64,000 nucleotides of DNA, from contig NZ_CP009512.1 in the NCBI RefSeq assembly GCF_000970205.1, forward strand, positions 3,658,001-3,722,000, given 5' to 3'. The notes beneath the pieces were generated by a model that did not search any database, was not told the origin of the DNA, and worked only from the letters and a program-made list of their open reading frames with translations. The stretch comes from Methanosarcina mazei S-6 (lineage in GTDB: Archaea > Halobacteriota > Methanosarcinia > Methanosarcinales > Methanosarcinaceae). This document shows positions 1-64,000 of the stretch, one piece after another (the first letter of the stretch is position 1; each line of letters begins with the position of its first letter). The position numbers were made by a program, and so were the translations under genes.

Positions 1-87
1 ATCTGCTAAAACAAGGTCTGGTTCTAAAAGTTCACTTTTTTGCTTTTCACACATATTGTATGCACTTTTTTTCTTTACTCCAGAGAC

Positions 88-183
88 AGGATCAAGCAGC
101 CTTAAATATTTGCAAAGCTATCATTCCCTTGCCTCAGGGCATGTGAAGTTCAAATCTGCTCTGGAGGGTTGTTTGAACTTCAC
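88..183 (-). promoter_or_regulatory. Leader element, copy A
   Basis: On the minus strand this starts with a perfect 12-bp inverted repeat (arms 172-183 and 143-154, 17-nt loop containing CCTCCAGAG). A block shared with copies B and D follows: GAGGCAAGG at 127-135, CTTTGC at 112-117 and TGATCCT at 88-94. A TATA-like stretch (complement of 211-220) lies about 30 nt upstream of the hairpin. The gene it would lead lies off the left edge. The element is inferred from its similarity to the copies at 1.9, 5.3 and 46.3 kb. Confidence 0.55.
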
Positions 184-474
184 ATTCAAAAATCTCTCTT
201 AATCTTCTCCTATACATTTATTACGGTGATGAATTTTTCATCAGCCTGATTAACATTCATTAAATCACTTCTTTTTTTCATGCCAAATAGTAAAGTTTCA
301 GCGTTCTAATTGACGTCAGAAATTCGATCTTACTTTCAGCAAATAATCTGGATATTACTTTCTTCACTAAATCATAAAATTAACAAAAAGATAGCAACAT
401 ACATGCCCCAAAAAAAGAAAAGAATATATTACGTCAAAACAATTTAATAAGAAAGTGAAGAAAAAAATCTGTAG

Positions 475-1305
475 ATGCGGCAACAGGAAATGAATCATTT
501 CGAAATTTATAAGAAGATGGATGATGACGTTCAGGCAATATACAGGTCAAGACTTCTAACAGAGATACTTCTATCATTAAACGAGGGCAGTAAAAAGCTT
601 CCCCAACTGCGTGAAATTACCGGAAGCACGTCTCAGGCACTGATTCCGAAGCTCAGGAAACTCGAAGCAGATCATCTGATAGAAACAAAAGAACATGAGT
701 ATTTCCTGACGTCAGCAGGAAAAATTGTGGCTTCAGGAATAGCTGACTCTTTTGTAACATTTTGGACGATTAATAAGTTTAAGCATTTCTGGTTGAGACA
801 TTACCTCGAAGAAATTCCAATTCCTCTGTTAAAAGAAATCGGATGTCTTTATGAGTCTGAAATCCTCAAGAATCGAGGCATGGAGATCCTTAATATCTAT
901 AACAACCAGTTAAAAATGATTAAAGAAGCAGATCATATATACGGTATATCGTCCGTGGTAACCAAAGGAGATACCGATTCTATTTCTGAAAGGGTGAAAG
1001 AAGGAGTCCCTGTCGAGCTTATAGTTCCTCTTCACGTTGCAGAAGAATTGAAGCGATCACCTTATCTGAAAAAAATAGAAGCACTGAAAGATTATGAAAA
1101 CTTCAAATTAATGGTCATGGATGAAGATATTAAAGTTGGGCTCATTGTTACGGATAAACGCCTTTCTCTGAATCTGTACAAAAAAGAAGGTATTGAGTAC
1201 GACATAAGCACAGGCCTGTTCAGCTTTGACTCGAAGGCCATTGAATGGGGAGAGATGCTTTTCTGGTATTGTAAAGGGAAGGCAGATTTTATAAAATTTC
1301 AGTGA
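475..1305 (+). CDS. Winged-helix regulator with FilR1-type C-terminal domain
   Basis: The protein has 276 residues. An N-terminal winged helix lies at about residues 20-80, with a recognition-helix-like stretch around TSQALIPKLRKLEADHLIE. A C-terminal domain at about 120-270 has the layout of the FilR1/DUF1724 domain of archaeal COG4742 regulators, the group that includes the Methanosarcina Msr regulators of methylsulfide metabolism. It probably acts as a cytoplasmic transcription factor; the target and ligand are unknown. The first ATG (475) is used; a second ATG at 490 is possible, and neither has a strong Shine-Dalgarno. It stands alone and reads away from leader element A. Confidence 0.8.
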   Translation: MRQQEMNHFEIYKKMDDDVQAIYRSRLLTEILLSLNEGSKKLPQLREITGSTSQALIPKLRKLEADHLIETKEHEYFLTSAGKIVASGIADSFVTFWTINKFKHFWLRHYLEEIPIPLLKEIGCLYESEILKNRGMEILNIYNNQLKMIKEADHIYGISSVVTKGDTDSISERVKEGVPVELIVPLHVAEELKRSPYLKKIEALKDYENFKLMVMDEDIKVGLIVTDKRLSLNLYKKEGIEYDISTGLFSFDSKAIEWGEMLFWYCKGKADFIKFQ

Positions 1306-1343
1306 TGTAGAAACTTGTTAGAGAAAAATCTGGACAAGCCTCT

Positions 1344-1754
1344 TCAAACAGTTCCTATCATTATCATTATTGGAGCCTCGTTATCCCAATCTATTACTAT
1401 AATAGGTGTGCTCCAACGATGTAAGGATACCGGAATAGTTTTCTCTTCAACTCCGTTATCCAGCGTAATCTTGAATGTATAATTCTTCATTCCGATAGAA
1501 TATAGAAGACTAAATGGTTTTGCTTCTGAAACACTTTCATCCGGATAAAGATTGTATGATTCTTTAATTATTGAATTGTTGTGCAAGTCCAATATTTCTA
1601 CAGTTACTTCATGGGTCCCTGCATCATTGTTTCTGATTTCAAAAAAATCAGGTAAAGCCGGACCGCCCAGAAGGAACATCAATGCATAATAACCTATAAT
1701 TGCAACTATGGGTATGATCAGCAAGAAGAGAAGTATTTTTTTAATATTTTGCAT
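1344..1754 (-). CDS. Membrane-anchored hypothetical protein
   Basis: The protein has 136 residues. One strongly hydrophobic helix (about residues 5-30) follows a short basic N-terminus, so it is a membrane anchor or uncleaved signal. The rest is beta-rich (for example HEVTVEILDLHNNSIIKE), as expected for a small extracytoplasmic immunoglobulin-like or FxLYD-like domain, but no family is recognised. GAAGGGAT lies a few bases upstream of the ATG. Leader element B lies about 120 bp upstream, so the transcript probably carries that hairpin. Confidence 0.6.
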   Translation of the reverse strand: MQNIKKILLFLLIIPIVAIIGYYALMFLLGGPALPDFFEIRNNDAGTHEVTVEILDLHNNSIIKESYNLYPDESVSEAKPFSLLYSIGMKNYTFKITLDNGVEEKTIPVSLHRWSTPIIVIDWDNEAPIMIMIGTV

Positions 1755-2214
1755 TTGAAATCCCTTCTATTATAGAAGAAGATTTGGTATCTCCTTCAAA
1801 ATCGCCAAAAGGAGTACTCCTACTCCAAACCCTTTACTATTTATCGATCTCCCTTCTGACGATTTTCTGGAAAGCTAGGATCAGGCAAGTTTTAATTATT
1901 CGCAAAGTTAACATAAACCCATGCCTCGGACAAGATATGGATCAAAACATACTCTGGAGGTTGTTCGGACTATATAAACTGTTTTTCTAATATACCGTAT
2001 ATAAATTATAAAGTTTTTAGTCAAATTGCCAGACAATTCATTCTTAATTTATGACTGCATATTTCAACAGTAATACTTCATATGACAGATTGTGTAATAC
2101 TCGGATAGAAGCATAGTGCATCTATGGCTGCGGTCAGTATTTTCAAGGAGAGGAAAAAGCACCTTGAGATTTATAAATGGTTTTTCTCCTGAAAACCGCG
2201 CTTCGGATCACACC
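1755..2214. other. Intergenic region with promoter and leader for the leftward gene
   Basis: About 460 bases between two minus-strand genes. Leader element B and its TATA box (1998-2005) lie inside. The rest (2010-2214) shows no open frame with a credible start and no obvious hairpin. Confidence 0.5.
1877..1968 (-). promoter_or_regulatory. Leader element, copy B
   Basis: It shares with copy A the sequence CTCCAGAG in the loop, GAGGCATGG (1919-1927), CTTTGC (1902-1907) and TGATCCT (1877-1883), read on the minus strand. The hairpin is weaker here: arms 1961-1967 and 1927-1933 pair 6 of 7. A TATA box (TTTATATA, complement of 1998-2005) lies about 34 nt before the hairpin. It leads the membrane-anchored protein ending at 1344. 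Confidence 0.55.
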
Positions 2215-2751
2215 TTAAGTGTCATCTTCTAAAACTTCTTTAATTACAGTTTCTGTAGTCCATTCAGGCAACTCGTCAACCTTTTCAATAGATATCACCG
2301 TCCCGTTTGGAGTGTCAACAGTTATCATGTAAAATTCTCCACCGGTCATTTGTGAATAAGTTGATGTTACAGACCCGTTCAGTGAGTCAGCTTCTCTGTA
2401 GAGGTTTTCCAGAGAGTTGTCCGGTCCGAGGGTTTTTAATGTACCATTTTGCATTTCAACAGTTATTTTGTGAATATAAGAGCCGTTAATCCGAATATAC
2501 CCTATAGACTCCCCTGCTTCATTGAAGATTGCACCTGCACCTGAATAGTTCCCTTTTGTCAGGTTTTGAAAATCGCTATCATTAGTGTATATTTCAGTTA
2601 ATACTTCCCATCCAGACCTTCTGTTAATCCCTCCATGATTGTCAATATCACTCGTACTCCAGTGCAAATCACTGGATTCATAGAGGGATAAAAGAAATAT
2701 TGCAGAGAGAAGCCCGATAATCATGAGTGAAGACAATTTACTTCCGTCCAG
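2215..2751 (-). CDS. Exported hypothetical protein, probable CTG start
   Basis: The protein has 178 residues from CTG 2751. An N-terminal hydrophobic segment (SLMIIGLLSAIFLLSL) suggests a signal anchor, and Asn-rich glycosylation-like sequons (NGS, NGT, NDS) follow. No family is recognised. The first ATG (2724) has no ribosome binding site. CTG at 2749-2751 sits exactly 7 nt after GGAGG (complement of 2759-2763) and adds the basic residue DGSK stretch expected before a signal helix. An alternative TTG start is at 2736. Confidence 0.5.
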   Translation of the reverse strand: MDGSKLSSLMIIGLLSAIFLLSLYESSDLHWSTSDIDNHGGINRRSGWEVLTEIYTNDSDFQNLTKGNYSGAGAIFNEAGESIGYIRINGSYIHKITVEMQNGTLKTLGPDNSLENLYREADSLNGSVTSTYSQMTGGEFYMITVDTPNGTVISIEKVDELPEWTTETVIKEVLEDDT

Positions 2752-2904
2752 GATTATTCCTCCCTGACCACCAGCGCATTTATATGTCTGTGTCTATTTT
2801 TTGAACTTATAGGAACCTGATATGTTACTTCTTTTTCCGAAATACGTAAGTATTCCATAAAAAGGAAAGTGAGAGAGAAGAAAAACTATTGAAAGTAGCA
2901 TCTT

Positions 2905-5220
2905 TTATACCCTGAATGAACTCACCCATTCAGGCCTTTCAGGAGGGTTATCATTCAACATTTTTCTCCATTCTTCATCTGTTAACCTTTCTCCTGAAGG
3001 CTGCCAGAACTCATAATAACTCATCACAGGACCTGTACCGAGTACGATCCTGCCGTCAGGCTGTTTGTACGCTACTATCATCAGGTCCAGTTTCCCTGTC
3101 CCTTCTTCCAGAACGCTCCCTCCGGGACCTGTATGAACATCCGCAACCAGAATGGAGCTCTGGGACTTTATATCCACATTTTCAAGCATTGGAGATATGT
3201 TTTGTCCGAAGTTTCGGATGAATTTGTACTCTGCATCTGTTAACTCTTTATCTTCAAGTTCTTTAATCGAGATTTCCAGCAGTTTTTCAAGGGTATTTTC
3301 AAGAGTTGTAAAATCTTTATCAGACTGCTCGTCAAGCACTTCCATTTCAGCAAGACCGTTGTGTGCCATTTTTGTAAGGGCGAGCATCCTGGCATAGAAT
3401 TCAGGAACTGGTTCCACATATCCCTCCACAGGTTTTTCTTCCTGAATTTGAGGAGCACCCAGGAAGTAGGTCTGTTTTGCATAGAGAATGGTATCATGCC
3501 TGAGTTCGGTCCAGGAGGCAAGGGCAGTGTTAAGCTGCTTGTCTTCCCATGCTTCGGTTTGCATGAAAGTAGGGTAACCCTCAGGATAGCGTGTAAAGAG
3601 AGGCTTTAAGGCGTATAGTTGAGCCCAGTAAAGGTTTTTATTCCAGTCCTCTTCATCAAAAGCTCCAAATTCATTTTCCAGAGATATGTGAGCTTTTTTG
3701 TAGTCTTCATTTTCAGAAATACCCATATTTCTCAGGTGTTCGCGGGCTCTTTCAGAACCAAGGAGATCCATGATGTTCAGGGCAGGAGGATTGAGTTTCT
3801 GAAGGATATACGAGTCAGGTGTGTATCTCTGCCCCATGAACCGGAAACCTTTTGTGGCTTCAAGAGTCTCATTTTCAGTTTCAGAACCTGCTGGAATTAT
3901 TTCCCCCGTTCCCCCATAGATTTTCGGACTTTCATATTTATCCAGCTCAGTTATCAGTTCTGCAAGGCTTTCATTATCTAAACTCACTCCGGATCTATAA
4001 TTACCAAAAACAGTATCCAGAGCTTTCGCATATTCATAGGGCCCGAGATCATCGGAAAAACCAACATAGAAAGCCGTCACATTGTAAATTCGATCCCATC
4101 TATCCCGGATGTTATTATCCCTGTCAAAGTGATCAGAAATTAAAAGAGCCTGCATAGTTTGAATTCTCGCTTCCTTTTCCGGAGATTCTGCCGCTGACCC
4201 TCCTACCATTGATTCTTCTGCAATAATCATTTTCGACTGAAGGAGCATACTTATTCTGCCATGCCACATCATGGCTTTGAAGTAGTTTTTCAGTTTCTCA
4301 GAAGACGTATAGTGTCCCCGCGGGGAGTACTGAGAGTAATCTTCAACGTACTTGAAAATTGGAGATATTTCCTCTTTTTGAGCTCCTATCAAAACGAGTT
4401 CAGCCTCTACATCATCTTTTACAAATGAAGGGATTTCGACACTGTATTCTTTTATGTCCTGAGGAGCGAAGAGTGTAACTTTCTCTGGATCTTCCCGTGA
4501 CTGCTCTGTCTGTTCGGTTTTCGGCTGGAGAAGACTCAAAGCCACGGCAAAATATGCAACATTTCTTCTTGCAGCTTCCTTTTCTACTCCCGACGCACTG
4601 TTATAATCCTCTATGGAAGCTTCAAAGAGGGCTTTGTCAAGTTTCCAGAGTTCATCGTAAAATTCCTCAGCTTCTACCCTTTTTAGCGTCTCATCAAACT
4701 GGATGTGATAAAGGTGAAGAAGGGAATCCGACGTGATGAAAATAGGAACATCAGCCACTTTCAGGCTCCTGTAAGTTTCATTCACCAGTGTCTGCCCTGA
4801 TATCAATTGATTTTTGGGACCTTCACTATCGTCTTCATTATCGAGTACAACAAATCCATTTTTGTACAGCAAATCCTTGCTTTCTTTTGTAAAGAAAATT
4901 TTCTGAGTAAACTCATCATAATTTGCAATTTCGGAAGCCTTAAGGGGCAGAGAATAAGCTGGAACTGCAGGCTCAAACTGCAGATTTTCTTTACTGTAAT
5001 ATCCGGAAAAAAAGCTTTGCTTTTCAAGAGTATTATTCTTTACAGAAAAGGTTTTTTCAGGAGCGGTTTCTACGATATCATTAAATGAACTTTCCTGATC
5101 ATCTATTGATTCTTCCGGTCTTGTCTCATTTATCGGCCCGTTGCTACTGTCGATGCAGCCTGATTCAAGTGTAAGTAACATTGTCAGCAGAAAGGCTGCT
5201 ATTACCACTTTTAATTTCAA
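2905..5220 (-). CDS. DUF3160 lipoprotein
   Basis: The protein has 771 residues from TTG 5220. The signal peptide VVIAAFLLTMLLTLESGC ends in a lipobox-like cysteine, suggesting a lipid-anchored extracellular protein. The body matches the DUF3160 family: VPIFITSDSLLHLYHIQFDE near residue 160 and the C-terminal VADVHTGPGGSVLEEGTGK region. Function is unknown. TTG 5220 is preferred over TTG 5250 because GAGGGA precedes it at normal spacing and it puts the signal peptide at the very N-terminus. Leader element C and a TATA box lie directly upstream. Confidence 0.8.
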   Translation of the reverse strand: MKLKVVIAAFLLTMLLTLESGCIDSSNGPINETRPEESIDDQESSFNDIVETAPEKTFSVKNNTLEKQSFFSGYYSKENLQFEPAVPAYSLPLKASEIANYDEFTQKIFFTKESKDLLYKNGFVVLDNEDDSEGPKNQLISGQTLVNETYRSLKVADVPIFITSDSLLHLYHIQFDETLKRVEAEEFYDELWKLDKALFEASIEDYNSASGVEKEAARRNVAYFAVALSLLQPKTEQTEQSREDPEKVTLFAPQDIKEYSVEIPSFVKDDVEAELVLIGAQKEEISPIFKYVEDYSQYSPRGHYTSSEKLKNYFKAMMWHGRISMLLQSKMIIAEESMVGGSAAESPEKEARIQTMQALLISDHFDRDNNIRDRWDRIYNVTAFYVGFSDDLGPYEYAKALDTVFGNYRSGVSLDNESLAELITELDKYESPKIYGGTGEIIPAGSETENETLEATKGFRFMGQRYTPDSYILQKLNPPALNIMDLLGSERAREHLRNMGISENEDYKKAHISLENEFGAFDEEDWNKNLYWAQLYALKPLFTRYPEGYPTFMQTEAWEDKQLNTALASWTELRHDTILYAKQTYFLGAPQIQEEKPVEGYVEPVPEFYARMLALTKMAHNGLAEMEVLDEQSDKDFTTLENTLEKLLEISIKELEDKELTDAEYKFIRNFGQNISPMLENVDIKSQSSILVADVHTGPGGSVLEEGTGKLDLMIVAYKQPDGRIVLGTGPVMSYYEFWQPSGERLTDEEWRKMLNDNPPERPEWVSSFRV

Positions 5221-5272
5221 GAAAGATCCCTCGTATTTTGAATTAAACAAACGGATTCAAAAAATTAAAAAT

Positions 5273-5394
5273 CTAAGATCCCCCGGAGACACGATTATGC
5301 AATCCTTAATAGCTCTTAAAACCAGAATAATCATGCCCTAAAAGAAGAGGTATGGAGTTCAGACGATCATGGAAAGTATATTAGAACTCCATAA
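5273..5394 (-). promoter_or_regulatory. Leader element, copy C
   Basis: On the minus strand, a 10-bp perfect inverted repeat TATGGAGTTC/GAACTCCATA (5385-5394 and 5352-5361) encloses a loop containing CTTTCCA, as in copy D. The downstream block seen in A, B and D is only weakly kept (GGGCATGAT). TATATAAA on the plus strand at 5414-5421 is the reverse complement of a minus-strand TATA box centred 24 nt before the hairpin, so transcription should begin at its 5' edge. It leads the DUF3160 lipoprotein. Confidence 0.55.
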
Positions 5395-5746
5395 TTCACT
5401 TCTAGCAAACTCTATATAAATTTTCTATCCATACTATAAAACTAACATTTTTTCATGCTCTTTTATGCTTTTTGGGAAGATAGTATCCTTTATATCCCTG
5501 ATTATTTAATATCATTGACAGAGAGTTTATAGAGTAGCAGTTGCTGCAGTTGATTTCCACGGATAAAAAAAGTAAATAAGGTCTTTTGGATAACAGGCTA
5601 AAAAACGCTCATGACATTCCTGGAATAACAAGCCGAAAAAATGAAAGTATCCGGAAGTACTTTCATGCTAAGAAAGATGATTTGTGGTTTGGAGTGTTTA
5701 TTATCGAAGCAAACCGGAGGATACAAGCTAAATTATGCTTATTTCT
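5395..5746. other. Intergenic, promoter of the DUF3160 gene only
   Basis: This stretch of 352 bases downstream of aroC holds the TATA box at 5414-5421. No credible gene, repeat or hairpin was seen in the rest. Confidence 0.5.
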
Positions 5747-6844
5747 TCACCCTAACAGGGTCCTGGGATTGATAAAGCCGCTTCTGAGCATATGGTCGGC
5801 AAGCACGAGGGCAACCATGGCTTCTGCAACCGGCACCATGCGCGGAGGAATCGTGGGGTCATGCCGTCCTTTAATCGCTATTTCGGCATTTTCCCGGGTT
5901 GTGAGATCAACCGTTTGCTGAAGTTTACTTATGGAAGGGGTGGGCTTTACTGCTACACGGCAGACGATGTCCAGGCCCGAGGAAATCCCTCCGAGGATGC
6001 CGCCTGCGTTATTGCTCGAACAGGTAACTTTTCCGTCTTCCATGAGGAAGGAATCGTTCATTTCACTTCCGCGCATACGGGCAGCCTCAAACCCGGCTCC
6101 GATTTCAAAGCCTTTGACTGCGGGAATGCTCATAAGAGCTTTTGCAAGGTCTGCATCAAGCCTGTCAAAAACGGGTTCTCCGAGACCTGCGGGGACTCCT
6201 TTCACCATTACCTCGACAATTCCGCCCGCGCTGTCTCCTTCCTGCCGGAGGGCTGAAACCTTTTCAAGCATTTTCTTTGCAGCTTCGGGGTCTGCGCAGC
6301 GAACAGGAGTTCTTTCAACATTTTCAAGGATTTCTTCAAAAGAGAGTGATTTTGCCCGGATCCCGCCGAGTTCGAGAACGTGTCCAACAATCCGGATTCC
6401 GTAATGGGAAAGTAAAAGCTTTGCAAGGGCACCGCCTGCAACCCTTCCTATAGTTTCGCGAGCTGAAGACCTGCCTCCTCCGCGGTGGTCCCGAATTCCG
6501 TAGCGGGCAATGTAGGTAAAATCAGCATGTCCCGGGCGGGGAGTATTTTTAATGGCATCATAAGAAGAAGACCTGGCATCCGAGTTCCAGACAAGCATGG
6601 AGATGGGAGTCCCCGTGCTCTTGCCCTCGAAAATTCCGGAGAGTATTTCCACACTGTCAGCCTCGCTTCGAGGTGTGGAGACCTCGCTCTGTCCCGGACG
6701 CCGCCTGTCCAGCTCTTTCTGGATGTCGGCTTCGGAAAAAGGAAGCCCTGCGGGCAGCCCGTCAACAACAACTCCGACAGCCCTGCCGTGGGACTCCCCC
6801 CAGGTCGTGATTCGAAACATCTGCCCGAAAACGTTTCCAGCCAT
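5747..6844 (-). CDS. aroC: Chorismate synthase
   Basis: The protein has 365 residues, full length. It converts 5-enolpyruvylshikimate-3-phosphate to chorismate using reduced flavin, the last step of the shikimate pathway. The N-terminus [20 protein letters not shown], the [15 protein letters not shown] stretch and [20 protein letters not shown] with GRSSARET are family signatures. Six bases separate it from the upstream cation transporter gene, so the two are probably co-transcribed. Start is the ATG at 6844. Confidence 0.97.
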
Positions 6845-6849
6845 GCATC

Positions 6850-7770
6850 TTAAGTGGTTTTTTTGCTATATGATCCTTGGGGTAAGGCAGGTTCAAGGTG
6901 CACAACCACATCAGTAACATCATTATATTCGGCTTTCAGCATTTTGCTTACCCTGTGGGAAATAAGGTGCGCTTCTTCAAGAGTAAGGTCAGCCTGCACA
7001 AGCACATGCATATCTATCCGTATATCGCCCATGCCTCCGCGAGTCCTGATCTTATGGCAGCCCAGAACTCCTTCTACTCCCAGAACAAGGTTACAGATCT
7101 CGTCTTCTTCAAGCCTGGACATGTCAAGAAGTACCTTTGAACTTTCCTTCATGATCCTGAACCCTGCCCTGAAAATAAGAAAAGATATAAGAACAGCGAT
7201 TAGAGGGTCAAGAAGGGGAAAACCAAGCTTTACGGCAGCCAGGCTTAATATCACTGACAGGGAGACATAAATGTCGCTTTTTGTATGCAGGGAGTCCGCA
7301 ATAAGAACCTGGCTCCTCAGGGCTAAACCCTGCCTGTATTCGTAGCGGGTGACCAGGTAATTAATGCACATTGTGCCGATTATCACAAGAAAACTTATAG
7401 CTGTTACCTCAGGTACACTCCGGATGAGGAACCTGTCAAGCGCATGCCTGAAAATCTCAACTCCCACGTAAAGAAGGAGAAGGGCGATAAAAATAGAGGC
7501 TATGGTTTCATATTTCTGGTGCCCGTAAGGGTGCTCTTTATCGGGGGGGCGTGCTGCAATAAAGCTTCCCACAAGTCCCACAATATTGGATACCCCGTCG
7601 AAAAGTGAATGGTAGCCGTCGGCGGTCATGCTGAGGGTGCTGGTTAAAGTCCCGTAAATAATCTTAGCAAAAGCTACTGCAAGGTTCAGGAAGAGTACAA
7701 TCAAAAGAATTCTCTGGACTTTTTTAAACCTCTGTATCGCCGGACAGCACCTCCTGAATCCAGACCTCAA
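6850..7770 (-). CDS. Cation diffusion facilitator (CDF) transporter
   Basis: The protein has up to 306 residues and probably acts as a proton antiporter exporting a divalent metal (Zn, Fe, Mn or Co). Six transmembrane segments lie at about residues 20-215. The helix 2 metal site [15 protein letters not shown] is family-typical, as is the cytoplasmic ferredoxin-like tail with [18 protein letters not shown]. The start is uncertain: the listed TTG has no ribosome site, while AGGAGGTG (about 7740-7750) sits just inside, so translation may begin near ATA-Gln-Arg-Phe. It is followed closely by aroC. Confidence 0.88.
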
Positions 7771-7983
7771 AATAACAGGACAGAAAGCGATAAATCAAAT
7801 AATGTAAGTCAGAATGATGCTATATATTCTATACTACTTGTGTTGATTTATATTATAATATTCTGCTACATTAAAATTGAGAATTACTAAGAGGCAGAAA
7901 AACAGGTTGACTGCCTTTTATTTTTTAGTTTTTTCATAAACGGAAGGCGCTTTTAAAGAAGATACCTGTAAAGAAGAGAAATG

Positions 7984-8101
7984 AGAGTTTAAGAAAGGAT
8001 TGAAAAGGATTCAGAGTTTTAAGAAAGGATTGAAAAGGATTAAGAATTTGAAAAAAGAATTGAGAAGGATAGAGAAGTTTAAAAAAAGAATTGGAAAAGA
8101 T
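7984..8101. repeat. A-rich tandem repeat, about 30 nt x 4
   Basis: Four degenerate units of AGAGTTTAAGAAAGGATTGA-type sequence (7984-8012, 8013-8042, 8043-8070, 8071-8101) lie between the CDF transporter and the 3' end of ribB. The first two units are almost identical. The rest of 7771-8141 shows only a TATA-like stretch near 7820 for the leftward transporter gene. Confidence 0.75.
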
Positions 8102-8141
8102 AACGAATCAAAAAGAAAAAAATGAGAAACAGGGAAGATTT

Positions 8142-8885
8142 TCAGCAATCTGTACCTGCCCAGAGCAAATAAGCTTCAACTATTTCCCGCCCTTCGAGGA
8201 AGACAAGCCCGTGTTCTTTTCCGTATTCTTTTGATTTTTCTTTTGAAAGGGCTTTCCCGCTGTCATCGTCCAGCATTTCACAGACAACCATCGCAGGGGT
8301 TATTCCTGCCATACGGGCAAGTGCAACCGAAAGTTCTGTCTGGCCCATGCGCTCATCAAGGAGCCCTTCGGCAGCCCTGAGGAGAGCAACGTGCCCTGGA
8401 GTCCTGAACTCGTTTCCAAAACGGACCCCGTTTCCTGAAAGGGATTCTTCTGTGATCTCACCTATTTTCCTGATTGTAAGGGCTCTTTCAATGTCAGGAA
8501 TGCCTGTCCTTGTGTCCCTGTGGTTGACCCAGAGAGAGAAAGAGGAATGGGCATCGTATTTGAGGTCTCCGTCTTTTTCAACAACTTCCCCAAGGGAGTC
8601 GCTGGTCTTGCTGGCTTCCCTTACAAGGTCTGCCATGAACGGCAATTTAAGCTGTTTTGACGCCACCGGGTCCACTGCCACGCAGATAAGACCACCGGCA
8701 TCTTTCCGCATCCATTTCACATCAGTATAAGTGACAGCTTTCGCAGGAATTACAAGATCTGTTTCTCCTTCTCTTGAATCCGAGTCATAGATCTGGATCA
8801 TTTTTCCGGCACGCAGGGCTTCCAGAGCCCTGTTAATATTTTCATTGCTATATTTCAGACATTCATAGGCCATGTTCTCGCTCAT
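8142..8885 (-). CDS. ribB: 3,4-dihydroxy-2-butanone 4-phosphate synthase
   Basis: The protein has 247 residues. It converts ribulose 5-phosphate to the four-carbon riboflavin precursor plus formate. Signatures seen are DSDSREGETDLVIPA (acidic Mg-binding loop, residues about 33-47), DAHSSFSLWVNHRDTRTGI and RTPGHVALLRAAEGLL followed by RMGQTELSVALARMAGI. It overlaps the riboflavin kinase/regulator gene by 4 bases (ATGA), so the two form an operon and are translationally coupled. Confidence 0.95.
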   Translation of the reverse strand: MSENMAYECLKYSNENINRALEALRAGKMIQIYDSDSREGETDLVIPAKAVTYTDVKWMRKDAGGLICVAVDPVASKQLKLPFMADLVREASKTSDSLGEVVEKDGDLKYDAHSSFSLWVNHRDTRTGIPDIERALTIRKIGEITEESLSGNGVRFGNEFRTPGHVALLRAAEGLLDERMGQTELSVALARMAGITPAMVVCEMLDDDSGKALSKEKSKEYGKEHGLVFLEGREIVEAYLLWAGTDC

Positions 8886-9568
8886 TTCTGTCCCTCCATA
8901 CCCTGCTTTTTCAGCTGTGTCACAACTCTGTCTCCATCTTTCAATTTCAGGGCATCCCTGAGTTTTACCGGTGCAATAATCTCAATTAAATCCGAAGGGT
9001 AATGAGTCCTGTCAGGGACTACAACAGCAGCATCTATGCCCTCTACTCTGACAGGATAACAATTTCCACCCCCGAAAGTGCGTTCTCCATCATTAAAACC
9101 GTCTATCCGGACAGAAGGCATTTCTCGAAGCCTGTTCCTGAGAGCTGAACTGTTTTCCGAGAGCTGCACGTTAAGGGTTCCGGGGAAGGGGATGAAGTGC
9201 AGTTTTTCTTCAAATTGAGTCCTGTACCCCGGGATATTTATATAATACTGACCTTCACCAAGACCTTTGAGGACGTTTCCTTCAAGCTCCAGAGTATCGG
9301 GCTCTGAAGAAAAGATCCTGCTGTATTCGACGTATTCGTTCTTCAGGATTTCAATCCCTTTTTCTGTCATTTTTATCAACTGGCCACCGGGCACCAGTTC
9401 TCTTTCGATCAACCGCTCTTTCTCAAGCTGTTTTAACTTTCGAGCTGCGGTTTTGGAACTGTCTCCCGTATGCTTGTGAAACTCACTCGAAGAGACTTTA
9501 ACAGTTTTATTTACTGCCCCTATAAGGGCAAGTTTCTTCAGGTATTCAATGTCCGGCACTGTCGGCAC
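8882..9568 (-). CDS. rbkR: CTP-dependent riboflavin kinase with N-terminal winged helix (RbkR type)
   Basis: The protein has 228 residues from GTG 9568. A winged helix (about 5-75, with SSKTAARKLKQLEKERLIERE) is fused to an archaeal CTP-dependent riboflavin kinase domain (about 90-228: GLGEGQYYINIPGY, FPGTLNVQL, YPSDLIEIIAPVKLRD, LKDGDRV). The family makes FMN, and fused forms are known archaeal repressors of riboflavin genes. GTG 9568 is chosen because AAGGT lies 7 nt upstream, although the frame stays open to 9628. A palindrome lies directly upstream (see 9585). It is co-transcribed with ribB. Confidence 0.9.
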   Translation of the reverse strand: MPTVPDIEYLKKLALIGAVNKTVKVSSSEFHKHTGDSSKTAARKLKQLEKERLIERELVPGGQLIKMTEKGIEILKNEYVEYSRIFSSEPDTLELEGNVLKGLGEGQYYINIPGYRTQFEEKLHFIPFPGTLNVQLSENSSALRNRLREMPSVRIDGFNDGERTFGGGNCYPVRVEGIDAAVVVPDRTHYPSDLIEIIAPVKLRDALKLKDGDRVVTQLKKQGMEGQK

Positions 9569-9584
9569 CCATGTTACCTTAATT

Positions 9585-9608
9585 TTGAGATGCGTCTCAA
9601 TTATGAGA
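9585..9608 (-). promoter_or_regulatory. Palindromic candidate operator of the riboflavin operon
   Basis: A perfect palindrome TTGAGA-N4-TCTCAA (9585-9600) is followed by a further inverted half-site TGAGA (9604-9608), giving three alternating half-sites. It lies 16 nt upstream of the chosen GTG start of the riboflavin kinase/regulator. A TATA-like stretch (minus strand, about 9633-9645) places the transcription start next to it. Auto-repression by the fused winged helix is the natural reading, but binding is inferred. Confidence 0.5.
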
Positions 9609-9751
9609 TAGAAAACTACGCATTTCAATATAATAAAACTTTTGATATCGAGCGAGGCACTAGGAAAGAGGAAGCAGTATTCCTAAAGCATATATAAAAA
9701 GCTTTACGAAACTATTAAGTATAATAAGAATAATTAAAAATGAGACCTGCC

Positions 9752-10246
9752 ATGACATAGCATATCAAAATAGAATGCCCCTCATGCTCACCTGAGGAAA
9801 AAGTCCCGCATGAACTGATAAAATTTGGGATAAGCCCACTGGTGCACTGCCTTGAGTGCGGGCTTGTTTACATTGTCTCAGGGTTAAAAGTCCCTGAAAA
9901 AATAAGCGTAAGGGTCTTCGTAAACAGGATAGAACATCCTTTCACGCACTGGGTAAAGTTGAACGCCGGAGAACTTCTGCGAGAAGATGAAGAAATAATT
10001 CTGGATAAAGTGAAAACCGGTTACGGAAGCCCATTTGTTATAACTTCGCTTCAGATTGGAGTCAGAAGGGTGCCTTCTGCCCTTGCCGAGGAACTCGATA
10101 CAATCTGGGCAAGACCTCTGAATGAAATTACATTCGCAAAGAGAAGAAAAATAAGGCAAAAACACCCGATGTCCTTTGAAAATATTACATCCACAGCTGG
10201 AACTTCCACTGCTTCCGAATATTTGGAAGTAGTTGATGAAAGCTGA
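9752..10246 (+). CDS. Truncated HVO_0476-type zinc-finger paralogue with in-frame TAG at codon 3
   Basis: Reading ATG ACA TAG CAT from 9752 gives 164 codons that parallel the next gene: IECPSCSPEEKVPHEL against its [16 protein letters not shown], then CLECG, then the same domain up to residue about 130. Codon 3 is TAG (9758-9760), and the C-terminal third of the neighbour (the OB-like [12 protein letters not shown] part) is missing. It may be a decaying duplicate, may be read through with pyrrolysine, or may start at a non-standard codon after the TAG. The in-frame cysteine pairs are kept. Confidence 0.5.
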
Positions 10247-10274
10247 TTTTTAAACAGGCAACCACAGTTTATAG

Positions 10275-10316
10275 ACTGCAATTTATGAACTACAATTTAT
10301 GGACTACAATTTATAG
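10275..10316. repeat. 14-nt tandem repeat x 3
   Basis: Three copies of ACTACAATTTATGG-like sequence (10275-10288, 10289-10302, 10303-10316) lie between the two zinc-finger paralogues. The rest of 10247-10464 has no further signal. Confidence 0.75.
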
Positions 10317-10464
10317 AGATCTATTTTTGCAAAACTCTGCTTTTACTCTTACCTTTACCTCCCTGAAACTTTTTTTCTTCCCATCGCCCTTCAGAACACA
10401 TTCTTTAAAACATCACCGGAGAAGTTAAGTATTTAGTATTTTGAATCCATCTATTGATTAGACT

Positions 10465-11100
10465 ATGATGAGAGAAATTGAAGTCGAATGCCCCACATGT
10501 TCCCCGGAAGAAGAAGTCGGGCATGAAGTTCTTAAAGAAGGGCAGAGCCCGCTTGTCCGATGTCTGGAATGCGGACAGGTACATGCAGCGAAGATAAAAA
10601 CCCCAAAATCAGTCAGTTTGAAGGTTATAGTTAGCAAGAAGGATACTTCAAACACCTACAGAACCGAACTGGATTCTGAAACCGTTCTCCAGGTAGATGA
10701 AGAACTGGTTGTGGATGACGAAGAAACAGGAATGGTATGCCCTATCCTGATTACAGCCCTGGATGCAGGAGGAAAAAGGGTCAAAGTAGCCAGGGCAGAA
10801 AACACCGAAACAATATGGGGAAGAGCCATCGATGAGGTGACTGTAAAGTTTTCTGCACAGGAAGGAACTGAAAAAACAGAAGTAATTGAGAAACGTGTTC
10901 CCGGAGACTATGAATTTGTCGTGGGAGCAGAGGAAAGAGCTGGAAATACCCGTCTTTTCATTACCAAGATAAAGATTAGAGACGGGAATTTCAGATCCAG
11001 AAAAGGTGACGCTGTACTTGCAAAATATGTGAAAAGGATTTTTGCCAGAAAGAAGGGGGATAGTTCTGGTCAACGCAGTTTCAGAAAAGGACCTTGGTGA
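10465..11100 (+). CDS. HVO_0476-family zinc-finger protein
   Basis: The protein has 211 residues. An N-terminal zinc ribbon (CPTC at residues 9-12, CLECG near 33) is followed by a beta-rich region and a lysine/arginine-rich tail ([13 protein letters not shown]). The family is conserved in euryarchaea as HVO_0476-type zinc-finger proteins of unknown biochemical role; RNA or ribosome association is only a guess. It overlaps pcm by about 59 nt. The ATG at 10465 follows a TATA-containing AT-rich stretch. Confidence 0.8.
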
Positions 11101-11773
11101 GGATAAAAGAAAAAGAGAAAAAGAAAAAGAATGTGAGAAGCTCCGCAAGCTCCTTGTAGAAGGTCTTGAAGGTTTCGTAATAGACGAAAAAGTGCTCCAG
11201 GCCATGCTCCGTGTCCCAAGGCACAGGTTTGTTCCGGAATATGAGCAAAGGGCAGCTTATGTAGACATGCCTCTTGAAATAGGCCATGGGCAAACAATAT
11301 CTGCCCCCCACATGGTTGCTATGATGTGTGAAATCCTGGAGCTGGCTGAAGGGCATAAAGTTCTGGAAATTGGAGCAGGTTCAGGATATAATGCTGCAGT
11401 GATGTCAGAGCTTGTAGGAAAAACCGGGCATATTTACACTGTGGAGCGGGTAGAACCTCTTGCAAATTTTGCAAAGAAGAACCTGAAAGAAGCAGGGTAT
11501 AAAAATGTTACAGTTTTACTTGAGAATGGGTCAATGGGTTATCCCGGATATGCCCCCTATGACAGGATAGCTGTAACATGCGCAGCTCCCAATATCCCTG
11601 AAACTCTCCTGGAACAATTGAAGCCCGGGGGTATAATGGTAATCCCTGTGGGGAGCTATTCCCAGGAGCTAATCAGGGTTAAAAAAGACAGCACAGGCAA
11701 GATATACAGGAAGAAAAAAGGCGACGTTATCTTTGTGCCTATGATTGGCAAACATGGCTTTCGAAGGATTTGA
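11042..11773 (+). CDS. pcm: Protein-L-isoaspartate O-methyltransferase
   Basis: The protein has up to 243 residues. It methylates isoaspartyl residues in damaged proteins using S-adenosylmethionine. Signatures are [32 protein letters not shown], the SAM loop [14 protein letters not shown] and [12 protein letters not shown]. The start lies inside the upstream gene and is uncertain: TTG 11042 is listed, while an in-frame CTG at 11066 follows AAGGGGGA at better spacing. A charged Lys/Glu stretch precedes the catalytic domain. Confidence 0.93.
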
Positions 11774-11882
11774 GAGAGAGAGAACCGGAATTAAAAAGTA
11801 TAAAATAAAACTCAAAGATTCTTCTTTAATAATCTGAAAAGAATTAATAAATTATTAATAAGTGTGAAATTAACTACTTGAT

Positions 11883-12347
11883 ATGGACATCGATATATAC
11901 GAGGATTTTGAAGAAATTCATGTAAAAGATGTCTATATAGTCGATGTGTTCAGTGACCCTACCCCTGTTGTGCTTCTTGAGAACCTGAAAGGAGAAATGC
12001 TTCCTATATATATAGGTCATCTGGAAGCCCTTTCAATAGGGAACGTACTTAAAAACATTTCTCCTCCTCGCCCCATGGCGCATGACCTTATGGTCAATAT
12101 TTTCGATCGCCTGGACATAAAAATTGAAGGCGTGTTAATTGACGATAAGGTGGATAAAGTATATTATGCCCGCCTTCTGGTAAAAAAAGATAACAGCATA
12201 ATGCAGTTTGATGCACGACCAAGCGACTGCATTGCACTTGCGCTCAGGGTGGGAGCCCCGATAAGAATACGGAAGAGAGTGCTGGAATGTTCAGAGATAG
12301 AGATGTCCAGACTTGAAGGCGCACGCGTGATAAACATTTTCGGCTAA
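11883..12347 (+). CDS. Bifunctional nuclease-family (DUF151) protein
   Basis: The protein has 154 residues. The core VVLLENLKGEMLPIYIGHLEALSI and ARPSDCIALALRVGAPI match the DUF151/BFN domain, reported to have RNase/DNase activity in plant and bacterial members. The cellular role in methanogens is unknown. It has a full-length single domain, starts at ATG 11883 and stands as its own unit between pcm and hisF. Confidence 0.85.
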   Translation: MDIDIYEDFEEIHVKDVYIVDVFSDPTPVVLLENLKGEMLPIYIGHLEALSIGNVLKNISPPRPMAHDLMVNIFDRLDIKIEGVLIDDKVDKVYYARLLVKKDNSIMQFDARPSDCIALALRVGAPIRIRKRVLECSEIEMSRLEGARVINIFG

Positions 12348-12579
12348 GAGAATATCTTGACAAGGACACCTGGTTAAATCCGGTTTTTTTGCAGAAATCA
12401 CGGCGGGTTCATCTTTGCCAAAAACCTTTATTCGATCCTGTTTTTTCAAACAATCCCGCCTTTTCGAAGAAACCTGTTTTTCAGCAATTTCTGCCCCGTA
12501 AGCAGCCTGACCCTTTCCGGATTTCTGCCTGTTTAATTTCAATAAGCTTTTAATAACAGTTAATTTCATTATCCCTTAG

Positions 12580-13401
12580 ATGCTCACCAAAAGAATCATA
12601 CCATGCCTTGATGTAACCCTTGACAGAGCAGGCGGCTGTGTCGTCAAGGGCGTGGAGTTTGTGGACCTGAAAGAAGCCGGAGACCCTGTGGAGCTCGCCA
12701 AGCGTTATAATGAAGACGGTGCAGACGAGCTTGTTTTTCTGGACATCACAGCTTCAGCTCACGGCAGGGAAACCATGATCGATGTAATAGAAAGGACTGC
12801 AGACGAGGTATTCATCCCCCTTACAGTGGGGGGCGGCATCAGCTCGATTGAAGCTATCCGCCAGATCCTCAGAGCAGGTGCTGATAAGGTTTCTGTTAAT
12901 ACATCAGCAGTTAAAAATCCTGAATTTATCAAAGAATCTTCCGACATATTCGGAGCCCAGTGCATTGTTACTGCCATTGACTGCAAGCGAAATACCAATG
13001 TAAAGGACAATCCAGATAAGACCATTCTGGAGCTGGAAGACGGGACACCTGCCTGGTATGAAGTGGTAATTTACGGAGGCAGGAAAAACACGGGTATTGA
13101 TGCAGTCCAGTGGGCAAAAAGAGCAGAGGAGCTGGGTTCAGGGGAAATCCTGCTCACAAGTATGGACAGGGACGGAACCTGTGCAGGGTATGACATCCCT
13201 ATCACAAGAAAACTCTCAGAAGAACTTGATATCCCGATTATCGCCTCCGGAGGAGTGGGAAACCCCCAGCACATCTATGAAGGCTTTTCGGATGGAAAAG
13301 CCGATGCCGCCCTTGCAGCAAGTATCTTCCACTTCGGGGAATATTCGATACAGGAAGTAAAAGAGTTCCTCAAGGAGAGAAAAATCCCTGTCAGGCTCTG
13401 A
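12580..13401 (+). CDS. hisF: Imidazole glycerol phosphate synthase subunit HisF
   Basis: The protein has 273 residues and forms a (beta/alpha)8 barrel. It is the cyclase subunit that, with glutaminase HisH, forms imidazole glycerol phosphate and AICAR in histidine synthesis. The two catalytic aspartates are seen in CLDVTL (residue 11) and AIDCKR, with phosphate loops VGGGISS and ASGGVG. HisH is not in the window. Start is ATG 12580. Confidence 0.97.
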
Positions 13402-13571
13402 AATCCGAAAAACAGAATTTTTAGGATCTATCCGAACAGATTTCGGCCTGGCAGACTTATCCAGAATGGAGATTTCCAGACAGGAATTTTGTCCGATCCT
13501 ATCATTTAATGCCTTAAAAGGGTCAGCCGAACAAAAGATTGGCAGAAAATACCGGAAAAGGTGATAAAGTT

Positions 13572-13859
13572 ATGGAAATTTCCGAGTTTCAAAAGCTTAT
13601 GTATGAACTCTATGCCCACAATGACATAAGGAGGGGCGGAAAGGCTACAATGCTCTGGCTGGTTGAAGAAGTGGGAGAACTTGCCGAAGCTATTCGCAGG
13701 GAAGAGCCCGAAAACATAGAAGAAGAACTTGCAGACTGCTTTGCCTGGATAGGTGCTCTTGCCAACCTTTACGGAGTAGACCTTGAAAGGGCATTCCTTA
13801 AAAAGTATCCTGGAGTCTGCCCCACCTGTGGGAAAAAGCCCTGCATCTGTACTGACTGA
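13572..13859 (+). CDS. MazG-like nucleotide pyrophosphohydrolase with C-terminal cysteine motif
   Basis: The protein has 95 residues from ATG 13572, preceded by GGTGA at normal spacing; the frame is open upstream to 13539. The metal-binding MazG pattern EExxE...ExxD is seen in LVEEVGELAEAI and EEELADCFAW. A cysteine cluster at the end (CPTCGKKPCIC) suggests an added metal site. It probably hydrolyses a nucleoside triphosphate; the substrate is unknown. Confidence 0.88.
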   Translation: MEISEFQKLMYELYAHNDIRRGGKATMLWLVEEVGELAEAIRREEPENIEEELADCFAWIGALANLYGVDLERAFLKKYPGVCPTCGKKPCICTD

Positions 13860-14132
13860 TTACAGAGTACAGGAATATTCAGGGATATTTATTAAATTTA
13901 ATGGAAGCTCATATTCAAAACCCTTAATTTTCAGGCTTTGCCTGTATTTTCAGTAATTCTTTTTATGCTTTAATTTTTTCAGGGTTTCCAATCTTTCAAA
14001 CTTTTGCCTGGACACTATTTTTCTTCCATTATTATATTAACTCTCATATTTTTTGAGATACTTTTTTATTTATTAGAGGCAATCTCTTATCTGGAATTTA
14101 ACGGAATTCTTTATTTATCGGGGTAATAGAAG

Positions 14133-14534
14133 ATGTCAGAAACACAAAATATGGAAGCTCTTGAAGGTTTGCAGCTGAAGATCCTGAATAATACCGAGGA
14201 GAACTTTGTGCTTCAGGCTCAGAAGATTGAAAAAGGGAAATATAAGAAAGGCTACGCGGCTCCGGAAAATGTCGGGTCTTATGAGGAAAAAAGTTTCGAG
14301 CTCATCGCATGTGAAGGAAGCTGTGAAGGCGGAGCAGATATCGAAGGATGGATTAAATACGGCATAGGGTGCTCGGAGGGATATTTCAAGATACATTTCA
14401 AATACATAGGAAAGCAGGACAAAGTCAGCTATTCCTGTGAATCCCATATGCATGATGGAAAAATACTATGTGAGACATCGAAGGATAAGAAAAGCAACAG
14501 AATTGTGACCTGGATAATAGGACCAAAAGCATAA
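14133..14534 (+). CDS. Hypothetical soluble beta-rich protein
   Basis: The protein has 133 residues, with no signal peptide or membrane segment. Four cysteines (ACEGSC, GIGCSEG, YSCES, ILCETS) and alternating hydrophobic strands point to a beta sandwich. The general pattern (LKILNNTEENFVLQ, closing with TWIIG) faintly recalls small aegerolysin- or crystallin-like proteins, but this is not a firm assignment. It is a monocistronic gene, ATG 14133, with CGGGGTAA upstream. Confidence 0.6.
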   Translation: MSETQNMEALEGLQLKILNNTEENFVLQAQKIEKGKYKKGYAAPENVGSYEEKSFELIACEGSCEGGADIEGWIKYGIGCSEGYFKIHFKYIGKQDKVSYSCESHMHDGKILCETSKDKKSNRIVTWIIGPKA

Positions 14535-14690
14535 ACCGAAGGAAATTCGTCCGGACTTTGTCCAGCAACACTTCACTCAATAACCCCTTTTGTTATATTT
14601 GCTCTGCCACAACCATCAGTTATAAATTTAATGTTTCTGGCAGAGCAAATAAAAAACTCTTCTAACCTGCCTGAATTCTCATTATTTACA

Positions 14691-14748
14691 ATAACCAGAA
14701 ATGGAATTAATAACCAGAAATGGAAATTAATAACCAGAAATGGATTTT
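14691..14748. repeat. Tandem repeat, about 20 nt x 3
   Basis: Three copies of ATAACCAGAAATGGAATTA (14691-14709, 14710-14729, 14730-14748) lie just left of the IS200/IS605 remnant. Confidence 0.8.
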
Positions 14749-14774
14749 TATATGACGATTTTTATAGGAAAAAG

Positions 14775-15179
14775 CGTAAAACCCCGAAGTCTTTAGCTTC
14801 GTGGGATATAAGCGTCAACTTCCAAACTGTTAACCGTTATATATTCTGTAAGTTATTAAGTATCTTCAAAACTTTTTTAATATTAGATTTTGCTGTCACC
14901 ACAACCTCACAGTTCCTAAGAACGTTGCTGAATTTCAAAGCGAAAACCAAGCGAGGTAACGTTTGAACATCGGGGAGTTGGATAACAGGGCAAGAATCAT
15001 CCTGAAGGGATTGGGATTAAGCCGTGGAAAGACGGTAGCTGTAAGCATCTCAAGTACAACCTCACGCTCATATCTGTTTCACCTTCGGAACGAGGGGCTA
15101 GAGCCTGCACGACTTGCCTCCAATGGGAGAAGGGATGACTCAGGAAGCCACCCCAGTCTTTAGCTGAGTGGTAGTTCAC
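14775..15179 (+). mobile_element. IS200/IS605-family remnant with both ends and a tnpB stub
   Basis: The left part has a hairpin with CCCGAAGTC...CTTCGTGGG (14782-14805). The right part reads AGGAAGCCACCCCAG...GTGG followed by GTAGTTCAC (15171-15179), a typical IS605-type right-end hairpin and terminus. Between them only a short tnpB 3' fragment survives. In this family the region before the right end gives the guide (omega/reRNA) transcript, so the remnant keeps the RNA-like end without the nuclease gene. The left boundary is approximate. Confidence 0.7.
14963..15163 (+). pseudogene. tnpB: tnpB C-terminal fragment
   Basis: The encoded stretch LDNRARIILKGLGLSRGKT resembles the end of TnpB proteins (consensus DxNAARNIL..GLGLSRG). 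The catalytic RuvC and zinc-finger parts are absent. The frame runs on into the right-end hairpin region, as in intact relatives. Confidence 0.6.
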
Positions 15180-16042
15180 GACATATTTAATATGACGCTT
15201 TGCAGATAGTTTTTAAAATTTGTGGAAAAACGGAGCCGATTGGTTGTTTCGTTTTTAGTTTTTCCGTCAATAACTGCTTTTGTCATAAGCATAAGATTCC
15301 TTGCCCCATCTTTTGAGAATCCTGCCTGTATCAGTGTATTTTCCCATTCTTCAGGCAACACCTGCTGTAAAGTTAAATTTTTATTTAATACATCTCCAAA
15401 TATTTTGGCGATATCTGAAGAACTATAATCATGGGGCCCGGAGATTTCATATATTCTTTCCTGCTGAGTTTTGCAGGTCATTACGTCAGATAAAAAACCA
15501 GCAACATCTGGAGGGGCAATCATAGGCAGCTCCAGTTCAGGTGGAAAAAAAGTCGGCAGTATTCCATATTCTCTGACCAGTTCCAGGTATCCGAGCCAGT
15601 TGCTGAAATAATAAGCAGGCCGGACAAAGACCTGTTCAATTTCAAGATCGGAAAATGCATGTTCAAGCATATAAGATGCCATCAGATTGCCTGTCCCGGA
15701 TTTGTGCTGTGCGCCCATGGAAGATAAGCCAACAATTTTAGAAATCCCGGATGATAAAACAGCTTCTCTGTAATTGCTTATAATCCTTTGAATCTCGTTT
15801 ATAAAATTCTCAGATTCAGGATTTTCAGGCGTTAATAGAAAAACTGAACTTCCACCCTGAAAAGCCTTTTTTAAGGCTTCTACATCTAAATAATCCGCAA
15901 TCTTAACCTCAACACCCTTATTTTTCAGGCCCTGTGCTTTAAGACCATCTCGAACAACAGCTCTTACTGGCTGACCTTTATCTAAAAGGTTATCAACGAG
16001 CATTGAGCCGACCTGTCCTGTTGCTCCCAGTATTATATTCAT
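15176..16042 (-). CDS. NmrA-like NAD(P)-binding protein, 3' end overlapping an IS end
   Basis: The protein has 288 residues from ATG 16042, which follows GGAAGG by 6 nt. The N-terminal Rossmann motif ILGATGQVGSMLVDNLL and the conserved VRPAYYFSNWLG region place it with NmrA-like atypical short-chain dehydrogenases, which act as NAD(P) sensors or quinone/other reductases. The TGA stop lies inside the terminal GTAGTTCAC of the IS200/IS605 remnant, so the last one or two residues and the stop probably come from the insertion. Confidence 0.85.
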   Translation of the reverse strand: MNIILGATGQVGSMLVDNLLDKGQPVRAVVRDGLKAQGLKNKGVEVKIADYLDVEALKKAFQGGSSVFLLTPENPESENFINEIQRIISNYREAVLSSGISKIVGLSSMGAQHKSGTGNLMASYMLEHAFSDLEIEQVFVRPAYYFSNWLGYLELVREYGILPTFFPPELELPMIAPPDVAGFLSDVMTCKTQQERIYEISGPHDYSSSDIAKIFGDVLNKNLTLQQVLPEEWENTLIQAGFSKDGARNLMLMTKAVIDGKTKNETTNRLRFSTNFKNYLQSVILNMS

Positions 16043-16204
16043 ATTATACCTTCCAGACATGAGGATAATTTGTAATTAAATTTAGTTTTTAAATCTAGTT
16101 GGATTGCCTGCCAGTTAAACAATTCCTCACACTAAATAACTCCTCAAATTAAACAATTTCTCAGATTAAACAGTTACCGCTCAGGTATTCCTGAAAAAGA
16201 AAGG

Positions 16205-18853
16205 ATGCCAAAGTTTAATAAAGAGCATACTCAGTTATCCCATCTGATGAAGCCTGCAAAACCTGAACTGCTGGCTCCAGCCGGCGGCATGGAAGCTCTG
16301 ATGGCAGCCGTAGAAAACGGAGCCGATGCTGTATACCTTGGAGCCAGGGCTTTTAGCGCCCGAGGATATGCATCCAATTTCTCAGAAGAGGAGATTGAAA
16401 ATGCTATTGATTACGCCCACCTCAGAGGCGTGAAGGTATACGTAACAGTAAATACCCTGCTCAAGGAAGGGGAAATAGAAAGCGCCCTTATGCTGCTCTC
16501 CCGCCTGAGAGAAATGGGGGTAGACGCGATAATCATTCAGGACCTCGGGCTCATTTCCCTTTCCAGAAAATACCTCCCTGACCTTCCACTCCATGCGAGT
16601 ACTCAGATGACCCTGCACAACAGTGTAGGTGCGGGGTTTATAAAGGGTCTGGGAATCGAAAGAATTGTGCTTTCACGGGAAGTTTCGCTTGAAGACATAA
16701 AAACGGTAAAAGAAAGAAATGACGTCGAGATCGAGGTATTCATACACGGAGCTCTCTGTATTTCATATTCAGGGCAGTGCCTCCTTAGCAGCCTGATAGG
16801 AGGAAGAAGCGGAAACAGAGGATACTGTGCCCAGCCGTGCCGCAAAAAGTACAGGCTTTACTGTAACGGGAAGCAGGTAAAAACTACAGGCAGCTATCTT
16901 TTGAGCCCTAAAGACCTTAACACGGCTACAGCCCTTGGGCCTCTTATAGAATCAGGGATAGAGTCTTTCAAAATAGAAGGCAGGATGAAAAGGCCGGAAT
17001 ACGTTGCAGGAGTTGTCAGGATCTACCGCCGCCTGATTGACAGATACCTGAAAGACCCTGCCGGATATTCAGTTTCCGAAGAGGAACAGGAGACTCTTAC
17101 TCAATTATTTAACCGCGGATTTACCTCAGGCTACTTTTTTGAGAACCCGCGAGGAAAACTCATGAGCCGGGAAAACCCGCATAACCGCGGAATTCCTGCC
17201 GGCAGAGTTATCAGTTATGACAGGCGCACAAAACATCTCCGCGTAAAACTCTCAAACTCCCTCCGCCTGGGGGACGGAATAATGGTCGAAAACGCAGAGA
17301 CCCGACCTGAAGATAAAGGAAAAATCATATCCTCGATGTATACTGAAAAAGGCCCTGTATACAGCGCAGAAAGAGGCGAAGTCGTAGAAATTCCTTTTGA
17401 CTCAAGGGCGCCGTCAGGGAGCACAGTTTACAGGACACACGACAAGAAGCTTATGGACTCCCTCAAAAAAGAAAGCGAATCAGGGTCCCTGAGGCCAAAG
17501 ATCCATATCTCCCTCAAAGCAACCATCGTTCAGGGTAAACCTGCCAGACTCGAAGTGATGGACAGAGATTCAAATTTCGTGGTAGTTGAGTCCGGGTATC
17601 TTGTCGAGAAGGCAGAGAAATCTCCAACCTCAAAAGCACAGATTGAAAAACAACTCACAAAGCTTGGGAACACTCTTTTTGAGGCAGCCGAACTGGAAGT
17701 AAATACGGAAGAGGATATTTTCATTCCCGTAGGGCAGTTGAATGACCTCAGGACACAGGCAGTTTCTCAGCTTGAAAAACTGAGAATATCAAAATGGAAA
17801 CGGGAGACACTTGAAATATTTCCTCTCTCTGCACCCGGAGAAAAAAAGGCAGCAGAAATAAAGAAACCGGAGACGACAGGAGGATTGGAGGAGAGAGGAG
17901 AGAAGGATAGAACGAAATCGCAGAAACCTTCAGAAAGACCCTTAATTTCGGTTTCCGTATATTCCCTGGAAGAGCTTGAAGGGGCTCTTGAAGGCGGAGC
18001 AGACTGCGTTTACTTCGGAGAAGGGCTTTTCAGGAAACCAGAAACAGCCGAAAAAGAGAAAAGCTTCAGTAAAGAAGGGATTTCCGGAACTGACCTTGAT
18101 TTAATTTTTGAAAGCTCTGTCCTGAAAACCAGAGATGCAGGCAGAAAAATATACTTCACTACTCCAAAAATAGTGAAGGACTCTGAAATAAAAACAGTAG
18201 AAGAGCTTCTCTCCCGTGCAGAAAAGTTCGGAGCCGACGGGGTTATTGTTTCAAACCTTGGGACATTCAGCCTCGCAAAAGAAAAAGGGGTCCCATGCGT
18301 CGCAGACAGTTCTCTGAATATTTATAATGGTTACACTTTTGCTCTACTTCTGGAAAATAGGGCAAAAATGGCAGTCCTTTCTCCCGAACTGACACTTGAA
18401 GAGATAAAAGAGGTGGCTTCTAAAGGGCCTGCGGAATGCATTGTGCACGGCCGCCTCGAACTGATGGAATCTGAACACTGCATCGCCGGCGGGCTGCTCG
18501 GGGGAAATAAAGGGCAGTGCAGCGCTCCCTGCCGCTCAGGAAATTTTAAGCTTGTGGATGAGAAGAACTACGAGTTTCCCCTTCTCATGGACTACCAGTG
18601 CAGGACTCATCTCCTAAACTCAAGGTCTCTCTGCATGCTCGAATATGTTCCTGCGCTTATAGAAAGCGGGATTTCAAGCCTGAGGATAGAAACCCTGGGG
18701 ATGGATGGGAGCGCAGAAGAGGTCAGAAAAATTACGGAAAAATACAGAAAAGCCGTTGACGCATATTATAAGTCAGGAGAAAAGACAAAGGAAAAATGTG
18801 AAGGCCTCGGAAAGGGTTTTACCACAGGACACTATTTCAGAGGTGTACAGTAA
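16205..18853 (+). CDS. Peptidase U32-family protein, duplicated U32 architecture
   Basis: The protein has 882 residues. The N-terminal half is a complete U32 domain: [37 protein letters not shown], and the cysteine cluster CISYSGQC...GYCAQPCR near residues 195-225. Residues about 590-882 are a second, shorter U32-like copy with its own GQCSAPCR and the family-typical ending FTTGHYF. Relatives such as RlhA, TrhP and UbiU/V carry 4Fe-4S clusters on these cysteines and hydroxylate RNA or quinone, so an RNA-modifying role is as likely as proteolysis. The DNPH1-like gene follows within 26 nt. Confidence 0.88.
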
Positions 18854-18878
18854 GGAATCCTGTGAGAGGTGTGAAGAA

Positions 18879-19328
18879 ATGGAAAAAATAATACCTTCGG
18901 GACAGGGTAAAAAAAGTATCTTCCTTTCGGGATCCATAAGGGGAGGAAGACAGCTGCTTGAAACATACAGGTTCATATATGATGCTCTTGAAGAAGCAGG
19001 TGCGGAAGTGCTCAGCTGGCATGTTGCAGACCCGGAACTGGAAAAAACAGAATCAAAAATGACTGAGCAGGAGATTTATGCCAGAGACCTCGGTTTGCTT
19101 GAAAAAAGTGATGCACTGATTGCAGAGGTAACTGTGCCGTCCACTGGCGTTGGGTATGAAATATGCAGGGCGCTTGTCCGAAAAATTCCCGTACTCTGCC
19201 TTCACATGCCAGATGTGGCAGTTTCATCAATGGTGCTGGGGAACCCTGATACTCTGATGGAAGTCCGGTCCTATCCAGATAAGGAGGCACTTAAAGAGAT
19301 TATTATTGATTTTATCCGGGCTCTCTGA
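18879..19328 (+). CDS. Nucleoside 2-deoxyribosyltransferase-like / DNPH1-type hydrolase
   Basis: The protein has 149 residues from ATG 18879, preceded by GAGGTG at 8 nt. [16 protein letters not shown] and [22 protein letters not shown] match 5'-deoxynucleotide N-hydrolase (DNPH1/RCL) and deoxyribosyltransferases; the Glu of GVGYE is the catalytic position in the family. It probably cleaves a modified or normal deoxynucleotide. It lies directly after the U32 gene, so the two may act together in nucleic-acid or nucleotide maintenance. An in-frame extension to 18705 overlaps the U32 gene and lacks support. Confidence 0.85.
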
Positions 19329-19479
19329 AGAAAAATGCGCCATAAAATACATTATGTTCATCAAATAAAAGAGATCGGATGGCATTTTCAAGTACTTCTG
19401 GCACAATTTTTTTAAAAGCCCTGACTGTGTCATAAAACTCAATGATAAATATAAATAATTTGAACACTATGTATAATCT

Positions 19480-19737
19480 ATGGTAGTTGGTATTACCGAA
19501 ATCTCAGTATTAATTCTGGCAGCTGTAGCGGCATTTTTGCTATATAAAGTTCTCAAAACTGCCACCAGCCTTGCGATAAATGCAGTACTCGGAATCTTAT
19601 CCCTGATAGTAGTAAAGTTTTTGCTGGGACTTGAGATCGCAATTACATGGGTGGCAGTCCTTGTCTGTGCAATTGGAGGAATTTTCGGAGCACTTGTAAT
19701 AATCGTGCTCAATTATCTAAAAATAGCCTTTATATGA
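19480..19737 (+). CDS. BofA-like small membrane protein
   Basis: The protein has 85 residues, almost entirely hydrophobic, with two to three membrane helices and the central NAVLGILSLIVVKFLLGLEI stretch typical of the pro-sigma-K processing inhibitor BofA family. Archaeal members have no known sigma-factor partner and their role is unknown. ATG 19480 follows a TATA-like region (TATAAATA near 19450). Confidence 0.75.
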   Translation: MVVGITEISVLILAAVAAFLLYKVLKTATSLAINAVLGILSLIVVKFLLGLEIAITWVAVLVCAIGGIFGALVIIVLNYLKIAFI

Positions 19738-19764
19738 AAAAATTCAGAAAAAATCGGGGGCAGA

Positions 19765-20505
19765 TCAATGTTTCCGAAAAACTCCTCTGATCATATGACG
19801 CTGATATGATTTCCCCCTGAAAGTTTTATCTTTTATTAAATTTTCCAGCTCAATAGTTTCAAACCCGTAGAAAAGTTCCCTTACCTCTTTTTCAGTAAAA
19901 TAATGATAAATTATACCGTTTTGCCGAGAAAAAGTTTTTTCTTCAAAAGGGATTGAGGGCTCCCCTCCACATCGCATATCCTCACAGCCAAAACCTTCAA
20001 AAAAAACGAAGCCTCCGGGGCAGAGGATGCGGAAGAATTCCCTGACAGCAGCCCTCCTTTCTTCATTAAACAGGTGCTGGAGTACCCCATAACAGATTAT
20101 CCCCTCAAATGACCCGGAATTGAAAGGGAGGTCATGCACACTTGCTCCAATGTGCTCTGCAAATCTTTCGTTTCTTTCGAGCTGTAAGCGGGAGCTGTAG
20201 AGAGCGGTTAAAGATACATCAACCCCTACCGCAATAAAATTCCTCGAAAGCTCTCCAAGGTACCTTCCGTTCCCTGAACCCGCATCAAGCACTCTTGCCC
20301 CCGGAAAAAGGAAGGCATGTAAATTTCGGATAGATGCAGGACCTCCCCATTTAAGGTGAAGGTACTCTTTATCCCAGGCAAGGAAGTGTTCTTTAGAAGA
20401 GCCTGCAAGTTCCCCTGTTGATTTATCTGTAATCTTTATGTCCTGTATGCCTGAGTTTTCTACTCCCATATCCACGGTTTCCATATTCGCCTGCCCTGTT
20501 TTCAT
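19765..20505 (-). CDS. Class I SAM-dependent methyltransferase
   Basis: The protein has 246 residues. The SAM loop [15 protein letters not shown], the acidic VGVDVS strand end and [25 protein letters not shown] (motif IV region) define a class I methyltransferase. The substrate is unknown. It overlaps the 3' end of lysS by 4 nt, so it is translated from the same mRNA; a link to tRNA or translation is possible but unproven. An internal ATG (residue 8) is an alternative start. Confidence 0.85.
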
Positions 20506-22115
20506 TCGCGCTTCTCAGGGCTGTAAGTAGAAGCTTCCCTGAATCTGTTTATCAGGAAGTCCTCTTCAAAGGAAGAAAGGAACCAGCCAGCTTTAGGTCC
20601 CGAGCTCTGCCCGAGAATTGAGGTGTAAATCGCTTTGAAAAGATCTTTGGGATCTACCTGAGGAGCAGGCACATTCAATTTTTCTGCAATCAGCCTGTTA
20701 AGCTCGGAACCTTTTTCTTTTGCAGAATAAACCAGCATATGATATTCTTCTCCACTGATTTTGCCTTTTGACTCAATAAGGTCTGCAAATGCCCCGAGGA
20801 AGGCTTTCTGGAGTTCGGAAAGGGTTGCTACCTGCACGGGCACATTTTCCTTTACGCTAAATTTCGCGAACGGAGGGGCATAAAGCTCGAGCCATTTTGA
20901 GACGTTGTCCACAAGTTCCCGGATACATTTTTCATCTTCAGTTGAAAAGCCTGAACGCTTCACAATCTGGAGAATCTGCTCGAAATTTCCTCTGGCAACC
21001 TGGAAAATAGTCACCATCTGCTTGAAAGGAATTTCCGGGTGGCAGATGCCGGTAGCCCTGGAAAGCTCGTAAATCCTCTTTTCAAACTCCCCCATGGAAG
21101 GATCATTATCCCTGAACTTTTCCCTTAAGCGTTCATATTCATCAACTATGGTAAGAAGAGGCTGTGCGGGGTCGAACTGGATATGCTTTTCAGGCTTGGT
21201 ACGGATGATAAGGTAGCGCAGGACTTCAGGAGGCACTACTTCGAGCATATCAGAAATCGAGACAACCACACCTGTAGAAGAAGACATTGCCCCCTGCTTC
21301 CCCAGCATAATCCATTCGTAGACTATGGGGAAAGGAGGTTCGTGCCCGTAGATTTCCCGGACGATCCTCTTTCCTGTGTCATAAGAGCCACCTCTTGAAG
21401 CATGGTCTTTTCCAAAAGGCTCGACAGTTACTCCAAGTACAGCCCAGCGGGCAGGCCAGTCCACTCTCCAGGTGAGCTTTCCCCCTCCTGCCATAGGGAC
21501 TGTACCCGAGTGCCCGCAGGCACAGACATAGTCCACGGTTTCGGCATCCGGGTCAAAGCCTGTAACCTTCGTGGTGGTTATTTTTCCGCATTCGTTACAG
21601 CGCGGGTTGAAGGGGCTCCATTCTTCTGCTACGGTTTTGCCTGAGACCTCTTCAAGGATCTTTGCAATTTCATTTCTTTTTACAAGGGCTGTCTTTATCG
21701 CTTCTGTATACATTCCTGCCCTGTACATTTCGTCCGCCCTGTAAACCTCAGGGTTGATGCCCAGGCGCCTTAGAGCTTCAAGGAAGGGTTTCAGGAAGTG
21801 CTCGGAATAGTTTGCACACTCCCCGCAGGGGCATGGAACCTCAGAAATGGGTTTTCCAACATGTTCGGCATAACTCTCCGGAAGGAAAGGATAAACCTTA
21901 CGCAGGGGATCGAAATTGTCAGCAATATAGATAAAGCGGGCATCTGCGCCTCTGTCAAGAAGAGCCCGATAAGCAGCATCGGCAGTCACTACCTCTCTCA
22001 TATTGCCTATATGGATATGCCCTGAGGGAGTAATTCCAGTGGCTACAAGGTGTTTGCCACTCTTATTTAGCACGTCTTCGGCTATGACGTCTGCCCAGTG
22101 AATTGTGTCAGCCAT
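20502..22115 (-). CDS. lysS: Lysyl-tRNA synthetase, class I
   Basis: The protein has 537 residues from ATG 22115, which follows GGTGA. It is an archaeal class I LysRS: HIGH motif [12 protein letters not shown] near residue 33, a zinc-binding insertion (CPCGEC, CNECG, CACGH) and the KMSKS counterpart GAMSSSTG near residue 275. It charges tRNA-Lys. Methanosarcina is known to hold both class I and class II LysRS. The methyltransferase downstream overlaps it by 4 nt. Confidence 0.96.
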
Positions 22116-22815
22116 ATTTATCACCAGAATTTGATAGCTGTAGAGTCAGGTATGAAAACAAAAATCAGGATCTGTTCATGCATATATCTACAGGAGGTTT
22201 CCTGCATAATTATCGTGTCGACTAATAAACTTTGGGCTGGAAAAATGAAAAACCCTTCACAGCCTGATCCTTACCTCACCGTAATACTGAAACAGGAAAA
22301 ACAGTAAGTGAAAAAAGAAAGAACGAGAAAGGAAAACAAGAGAGAAATGGTTCAGGAAAAAAGAAAAAAAGAAAAAAAAGTAATGGAGGTTCAAAGGCAA
22401 ATTTCACAGGAGTCTGCAGAATTACAGAGATTTAAAATGGCGCTTTTGAAGCAAATCAAGTAAATTTGATTTACCAATAAATAAAAGCACGTATAAATAT
22501 ATAAATTTATCGTATTGAGTCGATTACCTCCGTAAGAAAGTAGAATAAGGAGAACAACTTTGCTGAAAACAACCTTCGTAGAGTCGATAATATAATAAAT
22601 CCTGATATGAAGGAAAAAGTGTGGATTAATGGAAGAAAAAGGAAAATGACTGCAAAAAAATAAAATGTTTGAAATATGAAGATCAATCAAAAAAGAGCAT
22701 ATTTAAAAAACAGGGGATAAAAAGAGCATGTGTATAAAACAGGGAATAAAGAGAACTTTATAAAAAGTTCTCAGCCCGAAAAAAATAGTTAACTCCACCT
22801 GGAAATTTTTCGTTT
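22116..22815. other. Intergenic, purine-rich, no gene supported
   Basis: About 700 bases between lysS and the PepSY lipoprotein. It contains a purine run (about 22300-22380), a direct repeat GAGTCGAT at about 22516 and 22576, and two similar AAAACAGGG(G)ATAAA stretches (22704-22755). A 99-codon leftward frame (22391-22690) is low-complexity and lacks a ribosome site, so it is not called. Confidence 0.5.
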
Positions 22816-23457
22816 TCAGCGATCATCGTCATCTGCAGGTTCATAGTTCCACTGAAGAACTGTTCCGGTGACGGCGTCAATTTCAAATTCGTATTCTGTG
22901 TTGTTAAAAAGGATAGAACCTTCATATACTGGCTTTCCATCTTCAGAATCCAGATAAAGCCGGATATCAGACTCCGTTGCTCCTGAAACTTTTGCAAGTG
23001 CTATGGACTTTGCTTTTTCTTCCCCGATATAAGTATTATTGCCGGCTGACTGTGCGCTATCGGATCTCGAATAGTTTTCCGCATCAGAGTCATAGCTTAC
23101 AATGTCTCCAGTAAGCGCGTCGATATCATAATCATATTCTGTGTTACCACGGTAAAACTCGATTTCATATTCCTGTCTACCGTCATCGGTTTCAAGCCAT
23201 GATTTAACAAAGGTAACATCAGTTTCTTCAAGTCCGGCATGAGCAAGTGCGATTTCCTTTGCCCTATCCAGAGTAATAACATCCTCGCTGGCAGCAGTTT
23301 CATTTTCAGGGGAGATTGCAGAATCTGCAGAAGATACCTCCTCGGAGGGCTCTGCTTCATCAGCAGGAATGGATGATGCATCTTCCGTGTCCGTACAGCC
23401 AGTAACACTGATTGCTAATATACTGATAATTATTATTGTAAATAGTAATTTTCTCAC
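22816..23457 (-). CDS. Lipoprotein with two PepSY domains
   Basis: The protein has 213 residues. The signal peptide LLFTIIIISILAISVTGC carries a lipobox cysteine, followed by an acidic Ser/Glu-rich linker. Two PepSY repeats follow: ITLDRAKEIALAHAGL...YEIEFYRGNTEYDYDIDALTGDI and IGEEKAKSIALAKVSGA...YEGSILFNNTEYEFEIDAVTG. PepSY domains are often found on secreted protease inhibitors and sensors at the cell surface; the partner is unknown here. It is monocistronic. Confidence 0.87.
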   Translation of the reverse strand: MRKLLFTIIIISILAISVTGCTDTEDASSIPADEAEPSEEVSSADSAISPENETAASEDVITLDRAKEIALAHAGLEETDVTFVKSWLETDDGRQEYEIEFYRGNTEYDYDIDALTGDIVSYDSDAENYSRSDSAQSAGNNTYIGEEKAKSIALAKVSGATESDIRLYLDSEDGKPVYEGSILFNNTEYEFEIDAVTGTVLQWNYEPADDDDR

Positions 23458-24059
23458 AGTAAATGCCTCTTATGTGATTTTATTTAGTGTTAAGGGTAAT
23501 TTTAGTCTTAGAAATATAAAGGTGTTACTATTTAGATCTGACTTGAACATCAAGGTCAAAAGCTACCAGATGAAATATGTAAAACATAAAAGATAAAAAG
23601 AGGTCTTCCTCAATATAGAAAAAAGTATCAGGGAGCTTCTGTTCGATTCAGTTTGAAAGCAAGAAGAATAGCTTATTCCAGCCTGAAAAACAGGGAGAAA
23701 AGAGATTCGATCCTGAACGCAATAAGGCCTAAAAAATAAAAAGCAGCAGAAATACACTATGATTAATCAGAAAATTATTTTTCAAACATGCAGCCGATTA
23801 AATCATCTTTATTCAAGACCTTTGTGTTTATCTCTATTCTTACACACATTCTCCCTGCTGCTTTTTAATGAAGGAGGCAGGCATATACCCTTAACTAAAA
23901 GTTATACCTGGGACTCCTTCAAAGGTCTGTTCTTGAATTTTTTTAATCAACCGTTTTTTAATCAACCGTTTTTTAATCAACCGTTTTTTAATCAACCGTT
24001 TTTTAATCAACTGTTTTTAAATTGACCGTTTTACTGAGCGTTTTTAATTGATCTATTCT
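23458..24059. other. Intergenic between the PepSY gene and the mtbB 3' end
   Basis: About 600 bases. A 7-bp inverted repeat GAAGGAG...CTCCTTC (about 23870-23925) and the oligo-T repeat array at 23945-24018 are the only structures seen. No coding frame with a ribosome site was found. Confidence 0.5.
23945..24018 (+). repeat. 15-nt tandem repeat AATCAACCGTTTTTT, 4 perfect copies plus one degenerate
   Basis: Perfect units are at 23945, 23960, 23975 and 23990, with a variant at 24005. On the plus strand each unit ends in six Ts, the usual archaeal termination signal, so the array would act as a strong terminator for rightward transcription just before the 3' end of the leftward mtbB. For mtbB itself the transcript would be A-rich. 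Confidence 0.8.
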
Positions 24060-25463
24060 TTACCGGGTCTGTTTCCTGAAGAGATTGCAGGAATTTATCT
24101 TTACATCGAGTAGTTTCTCGATATTCATTTTAGCGGCAATTCCCTTTGCAGCACCAGGCACTGAAGTGATCACGCCTATGTCGAGTTCCTCACGGAGTTC
24201 GCGCATAACGTATTCATCCGCCAGGTCCATGGTTTCTACATTTAGCTTCTTTGCAACGTATTCCTTTGCCTCTTTAATCTTCATGTTCTTTGAGAACTGC
24301 ATCCTTGCAACAAGGTCTCCTGCTGCTCTCATTCCTGTCATGCCTGAGGCCATTATGTGGGAGATCGGCATACCCAGAGGGTCGCCGACCCCGATCTATA
24401 TGCCGTCTACGCCTGCAATCTCGACCATTGCCTTGCTTGCCCTTGTAACGGCATCAATCGGAGGAGTCTCAAGCATGGGAATTCCGCCGACGCCCATGCC
24501 CATGTCAACATGGCAGGGAATTGAAGAAGCCTGAACTGCTGCTTTCATAAAGTTGACAGCGCGTGCAAGGTTCCATGGAGAGGTCTTGCTTGTGTTGGTG
24601 TTGCACACAGGCCCGAAAACGTTTGCACCTGCTTTTGCAATAAGAGGAGCCTGCTGGTGTGGCCAGAGCCCTGCAAGTGTAACCCCGTCATACTGGAGGT
24701 TACCGTGCATACCAAGTACGCATTCGCCAGCCATGCCTGCTTCAATATACATGTCAGGGAACTCCTTTCTAAGAGCTTCGATTGCATGGAGGGTGCCGTA
24801 CATGTCAGCATCGCCTGCGGCAGCGGTGGTGTCAAAGTTAACGCCGTCTGCTCCCGAGGCAAAGAGTTTCTGCATAACCCAGACCGTGTCCCTTGTAAGG
24901 TGCGCGGCTGCATGTTCCATGGAGTCCCAGGCTTCCTGGATCTTGAAAGCCTTCATGAGGTCTCCGGGGTTTTCGAAGGGTCCGTCAGGAGTGTAGTACA
25001 GCCCCATGTTCGGCATTGCACCGTAAAAGAGAGGGATGATCATGTTCTGCTGGCAGACTTCCATTGCCTGGCACTCGTTTGCTACGACAGGCTTTACAGG
25101 CTTGTAGCTGTAGTCGATGTGACCCAGTTCCATTGTGTCGGCGCCAAATGCCCTTTCGTGCATCATGCACCCGACAAGACGGCTGGAAGGTATACCAACA
25201 CCGCTGTTGCCCTGGTCACCGTCAAGCCTTAATGTGCCTATGTCGTGTGTGACAGGGACTTCCATGCCCTGCTCGACACTGACGGCTTTGCCGGGCATCA
25301 TCAAAATTTCTGCAAGCTTGTCGATTTCATCGCCGCTGAGGTCGGGAATTTCACCGAGGTCAGAGGCATTCGCCATTCCTGCCTCAAGCTCCTCTATGAT
25401 CTTGTCCTTAGTAAGGAAGATCCGTTTCCCGTCTCCCATCCTTAAAGCATATTCGGTTGCCAT
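24060..25463 (-). CDS. mtbB: Dimethylamine methyltransferase MtbB (pyrrolysine protein)
   Basis: The protein has 467 residues when the in-frame TAG at 24396-24398 (codon 356, between GVDGI and IGVGDPLGM) is read as pyrrolysine, the position known for this family. It transfers a methyl group from dimethylamine to the corrinoid protein MtbC in methylotrophic methanogenesis. The N-terminus [20 protein letters not shown] and a GGAG site 9 nt upstream fix the start. Both halves are fully conserved in character, so this is not a pseudogene. It is the last gene of the methylamine cluster, behind mttP and two small ORFs. Confidence 0.96.
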
Positions 25464-25518
25464 TTTTATTCTCCACTTATATTGCTTTAGTATTAGATCT
25501 GAAAGCTGTATTCCTGGT

Positions 25519-25668
25519 TCAGAATTTGGACACGAAAGTCCTTGCCTGCCACAGGGCAATCACTGCCAGGATGAGGATAAAGACCATCCACATAATATCC
25601 CCAGCCGGTATGAAAGAATTTGCCCAGTAAGCGTTGTAAGCTTCAAGAGCTGCTGCTGTTTGTACCAT
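25519..25668 (-). CDS. 49-residue membrane peptide in the methylamine cluster
   Basis: This small frame has the start [15 protein letters not shown], one transmembrane helix ([16 protein letters not shown]) and a short basic end (QARTFVSKF). A strong AAGGAGGT lies about 7 nt before the ATG at 25668. It sits 18 nt after the preceding small gene and 55 nt before mtbB. Translation signals and position argue that it is real. A role as a subunit or partner of the permease MttP, or as a membrane tether for the methyltransferase, is inference. Confidence 0.7.
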
Positions 25669-25686
25669 TTTCTAACCTCCTTGAGA

Positions 25687-25980
25687 TTATGCATACCTCA
25701 TGCAGGCGTCGGAACCTCGGACTTTTCCGAAATCTGTGATCACATATTTGTGCAGGAGGAAGCCTTTTTTGTAAGTTCCTGCCTCATCGACTTTCTGCTC
25801 GATATCTTTCAGCATCCCTCCAGATGCAAGTTCAATGATATCAAAGTTGATGCTGTCCCTTCCGTATGCACTGTTCATATTGTACTCATCCTGGATCTTT
25901 GAGACAATCTCGTAGTTCCAGTACTCTTTTCCATCCAGGAAAAGCTCCAGAATTCTGAACTTAATAGGCCTGTTTCCCAT
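25687..25980 (-). CDS. Small winged-helix-like protein in the methylamine cluster
   Basis: The protein has 97 residues from ATG 25980. GAGGTGA lies 5 nt upstream, overlapping the mttP stop, so the genes are translationally coupled; GTG 25989 is an alternative. The pattern (KFRILELFLDGKEYWNYEIVSKIQ, then a strand pair HKYVITDFGKV) looks like a small winged helix, possibly a local regulator. No named family is recognised. It is flanked by mttP and the 49-residue membrane peptide. Confidence 0.7.
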   Translation of the reverse strand: MGNRPIKFRILELFLDGKEYWNYEIVSKIQDEYNMNSAYGRDSINFDIIELASGGMLKDIEQKVDEAGTYKKGFLLHKYVITDFGKVRGSDACMRYA

Positions 25981-25981
25981 C

Positions 25982-27028
25982 TCATTCACCTCTCAGAGTT
26001 TCAAGTGCGCTTGCATCTTCAGTGAACATAATGAAACTGCCAGCAATACAGAGGGCACCTCCGACAAGAATCGTCCACTGAGGAACTTCCCCGAAGAAGA
26101 GGAAAATGAATATGATCGCACAGAACCCGTATAAGTTTCCTATACCCTGTCCTCTTCCAACCCCTATTAGAGGGAAAGATTTGTACCAGGTAACGTAACA
26201 GAAACCAAATGTGATTCCCGCAAAGACCAGGACCAGCAGAGTCAGAGGCTCAAAAGCCTGGAATGCAAAGGAGTACATTGGGAAGCCAACGATTGCCAGA
26301 ATCGGCACAATAATGATCCACCAGATGATGTTCTCTCCAAGGAAACGCAGTGTCAGGCCGGCGTCCGGTTCTGCTATATCCAGACCTTTGCCTGCGATAG
26401 CGCCTTCAATTCCCCAGCCGGCTGCAGCCATTAAACCTCCAAGGTATCCTATCCACTGGATGTTACCTGAAGAAAGCTCTGTCAGGAGTCCACCACCATA
26501 AATAGAGATTCCTCCGAGAACAATGACAGCGATACCGATTGCTGCTCTCTTTGAAATCTTTTCTCCATACCAGTAATAAGCAAGAATAGAGCCCACTACA
26601 GGATAAAGAAGACCGGCAACAGCTGCAAATGCTCCACCTATAAAGCCCATAGCAATGAAAGAACCTAGAATTGCCATTGGACCTCCGAATATTGAGGCAA
26701 GGAAGAACCATTTGGAGCAGGGTTGGAATTCTTTAAGAGTTCTGCCGAGTTCTCCATATTTGCCAAGCACTCCGTTCCAGAGCATAAGTGCGAGCATGAC
26801 AGTGAGCGCGTTGAAAGCAGTAATCAACACAGCAGTTACAACCAGGGATACGCCATCTCCGTTTGTTGCGGCAATAGCGCCGTACATTTCATCAAACGGA
26901 TTAAGCACCCAGACAACAGTTCCCGGGAGATACCAGATTCCCCAGAATACAGCACAGAAAAGGGCCCACATATACCCTTTACTGATTTTTCGTTTACTTT
27001 CCTGTTTTTTTAAGGCTTTTAAATCCAC
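25982..27028 (-). CDS. mttP: Methylamine permease MttP
   Basis: The protein has 348 residues from GTG 27028, which follows GGAGG by 8 nt; the upstream ATG at 27043 overlaps that Shine-Dalgarno and is less likely. About ten hydrophobic helices and an internal duplication resemble drug/metabolite-type (EamA-like) transporters, with FQPCSKWFFLASIFGGPMAI and VGRGQGIGNLYG loops. In Methanosarcina methylamine clusters this gene is called mttP and is taken to import trimethylamine. It lies between mttC and mtbB. Confidence 0.92.
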   Translation of the reverse strand: MDLKALKKQESKRKISKGYMWALFCAVFWGIWYLPGTVVWVLNPFDEMYGAIAATNGDGVSLVVTAVLITAFNALTVMLALMLWNGVLGKYGELGRTLKEFQPCSKWFFLASIFGGPMAILGSFIAMGFIGGAFAAVAGLLYPVVGSILAYYWYGEKISKRAAIGIAVIVLGGISIYGGGLLTELSSGNIQWIGYLGGLMAAAGWGIEGAIAGKGLDIAEPDAGLTLRFLGENIIWWIIIVPILAIVGFPMYSFAFQAFEPLTLLVLVFAGITFGFCYVTWYKSFPLIGVGRGQGIGNLYGFCAIIFIFLFFGEVPQWTILVGGALCIAGSFIMFTEDASALETLRGE

Positions 27029-27543
27029 GGAAAATCCCTCCATTTTTCAGAGTCACTGTAGAATTCCCTCAGGGAAGAGTCCGTCTCAACCCTATTCTAC
27101 AGCCTGAAAGCACAGTTTGCGAACCTTCTATCGGGCATTCATATCTCAGGGGATTATGGTTACTTTCCGATTAAATTCAGATGATATTGTTTCATGAAAA
27201 CTGTACATATATTAAAAGACAGTTTATAATTACTGTATTTATTCCCTCATTTTATCCTGGTTAACTGGAGTAAGCAGGCTCTCTGAAAATTGCATCAATT
27301 TCCCATTTTTAGACAATTTTCAGAAGCCTTAAGATTCGCCAGAGAGTGATGCTGAGCAGGTGTACTGCACAGCTTTTTCTATGCTTATTGGGTTCCCGTG
27401 AGCTATAACCAGATCCGCGAATTATGAATGGGTGCAGATCCTGCCTATGCCGTCAACTACAGGTTTCGCAGCAACTGTACAAAATAAAGCTGAACAGAAA
27501 ATGCATTAGACAAAATCTCCTGCATTTTCTGCTTATTGAGCCT
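27029..27543 (-). promoter_or_regulatory. mttC-mttP intergenic leader with hairpin
   Basis: This is 515 bases on the leader side of mttP. A minus-strand TATA-like TTATAAA (around 27225) suggests an internal promoter. One TCATGA (27192-27197), the palindrome repeated upstream of mtbC, is present. A 9-bp perfect stem CTGTAGAAT/ATTCTACAG (27094-27102 with 27056-27064) ends about 15 nt before the mttP ribosome site and could control its translation. Confidence 0.45.
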
Positions 27544-28194
27544 TTAGAGTAAGGCTGCTTTTACCTTGCTGACGACATCTGTGGCACTTTCCCCATAGAT
27601 GTCTGCGCCGATCTTGTCAGCCCAGTCCTGAGTAACGGGGGCGCCACCGACCATGGTCTTGACCTGGCCGCGGATACCTGCTTCTTTAAGCTGTTCCTCG
27701 ATCTGGATCTGGTTGACCATGGTTGTGGTCATAAGGGCGGAGGATGCGATTATCTGTGGTTTGATTTCCTTTGCCTTTTCAACGAAGGTTTTTATCGGGA
27801 CATCTCTTCCGAGGTCCACAACTTTAAAGCCTGCAATATTCAGCATGGAGGCAACAATGTCTTTTCCAATGGAGTGGATATCGCCTTCGATGGTCCCGAT
27901 GACAATGGTTCCGAGGCTCTTGGTCTGAGACTTGCGCTTTTCCATTTCCGGCTTAATTACCTCTATGCCTGCATTCATTGCTTCTGCGGCTGCAAGCACG
28001 TGAGGGAGGAAAAGGGTACCCTGTTCGAACTGTTCGCCGACTTCCTGCATACCAGCAGTAAAGCCTTTCTCAATGAGTTCTACCGGGTCGATCCCTGCAG
28101 CGAGAGCTTCTGCTGCGACTTCTGCTGCAAGTTCATCATCAAAATCAGTGATTGCGTCTTTTGCTTTTGCAATTATTTCTTCTTTGTTTGCCAT
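27544..28194 (-). CDS. mttC: Trimethylamine corrinoid protein MttC
   Basis: The protein has 216 residues. An N-terminal helical cap domain (1-90) is followed by a Rossmann-type B12 domain with GDIHSIGKDIVASML (His ligand of cobalt), then SALMTTT and MVGGAPV. It accepts the methyl group from MttB and passes it to the MtbA-type coenzyme M methyltransferase, which is not in the window. It is co-transcribed with mttB (29-nt gap). Confidence 0.96.
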   Translation of the reverse strand: MANKEEIIAKAKDAITDFDDELAAEVAAEALAAGIDPVELIEKGFTAGMQEVGEQFEQGTLFLPHVLAAAEAMNAGIEVIKPEMEKRKSQTKSLGTIVIGTIEGDIHSIGKDIVASMLNIAGFKVVDLGRDVPIKTFVEKAKEIKPQIIASSALMTTTMVNQIQIEEQLKEAGIRGQVKTMVGGAPVTQDWADKIGADIYGESATDVVSKVKAALL

Positions 28195-28223
28195 TTTTAG
28201 ATCTCCTGAATAACCTGGTATAA

Positions 28224-29711
28224 TTACATGCCTCTGAAAGCTTTGTCAGCTTTGTCCACAACAGCTTTCATGTCCTTGAGGATGTCTGCATCGATCGGTT
28301 TAACTACGTGGTTTTTAAGGACATCCACAACTTTTTCGTGTGCAGCGGCTGCAAGGTCCTTTGAGCCGGCTGCTGCCCAGTCTCCGAACATGCGCCTGTC
28401 AATGAGCATAGGGTCAGAGGGGTAGTTCACAAGCTGCCTGGTCTGTTTGAGTGCAAGGAAGTTGTTTCCGATTCCTACTTTCTGGATGGACTCAACTGCG
28501 AGGGTTTCCTCATTAACAGGGACTCCCTGCAGGGCTTTTTTGGTCATCTTGATGATATCGTTGTCAATAACGAGCTGTTCCATTGAGAAAGTCATACCGA
28601 GCTCAAGCATTCCGGCACCGTACAGGGTGTTTGCACCTGCAAGAGCTGGAAGGAGACAGGTCATTGTCTTTTCGTGTCCTGCCTGGTTGTCCGGGATCTT
28701 TGCATCAGACTAGGTGCCTGCCACGAAAGCGGGGAGGCCATAGAACTGGGCGAGTTTTGCGACGGATGCGCTGATCAGGCCGAGTTCGGGAGATCCAACG
28801 GGAGCAGTGCCCTTCTTCAGGTCAAAGGTTGTTGTTGAGCTTCCATACCAGACTTTGGCTCCTGGAACAGTAAGCTGGGCAAGGGTGATACCTGCGAGAA
28901 CTTCTGCGTTGTGAGTTACAAGGGTCCCTGCGAGGTATACAGGAGAAGAACCGCCTGACATTGCCATACTGAGGACGTTTACAGGCATTCCGAAACGTGC
29001 ACCTTTGATAATGACCTGGCAGGCATTGACACTGAGTTCAAGCGGGCTGGTCGGGCAGAGGAGCATGGAGAAGATTGGTTTTTTCCTTGCTTCTTCTTCG
29101 TCTCCGCCGTAGTAGGCATTCACGATGTCACGGTAGTATTCGACATTCTCACCCACAGGGTCAATGTGGTGGAAGTGCTTTGCAGTGTTTGTAAGCGGGG
29201 TGAAGGTCTCGTGGACGTCCTGTGCACCCTGACCTGCAATATCCCTGGCGGAAACCGGAAGGGAGAAGTAGTCGATATTTTCTGCCCAGTCACAGAGCTT
29301 TGCAATGTCTGCAATGTCCTGTTCTACGGAATCTACAGTTACGTATTTTCCGTCCTGGTACTTGCACATCTTAACACCGGTACCGAAGCAGGTCCAGTGA
29401 ACTTTGCCCCCGGATTCCTGGACGGTGTTGTATTTTTTGTCGCGTCCCCAGAGGACAAACCTGGAGGGAGCGAGCTGGAGAGCTCTTCTTACAAGATATT
29501 CAGGAATTTTTACGACATTGGTCTGTTCGTTAACTTCACAGCCATTTTCCTTGAAGATCTGTCTTGCCTCGGGATCAGAGACCTGGATACCCGGGTCCAT
29601 CAGAACTTCCATGGTGGCATAGTGAATTGCTTTGAGTTCATCAGTGGTAAAAAGGTTTAATTCTACACCGTTAAGTGCATTGAATCCTGCAACTGCATTA
29701 CATTTTGCCAT
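28224..29711 (-). CDS. mttB: Trimethylamine methyltransferase MttB (pyrrolysine protein)
   Basis: The protein has 495 residues with the in-frame TAG at 28710-28712 (codon 334, between FVAGT and [11 protein letters not shown]) read as pyrrolysine, as in characterised MttB. It demethylates trimethylamine to dimethylamine, methylating MttC. GGAGGT precedes ATG 29711. It sits between mtbC and mttC, the arrangement known from Methanosarcina. Non-pyrrolysine MttB relatives in bacteria lack the TAG; here it is present, so this is a true TMA enzyme. Confidence 0.97.
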
Positions 29712-29737
29712 TTTTATAACCTCCGAATAAGAATGAT

Positions 29738-30379
29738 TTAAGCCAGAAGCTCTTTTGCCTTTGTGACGGCTTCACTTGCGTTTTCTGCATAACAGTCTGC
29801 CCCGATCTTGTCAGCCCATGCCTGGGTTGCGGGTGCACCGCCGATCATGACCTTTACTTTGTCTCTCAGCCCTTCTTCTTTGAGAAGTTCTATAACATCT
29901 CTCTGTCCGGGGAGGGTTGTGGTCATAAGAGCAGAAAGTCCAATCATGTCAGCATTGACTTCTTTTGCTTTCTCGATAAAGTTCCTGATCGGGACATCAC
30001 GACCGATGTCATGCACTTCAAAACCGGCTGACTGGAGCATTGTGGACACAATAGATTTACCGATGTCATGGACATCGCCTTCTACGGTTCCGTTGACAAT
30101 AACACCCATTTTTGAGCTCGCAGAGCCTTCAGGCATAAGATCTTTAAGGGCGTTTACTCCTGCAGTCATCGCGTCGGCAGCCATCATTACGTGGGGTAAG
30201 AAAAGTTTGCCTCTTTCAAAGCGGACCCCAACTTCATTCATGCCTGCTGCAAGTCCGTTTTCAATTATTTCGGAAGGGTCTAATTCTCCTTTTGCCTTTT
30301 CAACGGCAGCGAGTACCGCATCCTTCTTACAGGTGATTACTGCATCTGCAAGTTCCTGAAGCAGTTCTTCTTTGCTAAT
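29738..30379 (-). CDS. mtbC: Dimethylamine corrinoid protein MtbC, apparent ATT start
   Basis: The protein has 213 residues: helical cap, then B12 domain with [15 protein letters not shown] and [11 protein letters not shown]. It carries the methyl group taken from dimethylamine by MtbB. Homology runs through [13 protein letters not shown], but no in-frame ATG, GTG or TTG lies upstream of the truncated MNEVG start (30241), and a TAG closes the frame just above. ATT at 30377-30379 lies 6 nt after GGAGGA (30386-30391) and gives the natural N-terminus. First gene of the methylamine cluster proper. Confidence 0.93.
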
Positions 30380-31328
30380 ATTGCATCCTCCATTCTAATT
30401 TTTAAACATTGGAGACTTCTACCAACTATCACGAATAATCATGATGATTGGGATGCTAGCTCACGCTCTTCGAGTCATGAGATGCACGAAAAGTAACTTA
30501 TGATGTCAGGGTGGGAAGCCAGGATCACCACAAGCAAAACTGCAAAATCATGAATTCTTCATGATTGCTTACTGGGGTTCATGAGAATTTAGCAGAGGGA
30601 ACATTTTGGTGCCATTTTAAATCCCGTCTGTTAACTCATCTTCACAGATGTCTCCAGATTAAACTGCGCTTTACTGGTATAAATATTTTGTTAAAAAAGA
30701 CGACAGAAAACAGAGGGTTCTATAAATAGTTTTTGGTTTAAATATTTTGAATAGAGTAAATGGAGAAGAAAAGAAGAGGGTAAACGAAAAAATATAAATA
30801 CTAAATACTAAAGATGTCCTTTTACAGGCACATGGTGAGAGAAAAAATAACCACATCATTTCAAGAGATTAAAGAGACTGAAATAGATATAATTTTTGGC
30901 ACATAATAGGCAAGAGAATAAATTAAGTCGCATGAAGCTGTTTATTATTCAAACTTCAAACCGGGGATTATATTGAGGATCAATAATTAATTTTTATGGG
31001 CACAATTTTTTATACATTCCTGAGCCTGAACAAATTCCGGATAAAAAACAGGAAAAAAACGAAAATATTATATATGAGATTTTTTACCGGGAAAGACATT
31101 AAGCAGGATCTCTACAGGGGAAAGAAAAAAAGCAATCTAAAAAACAGGAAATCAAGGAAAGCAAACAACATTAAAATTATATTAAAGAAAATCCAGTAAA
31201 TAGTTAATAGAATACGATAAATAGAATACGATAATTTGAAATTCGTGGAGCGGAATGCAAAAAACAAAAGAAAGGTAAAAAAGGATAAAGATTTCATGTA
31301 AGGGCAAAAAGAGGTTAGGACCCCATAT
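30380..31328 (-). promoter_or_regulatory. Long leader and promoter region of the methylamine operon
   Basis: About 950 bases without a supported gene. Five TCATGA palindromes (30439, 30475, 30548, 30559, 30579) fall within 146 bp, two of them inside a perfect 9-bp inverted repeat AATCATGAA/TTCATGATT (30546-30566). Minus-strand TATA-like boxes lie at about 30677-30688 and 30790-30800, so the mRNA leader would be roughly 270-400 nt. Frames such as 30996-31199 are lysine-rich low complexity and are not called. Confidence 0.5.
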
Positions 31329-32477
31329 TTATGAAAGGTCCGGTTCTTTGTATCCCGGAACACATAAATTGTAAGCCCTGTTTACAAGCTCTATCATTCT
31401 CCGGTCTTCTCTTTCTATTTTTATTCCGCAAGCAAGGGCAAGATACTCAGCAAGATCAAAGATCTTTATTTTCTCATTTTTTCCGGCTTCGGCAAGGTTC
31501 TGCATACAGCCGCCGCAGTTTGTTATAATCGCGTCGCAGCCCAGTTTTTCAGCAGCCCGGAACCTGTCAGAAGCTACGGAAATAGATTCTGAAGGATAAT
31601 TTACCCTTACTCCTCCCCCGAAGCCACAGCAAGCCGAACCTTCCGGAGTTTTATTTGCCAGCCCTGTCCCCGGAATCTTTTCAAGCACATCCCTTGCTTC
31701 CGTGTAGACTCCCATCCCTCTTGTCAGGTGGCATGGGTCATGGTAAAAAACCCGGAATTTAAGAGCGTTTTCCGGAGTAAGCCTGCCTTCTTTTAAAAGC
31801 CGGTCAAGGTACTGAGAGACCTGCAGAACTTCAAAGTCCAGTTTTCCAAACATGCGTGGATAAATATCTTTAAAAGCTTTGAAACACCCGGGGCAGGCAG
31901 TGATAAGGACTTTTGCCCCTCTTTTCCTGATTTCGTCAATATTTTTCTGCCCATGCTTGCAGATAGGGCCCTGGTCTCCTGCACCTGCGGATACAGCCCC
32001 GCAGCAGTATTCAAGACCGCTCAGGACAGTATAATCAACCCCGGCTTTTTCCAGAAGAGCCACAGAAGCCTGAGCCATTACTTTGTTGATATAGGTGCCA
32101 GCGCAGCCCGGAAAATATACCACCGATCCGGGCCTGTCTATATACTCCGGGATCTCATCCATTTCAGAAATTTTTTTGAATAGGTTATTCTCAGACTCGG
32201 GATCCACCATGGTCTGCCTCTCAGAAAGGCCGTTTTCATTTATCCATTTCTGTCGGGAAGGAGATATCAGAGGCTTGATCCCGAGGTTTTCAGGGCAGGC
32301 AGAAATGCAGAGCCCGCATGTAAGGCAGCGCAGCAGGGACTCGGAATCGATATTTGATGATCCATCAAGATACCCGTAAAGCCGGTCAAGCACACCAAGG
32401 TCTTCATACCGGGAGCAGACCTCGAGACACTGCCCGCATCTCGTACATTTTTCCCTGTGTTCTTCTACTATATTCAT
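31329..32477 (-). CDS. HdrD-like iron-sulfur protein
   Basis: The protein has 382 residues. Two ferredoxin-type 4Fe-4S motifs (CTRCGQCLEVC, CLTCGLCISACP) are followed by two CCG domains (CCGAVSAGAGD with ACPGC; CCGFGGGVRVNYP with NCGGC), as in heterodisulfide reductase subunit D and related oxidoreductases. It is shorter than HdrD and probably a paralogue linked to methylotrophic growth by its position upstream of mtbC. The electron partner is unknown. GGAGT precedes ATG 32477. Confidence 0.88.
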   Translation of the reverse strand: MNIVEEHREKCTRCGQCLEVCSRYEDLGVLDRLYGYLDGSSNIDSESLLRCLTCGLCISACPENLGIKPLISPSRQKWINENGLSERQTMVDPESENNLFKKISEMDEIPEYIDRPGSVVYFPGCAGTYINKVMAQASVALLEKAGVDYTVLSGLEYCCGAVSAGAGDQGPICKHGQKNIDEIRKRGAKVLITACPGCFKAFKDIYPRMFGKLDFEVLQVSQYLDRLLKEGRLTPENALKFRVFYHDPCHLTRGMGVYTEARDVLEKIPGTGLANKTPEGSACCGFGGGVRVNYPSESISVASDRFRAAEKLGCDAIITNCGGCMQNLAEAGKNEKIKIFDLAEYLALACGIKIEREDRRMIELVNRAYNLCVPGYKEPDLS

Positions 32478-32709
32478 ATTTTAACTCCATATCATTTTAA
32501 ACTCATGCGACTTTATTCTCATATCGATCCTTAAAACCTCTTTCTGAAGAATTCTACCCCTGCAGGTCATTGAACCGGAAAAGCCTCCTTTAAAAAGTAT
32601 GGGGGGCTCTCTATGAAAGCTGGAAACCTGAAATCGGAGATCTTTCAAAAGAAGATAAGACTATATCCATAGATGCAGTATCAATATCCAGATAAAGGAA
32701 GGGATTGAA

Positions 32710-33327
32710 ATATTTGATGATTTAAAAAACAGTGCGAGAAAACTGGTAATTCCATTAGCCCGTTCAATACCTCTCTCCCCGAACACCCTTACCCTGCTCG
32801 GCTTTGCGGTAAGTGTGGCTGCCGGAGCTGCATTTGTCCTTGGCAAACCCTTTGAGGGTGGTCTCCTTATCCTCCTCAGCGGAGTTTTCGATGTCCTTGA
32901 CGGAGGAGTCGCAAGAGCAAAAGGAAGGATCACCCCTTTCGGAGGCGTGCTTGACTCGGTATGCGACCGTTACTCAGACGGGCTCATGTTTCTCGGGATA
33001 ATGGCAGGAGCAATAAACGGGAAGCTTACGGTTCTCCCTATCATGGGGATTGAAGGCTGGCTCTGGTCAGGCTATGCCCTTATCGGTTCTTTTCTCGTAA
33101 GCTACACACGCGCCCGCGCAGAGTCCGCAGGCTGCAGGAAGTTATCTGTAGGAATTGCCGAACGCACGGAAAGGATGCTTATCCTGGCTTTCGGAGCCCT
33201 TACAGGATTCCTCGGCTGGGCGCTTGTCCTGATAGCGGTATTTTCACATATCACCATGATCCAGAGGGTCCTGAGAGCAAAAAGCATACTGAACAATCCG
33301 TCTGAGCCCGGCATCCAGAAACCGTAA
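32710..33327 (+). CDS. CDP-alcohol phosphatidyltransferase, likely archaetidylinositol phosphate synthase
   Basis: The protein has 205 residues if translation starts at ATA 32710. The catalytic motif DVLDGGVARAKGRITPFGGVLDS continues with DRYSD (DGxxARx8GxxxDxxxD). Six hydrophobic helices are expected, and LSPNTLTLLGF is the conserved N-terminal segment. It condenses CDP-archaeol with an alcohol in ether-lipid synthesis. The only standard start codon in frame (GTG 32815) would remove LSPNTLTLL. GGAAGG lies 7 nt before ATA 32710, and no other start codon is available, so the start is unusual. Confidence 0.85.
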   Translation: MFDDLKNSARKLVIPLARSIPLSPNTLTLLGFAVSVAAGAAFVLGKPFEGGLLILLSGVFDVLDGGVARAKGRITPFGGVLDSVCDRYSDGLMFLGIMAGAINGKLTVLPIMGIEGWLWSGYALIGSFLVSYTRARAESAGCRKLSVGIAERTERMLILAFGALTGFLGWALVLIAVFSHITMIQRVLRAKSILNNPSEPGIQKP

Positions 33328-33505
33328 CCGGAAATCCCGTAAAAGCCGTACGAAAAAGAAACAGGGACTGCAATCGAAAAAGAATAAAGAAAAGATGCTG
33401 GCTATTCTCTACCGATACGCATTTATACTACATGTTTAATTACAATAGTTGGTTGATGGCGAGCAAGGAAAACCCTTTGCCATCGAAGAAATAGATCTGC
33501 TCTGC

Positions 33506-33583
33506 GGGGCCGTAGGGTAGCTTGGTCCATCCTGCAAGACTGGGGGTCTTGCGACTTGAGTTCGAATCTCAACGGCCCCACCA
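33506..33583 (+). tRNA. tRNA-Pro (GGG)
   Basis: The acceptor stem GGGGCCG/CGGCCCC, the anticodon arm CAAGA-CTGGGGG-TCTTG with anticodon GGG, and the T arm with TTCGAAT are all visible. Discriminator A (33580) is followed by an encoded CCA (33581-33583). A T-rich stretch just downstream (33602-33608) can terminate it. The TATA-like ATTTATACTAC lies near 33421. Confidence 0.93.
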
Positions 33584-33904
33584 GAATCACATTTTGATCA
33601 GGCTTTTTTATATGACCCGGTGCTTTCATGATCAGTGTTTTTACATGATTTCAGTGATTTTATATTCAGCGTTTTTACAATTGCCTTTTTTATGAAGAAA
33701 TTCTGTTTTTCAGCTTATTTAATCGTTTTAGATTTTTTAAGGCTTCAATCACCTTTTTTTCCAAAAAAGGAAAGAAAAAAATGAAAAATCCAGGTTCAGA
33801 ACTCTCAGATTCCTCTACGTTTGACACCTACATATTTTCATTTCATGATAAAAATCCCTCTTAATATACAGAGGCACCACAACCTGAGAAAAGATAGCAA
33901 ACCA

Positions 33905-33931
33905 TTTTTATAATGTAAACGCTGTTTACAT
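33905..33931 (+). promoter_or_regulatory. Promoter with palindromic candidate operator
   Basis: A TATA-like TTTTTATAAT (33905-33914) runs directly into a perfect 8-bp inverted repeat ATGTAAAC-GCT-GTTTACAT (33913-33931), just upstream of the acyltransferase ATG at 33943. The dyad would cover the transcription start, a typical repressor position; as RNA it would form a hairpin at the very 5' end. Confidence 0.5.
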
Positions 33932-33942
33932 GTCGGGTTAGT

Positions 33943-35115
33943 ATGAGACTTCACTGGATTGATGCATTGAAAGGAATCGGGATTATGCTTGTGGTGTTTG
34001 CGCATCACAGTTTGCCGATAGCGCTTGATACCTATATATTTTCATTTCACATGCCGCTTTTCTTTTTCATTTCCGGGTTTCTGTTTAATTTCGGAAAATA
34101 TGCTGAATCGGCTGGAAATTTTGTCAAATGGAGGTTCAGATCTCTTATTGTGCCTTACTTTTCTTTTGCTGTACTGACCTGTCTGTTTTACTTTTTGCTG
34201 GATACTGCATTCCAGCCAGGAGTCACAAACATTGAGTTTTTCCGGAACAGCGCTCTTTATGGGATCTATTCCATCGTATATGCACTGGGTCCCCTTGTGT
34301 CCTATAATCCGCCTCTCTGGTTTCTGACCTGCCTTTTCGTGACAGAGATCCTCTTTTACGGGCTTGCAAAAAACTATTACGGAAAGCCGGGAAAGATTGT
34401 ATTCTGGCTTACTGCCGCCGGGGTGCTGGGGTATCTTTATTCAGTTCACGTGCCTTTCAGGCTTCCCTGGAATGCTGATGTTGCCCTCTCTGCAGTTGTA
34501 TTTTACGGAGCCGGAAATCTATTCAGAAAATATACCGGACCTGAAAAACTTGCAGAACCGGCAACAGAGCCAAAATCAGGTAAGGAAATGGACTCAGGTT
34601 CAGCCAGAGAGTTGGATTTGAAAATAAGGAACAGCTTCATCAGGGTGGAGAAATTTTTACCTGGGATCTTTATCTTTTTGAATCTGCTTTATTTAGCTTA
34701 CCTGCTGGAGTTCCCCACCTCAGACAAGGTAAATATGAATGTACTGAAATACGGGAACTTTTATTCTTATTACCTGCTTGCTTTCTCAGGTATCTTTGCC
34801 TTTGTTTATCTTTTCAAAAAAATTAATAGTTCCGGATTACTGGAATATTACGGGAGAAACAGCCTGATCGTACTCGCCCTTCACTTCCCTGTAAAGGATA
34901 TCCTGACTAAACTGGCAATTCTCGGTTTCGGAGTCGAGCTTGAGTATTTCTATTACAATACCGCCTTTGCTCTAAGTCTGACAGTACTGAACCTTATCTT
35001 CCTGATACCTGTTATTTTCCTTATCAATAATTATTTCCCTTTCCTGATCGGGAGAAAGAAGGTTTCTGCGCTACCTGGGAAATTAAAGATTTGCTTCAGG
35101 GAGCCTGCAAATTAA
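33943..35115 (+). CDS. Acyltransferase 3-family membrane protein
   Basis: The protein has 390 residues with about ten membrane helices. RLHWIDALKGIGIMLVVFAHHS and FSFHMPLFFFISGFLF carry the family's catalytic His and its conserved start. Such proteins acetylate or acylate surface glycans or lipids from the cytoplasmic side. A hydrophilic Glu/Lys/Ser insertion lies near residues 205-225. It stands alone behind a TATA box and palindrome. Confidence 0.88.
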   Translation: MRLHWIDALKGIGIMLVVFAHHSLPIALDTYIFSFHMPLFFFISGFLFNFGKYAESAGNFVKWRFRSLIVPYFSFAVLTCLFYFLLDTAFQPGVTNIEFFRNSALYGIYSIVYALGPLVSYNPPLWFLTCLFVTEILFYGLAKNYYGKPGKIVFWLTAAGVLGYLYSVHVPFRLPWNADVALSAVVFYGAGNLFRKYTGPEKLAEPATEPKSGKEMDSGSARELDLKIRNSFIRVEKFLPGIFIFLNLLYLAYLLEFPTSDKVNMNVLKYGNFYSYYLLAFSGIFAFVYLFKKINSSGLLEYYGRNSLIVLALHFPVKDILTKLAILGFGVELEYFYYNTAFALSLTVLNLIFLIPVIFLINNYFPFLIGRKKVSALPGKLKICFREPAN

Positions 35116-35269
35116 AAAAGTTACGTTTTTAAGCAGTCTGGAAGAGAAGACTAAAAAATATGATTGAATGGATTGAATAGTTGAGAATATGTTAGCTGAA
35201 GCCAGGACAGGGTTTCCTTAAAGATTTTAAAGGATTAGAGCAATATATAAGAGAAAATATATATTAAAG

Positions 35270-35470
35270 TCAATTTTCCTCTTTCTCTCTTTCCCTTTTA
35301 TACTTCTCTTTGATCTTCTCAATCATTTCCTCATTAGCCTCAATAACAAAAGCTCCAACATATCCACACTCCTTGCAGTGGTAGACCGCACCTGCATACC
35401 CTCCAACCTCATAGTATATATCCGAACTCCCACAGACAGGACAGACCTCAACTAACTTTTCGTGGTCCAG
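35270..35470 (-). CDS. Small zinc-ribbon protein, CTG start
   Basis: The protein has 66 residues. VEVCPVCGSSDIYYEVGGY and YHCKECGYVGAFVIE form a four-cysteine zinc ribbon, followed by a charged helical tail (EKIKEKYKREREKEEN). No ATG, GTG or TTG start exists in the frame, but CTG 35470 lies 8 nt after GGAGG (about 35479-35483), giving the short N-terminus DHEKLVEVC. It is missed by standard ORF finders. Function is unknown; zinc-ribbon proteins of this size often bind nucleic acid or basal machinery. Confidence 0.7.
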   Translation of the reverse strand: MDHEKLVEVCPVCGSSDIYYEVGGYAGAVYHCKECGYVGAFVIEANEEMIEKIKEKYKREREKEEN

Positions 35471-35873
35471 GGCAATTTCCTCCTTTGATAAGGCTTACAA
35501 TACCGAATTGTTAAATTATATATAAGAAGCATGATTCAAGATAAAGGCATAGTATTTCTAACTGATATTAAAACAGATACCCATTTAATATTCAAACTAA
35601 TATTCAAACTAATATTCAAACTGAAACTCAACTTATATCATCAAATTCTATTCAAACTTACATGCGGAAAAACCAGGTCGGTTGGTATGGATAGATATCT
35701 GCCCATTCACTCCCGTTCACTCCCGTTCCAGATACGTAAATGCTTTCCAGATTCAAATGCTGAAATTCAGCATTTGTTATTAAAGGCATATTATTCAAAG
35801 CCTGTTATTCAAGATTTGAATTCAAAGCCTGTTATTCAAGAGTTATAGATTCAAGGTTTACAGTGAGTAAAAA
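35471..35873. other. Intergenic with short direct repeats upstream of mutS
   Basis: AATATTCAAACT occurs three times in tandem (about 35588-35623), and ATTCAAAGCCTGTTATTCAAGA twice (about 35788-35842). A TATA-like TATATATAAG (35517-35526) could serve mutS, giving a 300-nt leader, or the leftward zinc-ribbon gene on the other strand. Confidence 0.5.
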
Positions 35874-38576
35874 ATGACTGAAATGATGACCCCTGCAATG
35901 CGCCAGTACTATGAAGCCAAGCAGGCATACCCTGACACCCTTATCTTCTTCCGGATGGGAGACTTTTACGAATCCTTTGGAGAAGACGCAAAAACCATTG
36001 CAAAAGAGCTCGAAATCACGTTAACAGCCAGGGGCAAGGACAGGTCAGGGGAGAGGATGCCTCTTGCAGGCATTCCTTACCATGCCATTGATACATACCT
36101 TCCAAGGCTGATAAACAAAGGATACAAGGTAGCCATCTGTGAACAGCTCGAAGACCCGAAGCAGGCAAAAGGAGTTGTAAAGAGAGGCGTTGTCAGGGTG
36201 GTAACCCCGGGGACAGCAATAGACTCATCCATGTTCCCGGATGCGTCAAATAACTACCTTATGGCAGTTGCAGGGAAAGAAGTCGGAAAGTCCGGAAAAA
36301 GCGGAGAAAAGGAAATGGAATTCGGGCTCTCATTCCTCGACATTTCAACAGGGGAGTTCCTTACAACCCAGTTTATGGATTCCGGAAGCTTTGATAAATT
36401 ACTCAGCGAACTTGCCCGAATGAAGCCTGCGGAATGCATCCTGCCCCCGACCCTGTACGGGAATTCGGTACTTGTTAACAGGTTAAGGGAACAGACAATA
36501 GTCCAGGAATTTGCCCCGGAAATCTCTGGGATAGAAGAAGCCGGGGAAAAACTGAAAATTCATTTCAGGGTTTCAACCCTCGAGGGCATGGGCTGTGAAA
36601 AACTGGAATTCGGAGTCTATTCCGCATGGTCTGCCCTTGAATATGCAAAAACGACCCAGATGAGAGACCTTGCTCATATCAATACCCTCAGGACCTATTC
36701 AAACACCGAATTCATGGTCCTCGACTCTGTCACCCTCCGCAACCTCGAAATCGTGAAAAACGTGCGGGATGAAGGGGACCATAACTCCCTTTACAGGACT
36801 TTGAGCTTTACAAAGACGCCAATGGGGAGCAGAATTCTGAAAAAATGGCTCTTAAAGCCGCTCCTTTCCGTAGAACAGATAAACCACAGGCTGGACGCAG
36901 TAGAAGAGCTGGCAGGAAACCCTCTGCTCCGCTATGATATTCGGGACTGGCTTTCGGAGGTAAGGGATATTGAACGCCTCGTAGGCAGAATAGTGTACGG
37001 AAACGCCAATGCAAGGGACCTCGTAGCCCTGAAAAAGTCCCTTGATGCCGTACCCTCTATCCGGGACTGCCTTCTGGAAAAAGCCGGAGCAGAGATGTTA
37101 AAAGGGATTGCTGAAGGTCTCGCATCATTTTCAGAAATTGAAGAACTGGCCAAAATGATTGGAAATGCAATTGTTGAAGAGCCTCCCGTAAGCGTCCGCG
37201 AAGGCGGGATGATAAAATCCGGGTTCAGCGAGGAACTTGACGAGCTAAGAGACATTTCAAGTAACAGCAAGCAGTGGATTGCAGCCTTCCAGCAGAAAGA
37301 AAAGGACAGGACAGGGATCAAGTCCCTGAAAATCGGATACAATAAGGTCTTCGGGTATTATATCGAGGTTACCAATGCAAACAGCAGCCAGGTACCTGAT
37401 GACTATATAAGAAAGCAGACAATGGCAAATGCCGAGCGTTTCTTTACGCCTGAGCTTAAAGAAAAAGAAAGCCTGATCCTGACAGCAAACGATAAAGCCG
37501 TGGCTCTTGAGTACGAAATTTTCACAGAAATCACAGAGACCCTTTCAGCCCATTCAAAGGAGCTTCAGGAAACAGCAGAAAGGATAGGCGTACTTGATGT
37601 CCTTGCAGACCTTGCCGAAGTTGCGGAAAATAATAATTATACACGCCCTCAGCTCACAGAAGACTGCAAGATTCTTATCCGGGACGGCAGGCATCCAGTA
37701 GTCGAAAGTACGGTATCCGGAGGTTTTGTCCCGAATGATACGGAAATGGACTGCAAGGAGAACCAGTTTTTGCTGGTTACAGGCCCCAATATGGCAGGGA
37801 AATCAACCTATATGCGCCAGACAGCCCTTATTGCAATTATGGCTCAGGCAGGCTCTTTTGTCCCGGCTTCCTATGCTTCCATAGGTGTCATCGACCAGGT
37901 TTTTACAAGGATAGGGGCTTTTGACGACCTTGCAAGCGGACAGAGCACTTTTATGGTTGAGATGGTGGAACTGGCAAATATCCTGAACAATGCAAGCCCG
38001 AAAAGCCTTGTGCTGCTTGACGAAATAGGCAGGGGAACGAGCACCTATGACGGGTACAGCATTGCAAAAGCGGTTGTTGAGTTCCTGCACAACAGGGGAA
38101 AGGTAGGCATAAGGGCTCTTTTTGCGACCCATTACCATCAGCTCACATCACTTGAAGAGAAATTAAAAAGGGTAAAAAATTATCATATTGCAGTAAAAGA
38201 AGAAGGACACGAGCTGGTTTTTCTGAGGAAAATCGTGCCGGGGGCAACCGACAGGAGTTACGGGATACATGTTGCAAGGCTTGCCGGAGTCCCGGAAAGG
38301 GTAATCGAAAGGGCAAATGAGATCCTCAGGGAACTCGAAAGGGAAAGCGTACTCGAAGAATCCGAAGACTGTGAAAACGGGAAAAAAAGAAAAGGCAAAG
38401 CGACCACCCGTTATACTCAGATGCTCCTTTTTGACCCCGGGAGCAGAAGCGGGAATTCGGAAGTAAAAAGAGGATTAAGCCCTGTAGAAGCAGCCCTGAA
38501 AAAGATGAATGTGGATGAAATGACCCCGATAGAAGCCATGAATAAACTTCATGAGCTGAAAAAGCTGCTTGGTTGA
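35874..38576 (+). CDS. mutS: DNA mismatch repair protein MutS
   Basis: The protein has 900 residues, full length. The mismatch-probing Phe-x-Glu is FYE at residues 31-33 (GDFYESFGED). The ABC ATPase has Walker A GPNMAGKST (about 637-645), LASGQSTFMVEM, and Walker B LVLLDEIGRGTSTYDG, ending with THYHQL. It recognises mispaired DNA and recruits MutL, encoded next. Bacterial-type MutS/MutL is known in Methanosarcina and is usually taken as acquired from bacteria. Confidence 0.97.
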   Translation: MTEMMTPAMRQYYEAKQAYPDTLIFFRMGDFYESFGEDAKTIAKELEITLTARGKDRSGERMPLAGIPYHAIDTYLPRLINKGYKVAICEQLEDPKQAKGVVKRGVVRVVTPGTAIDSSMFPDASNNYLMAVAGKEVGKSGKSGEKEMEFGLSFLDISTGEFLTTQFMDSGSFDKLLSELARMKPAECILPPTLYGNSVLVNRLREQTIVQEFAPEISGIEEAGEKLKIHFRVSTLEGMGCEKLEFGVYSAWSALEYAKTTQMRDLAHINTLRTYSNTEFMVLDSVTLRNLEIVKNVRDEGDHNSLYRTLSFTKTPMGSRILKKWLLKPLLSVEQINHRLDAVEELAGNPLLRYDIRDWLSEVRDIERLVGRIVYGNANARDLVALKKSLDAVPSIRDCLLEKAGAEMLKGIAEGLASFSEIEELAKMIGNAIVEEPPVSVREGGMIKSGFSEELDELRDISSNSKQWIAAFQQKEKDRTGIKSLKIGYNKVFGYYIEVTNANSSQVPDDYIRKQTMANAERFFTPELKEKESLILTANDKAVALEYEIFTEITETLSAHSKELQETAERIGVLDVLADLAEVAENNNYTRPQLTEDCKILIRDGRHPVVESTVSGGFVPNDTEMDCKENQFLLVTGPNMAGKSTYMRQTALIAIMAQAGSFVPASYASIGVIDQVFTRIGAFDDLASGQSTFMVEMVELANILNNASPKSLVLLDEIGRGTSTYDGYSIAKAVVEFLHNRGKVGIRALFATHYHQLTSLEEKLKRVKNYHIAVKEEGHELVFLRKIVPGATDRSYGIHVARLAGVPERVIERANEILRELERESVLEESEDCENGKKRKGKATTRYTQMLLFDPGSRSGNSEVKRGLSPVEAALKKMNVDEMTPIEAMNKLHELKKLLG

Positions 38577-38705
38577 AAGAAATAGATAGAGAAAAACGGT
38601 TGAAATAAAAGAAATAGATAGAAAAAACCGGTTGAAATAAGAGAAATAGGTATAAAAAATTAGGATGAAATAAAAAATTAGATAGAATAAAATTTGGAAG
38701 GACAG

Positions 38706-40865
38706 ATGAAAGAGCAGGTTGAAGATATACCGGAAGAGAAAACAGGAAAGCAAGCTGAAAAAAAGCTTGAAGAAGAGATGGAAAAGAAGATGGATATGCA
38801 GGGAAATAAAATCCGGATTCTTGATAAGGACACGATAAATAAGATTGCAGCCGGAGAAGTAATAGAACGACCGGCATCCGTTGTAAAGGAACTTGTGGAT
38901 AACTCAATAGATGCCGGAGCAACAGAAATCCGAATCGAAGTCGAGAAGGGAGGAAAACGTTCCATCCTTATCAGGGACAATGGCTGTGGCATGAGCAGAG
39001 CCGATGCCCTCCTTGCATATAAAAAACATGCAACAAGCAAACTCACAAAGATAGAAGACCTGGATAAAATTTCTACAATGGGTTTCAGGGGAGAAGCTCT
39101 TGCCTCCATAACCGCCATTGCAAAGGTGGAAATCCTTACACGCCCTCCGGAAGAGATTGCAGGCACAAAAGTTGTAATCCATGGAGGAAATGTAGAGGAA
39201 ATTTCTGATGCGGGCACGGCTCCGGGGACGTCAGTACATGTAAAAGACCTCTTCTATAATACACCTGCAAGGCGCAAGTACCTGAAAACCGACCGTACGG
39301 AACTTGCCCATATCACTGATACCGTCATGAGACTTGCGCTGGCAAATCCGGGGATTTCCTTTACCCTGCTTAACGAAGGAAAGCCAGTTCTTAGGAATAC
39401 GGGGTCAAGTGACCTTTTTAACAGTATGGTAAACCTTCTGGGACCCGATACCGCACGCTCGATGCTTCCTCTTAATTACGGGACAGAAGAATTTGATATC
39501 AGGGGCTATGTCTCAAAGCCCGAACTTAACAGGGGAGATAGCGACCAGCTCTTTCTTTTTGTAAATACCCGCCCTGTAACCTCAAGCACGATCAATAAAG
39601 CTGTCCGCGAAGGGTATTACACAAAAATGCCCAAAGGCCGTTATCCTGTAGCTGTGCTCGCCCTTACCCTCGATCCGGGAGAAGTGGATGTAAACGTCCA
39701 TCCGCGCAAAGCTGAAGTCCGTTTCAGCCGCGAAAAGGAGGTAGGGGACGCTGTAATCAGTGCGGTTGAAAAGGTACTTTCGGAACATGGCCTGGCCCCT
39801 GAGATAAGGGGAAAAGAAGCAAAAAGGTTACAGAAAACCTTTGATTCCCCGGAATCACCAAAAATTCAGATACCGGATACCAGCAAAGTAGTTCCTGAGA
39901 GAGAAAACGCAGAGGTAACCGGAAAAACAGCCGGAAAAGAAATAGAAAGCGAGCCTGGCGTTTTAACGGTTTCAGAGGAAAAAAAGGTTCTGGAAGGCGG
40001 GAATAGAGTCCTGAGAGATAAGCCCGGTGCTTATACCTATCCTGTAAAGGATACGGAGAGGAGGCTGAAGAAATCCGAGCGCCTCCTTGAGTTTTCAGGA
40101 GAGGGTGAGGAGAAGAAGGCTGTAGAGAATAAAGAAGGGAAAACGGAAGAAAAAAAGCTACCATCAGAGATACAGCCGGAAAGTAAAAAAGCAGAAGAAA
40201 AAATAGAAGAAAAAATAGAAGAAAAAATAGAAGAAAAAATAGAAGAAAAAAGTCAAACCCGGAAGCCGAAGCAAAAAGCAAATACTGACCTTCTTGAAGA
40301 TCTGCGGGTTATAGGCCAGGTTTCCAGGATGTATATTCTTGCTGAAAAAGGTGAAGACCTTGTGATTATTGACCAGCACGCAGCCCACGAGCGCATCCTT
40401 TACGAGCAGGTCCTGAGAAGTAAAAAATCAAGGGTGCAGGAGCTGATTACGCCGGTGATGATAGAACTTACCCCGAAAGAAAAGGTTCTCATGGAGGAAT
40501 ACATACCCTACCTTGAGGAATACGGGTTTGGAATTTCGGAATTCGGGGATAATACCTATGTGGTTACCTTTGTACCCGAGGTTTTCGGACGTCTCGAGAA
40601 TACCGATGTAATTCATGATGTTATAGCTGACCTGCTGGCTGAAGGAAAGGTCAAAAAAGAAACAGGAATATCGGAAAAAGTGAGCAAGACATTTGCCTGC
40701 AGGGCAGCAATTAAAGGTGGGGCAGCCTGCACCCCAGAGCAAATGGAAGATTTGATAGAGCAGCTCAAAACGGCTGAAGCCCCGTACTCCTGCCCGCATG
40801 GGAGACCAACTGTCATAACCATTACGAAAAGTCAACTTGACAGGATGTTTGCCAGAACTCTTTAA
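38706..40865 (+). CDS. mutL: DNA mismatch repair endonuclease MutL
   Basis: The protein has 719 residues from ATG 38706 (GGAAGG just upstream). The GHKL ATPase has INKIAAGEVIERPASVVKEL, DNGCGM and GFRGEAL. The C-terminal half carries the metal-binding endonuclease motif DQHAAHERILYE, with CRAAIKGG and CPHGRP, so it should nick DNA. The linker contains a run of four near-perfect EEKI units (40196-40250) from a 12-nt tandem repeat. It lies 129 nt after mutS and is probably co-transcribed. Confidence 0.96.
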   Translation: MKEQVEDIPEEKTGKQAEKKLEEEMEKKMDMQGNKIRILDKDTINKIAAGEVIERPASVVKELVDNSIDAGATEIRIEVEKGGKRSILIRDNGCGMSRADALLAYKKHATSKLTKIEDLDKISTMGFRGEALASITAIAKVEILTRPPEEIAGTKVVIHGGNVEEISDAGTAPGTSVHVKDLFYNTPARRKYLKTDRTELAHITDTVMRLALANPGISFTLLNEGKPVLRNTGSSDLFNSMVNLLGPDTARSMLPLNYGTEEFDIRGYVSKPELNRGDSDQLFLFVNTRPVTSSTINKAVREGYYTKMPKGRYPVAVLALTLDPGEVDVNVHPRKAEVRFSREKEVGDAVISAVEKVLSEHGLAPEIRGKEAKRLQKTFDSPESPKIQIPDTSKVVPERENAEVTGKTAGKEIESEPGVLTVSEEKKVLEGGNRVLRDKPGAYTYPVKDTERRLKKSERLLEFSGEGEEKKAVENKEGKTEEKKLPSEIQPESKKAEEKIEEKIEEKIEEKIEEKSQTRKPKQKANTDLLEDLRVIGQVSRMYILAEKGEDLVIIDQHAAHERILYEQVLRSKKSRVQELITPVMIELTPKEKVLMEEYIPYLEEYGFGISEFGDNTYVVTFVPEVFGRLENTDVIHDVIADLLAEGKVKKETGISEKVSKTFACRAAIKGGAACTPEQMEDLIEQLKTAEAPYSCPHGRPTVITITKSQLDRMFARTL

Positions 40866-41540
40866 ACAGCGTTAACTGAATAAAGAAGATCTTGAGAAAA
40901 TCCGGAAAAAGCTGATAGCTCAGCAAAGAAATTATGATATGAAAAACGTAACTTTTCGATGAAATATATAGAAAGGATATCAGATATGGTTTAAGACGAA
41001 ATCGAAAGAGTTTCCACTTAAAATATATCTTTATTTCCTATAGTTTTATATAATATAACTGAGATGTAGGTAAGTGTCAGACCAGTACTGACACCACAGG
41101 CATCATTCCATAAGGCTATTTTTCACACCCCAACCCCCAAACCCAACAAAGAATGGTCACCCCCATTCAAACCCCCAAGAGAATACCCCAACTTCCAGAA
41201 AAAACGAAAAACTCCATTCCTGGAATGATGCCGCTCTTTTCTATTATGTGTGTTTTTCCATCAGTTTCTGTGATTTTTCTGCAATCATTATGTGATGAGT
41301 TTATAACACTCTGTAAATATGTTATGAGATATTATAATTATTTTATAGGTCCCCATATTATTTTAAAAGATACTTTAAATTATTCTAATTGTCGTATTAT
41401 TTATGTATTATTTTTGTGTTATTTTGCACAATACATGCATTTTCGGGAATAAGTTGTCTCAGTCGAACTTCTTTCTTCTAATTCTTATCCGGTTTTTCAG
41501 GTCAATACATTTATAATAAAAAACCTCCGAGTATTCTTCC
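40866..41540. other. Long intergenic region between mutL and cbiD
   Basis: The stretch of 675 bases contains a candidate small RNA (41073-41232). The remainder, 41240-41540, is AT-rich with several TATA-like stretches that may serve cbiD and no supported frame. Confidence 0.5.
41073..41232 (+). ncRNA. Candidate small RNA with own promoter
   Basis: A strong TATA box TTTTATATAATATAA (41044-41058) lies about 25 nt before a 7-bp stem-loop GTGTCAG/CTGACAC (41074-41080 and 41088-41094). An 11-bp perfect inverted pair GGCATCATTCC/GGAATGATGCC (41099-41109, 41222-41232) could close a larger structure. No coding potential was seen. It is inferred only from sequence layout. Confidence 0.3.
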
Positions 41541-42560
41541 ATGATAGATCCTGTTAACAATTTCAAGATCCCTGAAGAATGGATTGCCCTTACAGGGCTG
41601 CCCAGGGAAGAGCTTGAAAAAAACGTGGCATCCGGTATGGTCGTGGTCCTGAGCGACGGTTCAGTACTTAAAAGAGGATACACCACAGGAACCACTGCCA
41701 GCGCTGCTGCAAAAGCAGCTGTCCTTTCCCTTAAGAAAAAGATTGACAGCGTATCCGTTCCCACCCCTGTCGGACTGAGAGCCCACCTTGAAGTCAGTGA
41801 GTCTTCCCCCGGGCGAGCAGTTGTAAAGAAGATCCTTAACGACCATGAATCCGATATTACACGTGGGCTTGAATTTGTTGGAGAAGCCAGGGAAGCCGAG
41901 GGGATTCACGTCCTCGGAGGAAAAGGCATAGGAGTCGTAAGAAGAGACGGCCTCCAGGTCCCGAAAGGAAAGCCAGCTATAAATCCGAAACCCATGGAAC
42001 AGATAAGAGCAGCAGTAAAAGAAGCTGTAGAGGAACTGGGCCTGCAGGGAGCCGAAGTTACGATTTCAATTCCTGAGGGAGAACGGATAGGAAAAGAAAC
42101 CCTGAACAGCAGGATAGGAGTCGAAGGCGGAATTTCTGTCCTCGGAAGCACAGGTTTTGTTGAACCCTGGAATGACCACCTAGGAGAAACGAGAGGAGAC
42201 CTGATACGCTGCACGGACAAAGTTGTTCTGACCACAGGCAGGATAGGAATGCGGTATTCTCACATGCTTTTCCCTGAATATACGGTTGTTATGGTAGGGA
42301 GCAGGATCTCGGAAGGTCTCGATTATGCATCAGGCGACATCATTATTTGCGGGCTGCCAGGCCTTGTCCTTAAATGGGGAAACCCTGAGATGCTTGAGGG
42401 CAGCGGGTATGCGACCGTTGTTGAGATGCTTGAAAAGGCTCCGCAACACGAGCGCCTGAAAGAAGCTTTTGAAATGGCAGTCGAGAAAGGAAAAGGTGCA
42501 AGAATCGTTGTAATTGACAGGGACGGGTCCGTCCTTATGGACAGTAAAAGTGAAAGTTAA
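41541..42560 (+). CDS. cbiD: Cobalt-precorrin-5B C1-methyltransferase CbiD
   Basis: The protein has 339 residues. [16 protein letters not shown] near residue 50, [21 protein letters not shown]-like strands and the PWNDHLGE region are CbiD signatures. It methylates C1 in the anaerobic cobalamin pathway. The cluster with cbiE supports corrinoid synthesis, which this organism needs for its methyltransferase systems. Start is ATG 41541; an AT-rich promoter region lies upstream. Confidence 0.93.
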
Positions 42561-42602
42561 TGCTAAATGTTAAAATACAAGGCAGGTAAAGGAGAAAAAG
42601 CC

Positions 42603-43190
42603 ATGATAGTAGTAGGAGTTGGGGTCGGACCCGGCATGCTTACGGAAGAAGGAATAAGGGCAATAAAAAAGGCTTCGGCGGTTTACGGTGCAAAAAGGGC
42701 GATTGAACTTGCACAGGAATACATCACCTGCGAAGCAAAAACGATTAAAGATTACAAGTCTCTCCACCTCCTGCCCGCAGATGCAGTCATCCTGTCTACT
42801 GGAGACCCCATGTTTTCCGGTTTAGGGAAATTCGCAGGAGAAAACGATACTGTAATTCCGGGAATTTCTTCAATGCAGGCAGCCTGTGCCCGCACGAAAG
42901 TGAACCTTACTAACCTCTGTGCAATAACAGCCCACGGAAGGGATTTTGAACCTGCAAAAGCAGAATTGATCCAGGAATTAAGGAACGGAAGAAACATCTT
43001 CCTGCTGCCGGAAGAGAATTTCGGCTCCCTTGAGGTTGCAAAAATCCTTAAAGAGCTCGGGATAGAAGCCGAGCTTTATACTTGCGAAAACCTCGGCTAT
43101 CCTGAAGAAAGGATTGCAAAGGGATCTCCTGACAACCCCCCGATCGCAGAAACCATTCTCTACGGGCTGCTCGTCGTGCAGAAAAGATAA
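42603..43190 (+). CDS. cbiE: Cobalt-precorrin-7 C5-methyltransferase CbiE
   Basis: The protein has 195 residues from ATG 42603, which follows AAAGGAGA at good spacing; an upstream ATG at 42567 lacks a site. IVVGVGVGPGMLTEEGIRAI and ILSTGDPMFSGLG are tetrapyrrole methylase signatures. It methylates the corrin ring at C5. It is in an operon with cbiD, 42 nt downstream. CbiT is not fused and not in the window. Confidence 0.93.
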   Translation: MIVVGVGVGPGMLTEEGIRAIKKASAVYGAKRAIELAQEYITCEAKTIKDYKSLHLLPADAVILSTGDPMFSGLGKFAGENDTVIPGISSMQAACARTKVNLTNLCAITAHGRDFEPAKAELIQELRNGRNIFLLPEENFGSLEVAKILKELGIEAELYTCENLGYPEERIAKGSPDNPPIAETILYGLLVVQKR

Positions 43191-43297
43191 AAAATGTAAA
43201 GGGAATGGGATAGGATATAAGGAAGTGGATTAAATAAAAGGAAATGGATAGAAATAAGGAAATAAATAAGAAATAAGGAAATGGAGAAGATTTCCGG

Positions 43298-44062
43298 TTA
43301 GCTTCCGATGAGATTAAAGACAGCATAAAAGATTAAATCTCCGAAAATGACTGCGGTTATGAAGCCTGCCGTGATTGAGAGCATGAAAGGCAGTCCCGGA
43401 GTAACCCAGATATCTTTTTCAATCAGACCTTTTTTTACGTATTCCTCAAGTTCAGGCTTCCGGTTTGCATCAAAATCAAGTCCGGACCGTGCAAATTTCC
43501 TGGTGACAGCCCCGTTTTCATCAAGCTCGAATTTTTCAAGCAGGCCCAGATGCTCCTTATTTTTCAGAGAGAAAACTTCAGTCCTGTACCCTATGAACAT
43601 GTAAAGGGGATTTTTGAGCATTTGAGGCGAGAAGTGCAGAAGGTTGTAAAAAAACATCCCGAGTGGCACAAGGACAGTTATAAGAAGAGCGTTTTCCAGC
43701 ACCGTGAAGGTAAAAAGCCCTATAGGAGGCAGCCCGAGCAGGGGATAGACTTTCCCCGAGAACAGAAATACCGGATAGAGAGGAAACAGAATGGAAAGCA
43801 CTATCAGCCCTTTTGCGTCCCCTCCCCCGAAGGCTCCAAGCTGAAAAAGGATGTAAATTGAAATAAAAACAATAACGCTTGAAAGAATCAGAGATTTAAC
43901 GTAAGGGAGCCCCCCGGTAAAAACTTCATAGATTACAAATACAGAACCCGATGCAAGCATGTATTTCCATACTTTATTTGAAACTCTGCGCTCCTTCAGG
44001 TCGGTGTAGCATCCGTAGAGTAAAAACGGCATGGTGAACAGGATTTTAAGGATTTCTATCAT
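43298..44062 (-). CDS. A24-family prepilin/preflagellin (archaellin) peptidase
   Basis: The protein has 254 residues from ATG 44062; TTG 44074 is possible. The two catalytic aspartates are seen in CYTDLKERRVSN (about residue 21) and GAFGGGDAKG (GxGD motif). Six or more membrane helices are expected, with an extended cytoplasmic loop FELDENGAVTRKFARSGLDF typical of the FlaK/PibD archaeal branch. It cleaves class III signal peptides of archaellins or pilins. The 3' flank 43191-43297 is an A-rich GGAAATGGAT-type low-complexity stretch. Confidence 0.9.
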   Translation of the reverse strand: MIEILKILFTMPFLLYGCYTDLKERRVSNKVWKYMLASGSVFVIYEVFTGGLPYVKSLILSSVIVFISIYILFQLGAFGGGDAKGLIVLSILFPLYPVFLFSGKVYPLLGLPPIGLFTFTVLENALLITVLVPLGMFFYNLLHFSPQMLKNPLYMFIGYRTEVFSLKNKEHLGLLEKFELDENGAVTRKFARSGLDFDANRKPELEEYVKKGLIEKDIWVTPGLPFMLSITAGFITAVIFGDLIFYAVFNLIGS

Positions 44063-44322
44063 ATAATCCAACAATTAAATTATTTCTATAGTTATAATCA
44101 CTATTACTTTATTAGTTTTTTACTTTATCGCCTGAATGAAATTTCCCGGAACAGGTCTGGGAATTCCAGGCACAAACCGAAAAACGCCTGCCGGAAAAAT
44201 ACAAAAAGAACTGCAGAACAGGTCCGGCCAAGCCCAAAATAAGTCTGCAAGCGATAAGCTTATACATAAGAAGTTCTATTTTATGGTTGCTTAACCCATA
44301 TTAGTTTTCGATTTAATTTCAT

Positions 44323-44396
44323 GGGCTCGTGGTCTAGACGGTTATGACGTCGCCTTCACACGGCGGAGGTCCTGAGTTCGAATCTCAGCGGGCCCA
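44323..44396 (+). tRNA. tRNA-Val (CAC)
   Basis: The acceptor stem GGGCTCG/CGGGCCC, the anticodon arm TCGCC-TTCACAC-GGCGG with anticodon CAC, and the T loop TTCGAAT are visible. Discriminator A is at 44396, and CCA is not encoded. A T6 run follows (44399-44404) as terminator. Degenerate copies of its 3' half lie at 46.8 and 48.95 kb. Confidence 0.94.
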
Positions 44397-45148
44397 CATT
44401 TTTTGTTTCTATTTTCGAACTCGCTTATTCTTGATTTGATAGGTGCCATTACCTATGATGTTTTCTTTTCCAGTAACACCATAAAGTTTACAATCATTGT
44501 TAGGACAAGAAACATCAGCGAACTTTGGCTTTGCCCCTCTTTTTTTCCATTATCGAATATTATATCTCTTCTAGAACATAAGACTAACTAAATATAAATG
44601 GAGCACTTATAATCGTGCTTCATGTAAAATTGCATTTCTTTTAAAGTTTGCAAATATAATCATATCTCATTTGGATCCACTAAGGAACAAAACGTTAAAA
44701 AAATGCTATATTTTATGCAATATCTAAGAGGATTCTGTTGGAAAATCGCTACACGCAGTATTCGAGATTGTGCATAAAAATTTGTTAACCGACGACAAAA
44801 AGAATATAATTCAACTTTTACATGGACATGTGGACGGCATCTGCGTAAAATGTTTAAAGGATAATTTAAGAAAGGCCCTGTGACATATATATAAATTTTA
44901 TAATATATATGGAATAAGAATTTCTAAAAGGACAGTTTAAAGGCTGTCCCTATGGCACCAGTGCCTCCTATTATTGTGATATCAAAAAAGCATAAAATAT
45001 GCCACCCAGTTTTATCTTCAAATGATTTCATTATTTGTAAGTCAGCTCAAAGATGGCATCAGTCAACCATCGGCGGAAAGTAGGATGGATGAGATTATCA
45101 TAAAAAGCAACGAGAAGTGCAGTGCACATTCGTTGCTTTAAAAGTAAA
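44397..45148. other. Intergenic on the right flank of tRNA-Val
   Basis: About 750 bases with no supported gene. Two neighbouring hairpins lie at about 44930-44970: GGACAG/CTGTCC and GGCAC-CA-GTGCC, downstream of a TATA-rich stretch (TATATATAAATTTTATAATATATAT, about 44884-44909). This could be a small transcribed RNA or a terminator for something lost. The sequence begins the accessory region that follows the tRNA. Confidence 0.4.
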
Positions 45149-45721
45149 TTATGATTGTTCTTGTGATGCCTCATTTTGTATTGTTTTATCATAACGGGAA
45201 GGGATTTCTTGTGCGAACGCTCTTTTAAACCTTTCCATCTTAGCTTGACGATCAGTTTGATCTTTAATTAAAAGATCTCCATAAACAGGTACAAGAAGGT
45301 GCCCTCCGAAATCACTAACCCTCGTGACAAACAAATAAGTTTCATCTGGCTCTAGTAGTTTGTCGTCTTTTGTAATAATTAAATATTGCTTTCCCTCTAT
45401 ATTTTCGTATCCTCCCTTTTGATTCACCGTAACTGTCCCAGTAAGATTTCCTTTTATGTTTTCCAAAACCTCAACGCTGAACTGTGTTTGTAGATATGGA
45501 TCTGTTGTAGTACCTGTTTGGGCAATAACCTTACCAACGAACACATTATGCGCAATACCAACTAATTCCCTGTCGTCGGTAACATTAAATGAATATAAAG
45601 CCTCACTGTATGCGAATTCAGTCCCACCTTCATGTTCATTTGTTTGAGTGAGCCAAAAACCAGCACCAACCAAACCCGCCAATACAAAAAACGCAAAAAC
45701 CATTTTAATTTTGCTCAACAT
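45149..45721 (-). CDS. Exported hypothetical protein paired with matrixin protease
   Basis: The protein has 190 residues. The signal anchor IKMVFAFFVLAGLVGAGFWL is followed by a beta-rich extracellular part with NNVFVGKV-like and QFSVEVLENIKGNLTGTVTV stretches. GGTGG lies 6 nt before ATG 45721. It follows the metalloprotease gene by 15 nt, so the two are one operon; it may be a partner, substrate carrier or inhibitor of the protease. No family is named with confidence. Confidence 0.65.
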   Translation of the reverse strand: MLSKIKMVFAFFVLAGLVGAGFWLTQTNEHEGGTEFAYSEALYSFNVTDDRELVGIAHNVFVGKVIAQTGTTTDPYLQTQFSVEVLENIKGNLTGTVTVNQKGGYENIEGKQYLIITKDDKLLEPDETYLFVTRVSDFGGHLLVPVYGDLLIKDQTDRQAKMERFKRAFAQEIPSRYDKTIQNEASQEQS

Positions 45722-45736
45722 ATGTTACCACCTTCG

Positions 45737-46243
45737 TTAAGGATATAGTGTATTGTAATCCTGTATGTCATGTGTTCCTAATTCTGTTCTGCCAGAATAA
45801 TCCGCATACATCACATTAGGAGAATAACTATGATCAAGGCCTAATGCATGGCCCAGTTCATGTAAAGCAACGTGTTTCTTTTGGTTAGCTGTGTACTGGC
45901 TCATTATATATTCGTTAAATCTAATTGTATCTCTGACAAGTGGATAATGATTGTACCACCCAGCCGCCATATCACCCGAATTATAATAATCACCATAAGT
46001 GAGATCTTCAACCGTCCAGGTAGTATCTGGTGCAATGTTGACTTTACCAAGGTCATTCCATTTACTAAATGAATGGCTTTGAGCTGTGGTATATTGCGTA
46101 CTTCTGCCATAGCGAATTTCCATCCCATCTACGGCACTATAGCCCAGGAAGTGTGCACTTGCAACCGGCATAATTAACATGCCTGCCAGCAACATCGCCA
46201 TAAACAGCGAAGCAATCCTAATTCCTTTGATCTGGATCTTCAT
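45737..46243 (-). CDS. Secreted matrixin-type zinc metalloprotease
   Basis: The protein has 168 residues. A signal peptide (SLFMAMLLAGMLIMPVASA) ends near residue 30. The zinc motif HELGHALGLDH gives three His ligands and the catalytic Glu, followed by the Met-turn SPNVMY. This is the metzincin/matrixin catalytic core without propeptide or hemopexin domains. It is probably an extracellular peptidase. Small single-domain matrixins are commoner in bacteria, so transfer is possible. Leader element D lies just upstream. Confidence 0.88.
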   Translation of the reverse strand: MKIQIKGIRIASLFMAMLLAGMLIMPVASAHFLGYSAVDGMEIRYGRSTQYTTAQSHSFSKWNDLGKVNIAPDTTWTVEDLTYGDYYNSGDMAAGWYNHYPLVRDTIRFNEYIMSQYTANQKKHVALHELGHALGLDHSYSPNVMYADYSGRTELGTHDIQDYNTLYP

Positions 46244-46762
46244 TCTTTACCTCTTGTTACCTATTTATTTTATTTCCCAAGAGGCAGAATCAGGTAAGCC
46301 AAGCTAAGCGTTAAATACACGCAAAGCTAACATAACCATGCCTCTTAGGCGTCTGTTATGGAGTTCAGGTGACCTGGAAAGTACTTCTGAACTCCATAAA
46401 CTTATTATTAATCCTATATAAATTATTTCAGGAAAGTGTGAAAATATATGATTTTTTTTACTTATTTCATGCCTATATTACTCTTAATCCTTTGATTGTT
46501 TGATGATTTGGAGAGAGAACATATATAGGAGTATGTTACCTTAACGCATTCAAACATGTATATAGAAGAAGAACTATACAACTTCAGAGTCATAAAAATA
46601 GATATTTAGGTGTAGTATACTAAATTTTGGCATAGATCCGATAGTCATAGTATATTGGTAAATAAACGCACACTTTTTTAAGAAACCAGTAATAGAGAAT
46701 ATATACTTGTGAGAATGAAAATGAATATGAGAACTCTTATGAAAACTAGATTTGTCGAATTT
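46244..46762. other. Intergenic region with leader D and promoter
   Basis: Leader element D and the TATA box for the protease operon (46414-46423) lie here. From 46430 to 46762 no gene or clear structure is seen. Confidence 0.5.
46281..46399 (-). promoter_or_regulatory. Leader element, copy D
   Basis: This copy has the longest stem: 13 bp perfect, TTATGGAGTTCAG/CTGAACTCCATAA (46387-46399 and 46356-46368), with a CTTTCCAGG loop. GAGGCATGG (46336-46344), CTTTGC (46321-46326) and TGATTCT (46286-46292) follow on the minus strand as in A and B; GAGGCA can also pair with TGCCTC at the 3' edge. The TATA box CTATATAAAT (46414-46423, minus-strand reading) is about 20 nt upstream. The protease ATG lies 38 nt after the element. 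Confidence 0.6.
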
Positions 46763-46845
46763 GGCTCGTAAAACACGGTGCTTGCGTTGTTTATTCTCCA
46801 GCCTTCACACGGCGAAGCTCCTGAGTTTGAATCTCAGCGAGCCCA
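46763..46845 (+). pseudogene. tRNA-Val relic, copy 2
   Basis: GGCTCG (46763) pairs perfectly with CGAGCC (46838-46843). The part from CCTTCACACGGCG through CTCCTGAGTTTGAATCTCAG is the tRNA-Val anticodon and T arm with few changes. The D arm is replaced by unrelated sequence starting AAAACACGGTGCTT, which copy 3 shares. It cannot fold as a tRNA. Confidence 0.65.
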
Positions 46846-46907
46846 TCATACATTTCACTCTTCTTCGCCTTTTTTGAGTGATGGGTTTTTTCCACAAACC
46901 AGCACTT

Positions 46908-47558
46908 TCAGTACTTCCTCTTCCCGAATATGGCAGAACCCACACGTACCATCGTGGCTCCTTCCTCGATGGCAATCCTGTAGTCACTTGACATGCCCAT
47001 GGATAGTGTCCTGATATCGATATTGTCCCGGTTCTCCTTTTTCATTTCATCAAAAAGGGCCTTCATCTTCCTGAAATAGGAACGGGTTTGTTCTGGGGGT
47101 ACAAAAGGAGGGATGCACATGAGGCCTTCCACACGGACATTCCTTAAAAAGCGGATCTCTTTTATTGCGTTTTTTATCTCATCAGGGTGGAATCCGTATT
47201 TTTGTGGCTCGTTGCCGATGTTAACCTGAAGATAGACTCTCTGTACTTTGTCAACATCCCTGGCTCTCATGTCGATATTCTTTATCAACTTCAGAGAGTC
47301 AACTGATTGGATAACATCAAATAGATGTACGGCTTTTTTGACTTTATTTGCCTGCAGATGGCCTATAAGGTGTGTCTCACAGGGCAGTATATCATCACGT
47401 TTATCCTCGTACTCCTGAACCCGGTTCTCTCCAATGATAGTGGCTCCGGCTCGAATGGCTTCGTTTATCCTTTCAGGTTCAATCGTCTTGGTAACACAAA
47501 CCAGTGTTGTGCTTCCAATCTTTTCAAGGATTAACTTTGTATTTTCATAGACTGGCAT
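46908..47558 (-). CDS. YggS-family PLP homeostasis protein
   Basis: The protein has 216 residues from ATG 47558 (AGGGA 5 nt upstream). LVCVTKTIEPERINEAIRAG holds the PLP-binding lysine, with GENRVQEYEDK, HLIGHLQANKVKKAV, DSLKL and SMGMSSDYRIAIEEGATMVRVGSAIFG. It has no known catalytic reaction and buffers pyridoxal phosphate and amino-acid pools. It is monocistronic and lies between the two tRNA-Val relics. Confidence 0.93.
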   Translation of the reverse strand: MPVYENTKLILEKIGSTTLVCVTKTIEPERINEAIRAGATIIGENRVQEYEDKRDDILPCETHLIGHLQANKVKKAVHLFDVIQSVDSLKLIKNIDMRARDVDKVQRVYLQVNIGNEPQKYGFHPDEIKNAIKEIRFLRNVRVEGLMCIPPFVPPEQTRSYFRKMKALFDEMKKENRDNIDIRTLSMGMSSDYRIAIEEGATMVRVGSAIFGKRKY

Positions 47559-48395
47559 CGCTGTCCCTAAATCTGTTTTTATCAAAAGTAGTTGTATTTA
47601 AATGATTCCAATTATGGCTTTATGAAGCGGGAATATAATCATATTAATAATGACAATAAATTGAAATCATTTCAAATACGCAATTCCTATAAAAAAGCAA
47701 ACATTTTTCAGAAATATTATTTGAGAGCTTATTCCAGAACCTATTTTTCCTACATCGGTAAAAGTTTCAGAACTATTTTCATCATCTGTAGCTCGATTGA
47801 TTATTCTATATTCAAGATTCAAAGAGCCGGGATTTTAAAGACTTCATTTTCTAATGATTTGGCTATTGCTTCGAGGAAAGATTTTCAAGGAAGGATTTTC
47901 AAGGAAGGATTTCCGAGGAAAGATTTTCAAGGAAGGATTTTCGAGGAAGGATTTTCGAGGAAGGATTTTAGGGGAAGGATTTTGCGTCCGGTTGTGAAAC
48001 TTTAAGTTAGAATTTAAGCTTCTTCTTCAAGAGCAATTACATAGACAGGTATACATTTTCTCTTAAACCTGAAGGAATGACTCAATAAAAGCTGAAGATT
48101 AAAGAAGAAACTGACAAAGGTTATTAATTAAAACATTAAAAATAATTTTTGAAAAATTTCTCGTCAGATGTTATGGAAAAGACCAGAAAATAATACACAA
48201 ATGAGCCAATATCACCTGTTTTTCCGGCTTTTCACTCTATCTGACTAATATGATACCATCAATATCTCTGAAATACTATTTAACTAATATTAGCTCAATG
48301 AGATAACTATTTATAGAAAGTGTTTGTACTTACTATCAAACAAAGTGCAATCAAAAAGAACTTTACAGTGGGGAGAAAAACAGTAGGTGGAATAT
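47559..48395. other. Long intergenic region with a tandem repeat
   Basis: This region of 837 bases holds the 14-nt repeat at 47873-47984. A 137-codon rightward frame through it has no ribosome site and gets its apparent coding only from the repeat. TATA-like ACTATTTATAG near 48306-48316 probably serves the small membrane gene. Confidence 0.5.
47873..47984. repeat. Tandem repeat, about 14 nt x 8
   Basis: Eight units of GAGGAAGGATTTTC with small changes (AAGG or CGAGG joins) run through 47873-47984. The unit length varies 13-15, which shifts the frame and argues against coding. Confidence 0.8.
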
Positions 48396-48602
48396 ATGAA
48401 ACAGAATGAGGTATATTTCAGGCAGTTTGACAGCGCAATAGGTTATGATGGTGCTGTAATTCACGGGGGAAACAGCGTTGAAGTTCGGATAATGAGATGT
48501 CTGAGCTCGCTTGGATTTTTCCTGTACGTGTTCCTGGCATCATTGCCAATAGCTTACGTACTGATAAAAATATCCTCAATGATCTTTGGAAAAATAATGT
48601 AA
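48396..48602 (+). CDS. Small single-span membrane protein
   Basis: The protein has 68 residues from ATG 48396, preceded by AGGTGG at 5 nt. A soluble N-terminal part (residues 1-32) is followed by one helix (SSLGFFLYVFLASLPIAYVLI) and a short basic end. No family is recognised. An inverted repeat CTGGAGAT...ATCTCCAG (about 48645-48704) follows and may terminate it. Confidence 0.6.
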   Translation: MKQNEVYFRQFDSAIGYDGAVIHGGNSVEVRIMRCLSSLGFFLYVFLASLPIAYVLIKISSMIFGKIM

Positions 48603-49207
48603 ATATTTATTTCCAGATAAAAAGGTACGATCCTTGAGGCTATACTGGAGATTGGGTTGCACAGCTCATCGATTACACATCACCTTTATCCGATCTCCAG
48701 CTTAACATTCTTTTATGGCTTTTTTATTGAGCAGCTTTTACGTCTTTTTTATTGAGCAGCCATTCTTTGAATTTGTCTTTATGTTCACCCCGGATATCGT
48801 GAAGAGCATTACCCGTTGTTCGTCAGAGTTCTTATGGTTTGCTTCCTCATCCACAGAGAAAGAAAGGACTGCATATCCGGCTCGTAAGACACAGTGCTTT
48901 ACCGCTTTTACCGCTTTTACCGCTTTTACCGCTTACTCCCCGCCCTCACACGGCGGAGTTCCTGAGTTCTAATCTCAGCGAGGCCATTTTTCGGTTTTGT
49001 TTTGATTCCCCTTATTTTCGGACTCAAAGAATGTACTGAGCTTCTTTTCCAATGTTTCTATCTTGCTTTGAGGCAGGATTTTTCTAAGGGATGTGTAGTT
49101 TTAAGTCCACAGTATTCCACAGTATAACTCTTACTCTTCTTAACGAAGATCTTCTTAAAGAAGAATTAAATAAACAGGATTATCATTTTACAAAGGAGGG
49201 AACAACT
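48603..49207. other. Intergenic with tRNA-Val relic
   Basis: This region holds the inverted repeat at 48645-48704 and the third tRNA-Val copy. Between 48990 and 49207 lies a T-rich leader for the acetyltransferase gene, with no further gene. Confidence 0.5.
48879..48986 (+). pseudogene. tRNA-Val relic, copy 3, with a 9-nt repeat insertion
   Basis: GGCTCGTAAGACACAGTGCTT is nearly the same as the start of copy 2. Next come four ACCGCTTTT units (48901-48935), then CCCTCACACGGCGGAG and CTGAGTTCTAATCTCAGCGAGGCC, the degenerate anticodon and T arm of tRNA-Val. The flank after it (ATTTTCGGACTC) resembles the flank after the real tRNA (ATTTTCGAACTC). Confidence 0.6.
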
Positions 49208-49792
49208 ATGGTTGAAATGACTGAAAAAGAAAAAGCAGCTCAGGGCTTATTATACAATGCATACTATGATGAAGAGCTGATCTCTCAACGGGCTTATTGC
49301 AAAGCAATTTGCTACGAGTATAATCAGCTTCATCCAGCAAAAATTGAGGAAAGGACAGCTTTAATTCAGAAACTCTTTGGCAAGACCGGAGGTTCTTTTC
49401 TTATTGAGCCGCCATTTATATGCGACTACGGTTACAACATCGAAATAGGCAGCAATTTCTATGCAAATCACAACTGCATCATCCTCGACGGAGCAAAGGT
49501 TGTTTTTGGGGATAATGTGATGATCGCTCCAAACTGCAGCTTCTACACAGCCGGGCATCCGCTTGATGTAGAACGTCGCAATGCAGGACTGGAATACGCT
49601 TATCCAGTAAAAGTCGGCAGCAATGTATGGATAGGCGGCAATGTTTCTGTACTTCCCGGAGTAACTATAGGGGATAATGCTGTCATAGGCGCCGGGAGTA
49701 TTGTGACAAAAGATATTCCTTCCGACGTTGTTGCTTTTGGGAATCCCTGCAGGGTTATTCGTGAGATTAGTGATGAAGATAAAAAATTTTAA
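49208..49792 (+). CDS. Maltose/galactoside O-acetyltransferase-type sugar acetyltransferase
   Basis: The protein has 194 residues from ATG 49208, which follows AAAGGAGGGA. The N-terminal Maa domain MTEKEKAAQGLLYNAYYDEELISQR is followed by a left-handed beta-helix of hexapeptide repeats (IGSNFYANHNCIILDGAKVVFGDNV, VWIGGNVSVLPGVTIGDNAVIGAGS). The catalytic His is in YTAGHPLD. It transfers acetyl from acetyl-CoA to a sugar. This type is usual in bacteria. A frame extension to 49091 has no support. Confidence 0.93.
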   Translation: MVEMTEKEKAAQGLLYNAYYDEELISQRAYCKAICYEYNQLHPAKIEERTALIQKLFGKTGGSFLIEPPFICDYGYNIEIGSNFYANHNCIILDGAKVVFGDNVMIAPNCSFYTAGHPLDVERRNAGLEYAYPVKVGSNVWIGGNVSVLPGVTIGDNAVIGAGSIVTKDIPSDVVAFGNPCRVIREISDEDKKF

Positions 49793-50032
49793 TCCTTTTT
49801 TTGCTTGAGCGTTTAAGTTCTATCCAAATAATAAGGAAAACGGAATTCAGAGAGGCTTTTAGAGTTTATAATACGCTTCTGGCTTTTAGAACTTATATTC
49901 TTACAATTTTATTAGCTTACATAGATAACAGGTCAGAGAATAATGATTAAGCAAACAGAGTATTATTATTGTTATTATTAATGATATTATTATTCCTTGT
50001 AATAACAGATTATTATTCTTTGTAATTTATGC

Positions 50033-50875
50033 TTACCGTTTAATCAGAGCGATATGTATGGACCCCCAGAGTATGCCCTTCATGTCGAGAAAAATATGTG
50101 TGTTATGATCTCTGGTCACAGGATATTTTATAGCACCTTTCAGATCATCCGTATCTGTGCTGAAATTGACAGGAAACAAAGGCTTCATATTCGTAGATGT
50201 CAGGAGATATTTTTCCAGTTCTTCACAGGTGAACATTTCGGAAAATATTTTGTAACGTCGAAGGAGATGATTGGGAAACCTGCCATACTTTTCGCGAGAC
50301 CTGTAAAGTTTTTCCAGTTCATTTCCTGCGTAAATTTCAGTTGCAATACTGGCGATTCCGCCGGGTTTTAACACTCTTTCAATCTCTTTCATACACTTCA
50401 CAGCTGCCTCTTTTCCTCCGAAGTGTTCAATCGAAGAGTAGCTGAATACGGCATCGAAAGTATTGTCTTCAAAATTAATGTCAGTGCCGCTCATAACCTG
50501 TACCCCGAGCCTTCTGCGGTTAAACTTACCTGGAGAAAAATGCTCAGGACCCGTTAACATGCTCGAATCTGCTTCCTTCCACCTCCCTGAAGTTATCGTA
50601 TACAGATCAGTGCAGAAAACATATTTTGCATGGTTTGTCAGATAAAAAACAGGTGCTTCGCTGCCGCTACCTATCCCCAGGATAACTGAGCCACTATCCA
50701 GCTTGCCTGTCTTTTTCAGTGAGAGCATTCCAATAGCCCATTCCCAATGTTTCCGATGGCGGTTTTTGAGCTTGACATCCTCTCCAGTTCCGGGATGAAG
50801 AATGTCCCGCATCATCTCTAATAATTCCGGATCGTTCCAGTCTGCCGTCGAACAAATCTTATTAAAGTTCTTCAT
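50033..50875 (-). CDS. Class I SAM-dependent methyltransferase
   Basis: The protein has 280 residues. The SAM loop SVILGIGSGSEAPVFYL, the acidic end FCTDLYTI and FDAVFSYSSIEHFGGKEAAVKCMKEIERVLKPGGIASIATE place it in the class I methyltransferases. The substrate is unknown; relatives of this layout often sit in glycan loci. It is monocistronic, followed by a short AT-rich gap (49793-50032). Confidence 0.82.
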   Translation of the reverse strand: MKNFNKICSTADWNDPELLEMMRDILHPGTGEDVKLKNRHRKHWEWAIGMLSLKKTGKLDSGSVILGIGSGSEAPVFYLTNHAKYVFCTDLYTITSGRWKEADSSMLTGPEHFSPGKFNRRRLGVQVMSGTDINFEDNTFDAVFSYSSIEHFGGKEAAVKCMKEIERVLKPGGIASIATEIYAGNELEKLYRSREKYGRFPNHLLRRYKIFSEMFTCEELEKYLLTSTNMKPLFPVNFSTDTDDLKGAIKYPVTRDHNTHIFLDMKGILWGSIHIALIKR

Positions 50876-51001
50876 GAAATTCCGACCTGTGATGTAATCC
50901 AGTCACTTATAATTCAGTAACTTGTAGATAACATGCTTGAATTATATAAAGAGTTTGCACTGGATCAAACTCCAGCTCGTCACAGGCGCAATAAGAAAAG
51001 A

Positions 51002-51092
51002 TGTTGTAGCTCGTCATATATTGTAACTCGTCACTATATTTGTAACTCGTTACTATATTGTAGTCCGTTACTGTATTGTAGTTCATCACAAA
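51002..51092. repeat. Tandem repeat, 18-19 nt x 5
   Basis: Units TTGTAACTCGTCACTATAT and variants begin at 51002, 51021, 51040, 51058 and 51076, upstream of the leftward methyltransferase and downstream of the leftward kinase. The surrounding 50876-51220 has no gene. Related single pieces (CCAGCTCGTCACAGG near 50972, TCAGTAACTTGTAG near 50915) extend the pattern. Confidence 0.8.
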
Positions 51093-51220
51093 CATAATAA
51101 AAAGGTAATATAAAACTCGGTATAAACGGATCTGGAAGAATTTATTGCTAGATTTGGGAATTCAACAGGATTCCGAAATTAAAATCTCAGCAAATCAAAT
51201 TTCCTTTTTTCGTTAGTTCT

Positions 51221-53767
51221 TTATTTCCTGAACCAGATAGTGAATTTTGTCCCGTGAACCCTTTTGAGATCTATACAGCCGCCTACCTGTTCAACAAGAA
51301 TATTTACAAGCTGGAGCCCGAGAGAATCTGAATTTGTAAAATCTATCTCTTCGGGAATACCTCTTCCGTTATCTTCTACGGCAAGTATGTAATGGAAGCT
51401 GTCTTTTTCATAAAAGCAGGGACCCGATGAAATATCATAGTTTGAAAATCTCTCTTTTTTGCAGAAACTTATGTGAATTTCACCTGCTTCTCCGGAAGGG
51501 AAAGCGTGTTTTAATGAATTTGATACCAGTTCGTTAACGATAATGCCAAGAGGAATTGCCGTATCAATATCAAGATGGATCTTCTCAAGGTCAAGCTTCA
51601 GGCTGACACCGCTGTTCCTGAGGCTATATAAGTCAAACAGGTCTGAAGTCAGATTCTGGATATAATCTGCAAAGTCGAGGGTGTCCAGTTCGTTTCCTTT
51701 ATAGAGCTCTTCGTGAATCAGAGCCATTGAAGCTACCCGGTTCTGGCTTTCCCGGAAAGATTCAAGGATTTTTGCATCACTGAATTTTTCAGATTCAAGA
51801 CTTAAGAGGGAAGAGATTACCTGCAGGTTATTCTTGATTCTGTGATGGATTTCTTTTATATGGGTTTCCTGTATTTTTTCCAGGGCTTCTTCAGCTTTCT
51901 TTCTCTCCGTGATATCCTGGATGATTCCCTTGGACCTAACAGGGGTATTATTCCGGTCAAAAATGAGTTCTTTTTCTGCATGGACTGTGCGTTCTTCCCC
52001 GTTATCCCTTATGATCCTGTAATCAATTCCATAGCGTTTCCCGGTAAAACTATTCCGGATAATGCCATCCACAAAATCCCGGTCATCCGGGTGAATGTAA
52101 TTCAAAAGCTCTTCATAATTTGCAGCGCTTTTTTGAGGGTCACGCCCGAAAATGTTGAAAAGTTCATCAGACCAGTGCACTTTGCCGGTTACAAGGTCCC
52201 AGTCCCAGTTTCCAATATGTGCCATTTTTTGAGCTTCAGAGAGACTTATCTCATTTTCCTTCAATGATTCATAAGCACTCTCAAGCTGGACAGTCCTCTC
52301 TTCAACCAGTTTTTCTAAATTATCATGTGCTTTCTTCAGGGCATCCTCTGCTTTTTTAAGTTCCGTAACATCACGCGCAGCAGCAAAGACCCCTATAACC
52401 TCTCCGGACTCGTCCCTGTAAACTGAAGCATTATACAGAACCTGGGTTACACGTCCGTCTTTATGCTGGATCTCAAGAGGATAATCCTTTACAAACCCTT
52501 TCAAAAATACATGCTGATAACCTTTTTTGGCTCTTTCAGGCTCAGTAAAATAGTCTGAGAAGTCCGTGCCTATGAGTTCGTCCCTTGAATAGCCGGTAAC
52601 AGTTTCAGTGGAATTATTAACATCAGTTATCTTCCCGTCCTGGCCGATAGTGACAAGCGGATCAGGACTGGCTTCAATCAAACTCCGGTTATAAATATTT
52701 GAGATCCTAAGAGCTTCTTCAACTTTTTTGCGTTCGGTGATGTCCTGTGTGATACCGAAACCGCCGGTTACCCCTCCGTTTCTGTCAAACTCAAGATATG
52801 CTTTTTCACGTACCCACTTAATTTTATTACCTACTACAATTCTGTGTTCGATGTCATATGGTTTCCCTCCCAGCCCCTCCTTCCATTTCCTATCGACATA
52901 TTCCCTGTCGTCCGAATAGACAGTTGAAAGAAAAAACTCATATGTCAGAGGAGTTCCTTTTGGTATGTCGAAAATACGGTGGGTTTCGTCAGACCATATC
53001 AATTCATTTTTACGCACATCAAGACGCCAGCTTCCGATATTTCCAACTGCCTGGGCGCGGTCCAGGTCTTCCCTGTTTTTCTGCAGTTCATTTACCAGGT
53101 TATTGCGTTCCATCAACGCCATGGAAAGCCTGATGTTGCTGTAACTCAGCTCGGAAAGCATGTTGGCAAACCCCATAAGGAAAGCCATGCCTGTATTCAC
53201 AGCCTCTCTGCTCAGGCGCGGCACTTTATCAAGAGCTGCTATATATTCCTCTTCATTAAAGCCATATTTTCTGGCTTGAGACCGGAAAAGTCCGTAGTCC
53301 AGAGGTTCATCCTCAAAAAAGAACTGCCCTGAAAAGATATTGCCTATATGATGACCGCCTACCATAATCGGGGTCACTATGTCCCACATATTGTTCCTGC
53401 ACCTGTACATCTTAAACTTCCCTGGAGAAACTCCCGAAGATAGCATGATGTCACTTGCTATGCAGTGCTTGCATGTCTCAGGGTGAACCCTGTGAAACCT
53501 GGTGCAGATATCCTGCCAGCCAACGCCTATCAGAACATTTCCTTTAAGATCGTTTAAGCCTATGGGAATGTTAGTGAGTTTGTAGAAATTGTCCATTAAA
53601 GGCTCAATAGCATGGACATTGATAATTTCAGTCAGCTCAAGGTCCTCTACCTTCTGAGAAGGTGAAAGACTGTCCTCCAGCTTCTGCCTGAAATACTGTT
53701 CACTCTGGTCCGGAGTTTCCTCAACACGTTTTATATCTATGCCAGAATTTTTCAGGTTCTCTTTCAT
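51221..53767 (-). CDS. Sensor histidine kinase with PocR and PAS domains
   Basis: The protein has 848 residues, with no membrane segment. Order: PocR-type ligand domain (about 35-210, with the cysteine set CTRFHRVHPETCKHC and FKMYRCRNNMWD), PAS (about 235-350), PAS (about 360-475), coiled coil, PAS (about 515-635), HisKA_2 dimerisation box with the phospho-acceptor HIKEIHHRIKNNLQVISSLLSLE (about 647), and HATPase with NELVSNSLKHAF and EDNGRGIPEE. It is a cytoplasmic two-component sensor; PocR domains are thought to bind small hydrocarbon ligands. No response regulator is adjacent. Confidence 0.93.
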   Translation of the reverse strand: MKENLKNSGIDIKRVEETPDQSEQYFRQKLEDSLSPSQKVEDLELTEIINVHAIEPLMDNFYKLTNIPIGLNDLKGNVLIGVGWQDICTRFHRVHPETCKHCIASDIMLSSGVSPGKFKMYRCRNNMWDIVTPIMVGGHHIGNIFSGQFFFEDEPLDYGLFRSQARKYGFNEEEYIAALDKVPRLSREAVNTGMAFLMGFANMLSELSYSNIRLSMALMERNNLVNELQKNREDLDRAQAVGNIGSWRLDVRKNELIWSDETHRIFDIPKGTPLTYEFFLSTVYSDDREYVDRKWKEGLGGKPYDIEHRIVVGNKIKWVREKAYLEFDRNGGVTGGFGITQDITERKKVEEALRISNIYNRSLIEASPDPLVTIGQDGKITDVNNSTETVTGYSRDELIGTDFSDYFTEPERAKKGYQHVFLKGFVKDYPLEIQHKDGRVTQVLYNASVYRDESGEVIGVFAAARDVTELKKAEDALKKAHDNLEKLVEERTVQLESAYESLKENEISLSEAQKMAHIGNWDWDLVTGKVHWSDELFNIFGRDPQKSAANYEELLNYIHPDDRDFVDGIIRNSFTGKRYGIDYRIIRDNGEERTVHAEKELIFDRNNTPVRSKGIIQDITERKKAEEALEKIQETHIKEIHHRIKNNLQVISSLLSLESEKFSDAKILESFRESQNRVASMALIHEELYKGNELDTLDFADYIQNLTSDLFDLYSLRNSGVSLKLDLEKIHLDIDTAIPLGIIVNELVSNSLKHAFPSGEAGEIHISFCKKERFSNYDISSGPCFYEKDSFHYILAVEDNGRGIPEEIDFTNSDSLGLQLVNILVEQVGGCIDLKRVHGTKFTIWFRK

Positions 53768-54442
53768 TTCATATCTTCCCCGATCTTGAAGGGTTCACCC
53801 TGTCTATCGCAGCCAGCAACAGAACCCGGTTATCTATTTTCCAGGTAGATAGTATCTGTTTGCGGTTATCACCTATATAATTTATAAGTTTTTATATAAA
53901 AATAACATTTGATTTTATTCAACAGCTGCCAATTTAGAAGTTGTCCAGTAAGTTGTGTATGCTTTTAGAACCGCAATAAAAACAGAATCATTTATAAAGT
54001 TTAAAAAAACAGGAAAAAAGAATAAATAGGCTTTAATTTTTGTAACAGGGTTATTATTGCCTTAACCGCCTCTCATTCTTAAAGCAATTTTTAATATTGA
54101 ATTGAGGCCTGCAATTAGAACTCATAATAAAATTAGTATATAATTAAAGGTTGGAAAATATTTTATTCGCAAAATTATATAATTGCTTAGCCTCTTTATT
54201 AATTTATCACATAATTAGCCGGCCAAAGAGCCCGGATCTGGATTAATGTGACTTTAGTAATAGATGATTCAGATGTAATTACAGAATATTACAGAACCTG
54301 ATATTACAGAATAATGTAGGACCCGAAAAATACAGAATAATGTAGGACCCGAAAAATACAGAATATTATAGAACCCGAAAAATATCCAGAGTATATAAAC
54401 TGTATATTAATTTGAAAAAGAAAGATAACTGGGGGAAAATAA
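53768..54442. other. Intergenic with direct repeats upstream of the surface protein gene
   Basis: This stretch holds 675 bases. The 26-nt repeats at 54279-54382 and a TATA-like GTATATAAACTG (54391-54402) lie near the surface-protein start. The kinase promoter lies on the other strand near 53875-53900 (TTTATAAG-type). No gene is seen. Confidence 0.5.
54279..54382. repeat. Tandem repeat, about 26 nt x 4
   Basis: Units of TACAGAATAATGTAGGACCC followed by GAAAAA begin at about 54304, 54331 and 54357, with a more diverged first unit from 54279. The middle units are identical. They end just before the TATA box of the downstream gene. Confidence 0.8.
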
Positions 54443-55453
54443 ATGGGAAATAAGGGGAAGCTATGTTCAATAGCTTTAGCTTCATCAGTCCTGGTTTTTG
54501 TTTTTTTGGTTTTGATCTCAGCCGCAGCTTCCGCGGCTCAAATTACGAAAATCGGAACCGGATACGACCCTGCTGTTTATGGTGATAAGGTGGTGTGGAC
54601 AAACGGGGTCGTTATTCATCTATACGACCTGACAAACAGAACAGGCATCAGGTTTAGCTCTTCCGGGGCATCCAGTCCGGATATTTATGAAAACAAAATA
54701 GTGTGGCATGATGAAAGTATTGGAACTCCAAGGATTGCTGTTTACGATATTCCGACAGCCACGAAAAGTTACATCACGCAGGAAGTAGACCAGTACAGCA
54801 GACCTGCTATTTATGACAACAGAATTGTCTGGAGCGCAAACGATAGCGTGTATCTGAGGGACATATCCAATTCCACACAGGAAAAAATAGGAAATGGCAC
54901 CAATCCCGACATATATGGCACCAAGGTAGTGTATTACTCATATTCAGAAGACCCGGAAGCGGATATAACTATCAGGATGTATGACATTGACACCGGGGAA
55001 AGAAAAACTGTCGTTTCATACGGAGACCCAAACATACCGCGCATATGGGACACGAGGGTCATCTGGTCTGACGTATATAATCATCAGGGATATATTGCGA
55101 TGTATGATATATTAACAGAGAATATCACAGACGTTACACACCCACTTGACACCGACCCGGATGGAAATGAATACGGCGCCAGCACAGGGACACATGTTTC
55201 CATACAGGATGATAAAATTGTATACAATAAATGTGTTGATGATTATGAAGGCAAACCCGGGGTGTACCTGTATAACATATCTGCAGGACAAAGCACACTG
55301 ATATACGGTTATCCTGAAGAAGTTTATACAACACCGGAAGTGTACAATAATACTATTGTATGGGGACTGGACAGGAACTATGTTGATGGTACGTCTGGCA
55401 ATGATATCTATTTATGCGACCTCGCAGCCGGACCGGAAATCTCACAAACATAA
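54443..55453 (+). CDS. Secreted beta-propeller-like surface protein
   Basis: The protein has 336 residues. A signal peptide (ALASSVLVFVFLVLISAAASAA) is followed by six or so repeats of the pattern PDIYxxKIVWxx...IxxYDI, as in the TolB/WD-like surface propellers common in Methanosarcina. Many sequons (NST, NDS, NIT) fit S-layer style glycosylation. Relatives often carry C-terminal PKD or anchor domains; this one stops right after the propeller, so it is short or secreted free. GGGGG precedes ATG 54443. Confidence 0.82.
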   Translation: MGNKGKLCSIALASSVLVFVFLVLISAAASAAQITKIGTGYDPAVYGDKVVWTNGVVIHLYDLTNRTGIRFSSSGASSPDIYENKIVWHDESIGTPRIAVYDIPTATKSYITQEVDQYSRPAIYDNRIVWSANDSVYLRDISNSTQEKIGNGTNPDIYGTKVVYYSYSEDPEADITIRMYDIDTGERKTVVSYGDPNIPRIWDTRVIWSDVYNHQGYIAMYDILTENITDVTHPLDTDPDGNEYGASTGTHVSIQDDKIVYNKCVDDYEGKPGVYLYNISAGQSTLIYGYPEEVYTTPEVYNNTIVWGLDRNYVDGTSGNDIYLCDLAAGPEISQT

Positions 55454-55466
55454 GTGGTGACGGCAG

Positions 55467-55541
55467 GTGGTGGATATCCACCACAACATTTTATTGAAAA
55501 TCACAACATTTTGTTGAAAACCACAACATTTTATTGAAAAA
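55467..55541 (+). terminator. Palindrome and 20-nt repeats after the surface protein gene
   Basis: A perfect 18-bp palindrome GTGGTGGATATCCACCAC (55467-55484), 13 nt after the stop, leads into three copies of CACAACATTTTATTGAAAAT (55482, 55502, 55522). The stem plus ATTTTATTG tracts fit a terminator or RNA-processing site. Confidence 0.5.
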
Positions 55542-55636
55542 TGAATTCCGGATCTGGCGATGATAAAAAGAATATCAGAGCATTTTTAATCTTCAGACAT
55601 ATTGATCTTTTCCTTCAGGCAGATGAGGAATTTATT

Positions 55637-57133
55637 TTAATTCTCTTCACTTTCTCCGTTGATCGTGGCCATAATCTCCTTGAAACTTGCCAGTGAAGCT
55701 TCCATATTCTCAATTATCTCGTTTGCAAGAATATCCGGGTCAGGGAGATTGTCGAGGTCAGCAAGGCTTTTGTCCTTGAGCCAGAAAATGTCCAGATTTG
55801 TTTTGTCCCTTGCTATTATTTCGTCATAGCTGAACTTCCTGAACCTGCCCTCGGGAGATTCTTCACTCCAGGTCTCTTTCCGATTGAAGCGGTTTTCCGG
55901 GTTGTAGCATCTGATAAAATCTTCGAGGTCGGAATACTTCAGAGGGTTCTTTTTCAATGTGTGGTGCACATTTGTGCGGTAGTCGTAGATCCACACTTCT
56001 TTTGTCCAGGGCTCTTTTGATGCGGGTTTTGCTTCAAAGAAAAGCACATTTGCTTTTACGCCGTTTGCATAGAAGATGCCTGTCGGCAGGCGCAGGATTG
56101 TGTGCAGGTCTGTGGTTTCGAGAAGCTTCTTGCGAATGGTCTCTCCTGCTCCGCCTTCAAAGAGAACGTTGTCAGGAAGAACGACTGCTGCCTGCCCACC
56201 GGTCTTGAGGATCGTGTGGATGTGCTGCAAAAAGTTGAGCTGCTTGTTGCTTGTGGTTGTCCAGAAGTCCTGGCGGTTGTAAGTGAGTTCTTCTTTTTCC
56301 TGCTCGCCTTCTTCGTTTGTGAAGGTCATGCTGCTCTTTTTTCCGAAAGGCGGGTTTGTGAGGATGTAATCGTAACGGTAACCTGGATCTGCTATGAGAG
56401 CATCGGAATTGGAAATCATTGGTTCCCCGTCTATTTCCCCGATGTTGTGCAGGAACATGTTCATCAGGGCAAGCCGTCTTGTCCCTGCGACGATTTCATT
56501 GCCCCCGAAAGTTTTGTTTTTCAGGAAGCGGCTCTGGTCCCTGTCCAGCCGGTGGTGCGAGGTAAGGAAGTCGTAAGCTGCCAGAAAAAACCCGCCTGTG
56601 CCGCAGCAGGGGTCTCCGATTGTTTTCATGGGTTCGGGCTGGAGGCACTGCACCATAACCTTAATAAGAGGCCTGGGAGTGAAGTACTGCCCGGCTCCGC
56701 TTTTCGTGTCTTCGGCATTCTTTTGCAGGAGCCCTTCGTAGATTTCCCCTTTTGTGTCCACACCCATCATGACCCAGCTTTCCTTGTCGATCATATCAAT
56801 GATCTTGTAGAGCATGGCAGGGTCGCTGACCTTGTTCTGGGATTTGAGGAAGATCTGCCCGAGCATCCCGGGCTTTTGCCCAAGCTCTTCGAGAAGCTCC
56901 CTGTAATGGGTATCGAGTTCTGCCCCTCGCTGCTGTTTCAATCTGTCCCACGTGTATTCTTCGGGGATGCCGATATTTCTGTTGTAGGGCGGCTTCCTGT
57001 ATTCTTCCGCCATTTTAAGGAATATGAGGTAGGTCAACTGTTCCAGATAATCTCCGTAGCTCACGCCCCCGTCCCTGAGGACGTTGCAGAAGCTCCAGAC
57101 TTTGGAAACGATGGATGAGGTGTTTTCAGACAT
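55637..57133 (-). CDS. hsdM: Type I restriction-modification DNA methyltransferase subunit
   Basis: The protein has 498 residues. The HsdM N-terminal helical domain begins SSIVSKVWSFCNVLRDGGVSYGDYLEQLTYLIFLKMAEE. The methylase has SAM motif GDPCCGTGGFFLAAYDFL and catalytic DYILTNPPFGKKSS (NPPF), so it is an adenine N6-methyltransferase. It works with HsdS, encoded upstream on the same strand. No hsdR is seen in the window. The 3' flank to 55542 is short and empty. Confidence 0.96.
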   Translation of the reverse strand: MSENTSSIVSKVWSFCNVLRDGGVSYGDYLEQLTYLIFLKMAEEYRKPPYNRNIGIPEEYTWDRLKQQRGAELDTHYRELLEELGQKPGMLGQIFLKSQNKVSDPAMLYKIIDMIDKESWVMMGVDTKGEIYEGLLQKNAEDTKSGAGQYFTPRPLIKVMVQCLQPEPMKTIGDPCCGTGGFFLAAYDFLTSHHRLDRDQSRFLKNKTFGGNEIVAGTRRLALMNMFLHNIGEIDGEPMISNSDALIADPGYRYDYILTNPPFGKKSSMTFTNEEGEQEKEELTYNRQDFWTTTSNKQLNFLQHIHTILKTGGQAAVVLPDNVLFEGGAGETIRKKLLETTDLHTILRLPTGIFYANGVKANVLFFEAKPASKEPWTKEVWIYDYRTNVHHTLKKNPLKYSDLEDFIRCYNPENRFNRKETWSEESPEGRFRKFSYDEIIARDKTNLDIFWLKDKSLADLDNLPDPDILANEIIENMEASLASFKEIMATINGESEEN

Positions 57134-57211
57134 GATTTGGATCCTTGAGATGAGAGTAATATTTTTGTTTTTGCTTCCTTAAGAAAATTTATTTTCAATA
57201 TCTATTGCCAT

Positions 57212-57307
57212 CTTGCGCGGTAACTTGCTCGGTGACTTGCGGGGTAGCTTGCTCGGTGACTTGCGGGGTAGCTTGCGCGGTAGCTTGCTGGGTAGCCTGC
57301 TGGGTAG
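57212..57307 (-). repeat. 12-nt tandem repeat x 8 that reads as a Gln/Thr/Pro linker
   Basis: Eight units of CTTGCGGGGTAG-type sequence begin every 12 nt from 57212. On the minus strand they read as repeated ATPQ/VTEQ/ATQQ tetrapeptides in an open frame. Such TPQV-type linkers are typical inside AlbA_2 proteins like the one ending at 57335, but here the repeat lies after its stop and has no start. It is probably a relic of a relative's linker. Confidence 0.7.
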
Positions 57308-57334
57308 CCCTTTACCATCCAAGATAATGTTTTA

Positions 57335-58822
57335 TTATGACTTCTCCTTCAATTTTTGTTTCATTTTACTAGTCAAGTAATAACCGCCAATCAGTGTTGC
57401 TTTATCACGAAAATCTATTAAGTTTGCTTCCCTTAATTGTTTTATATATCTTTCAATGCTACTTCTAGGTATTTTAGTAATGACAACATAATCAGGAACT
57501 TTTTTACCTTCATTTTCAGCTATCGCTTTTAAAAGAATGGCAAGTTTATCTTTGACTTTTTTAGTTGCTCCCTCAATTGCTCCCTCAATTGCTCCCTCAA
57601 TTGCTCCCTCAATTGCTCCCTCAATTGCTCCCTCAATTTTCTCTCCAGCAACAGGAATGATCATCTTGAAAACATTTCCTTCAATAAACTGAGGGCTGCC
57701 ACCGTCAGCATATTCTTTGATAAATCGATTTACATTTAAAATCCCGGAACCGAGTTCATCTACTCTCCCAAGTTGCATGAAGAATTTGATAATAGTGGGA
57801 TTTTTTGGGAACGGAGCAAAACGTTCTGGATCTATAGGGCCTTCTCCATGTGGATTATTGGCGTTTTCAGTTTCAACCCTGTCCGAATAGATTATGAATG
57901 TGCAGGGGTAAGCATTCATATATTCTCTATGGACTATCAAATTTGCAGCAATTTCTCGAAATATTTTATTCCGAAGACTTACTCGCTGATCTCCTTCCAT
58001 GTAAAATTTATCGGGCAAGTGTTTGCCAACAAAAGTCATTAATTGTTCATAGGCTTCGATCAGGTTTGTCTGGATATATTCTCTGTCATCGTAACGATAA
58101 ATATCTTCGATACGGACAAGAGCATCAATTTTAAAAAATGGAAGCAACTGCTGGATAACTTCATCCTTTCCCAGCAACAAAGCTGCTGCAAGGGTATAAC
58201 CTTCCTGTGTACTGTTTATATCCCGTTTCCACAGCCCTGCTTTTTCTAACATTTGTTGATCGGTAAGAGCCAGCCAGGGATGGTTGGGATTGTTACTTCT
58301 TATAAGGTTTCTGACTTTTGGGAACAGGTCGACTTTGAAATCTTCAAAGCGCAGTCCGGGATAAATAATACCTTCGGTGTAATGCATTCTTTTACGGTTA
58401 TATATCTCTGCTATTTGTTGCGGTTGTGTAACTCTGAAATCCCCGTCATTGCTGCGGTTAAACACTATGCCGGAGGTTTTGTGTACCTGTGAGCTGGAAG
58501 GAACCTGAATGTGGATGAGCCATTTGCCATCAATTTCATACGTTTGCGGAAATAATATGAATGGAGGATCCAGTTTCTGCGGATTATTTGAAAGGTTGAC
58601 CAGATTGCTGATCATCGTTTCCATCTTTGCATGTTCAACTCCGGCTACAGTGCCATCGTCACTAACTCCCAAAACTATGTCTCCCCCGTCATGGTTGAGC
58701 ATGGAACAGATTGTCTCAAATAAATTTCCGGGTAAAGCTGTCCGTGCCTCTTTGAATTCAAGACGGATACCTTCCTTCTCTTTAAGCAGCCTTTTCAACC
58801 TTTCCAGACCCATATTCCTCAC
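57335..58822 (-). CDS. AlbA_2 (Schlafen-like) ATP-binding protein with winged-helix end
   Basis: The protein has 495 residues from GTG 58822, overlapping the hsdS stop (GTGA). The AlbA_2 domain (LEFKEARTALPGNLFETICSMLNHDGG and VLGVSDDGTVAGV, residues about 20-115) is followed by an ATPase-like middle with NKIFREIAANLIVHREY and GRVDELGSGILNV. A GAIE linker of six 12-nt repeats (57565-57636) precedes a C-terminal winged helix (VVITKIPRSSIERYIKQLREANLI). Such genes are common inside type I R-M loci; they may regulate or protect the system. Confidence 0.88.
   Translation of the reverse strand: MRNMGLERLKRLLKEKEGIRLEFKEARTALPGNLFETICSMLNHDGGDIVLGVSDDGTVAGVEHAKMETMISNLVNLSNNPQKLDPPFILFPQTYEIDGKWLIHIQVPSSSQVHKTSGIVFNRSNDGDFRVTQPQQIAEIYNRKRMHYTEGIIYPGLRFEDFKVDLFPKVRNLIRSNNPNHPWLALTDQQMLEKAGLWKRDINSTQEGYTLAAALLLGKDEVIQQLLPFFKIDALVRIEDIYRYDDREYIQTNLIEAYEQLMTFVGKHLPDKFYMEGDQRVSLRNKIFREIAANLIVHREYMNAYPCTFIIYSDRVETENANNPHGEGPIDPERFAPFPKNPTIIKFFMQLGRVDELGSGILNVNRFIKEYADGGSPQFIEGNVFKMIIPVAGEKIEGAIEGAIEGAIEGAIEGAIEGATKKVKDKLAILLKAIAENEGKKVPDYVVITKIPRSSIERYIKQLREANLIDFRDKATLIGGYYLTSKMKQKLKEKS
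57565..57636 (-). repeat. 12-nt coding tandem repeat x 6 (GAIE linker)
   Basis: Six identical TTGCTCCCTCAA units (plus-strand view) encode the GAIE tetrapeptide linker of the AlbA_2 protein. The period keeps frame, so copy-number changes alter linker length only. Confidence 0.9.
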
Positions 58823-60291
58823 TTCTTTCCATTCTGCGCCTTTTCAGCTTTTATTCTTTCCAGCAAAACCTCAGCCGGCTCCCAATCCTCTGCCCCGCGA
58901 ACCTCTGCCAGTTCCCTTTCATTAAGCAGCTTCCCCTCAAACGCTTTTTTCAAAATACTCTGCCTGAGTGCTTCGGCTTTTTCCAGATTTGTTTCAATAT
59001 CCTGCTCTATCTTATCGCAGATTGAAAGGCGGGTTTCGATTTCCTGAACAATGGTTTGCTGTTCGGGAAGAGAACAGAGAGGAAATGGATAATTCCCAAG
59101 CTTTTCACCGTTTATATTTGATTGATTAACACCATCAGTTTTTACGGAATTACCATGAACTTTTGCGATATGACAATTCAAAAAGTAGTTCAAATAATCT
59201 GCCACTGCTAATTCTGAAAGTTGATTTATTCTTATTAGATAGCCAGCAAAAATAGCAGGTTTTTCACCTTTATATATAGCTGTTTTACCAACTAATTCGG
59301 GACTATTAGTACGATTGAAAAGAACATCATCTTTACTTAATAAATATTTTTCAATTTCGGTCTTATCACTTGTATAAACTAGATCACTCCAATCAAACCT
59401 TCCGTTTTGAATATTTCCCATGCGCAATACAGCAACATCACCTGATTCTTTTGATTTCGCAGATGTTCCATATTCTACGCCAAGTGTAAGATTTCCAATT
59501 TTTACCCAATTCCACTCTTTTGGCAACCTGTTCAAATCTTCCAATTCATCCTCAGTGAAAGGTTTAACCTGTTTCAATTTTTTGCCGGCTTTTTTTGCAG
59601 CTTTCTCTTTTTCCTTTCTGATTTGCTCCAGCAACCCCCCTGCATCCGGCAAATCCGTCTGCTGCTCCCGCCATTTTTTCGTAAGCTCCCCTTCAAATGC
59701 TTTTTTCAGCACTGCCTGCCTATATACTTTAAGCTGTTCCTTTGCCAGTTTGAGGTTGGCAATGCCGTTTTCCAGTTCGCTGAAGAGCTGCTCGATTTTT
59801 GAGACTATGGCGCGTTGTTCGGGAAGAGGGCAAATTGTTACTTCCAAGTTTTTAAGAATTGTCTGGCTAATGTTAGGTTGTGCCCCACCAATTGCTTCTT
59901 TAATCAAGTCCTGCTTTCTATGGAAAAACAAATAATACAAAAACTTTGATTCAAAAATTCCATTTTTAAAAATTGCACATACAGCTTGATTTGTTGCAGC
60001 ATCAACACCCAAAAACGCAAGTTTTCCAATTGTAGCACCATATAAAGCAACCAGCAATGTATCTTTGGGAATGATTTTTGCACTTGATTTTTTAATCGCC
60101 TCTTCTGAAATATATTCCTCAGTTTCAAAAATTGTATTATAATTGAGTTCACCCGACTTTACCCATGGAATATTTCCCTCGTAAAACGAAGGGTTCTTTC
60201 TACTTGGAGTACCACCACTGGTAGTTTGGCAAACCTCACCCAGCTAGGAACAGATCCAATGAGAAGGTAACATTCTTTCGCTTTCAGTCAT
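58819..60291 (-). CDS. hsdS: Type I restriction-modification specificity subunit with in-frame TAG at codon 16
   Basis: Reading ATG ACT GAA from 60291 gives MTESERMLPSHWICS, then TAG (60244-60246), then LGEVCQTTSGGTPSRKNPSF and a full HsdS: first target domain, conserved helix with LPEQRAIVSKIEQLFSELE, second target domain and LPEQQTIVQEIETRL. Total length is 490 residues with the TAG read as an amino acid. Without it, the first target domain loses its start (next good start TTG 60057). UAG can encode pyrrolysine in this organism. The ATG shares a base with the TrlF stop (TAATG), so translation is coupled. Confidence 0.82.
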
Positions 60292-63095
60292 TATATGTTC
60301 ACAAATCCGTATTTTTTCTCTCTCATCGTAAATGCAGGCTTGCCACCCTCAAGAATTTTACATATCTGCTCTTTTATGGCTGGATTTTCAATTGCTCCCG
60401 ATTCATAACTTAAAACTTCATCTTCATTTTTTGCCACAATTACTTGTTCAGCGTCAGCGTTCACAACTAAATTGGCGTTATGTGTTACAATAATCACTTG
60501 TCTATATTTTTTAATTTTTTTGAAAATTGGCACTAAAGAATTCATGATAAAATCATTATCCAGATCATCTTCTGGTTGATCGAAAACAAAAGGTTTTATA
60601 AAAGGATCTGTAGCAAGCTTTAAACATACATAGAAAGTGCCTCTCATCCCCACTGAAAGATGGCTTATCTCTTTTCCTTTATAAGTAGAGTTTGTTTGTA
60701 CATTCCAATATTTCCTTCTATTTTTCTCTAAAAGAAGTATCCTTAAGAATTCTCTTTTACCGTCTTTGCTAAATAAATCAGAATCTAATAACTCTGCCAA
60801 ATTTAGAAGAACATTATCCACATTGACAACTTTTTCACCTTTCAATAATTTTAATAGATCGTTTTGCTCTCTAATTTGGAAAGTCTCCTCAAGTCTTTCA
60901 TTCTGTGTTTGAGACTGTGTTCCTCGAAACTTGCGAAGATTTAGGCAATGATGTCCGTATATTTGAGCGAAAAACTCTTTTGAGTCAAATATTTCGAGAG
61001 CTTTTACCTGAATATCATTCAACAGCTCCTCAGTTATGTTTTTTTGTTCAGAATTCCAATATTTTTTTCCATTTTTTAACTGCGTCCATCTATCATCAAT
61101 ATATGTAATGCGTTTATGATGAGATTGTAGGATTAAATCAGCTAGCTTGCTTAGTTTTGAAAATTTGTTATTAATTTCTTCAATTTTAAAATGTATCTCA
61201 TTAATTTTATTTTTATAATTATTAATTTCACTTTGATAAATTTCTATTTGTTCTAACAATGATGTGACATCTATTTTAATTCCGGCATTTTTAAATTTAG
61301 TATCAATTTTTAAATTTTTTTGATATAGCTCTTCAACTTTTTTATCTTTCTCTTGTATATAATTCCTAAAACGATAAATTTGAATAGAAATATTCAAAAA
61401 TGGAATTTTATCTTCTTGGATATCAATATCTTCATTTAACTTTTCAATTTCAATATCCATTCTATTCTGGAAATATTCCATTTCAGATAAAATCTGTTGT
61501 ACTTTTTTAACGTTTCCTGTAATGTTGTTAATTTCATTGAGATTCTCAATGTATTGATTAATCAATTGACGATTTTCATTAGTAGTAATAGTTTCAATTA
61601 AATCTACCTTCTCTTTTTTCTTTCTTTGATTAAATTCAATCGAGTTAAGCAGATTACCCTCATTGTCTACATAGTTCAACCAATCTTTTATAACAAAAAT
61701 TTCGTTGATTAATCGCTCAACCTCAGGTTCTGTTAGATTTAATGGATCCTCTTCTATGGGCAAATTGAGAAGTTTTTTTATCTCGTTATCCAATATCGCA
61801 GGATTCTTTGGATCAACTATTTCCTTAACCTCTCCTTGGTAAATATGTAAATAGTCTAGGTTATTTTTATCATCAATATGGTATTCAATATTCTCTCCAT
61901 CTGGTTTCTGATATGTAACTATGAAATTATCTTTGTTAATTAAAATATCTTTAGAGCGTTCGTTCATATTTGTTTTGTTGAAAGTTTTGGCAATAGCATC
62001 TAGAAGCACACTTTTGCCTGTACCTCTACCACCAACAATTGTAACAAGATTAGAGTTTAGCGGTAGTACAGTTCCACTAAATTTAACACTACTATTAATG
62101 AAAACATTAGTAGTTTTAATCCTGATCTCCGAAAAAAAAGGCTTTTCATACCTCTTTTTTGGGTTCTCTTCGTCAATCCAAATACGTTCAAACTTTTCAA
62201 AAACTACCTGCCGTAATCCTTCAAACGTAGGATTAGCTTTAATCCAATTGAAACAGTTCCCGATCCTATCCTTTTTTCGAGTATTATGAGAAAAAGTATG
62301 AGCGTCACTACAGTCAAGGAGCAAATAATTCACTCCTTGTTCCTTTAGTTTTTCTTTTGCTTTAATATAATGTTCAACAGATTCTGCAGATGTAAATACT
62401 AGATGAGCATCATTGATGGTATTCTTTTTTTCTGAGATTGAACCTTCCGACCATTGGAGTAGATCCCATTCTGTTTTGCCAATTGCTATTAAATATTTAT
62501 CTTTAAAATAATGCCGCTTTTTCAATACTTTTAATATTTCTTTCTCGTTAAGATTAAGGTTATTAAATCCTTCAATTAAGTCTGATCCATAACTGGATAA
62601 TTGATCTTTAGGAACAGTGGCTTTTATTTTGCTTCCGAGATCTTCTAAACTCTTTCTAGTAATACTCCCATTCCATAATTCAGGGTCAAGGCCGGGAGTT
62701 AATGTGTAAGATTGCTCTAGAGCGTTTAGAAACTGACTTTTAATTGTCTCTACGTTAAGTTCATCTGAAAATATAACGTGCATGTTAATTCTTTTGGTGT
62801 TACGAAATTCAACTCCAGCAAATTTTTGGATTCTAAACTCAACGACAGGTAATATTAGTTTTATATTGGGTAATCGACCATTAATTTCTTTTTCATGTTT
62901 AATCCTTTCATAACCATCAAGAAATAGATAATCATTGATCCCTAGAACTTTGAAATCTTCTGGTAATGATTCGAGATCTGTTAGGAATTCTTCCCAAACA
63001 TCTGCTGAATTTCCGTAACCATTAATAATTGATTCAGGTGTATGGATGTGTAAATCCCATTTTGCCCATTCTGAACCTCTTGGATATTCTATCAT
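60291..63095 (-). CDS. TrlF-type PHP domain / AAA-like ATPase
   Basis: The protein has 934 residues. N-terminal PHP-like domain: WDLHIHTPESIINGYG (DxHxHT) and DCSDAHTFSHN. ATPase: Walker A VGGRGTGKSVLLDAI (about 350-360), a long coiled coil (about 480-680), signature-like LSVGMRGT (about 813), Walker B FVFDQPEDDLDN (about 838) and THNANL. This is the TrlF-like SMC/Rad50-style ATPase seen in defence islands. It is the first gene of the hsdS/hsdM unit and is coupled to hsdS. AT-rich, lysine- and asparagine-rich coding unlike the neighbouring hsdM suggests separate origin. Confidence 0.85.
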   Translation of the reverse strand: MIEYPRGSEWAKWDLHIHTPESIINGYGNSADVWEEFLTDLESLPEDFKVLGINDYLFLDGYERIKHEKEINGRLPNIKLILPVVEFRIQKFAGVEFRNTKRINMHVIFSDELNVETIKSQFLNALEQSYTLTPGLDPELWNGSITRKSLEDLGSKIKATVPKDQLSSYGSDLIEGFNNLNLNEKEILKVLKKRHYFKDKYLIAIGKTEWDLLQWSEGSISEKKNTINDAHLVFTSAESVEHYIKAKEKLKEQGVNYLLLDCSDAHTFSHNTRKKDRIGNCFNWIKANPTFEGLRQVVFEKFERIWIDEENPKKRYEKPFFSEIRIKTTNVFINSSVKFSGTVLPLNSNLVTIVGGRGTGKSVLLDAIAKTFNKTNMNERSKDILINKDNFIVTYQKPDGENIEYHIDDKNNLDYLHIYQGEVKEIVDPKNPAILDNEIKKLLNLPIEEDPLNLTEPEVERLINEIFVIKDWLNYVDNEGNLLNSIEFNQRKKKEKVDLIETITTNENRQLINQYIENLNEINNITGNVKKVQQILSEMEYFQNRMDIEIEKLNEDIDIQEDKIPFLNISIQIYRFRNYIQEKDKKVEELYQKNLKIDTKFKNAGIKIDVTSLLEQIEIYQSEINNYKNKINEIHFKIEEINNKFSKLSKLADLILQSHHKRITYIDDRWTQLKNGKKYWNSEQKNITEELLNDIQVKALEIFDSKEFFAQIYGHHCLNLRKFRGTQSQTQNERLEETFQIREQNDLLKLLKGEKVVNVDNVLLNLAELLDSDLFSKDGKREFLRILLLEKNRRKYWNVQTNSTYKGKEISHLSVGMRGTFYVCLKLATDPFIKPFVFDQPEDDLDNDFIMNSLVPIFKKIKKYRQVIIVTHNANLVVNADAEQVIVAKNEDEVLSYESGAIENPAIKEQICKILEGGKPAFTMREKKYGFVNI

Positions 63096-63361
63096 AAGTC
63101 TCTCACCATTCTCACGCAGTCATAATCAATCTAATTCTGTATTCGAGAATTCTCCGAACTTTTCTCCAAACCTTTCATTATCAATTTTGGAGTACTTTTA
63201 AGATGTCAGTTGATTAAATAATTGTCTACTTGTGTCATTCAGCGATTTAATCAAAAATTTTAATGAGAAGTATTATACAACATAGTTGCCATATCGTTTG
63301 AAGTATGAATATTATTCCACATAGCAACAATTACCGAATTAAAGGTTAAGGGGGAAGAAGA

Positions 63362-63934
63362 TTGAGATTTTCATTAGATACTATTGCAGAGGACCTTTCT
63401 CCTTTAAGCGTTGCTATACTTGAATTACTGAACGAAAAAGATAAGAAACCAGTAAAAGGAAACGTTGCTTTTCAAAAAGAGATGTTTCTGATAGCGAATT
63501 ACATTAATAAGGTGAATGAACGAGCAGAATTCATTCCTCATTTCCTCGGTCCTTATAGTGAAGCTTCTGAAGTTAGTATAGATAACCTAGTATCAATGGG
63601 TCTTGTTGAAAAAAAAGAGGGGAATACTTACAAAATTACTCCTTCGGGTATCAAAGTGTTGGGGCTGAAGCAGGATACCTTTTCTTCAGAAGAAAAAGAA
63701 TCAATTGCTGACTTTAAAGAGTTTATCAGTAATCTCACCAATGATGAAATTCTTCTTTTTATTTATGCTTCATATCCTGAATACACCATCGAATCAACTG
63801 AATATCGCAGAATAATGAAATCAAGAGTTAAAAACTCGATTTCCATCTACAAAAAAGGTATCGTCAGTTTAGAAAAAGCTGCTTCTCTAGCAGGTGTAAA
63901 CATAGAGACTTTTCTTGATTTGCAGAGGAGGTAA
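63362..63934 (+). CDS. Antitoxin-like protein with UPF0175-like C-terminus
   Basis: The protein has 190 residues from TTG 63362 (GGGGG seven nt upstream). The N-terminal part resembles Panacea/DUF4065-type or winged-helix domains (FIPHFLGPYSEASEVSIDNLVSMGLVEKKEG). The end SIYKKGIVSLEKAASLAGVNIETFLDLQRR matches the UPF0175 antitoxin pattern (YxxGxxSLxKAAxLAGxxxxxF). The PIN gene starts 6 nt later, so this is its likely antitoxin. The combination of the two halves is not one I recognise. Confidence 0.72.
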   Translation: MRFSLDTIAEDLSPLSVAILELLNEKDKKPVKGNVAFQKEMFLIANYINKVNERAEFIPHFLGPYSEASEVSIDNLVSMGLVEKKEGNTYKITPSGIKVLGLKQDTFSSEEKESIADFKEFISNLTNDEILLFIYASYPEYTIESTEYRRIMKSRVKNSISIYKKGIVSLEKAASLAGVNIETFLDLQRR

Positions 63935-63939
63935 AAAGC

Positions 63940-64000
63940 GTGAAAATATTTGATGCCTCCTCAATTGTCTGCTTGCTTAGGGAAGCTAACTTTCCGAAAG
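63940..64000 (+). CDS. PIN-domain toxin, 5' end only
   Basis: A GTG at 63940 follows GGAGGT by 7 nt and opens with KIFDASSIVCLLREANFPK, the first strand of a PIN (VapC-like) ribonuclease with its leading aspartate. The gene is cut by the window edge. Confidence 0.6.
   Translation, partial: MKIFDASSIVCLLREANFPK

Follow-up and report, generated by a model that had tools for sequence, protein, structure and literature searches.

In this study, which was based on a 64,000-nucleotide stretch of the Methanosarcina mazei S-6 genome (the window), we asked what purpose is served by five copies of the palindrome TCATGA that are crowded upstream of mtbC, the first gene of the trimethylamine operon. This operon provides a main route for methylotrophic methanogenesis and also underlies an expression tool, and, to our knowledge, few natural cis-regulatory RNAs have been established in archaea. 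An earlier note on this DNA had read the palindromes either as a multi-site operator or as a self-pairing RNA control element. We found a real, conserved RNA leader at this locus, and the second of these alternatives was right as to structure.

Results

A direct check of the sequence placed TCATGA exactly where it had been claimed, i.e., at 30439, 30475, 30548, 30559 and 30579 upstream of mtbC and at 27192 before mttP, and confirmed the perfect 9-bp inverted repeat of AATCATGAA and TTCATGATT at 30546-30566. Five copies in 146 bp are indeed far beyond chance: none of the 20,000 order-1 simulations of the 276-nt leader gave such a cluster, and no palindromic hexamer reached five copies in 146 bp in 60 simulated windows. 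This simulated rarity is somewhat overstated, since CAATTG and TATATA likewise reach five per 146 bp in the real 64-kb window. The window as a whole contained 20 copies of TCATGA, compared to the 23.3 that were expected, i.e., there was no enrichment, and hence only the clustering is unusual. Only one further site in the 4.14-Mb genome (G000:C1:2693778-2693825) has three TCATGA spaced by no more than 30 bases, and two of the copies overlap there. The link that had been drawn to the sixth copy at 27192 fails, as its occurrence corresponds to the chance frequency and it is absent there in three relatives.

The operon is read from the minus strand, on which the TATA box, the leader with its elements and the upstream frames also lie, in the order mtbC, mttB (with an in-frame amber codon), mttC, mttP and mtbB; its genes correspond to MM_1687-MM_1694 of Methanosarcina mazei Go1 (PMC3510493, PMC3407599). 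The mtbC gene (29738-30379; MM_1687 in Go1), which encodes the dimethylamine corrinoid protein, was recognised by its open reading frame and homologues and named after PMC3510493. Its transcription start was published as lying 414 nt upstream of the old mtbC start codon (Jager et al., via PMC3407599 and PMC11549558), while Ribo-seq moves the true start 138 nt (46 codons) upstream of the old one (PMC11549558). We took the ATG at 30241 as the old start codon; its methionine is then preceded by exactly 46 codons (ISKEE...LAAG). On this assignment, the 414 nt lead to a transcription start on the first G of GGAGACAUCUG, at 30655, whereas the 138 nt lead to an AUU start codon at 30377-30379. With transcription starting at 30655 and the start codon at 30379, the operon mtbC-mttB-mttC-mttP-mtbB has a 5' leader of 276 nt (30380-30655), which is transcribed upstream of the coding region and holds all five palindromes. 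The TATA box (AAAATATTTATA, 30678-30689), identified by its sequence and kept in the aligned relatives, precedes the published transcription start by approximately 28 nt. A second TATA-like box was observed a further 59 bp upstream (30734-30749 versus 30675-30690 for the main box, TGGTTTAAATATTTTG versus TGGTATAAATATTTTG), and a TATA-like stretch in this region is also conserved among the relatives.

The long structured leader of M. mazei mtbC has already been published (PMC3407599, PMC11549558). According to PMC11549558, the TATA box together with the leader suffices for the trimethylamine induction of a reporter transcript, regulation is placed at the level of the transcript, and M. acetivorans is said, by personal communication, to have a repressor. 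No paper on that repressor was found in the literature searched, which was largely without subscription journals.

To compare the leader among relatives, mtbC upstream regions were drawn from whole genomes and named contigs, a covariance model (R1) was built from 19 leaders, 112 genomes of the family were searched with it and 28 leaders were aligned. The resulting fold consists of six helices. P1 joins its 5' arm (UGGAGACAUCU, 30646-30656), the first base of which lies one position before the published transcription start, to its 3' arm (AGAAGUCUCCA, 30410-30420); 96% of its cells are paired in the 28 leaders. P1 varies so little among them that it has little power to show covariation, and the case for it is built on conservation and folding. 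For P2 to P5, the paired cells could be compared with a tree-aware null. P2 (30581-30639), whose 3' arm CUCAU overlaps the palindrome at 30579-30584, is paired in 93% of the cells compared to 79% under the null. The hairpin P3 (30546-30566), in which both arms are TCATGA (30559-30564 and 30548-30553), reaches 95% against 84% and shows compensatory changes, and the hairpin P4 (30495-30535) with its conserved UUCCCAC loop reaches 94% against 82%. The hairpin P5 (30453-30487), whose 5' arm CUCAUG overlaps the palindrome at 30475-30480, is the most variable helix of the leader; it appears in individual folds and is paired in 71% of the cells against 51%. In the hairpin P6 (30422-30452), the palindrome at 30439-30444 lies in the 5' arm, and different relatives have TCATGA, TCACGA, TCATGG and so on at this site, with matching changes in the partner. 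In one relative, part of the P6 hairpin is duplicated in tandem (AATAATCGTGACAGAATAATCGTGAT, L123:641-959). The conserved unpaired sequences of the leader are AUGGCAC, ACCCC and UUCCCAC. Because the words UCAUG and CAUGA recur in several arms, alternative pairings are possible. On the first alignment, RNAalifold paired the 3' arm of P2 with the 3' arm of P5; local folding and realignment speak instead for P2 and P5 being two distinct helices.

In the 28 leaders aligned to the covariance model, 89.2% of the cells pair and 29 of the 75 pairs show changes in both partners. Such changes affected 77 cells, compared to 26.8 in shuffles and 18-39 with slid partners. As the model alignment is fitted to the structure, the test was repeated on a structure-blind MAFFT alignment, and in the tree-aware null the substitutions of each column were placed at random on the tree. 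Against this null, the fraction of paired cells was 0.892 versus 0.754 ± 0.018 for the fitted alignment (z 7.9) and 0.865 versus 0.771 ± 0.020 for the blind one (z 4.8), with z 2.3 at most for the slid controls. Compensatory double changes on the same branch numbered 16 versus 2.9 in the fitted alignment and five versus 2.6, i.e., not above the null, in the blind one. An R-scape-like test of single-pair covariation with a branch-shuffled null found nothing significant inside or outside the structure in the 28 leaders, which may be what 28 related sequences would give. Compensatory change that maintains the structure is seen in the whole-structure tests and is significant in no single pair. The strand was also asymmetric. 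Relative to dinucleotide shuffles, the mean z of the folding energy was -4.03 for the sense and -2.37 for the antisense strand, with the sense strand lower in 24 of the 28 leaders, and G-U cells (290) far outnumbered A-C cells (67), although selecting the structure on the sense strand will itself have favoured G-U.

The earlier note had made its proposal depend on conservation of the cluster in relatives with the same operon. Among the 28 relatives, the cluster is kept unevenly and the RNA helices P2, P3, P5 and P6 persist. The leaders contain two to six copies of TCATGA each, against 0.27 expected. The individual sites at 30579, 30559, 30548, 30475 and 30439 are kept in 23, 25, 15, 7 and 10 of the 28, respectively. 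Where the hexamer was lost, at least five of the six pairs were left in 5/5 leaders for P2, in 2/3 and 11/13 for the two arms of P3 and in 15/18 for P6. The reuse of one word across several arms could have arisen through duplication of a hairpin; a repeated RNA-binding site is another possible reason.

In 27 of the 31 Methanosarcina genomes, and also in two sister genera (four and two genomes), the covariance model detected the leader a single time per genome, with a further weak match in another genus. All of the tested leader loci have mtbC and then mttB downstream, and no comparable copy was detected outside the trimethylamine operon in the same genome or in the 112 family genomes. In one genome (G005, L013/L039), an insertion of approximately 230 nt in the 3' part splits the leader, with the Shine-Dalgarno sequence and ATT being kept. 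A search of Rfam 15 returned no match to the leader at the gathering score or at E ≤ 1, as was also the case for four relatives, and the leader thus does not fall into a riboswitch family of that collection. No published genus-wide fold or comparative analysis was found in the literature searched, largely without subscription journals, and apparently the leader has not been described before as a family.

The upstream-region comparison also bears on the start codon. The Shine-Dalgarno sequence GGAGG (30387-30391) is invariant in the 28 leaders, and AUU, a rare start codon, is the start in every readable leader-bearing mtbC. The comparison reaches the same AUU as the Ribo-seq offset independently of it, because the codon follows the invariant GGAGG, because the spacing between AUU and an out-of-frame AUG that overlaps GGAGG differs by one base among species, and because the Methanolobus copies of mtbC have ATG at the same place. 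The leaderless copies start otherwise, mostly with ATG, the exception being a Methanolobus copy (L079) that is leaderless yet has ATT. The out-of-frame AUG (GGAGGAUGCAAUAUUAG, 30375-30393) was found in 28/28 leaders, 7 or 8 nt from AUU, and opens a frame of three codons across the AUU start. In Methanococcoides mtbC (L082, L085-L088, L090-L092 and L095), ACG replaces ATG/ATT a few bases past GGAGG and is apparently another conserved non-AUG start. A published account of the conserved AUU was not found in the literature searched, again largely without subscription journals.

Discussion

Comparative analysis supports the view that the five palindromes are hairpin arms of a folded 5' leader and that selection acts on pairing in the sense RNA. 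The self-pairing half of the RNA alternative stands, as the leader is transcribed, the sites are helix arms and the pairing is conserved; as to its other half, we infer that the leader RNA controls the downstream gene. All in all, we consider a conserved and functional leader acting as sense RNA, as opposed to an operator, the likely explanation of this locus.

The operator alternative, in which a dimeric repressor bound to TCATGA just downstream of the start would block transcription without trimethylamine, is probably wrong, and we regard it as improbable. It draws on a clustering that is real, on the presence of the word in all 28 leaders and on the two sites that are well conserved, as well as on the sufficiency of the promoter and leader for transcript-level induction and on the informally reported repressor (PMC11549558). 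The reporter result would be compatible with a repressor acting close to the transcription start. However, the sites of a DNA operator should be conserved independently of RNA pairing, and three of the five were lost in 13-21 of the 28 leaders while the pairing mostly persisted. The excess of G-U over A-C and the better folding of the sense strand point to RNA and are not predicted by DNA dyads. Moreover, an operator should be shared with co-regulated promoters, and TCATGA occurred 0, 0, 0 and 1 times in the approximately 700 nt before each of four other methylamine operons of the same genome, with the copy at 27192 not being conserved either. Chance or a mobile-element remnant is hardly credible: other hexamers do cluster occasionally, but this leader is conserved at the same operon over three genera and has no dispersed copies.

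Two further explanations accept a folded leader. Upstream open reading frames, starting at AUGGCAC and at the TCATGA of P2, might couple the passage of ribosomes to leader folding and mtbC translation. In this TCATGA, TCA-TGA ends one frame and ATG opens another. Ribo-seq revealed two translated small open reading frames in the leader (PMC11549558). Of the two candidate frames considered here, the first (MAPKCSLC, 30589-30615) starts with AUG or GUG in nearly all of the leaders, and the second (MNPSKQS, 30559-30582) with AUG, GUG or AUU in 28/28. Nevertheless, the frames shift between species. The start of the first is mostly kept, but neither its frame nor its peptide is conserved and it ends in different frames; the peptide of the second is partly alike in relatives but frameshifted here and lost in the M. 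mazei group. Conserved upstream peptides are thus not supported by the 28 leaders, and at most two of the five TCATGA sites would be explained. Upstream frames may contribute, but we doubt that they are the explanation. A leader that purely slows mRNA decay and senses nothing, like the long 5' untranslated regions of the methanol genes, is a possible if somewhat unlikely alternative. Those of mtaA and mtaC were reported to make their transcripts more stable at low temperature (cited in PMC5378194), and P1 would close the 5' end of the RNA; conversely, the conserved unpaired sequences and the restriction to a single operon suggest a more specific role, although neither is proof of one.

If the folded leader does control mtbC, it would do so in cis, through the mRNA and at a stage later than transcription initiation. 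The fold supported by the comparison has at least five helices, P2 to P6, and these are enclosed by P1, in which the 5' end of the RNA is paired with a segment approximately 20 nt before the Shine-Dalgarno sequence. The 5' arm of P1 resembles the Shine-Dalgarno sequence, so that either of the two could serve as the partner of the 3' arm. When P1 is formed, the 5' end would be protected and GGAGG and AUU free, so that the message would be stable and translated; with P1 open, the 3' arm (GUCUCC) could pair with GGAGG, which would turn off the weak AUU start and expose the message to decay. P1 might be opened or closed by a methylamine, by the state of the corrinoid, by a protein that binds the repeated UCAUGA hairpins or by ribosomes translating an upstream frame, and the promoter may in addition be under a transcriptional repressor. 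The evidence for this exchange comes from folding predictions. When P1 was blocked in the M. mazei S-6 sequence, pairing between the Shine-Dalgarno sequence and the 3' arm was predicted at 0.88, and it exceeded 0.5 in only 12 of the 28 leaders; in single-sequence folds, P1 pairing averages only 0.50. We put the switch forward as a tentative and rather unlikely model. Still less likely, taken as a whole, is a new archaeal class of leader RNAs that would sense either methylamine or the status of the corrinoid, possibly by way of a protein on the near-identical UCAUGA hairpins, and gate AUU through the exchange between P1 and the Shine-Dalgarno sequence. With a fold of named helices and a conserved AUU, trimethylamine control of the operon becomes testable by paired mutations in tractable strains.

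The nearest known system is the p1687 expression system (MM_1687 of M. mazei Go1), which uses this same leader with its operon and transcription start, and in which the corrected start codon coincides with the AUU described here. In the available text of its papers, it is a promoter and untranslated-region tool in one strain, with no comparison with relatives and with AUU unnamed. There, a riboswitch was rejected on the basis of a change at the transcript level (PMC3407599, PMC11549558). Such a change is compatible with control by the leader RNA, as premature termination (attenuation) or altered decay would also lower the transcript. The mtaC, mtaA and cdh leaders are likewise long 5' leaders on catabolic operons for which an effect after initiation was reported (cited in PMC5378194 and PMC3600222); compared by description only, the mtbC leader differs in having a genus-wide fold and being confined to one operon. 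The proposed switch would resemble the anti-Shine-Dalgarno translational riboswitches, in that a single segment could have as its partner either the Shine-Dalgarno sequence or a 5' portion of the leader. Unlike these, the mtbC leader has no known ligand or Rfam match, and folding predictions show its switch to be conserved in part only. The PYLIS elements (Rfam RF02509 and RF02510) are also RNA elements annotated in this operon, but they sit in the coding sequences of mtbB and mttB.

A second conserved hairpin was observed in the gap between mttC and mttP, directly before the mttP start (27044-27110, minus strand; UUUCAG..CUGUAGAAU..CUGAGGGA..AUUCUACAG..CUGAAAAAUG). It has no Rfam match in the window. 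Among 22 genomes (L138-L159), its arms show matching changes and the GAGGGA in its internal loop is nearly invariant.
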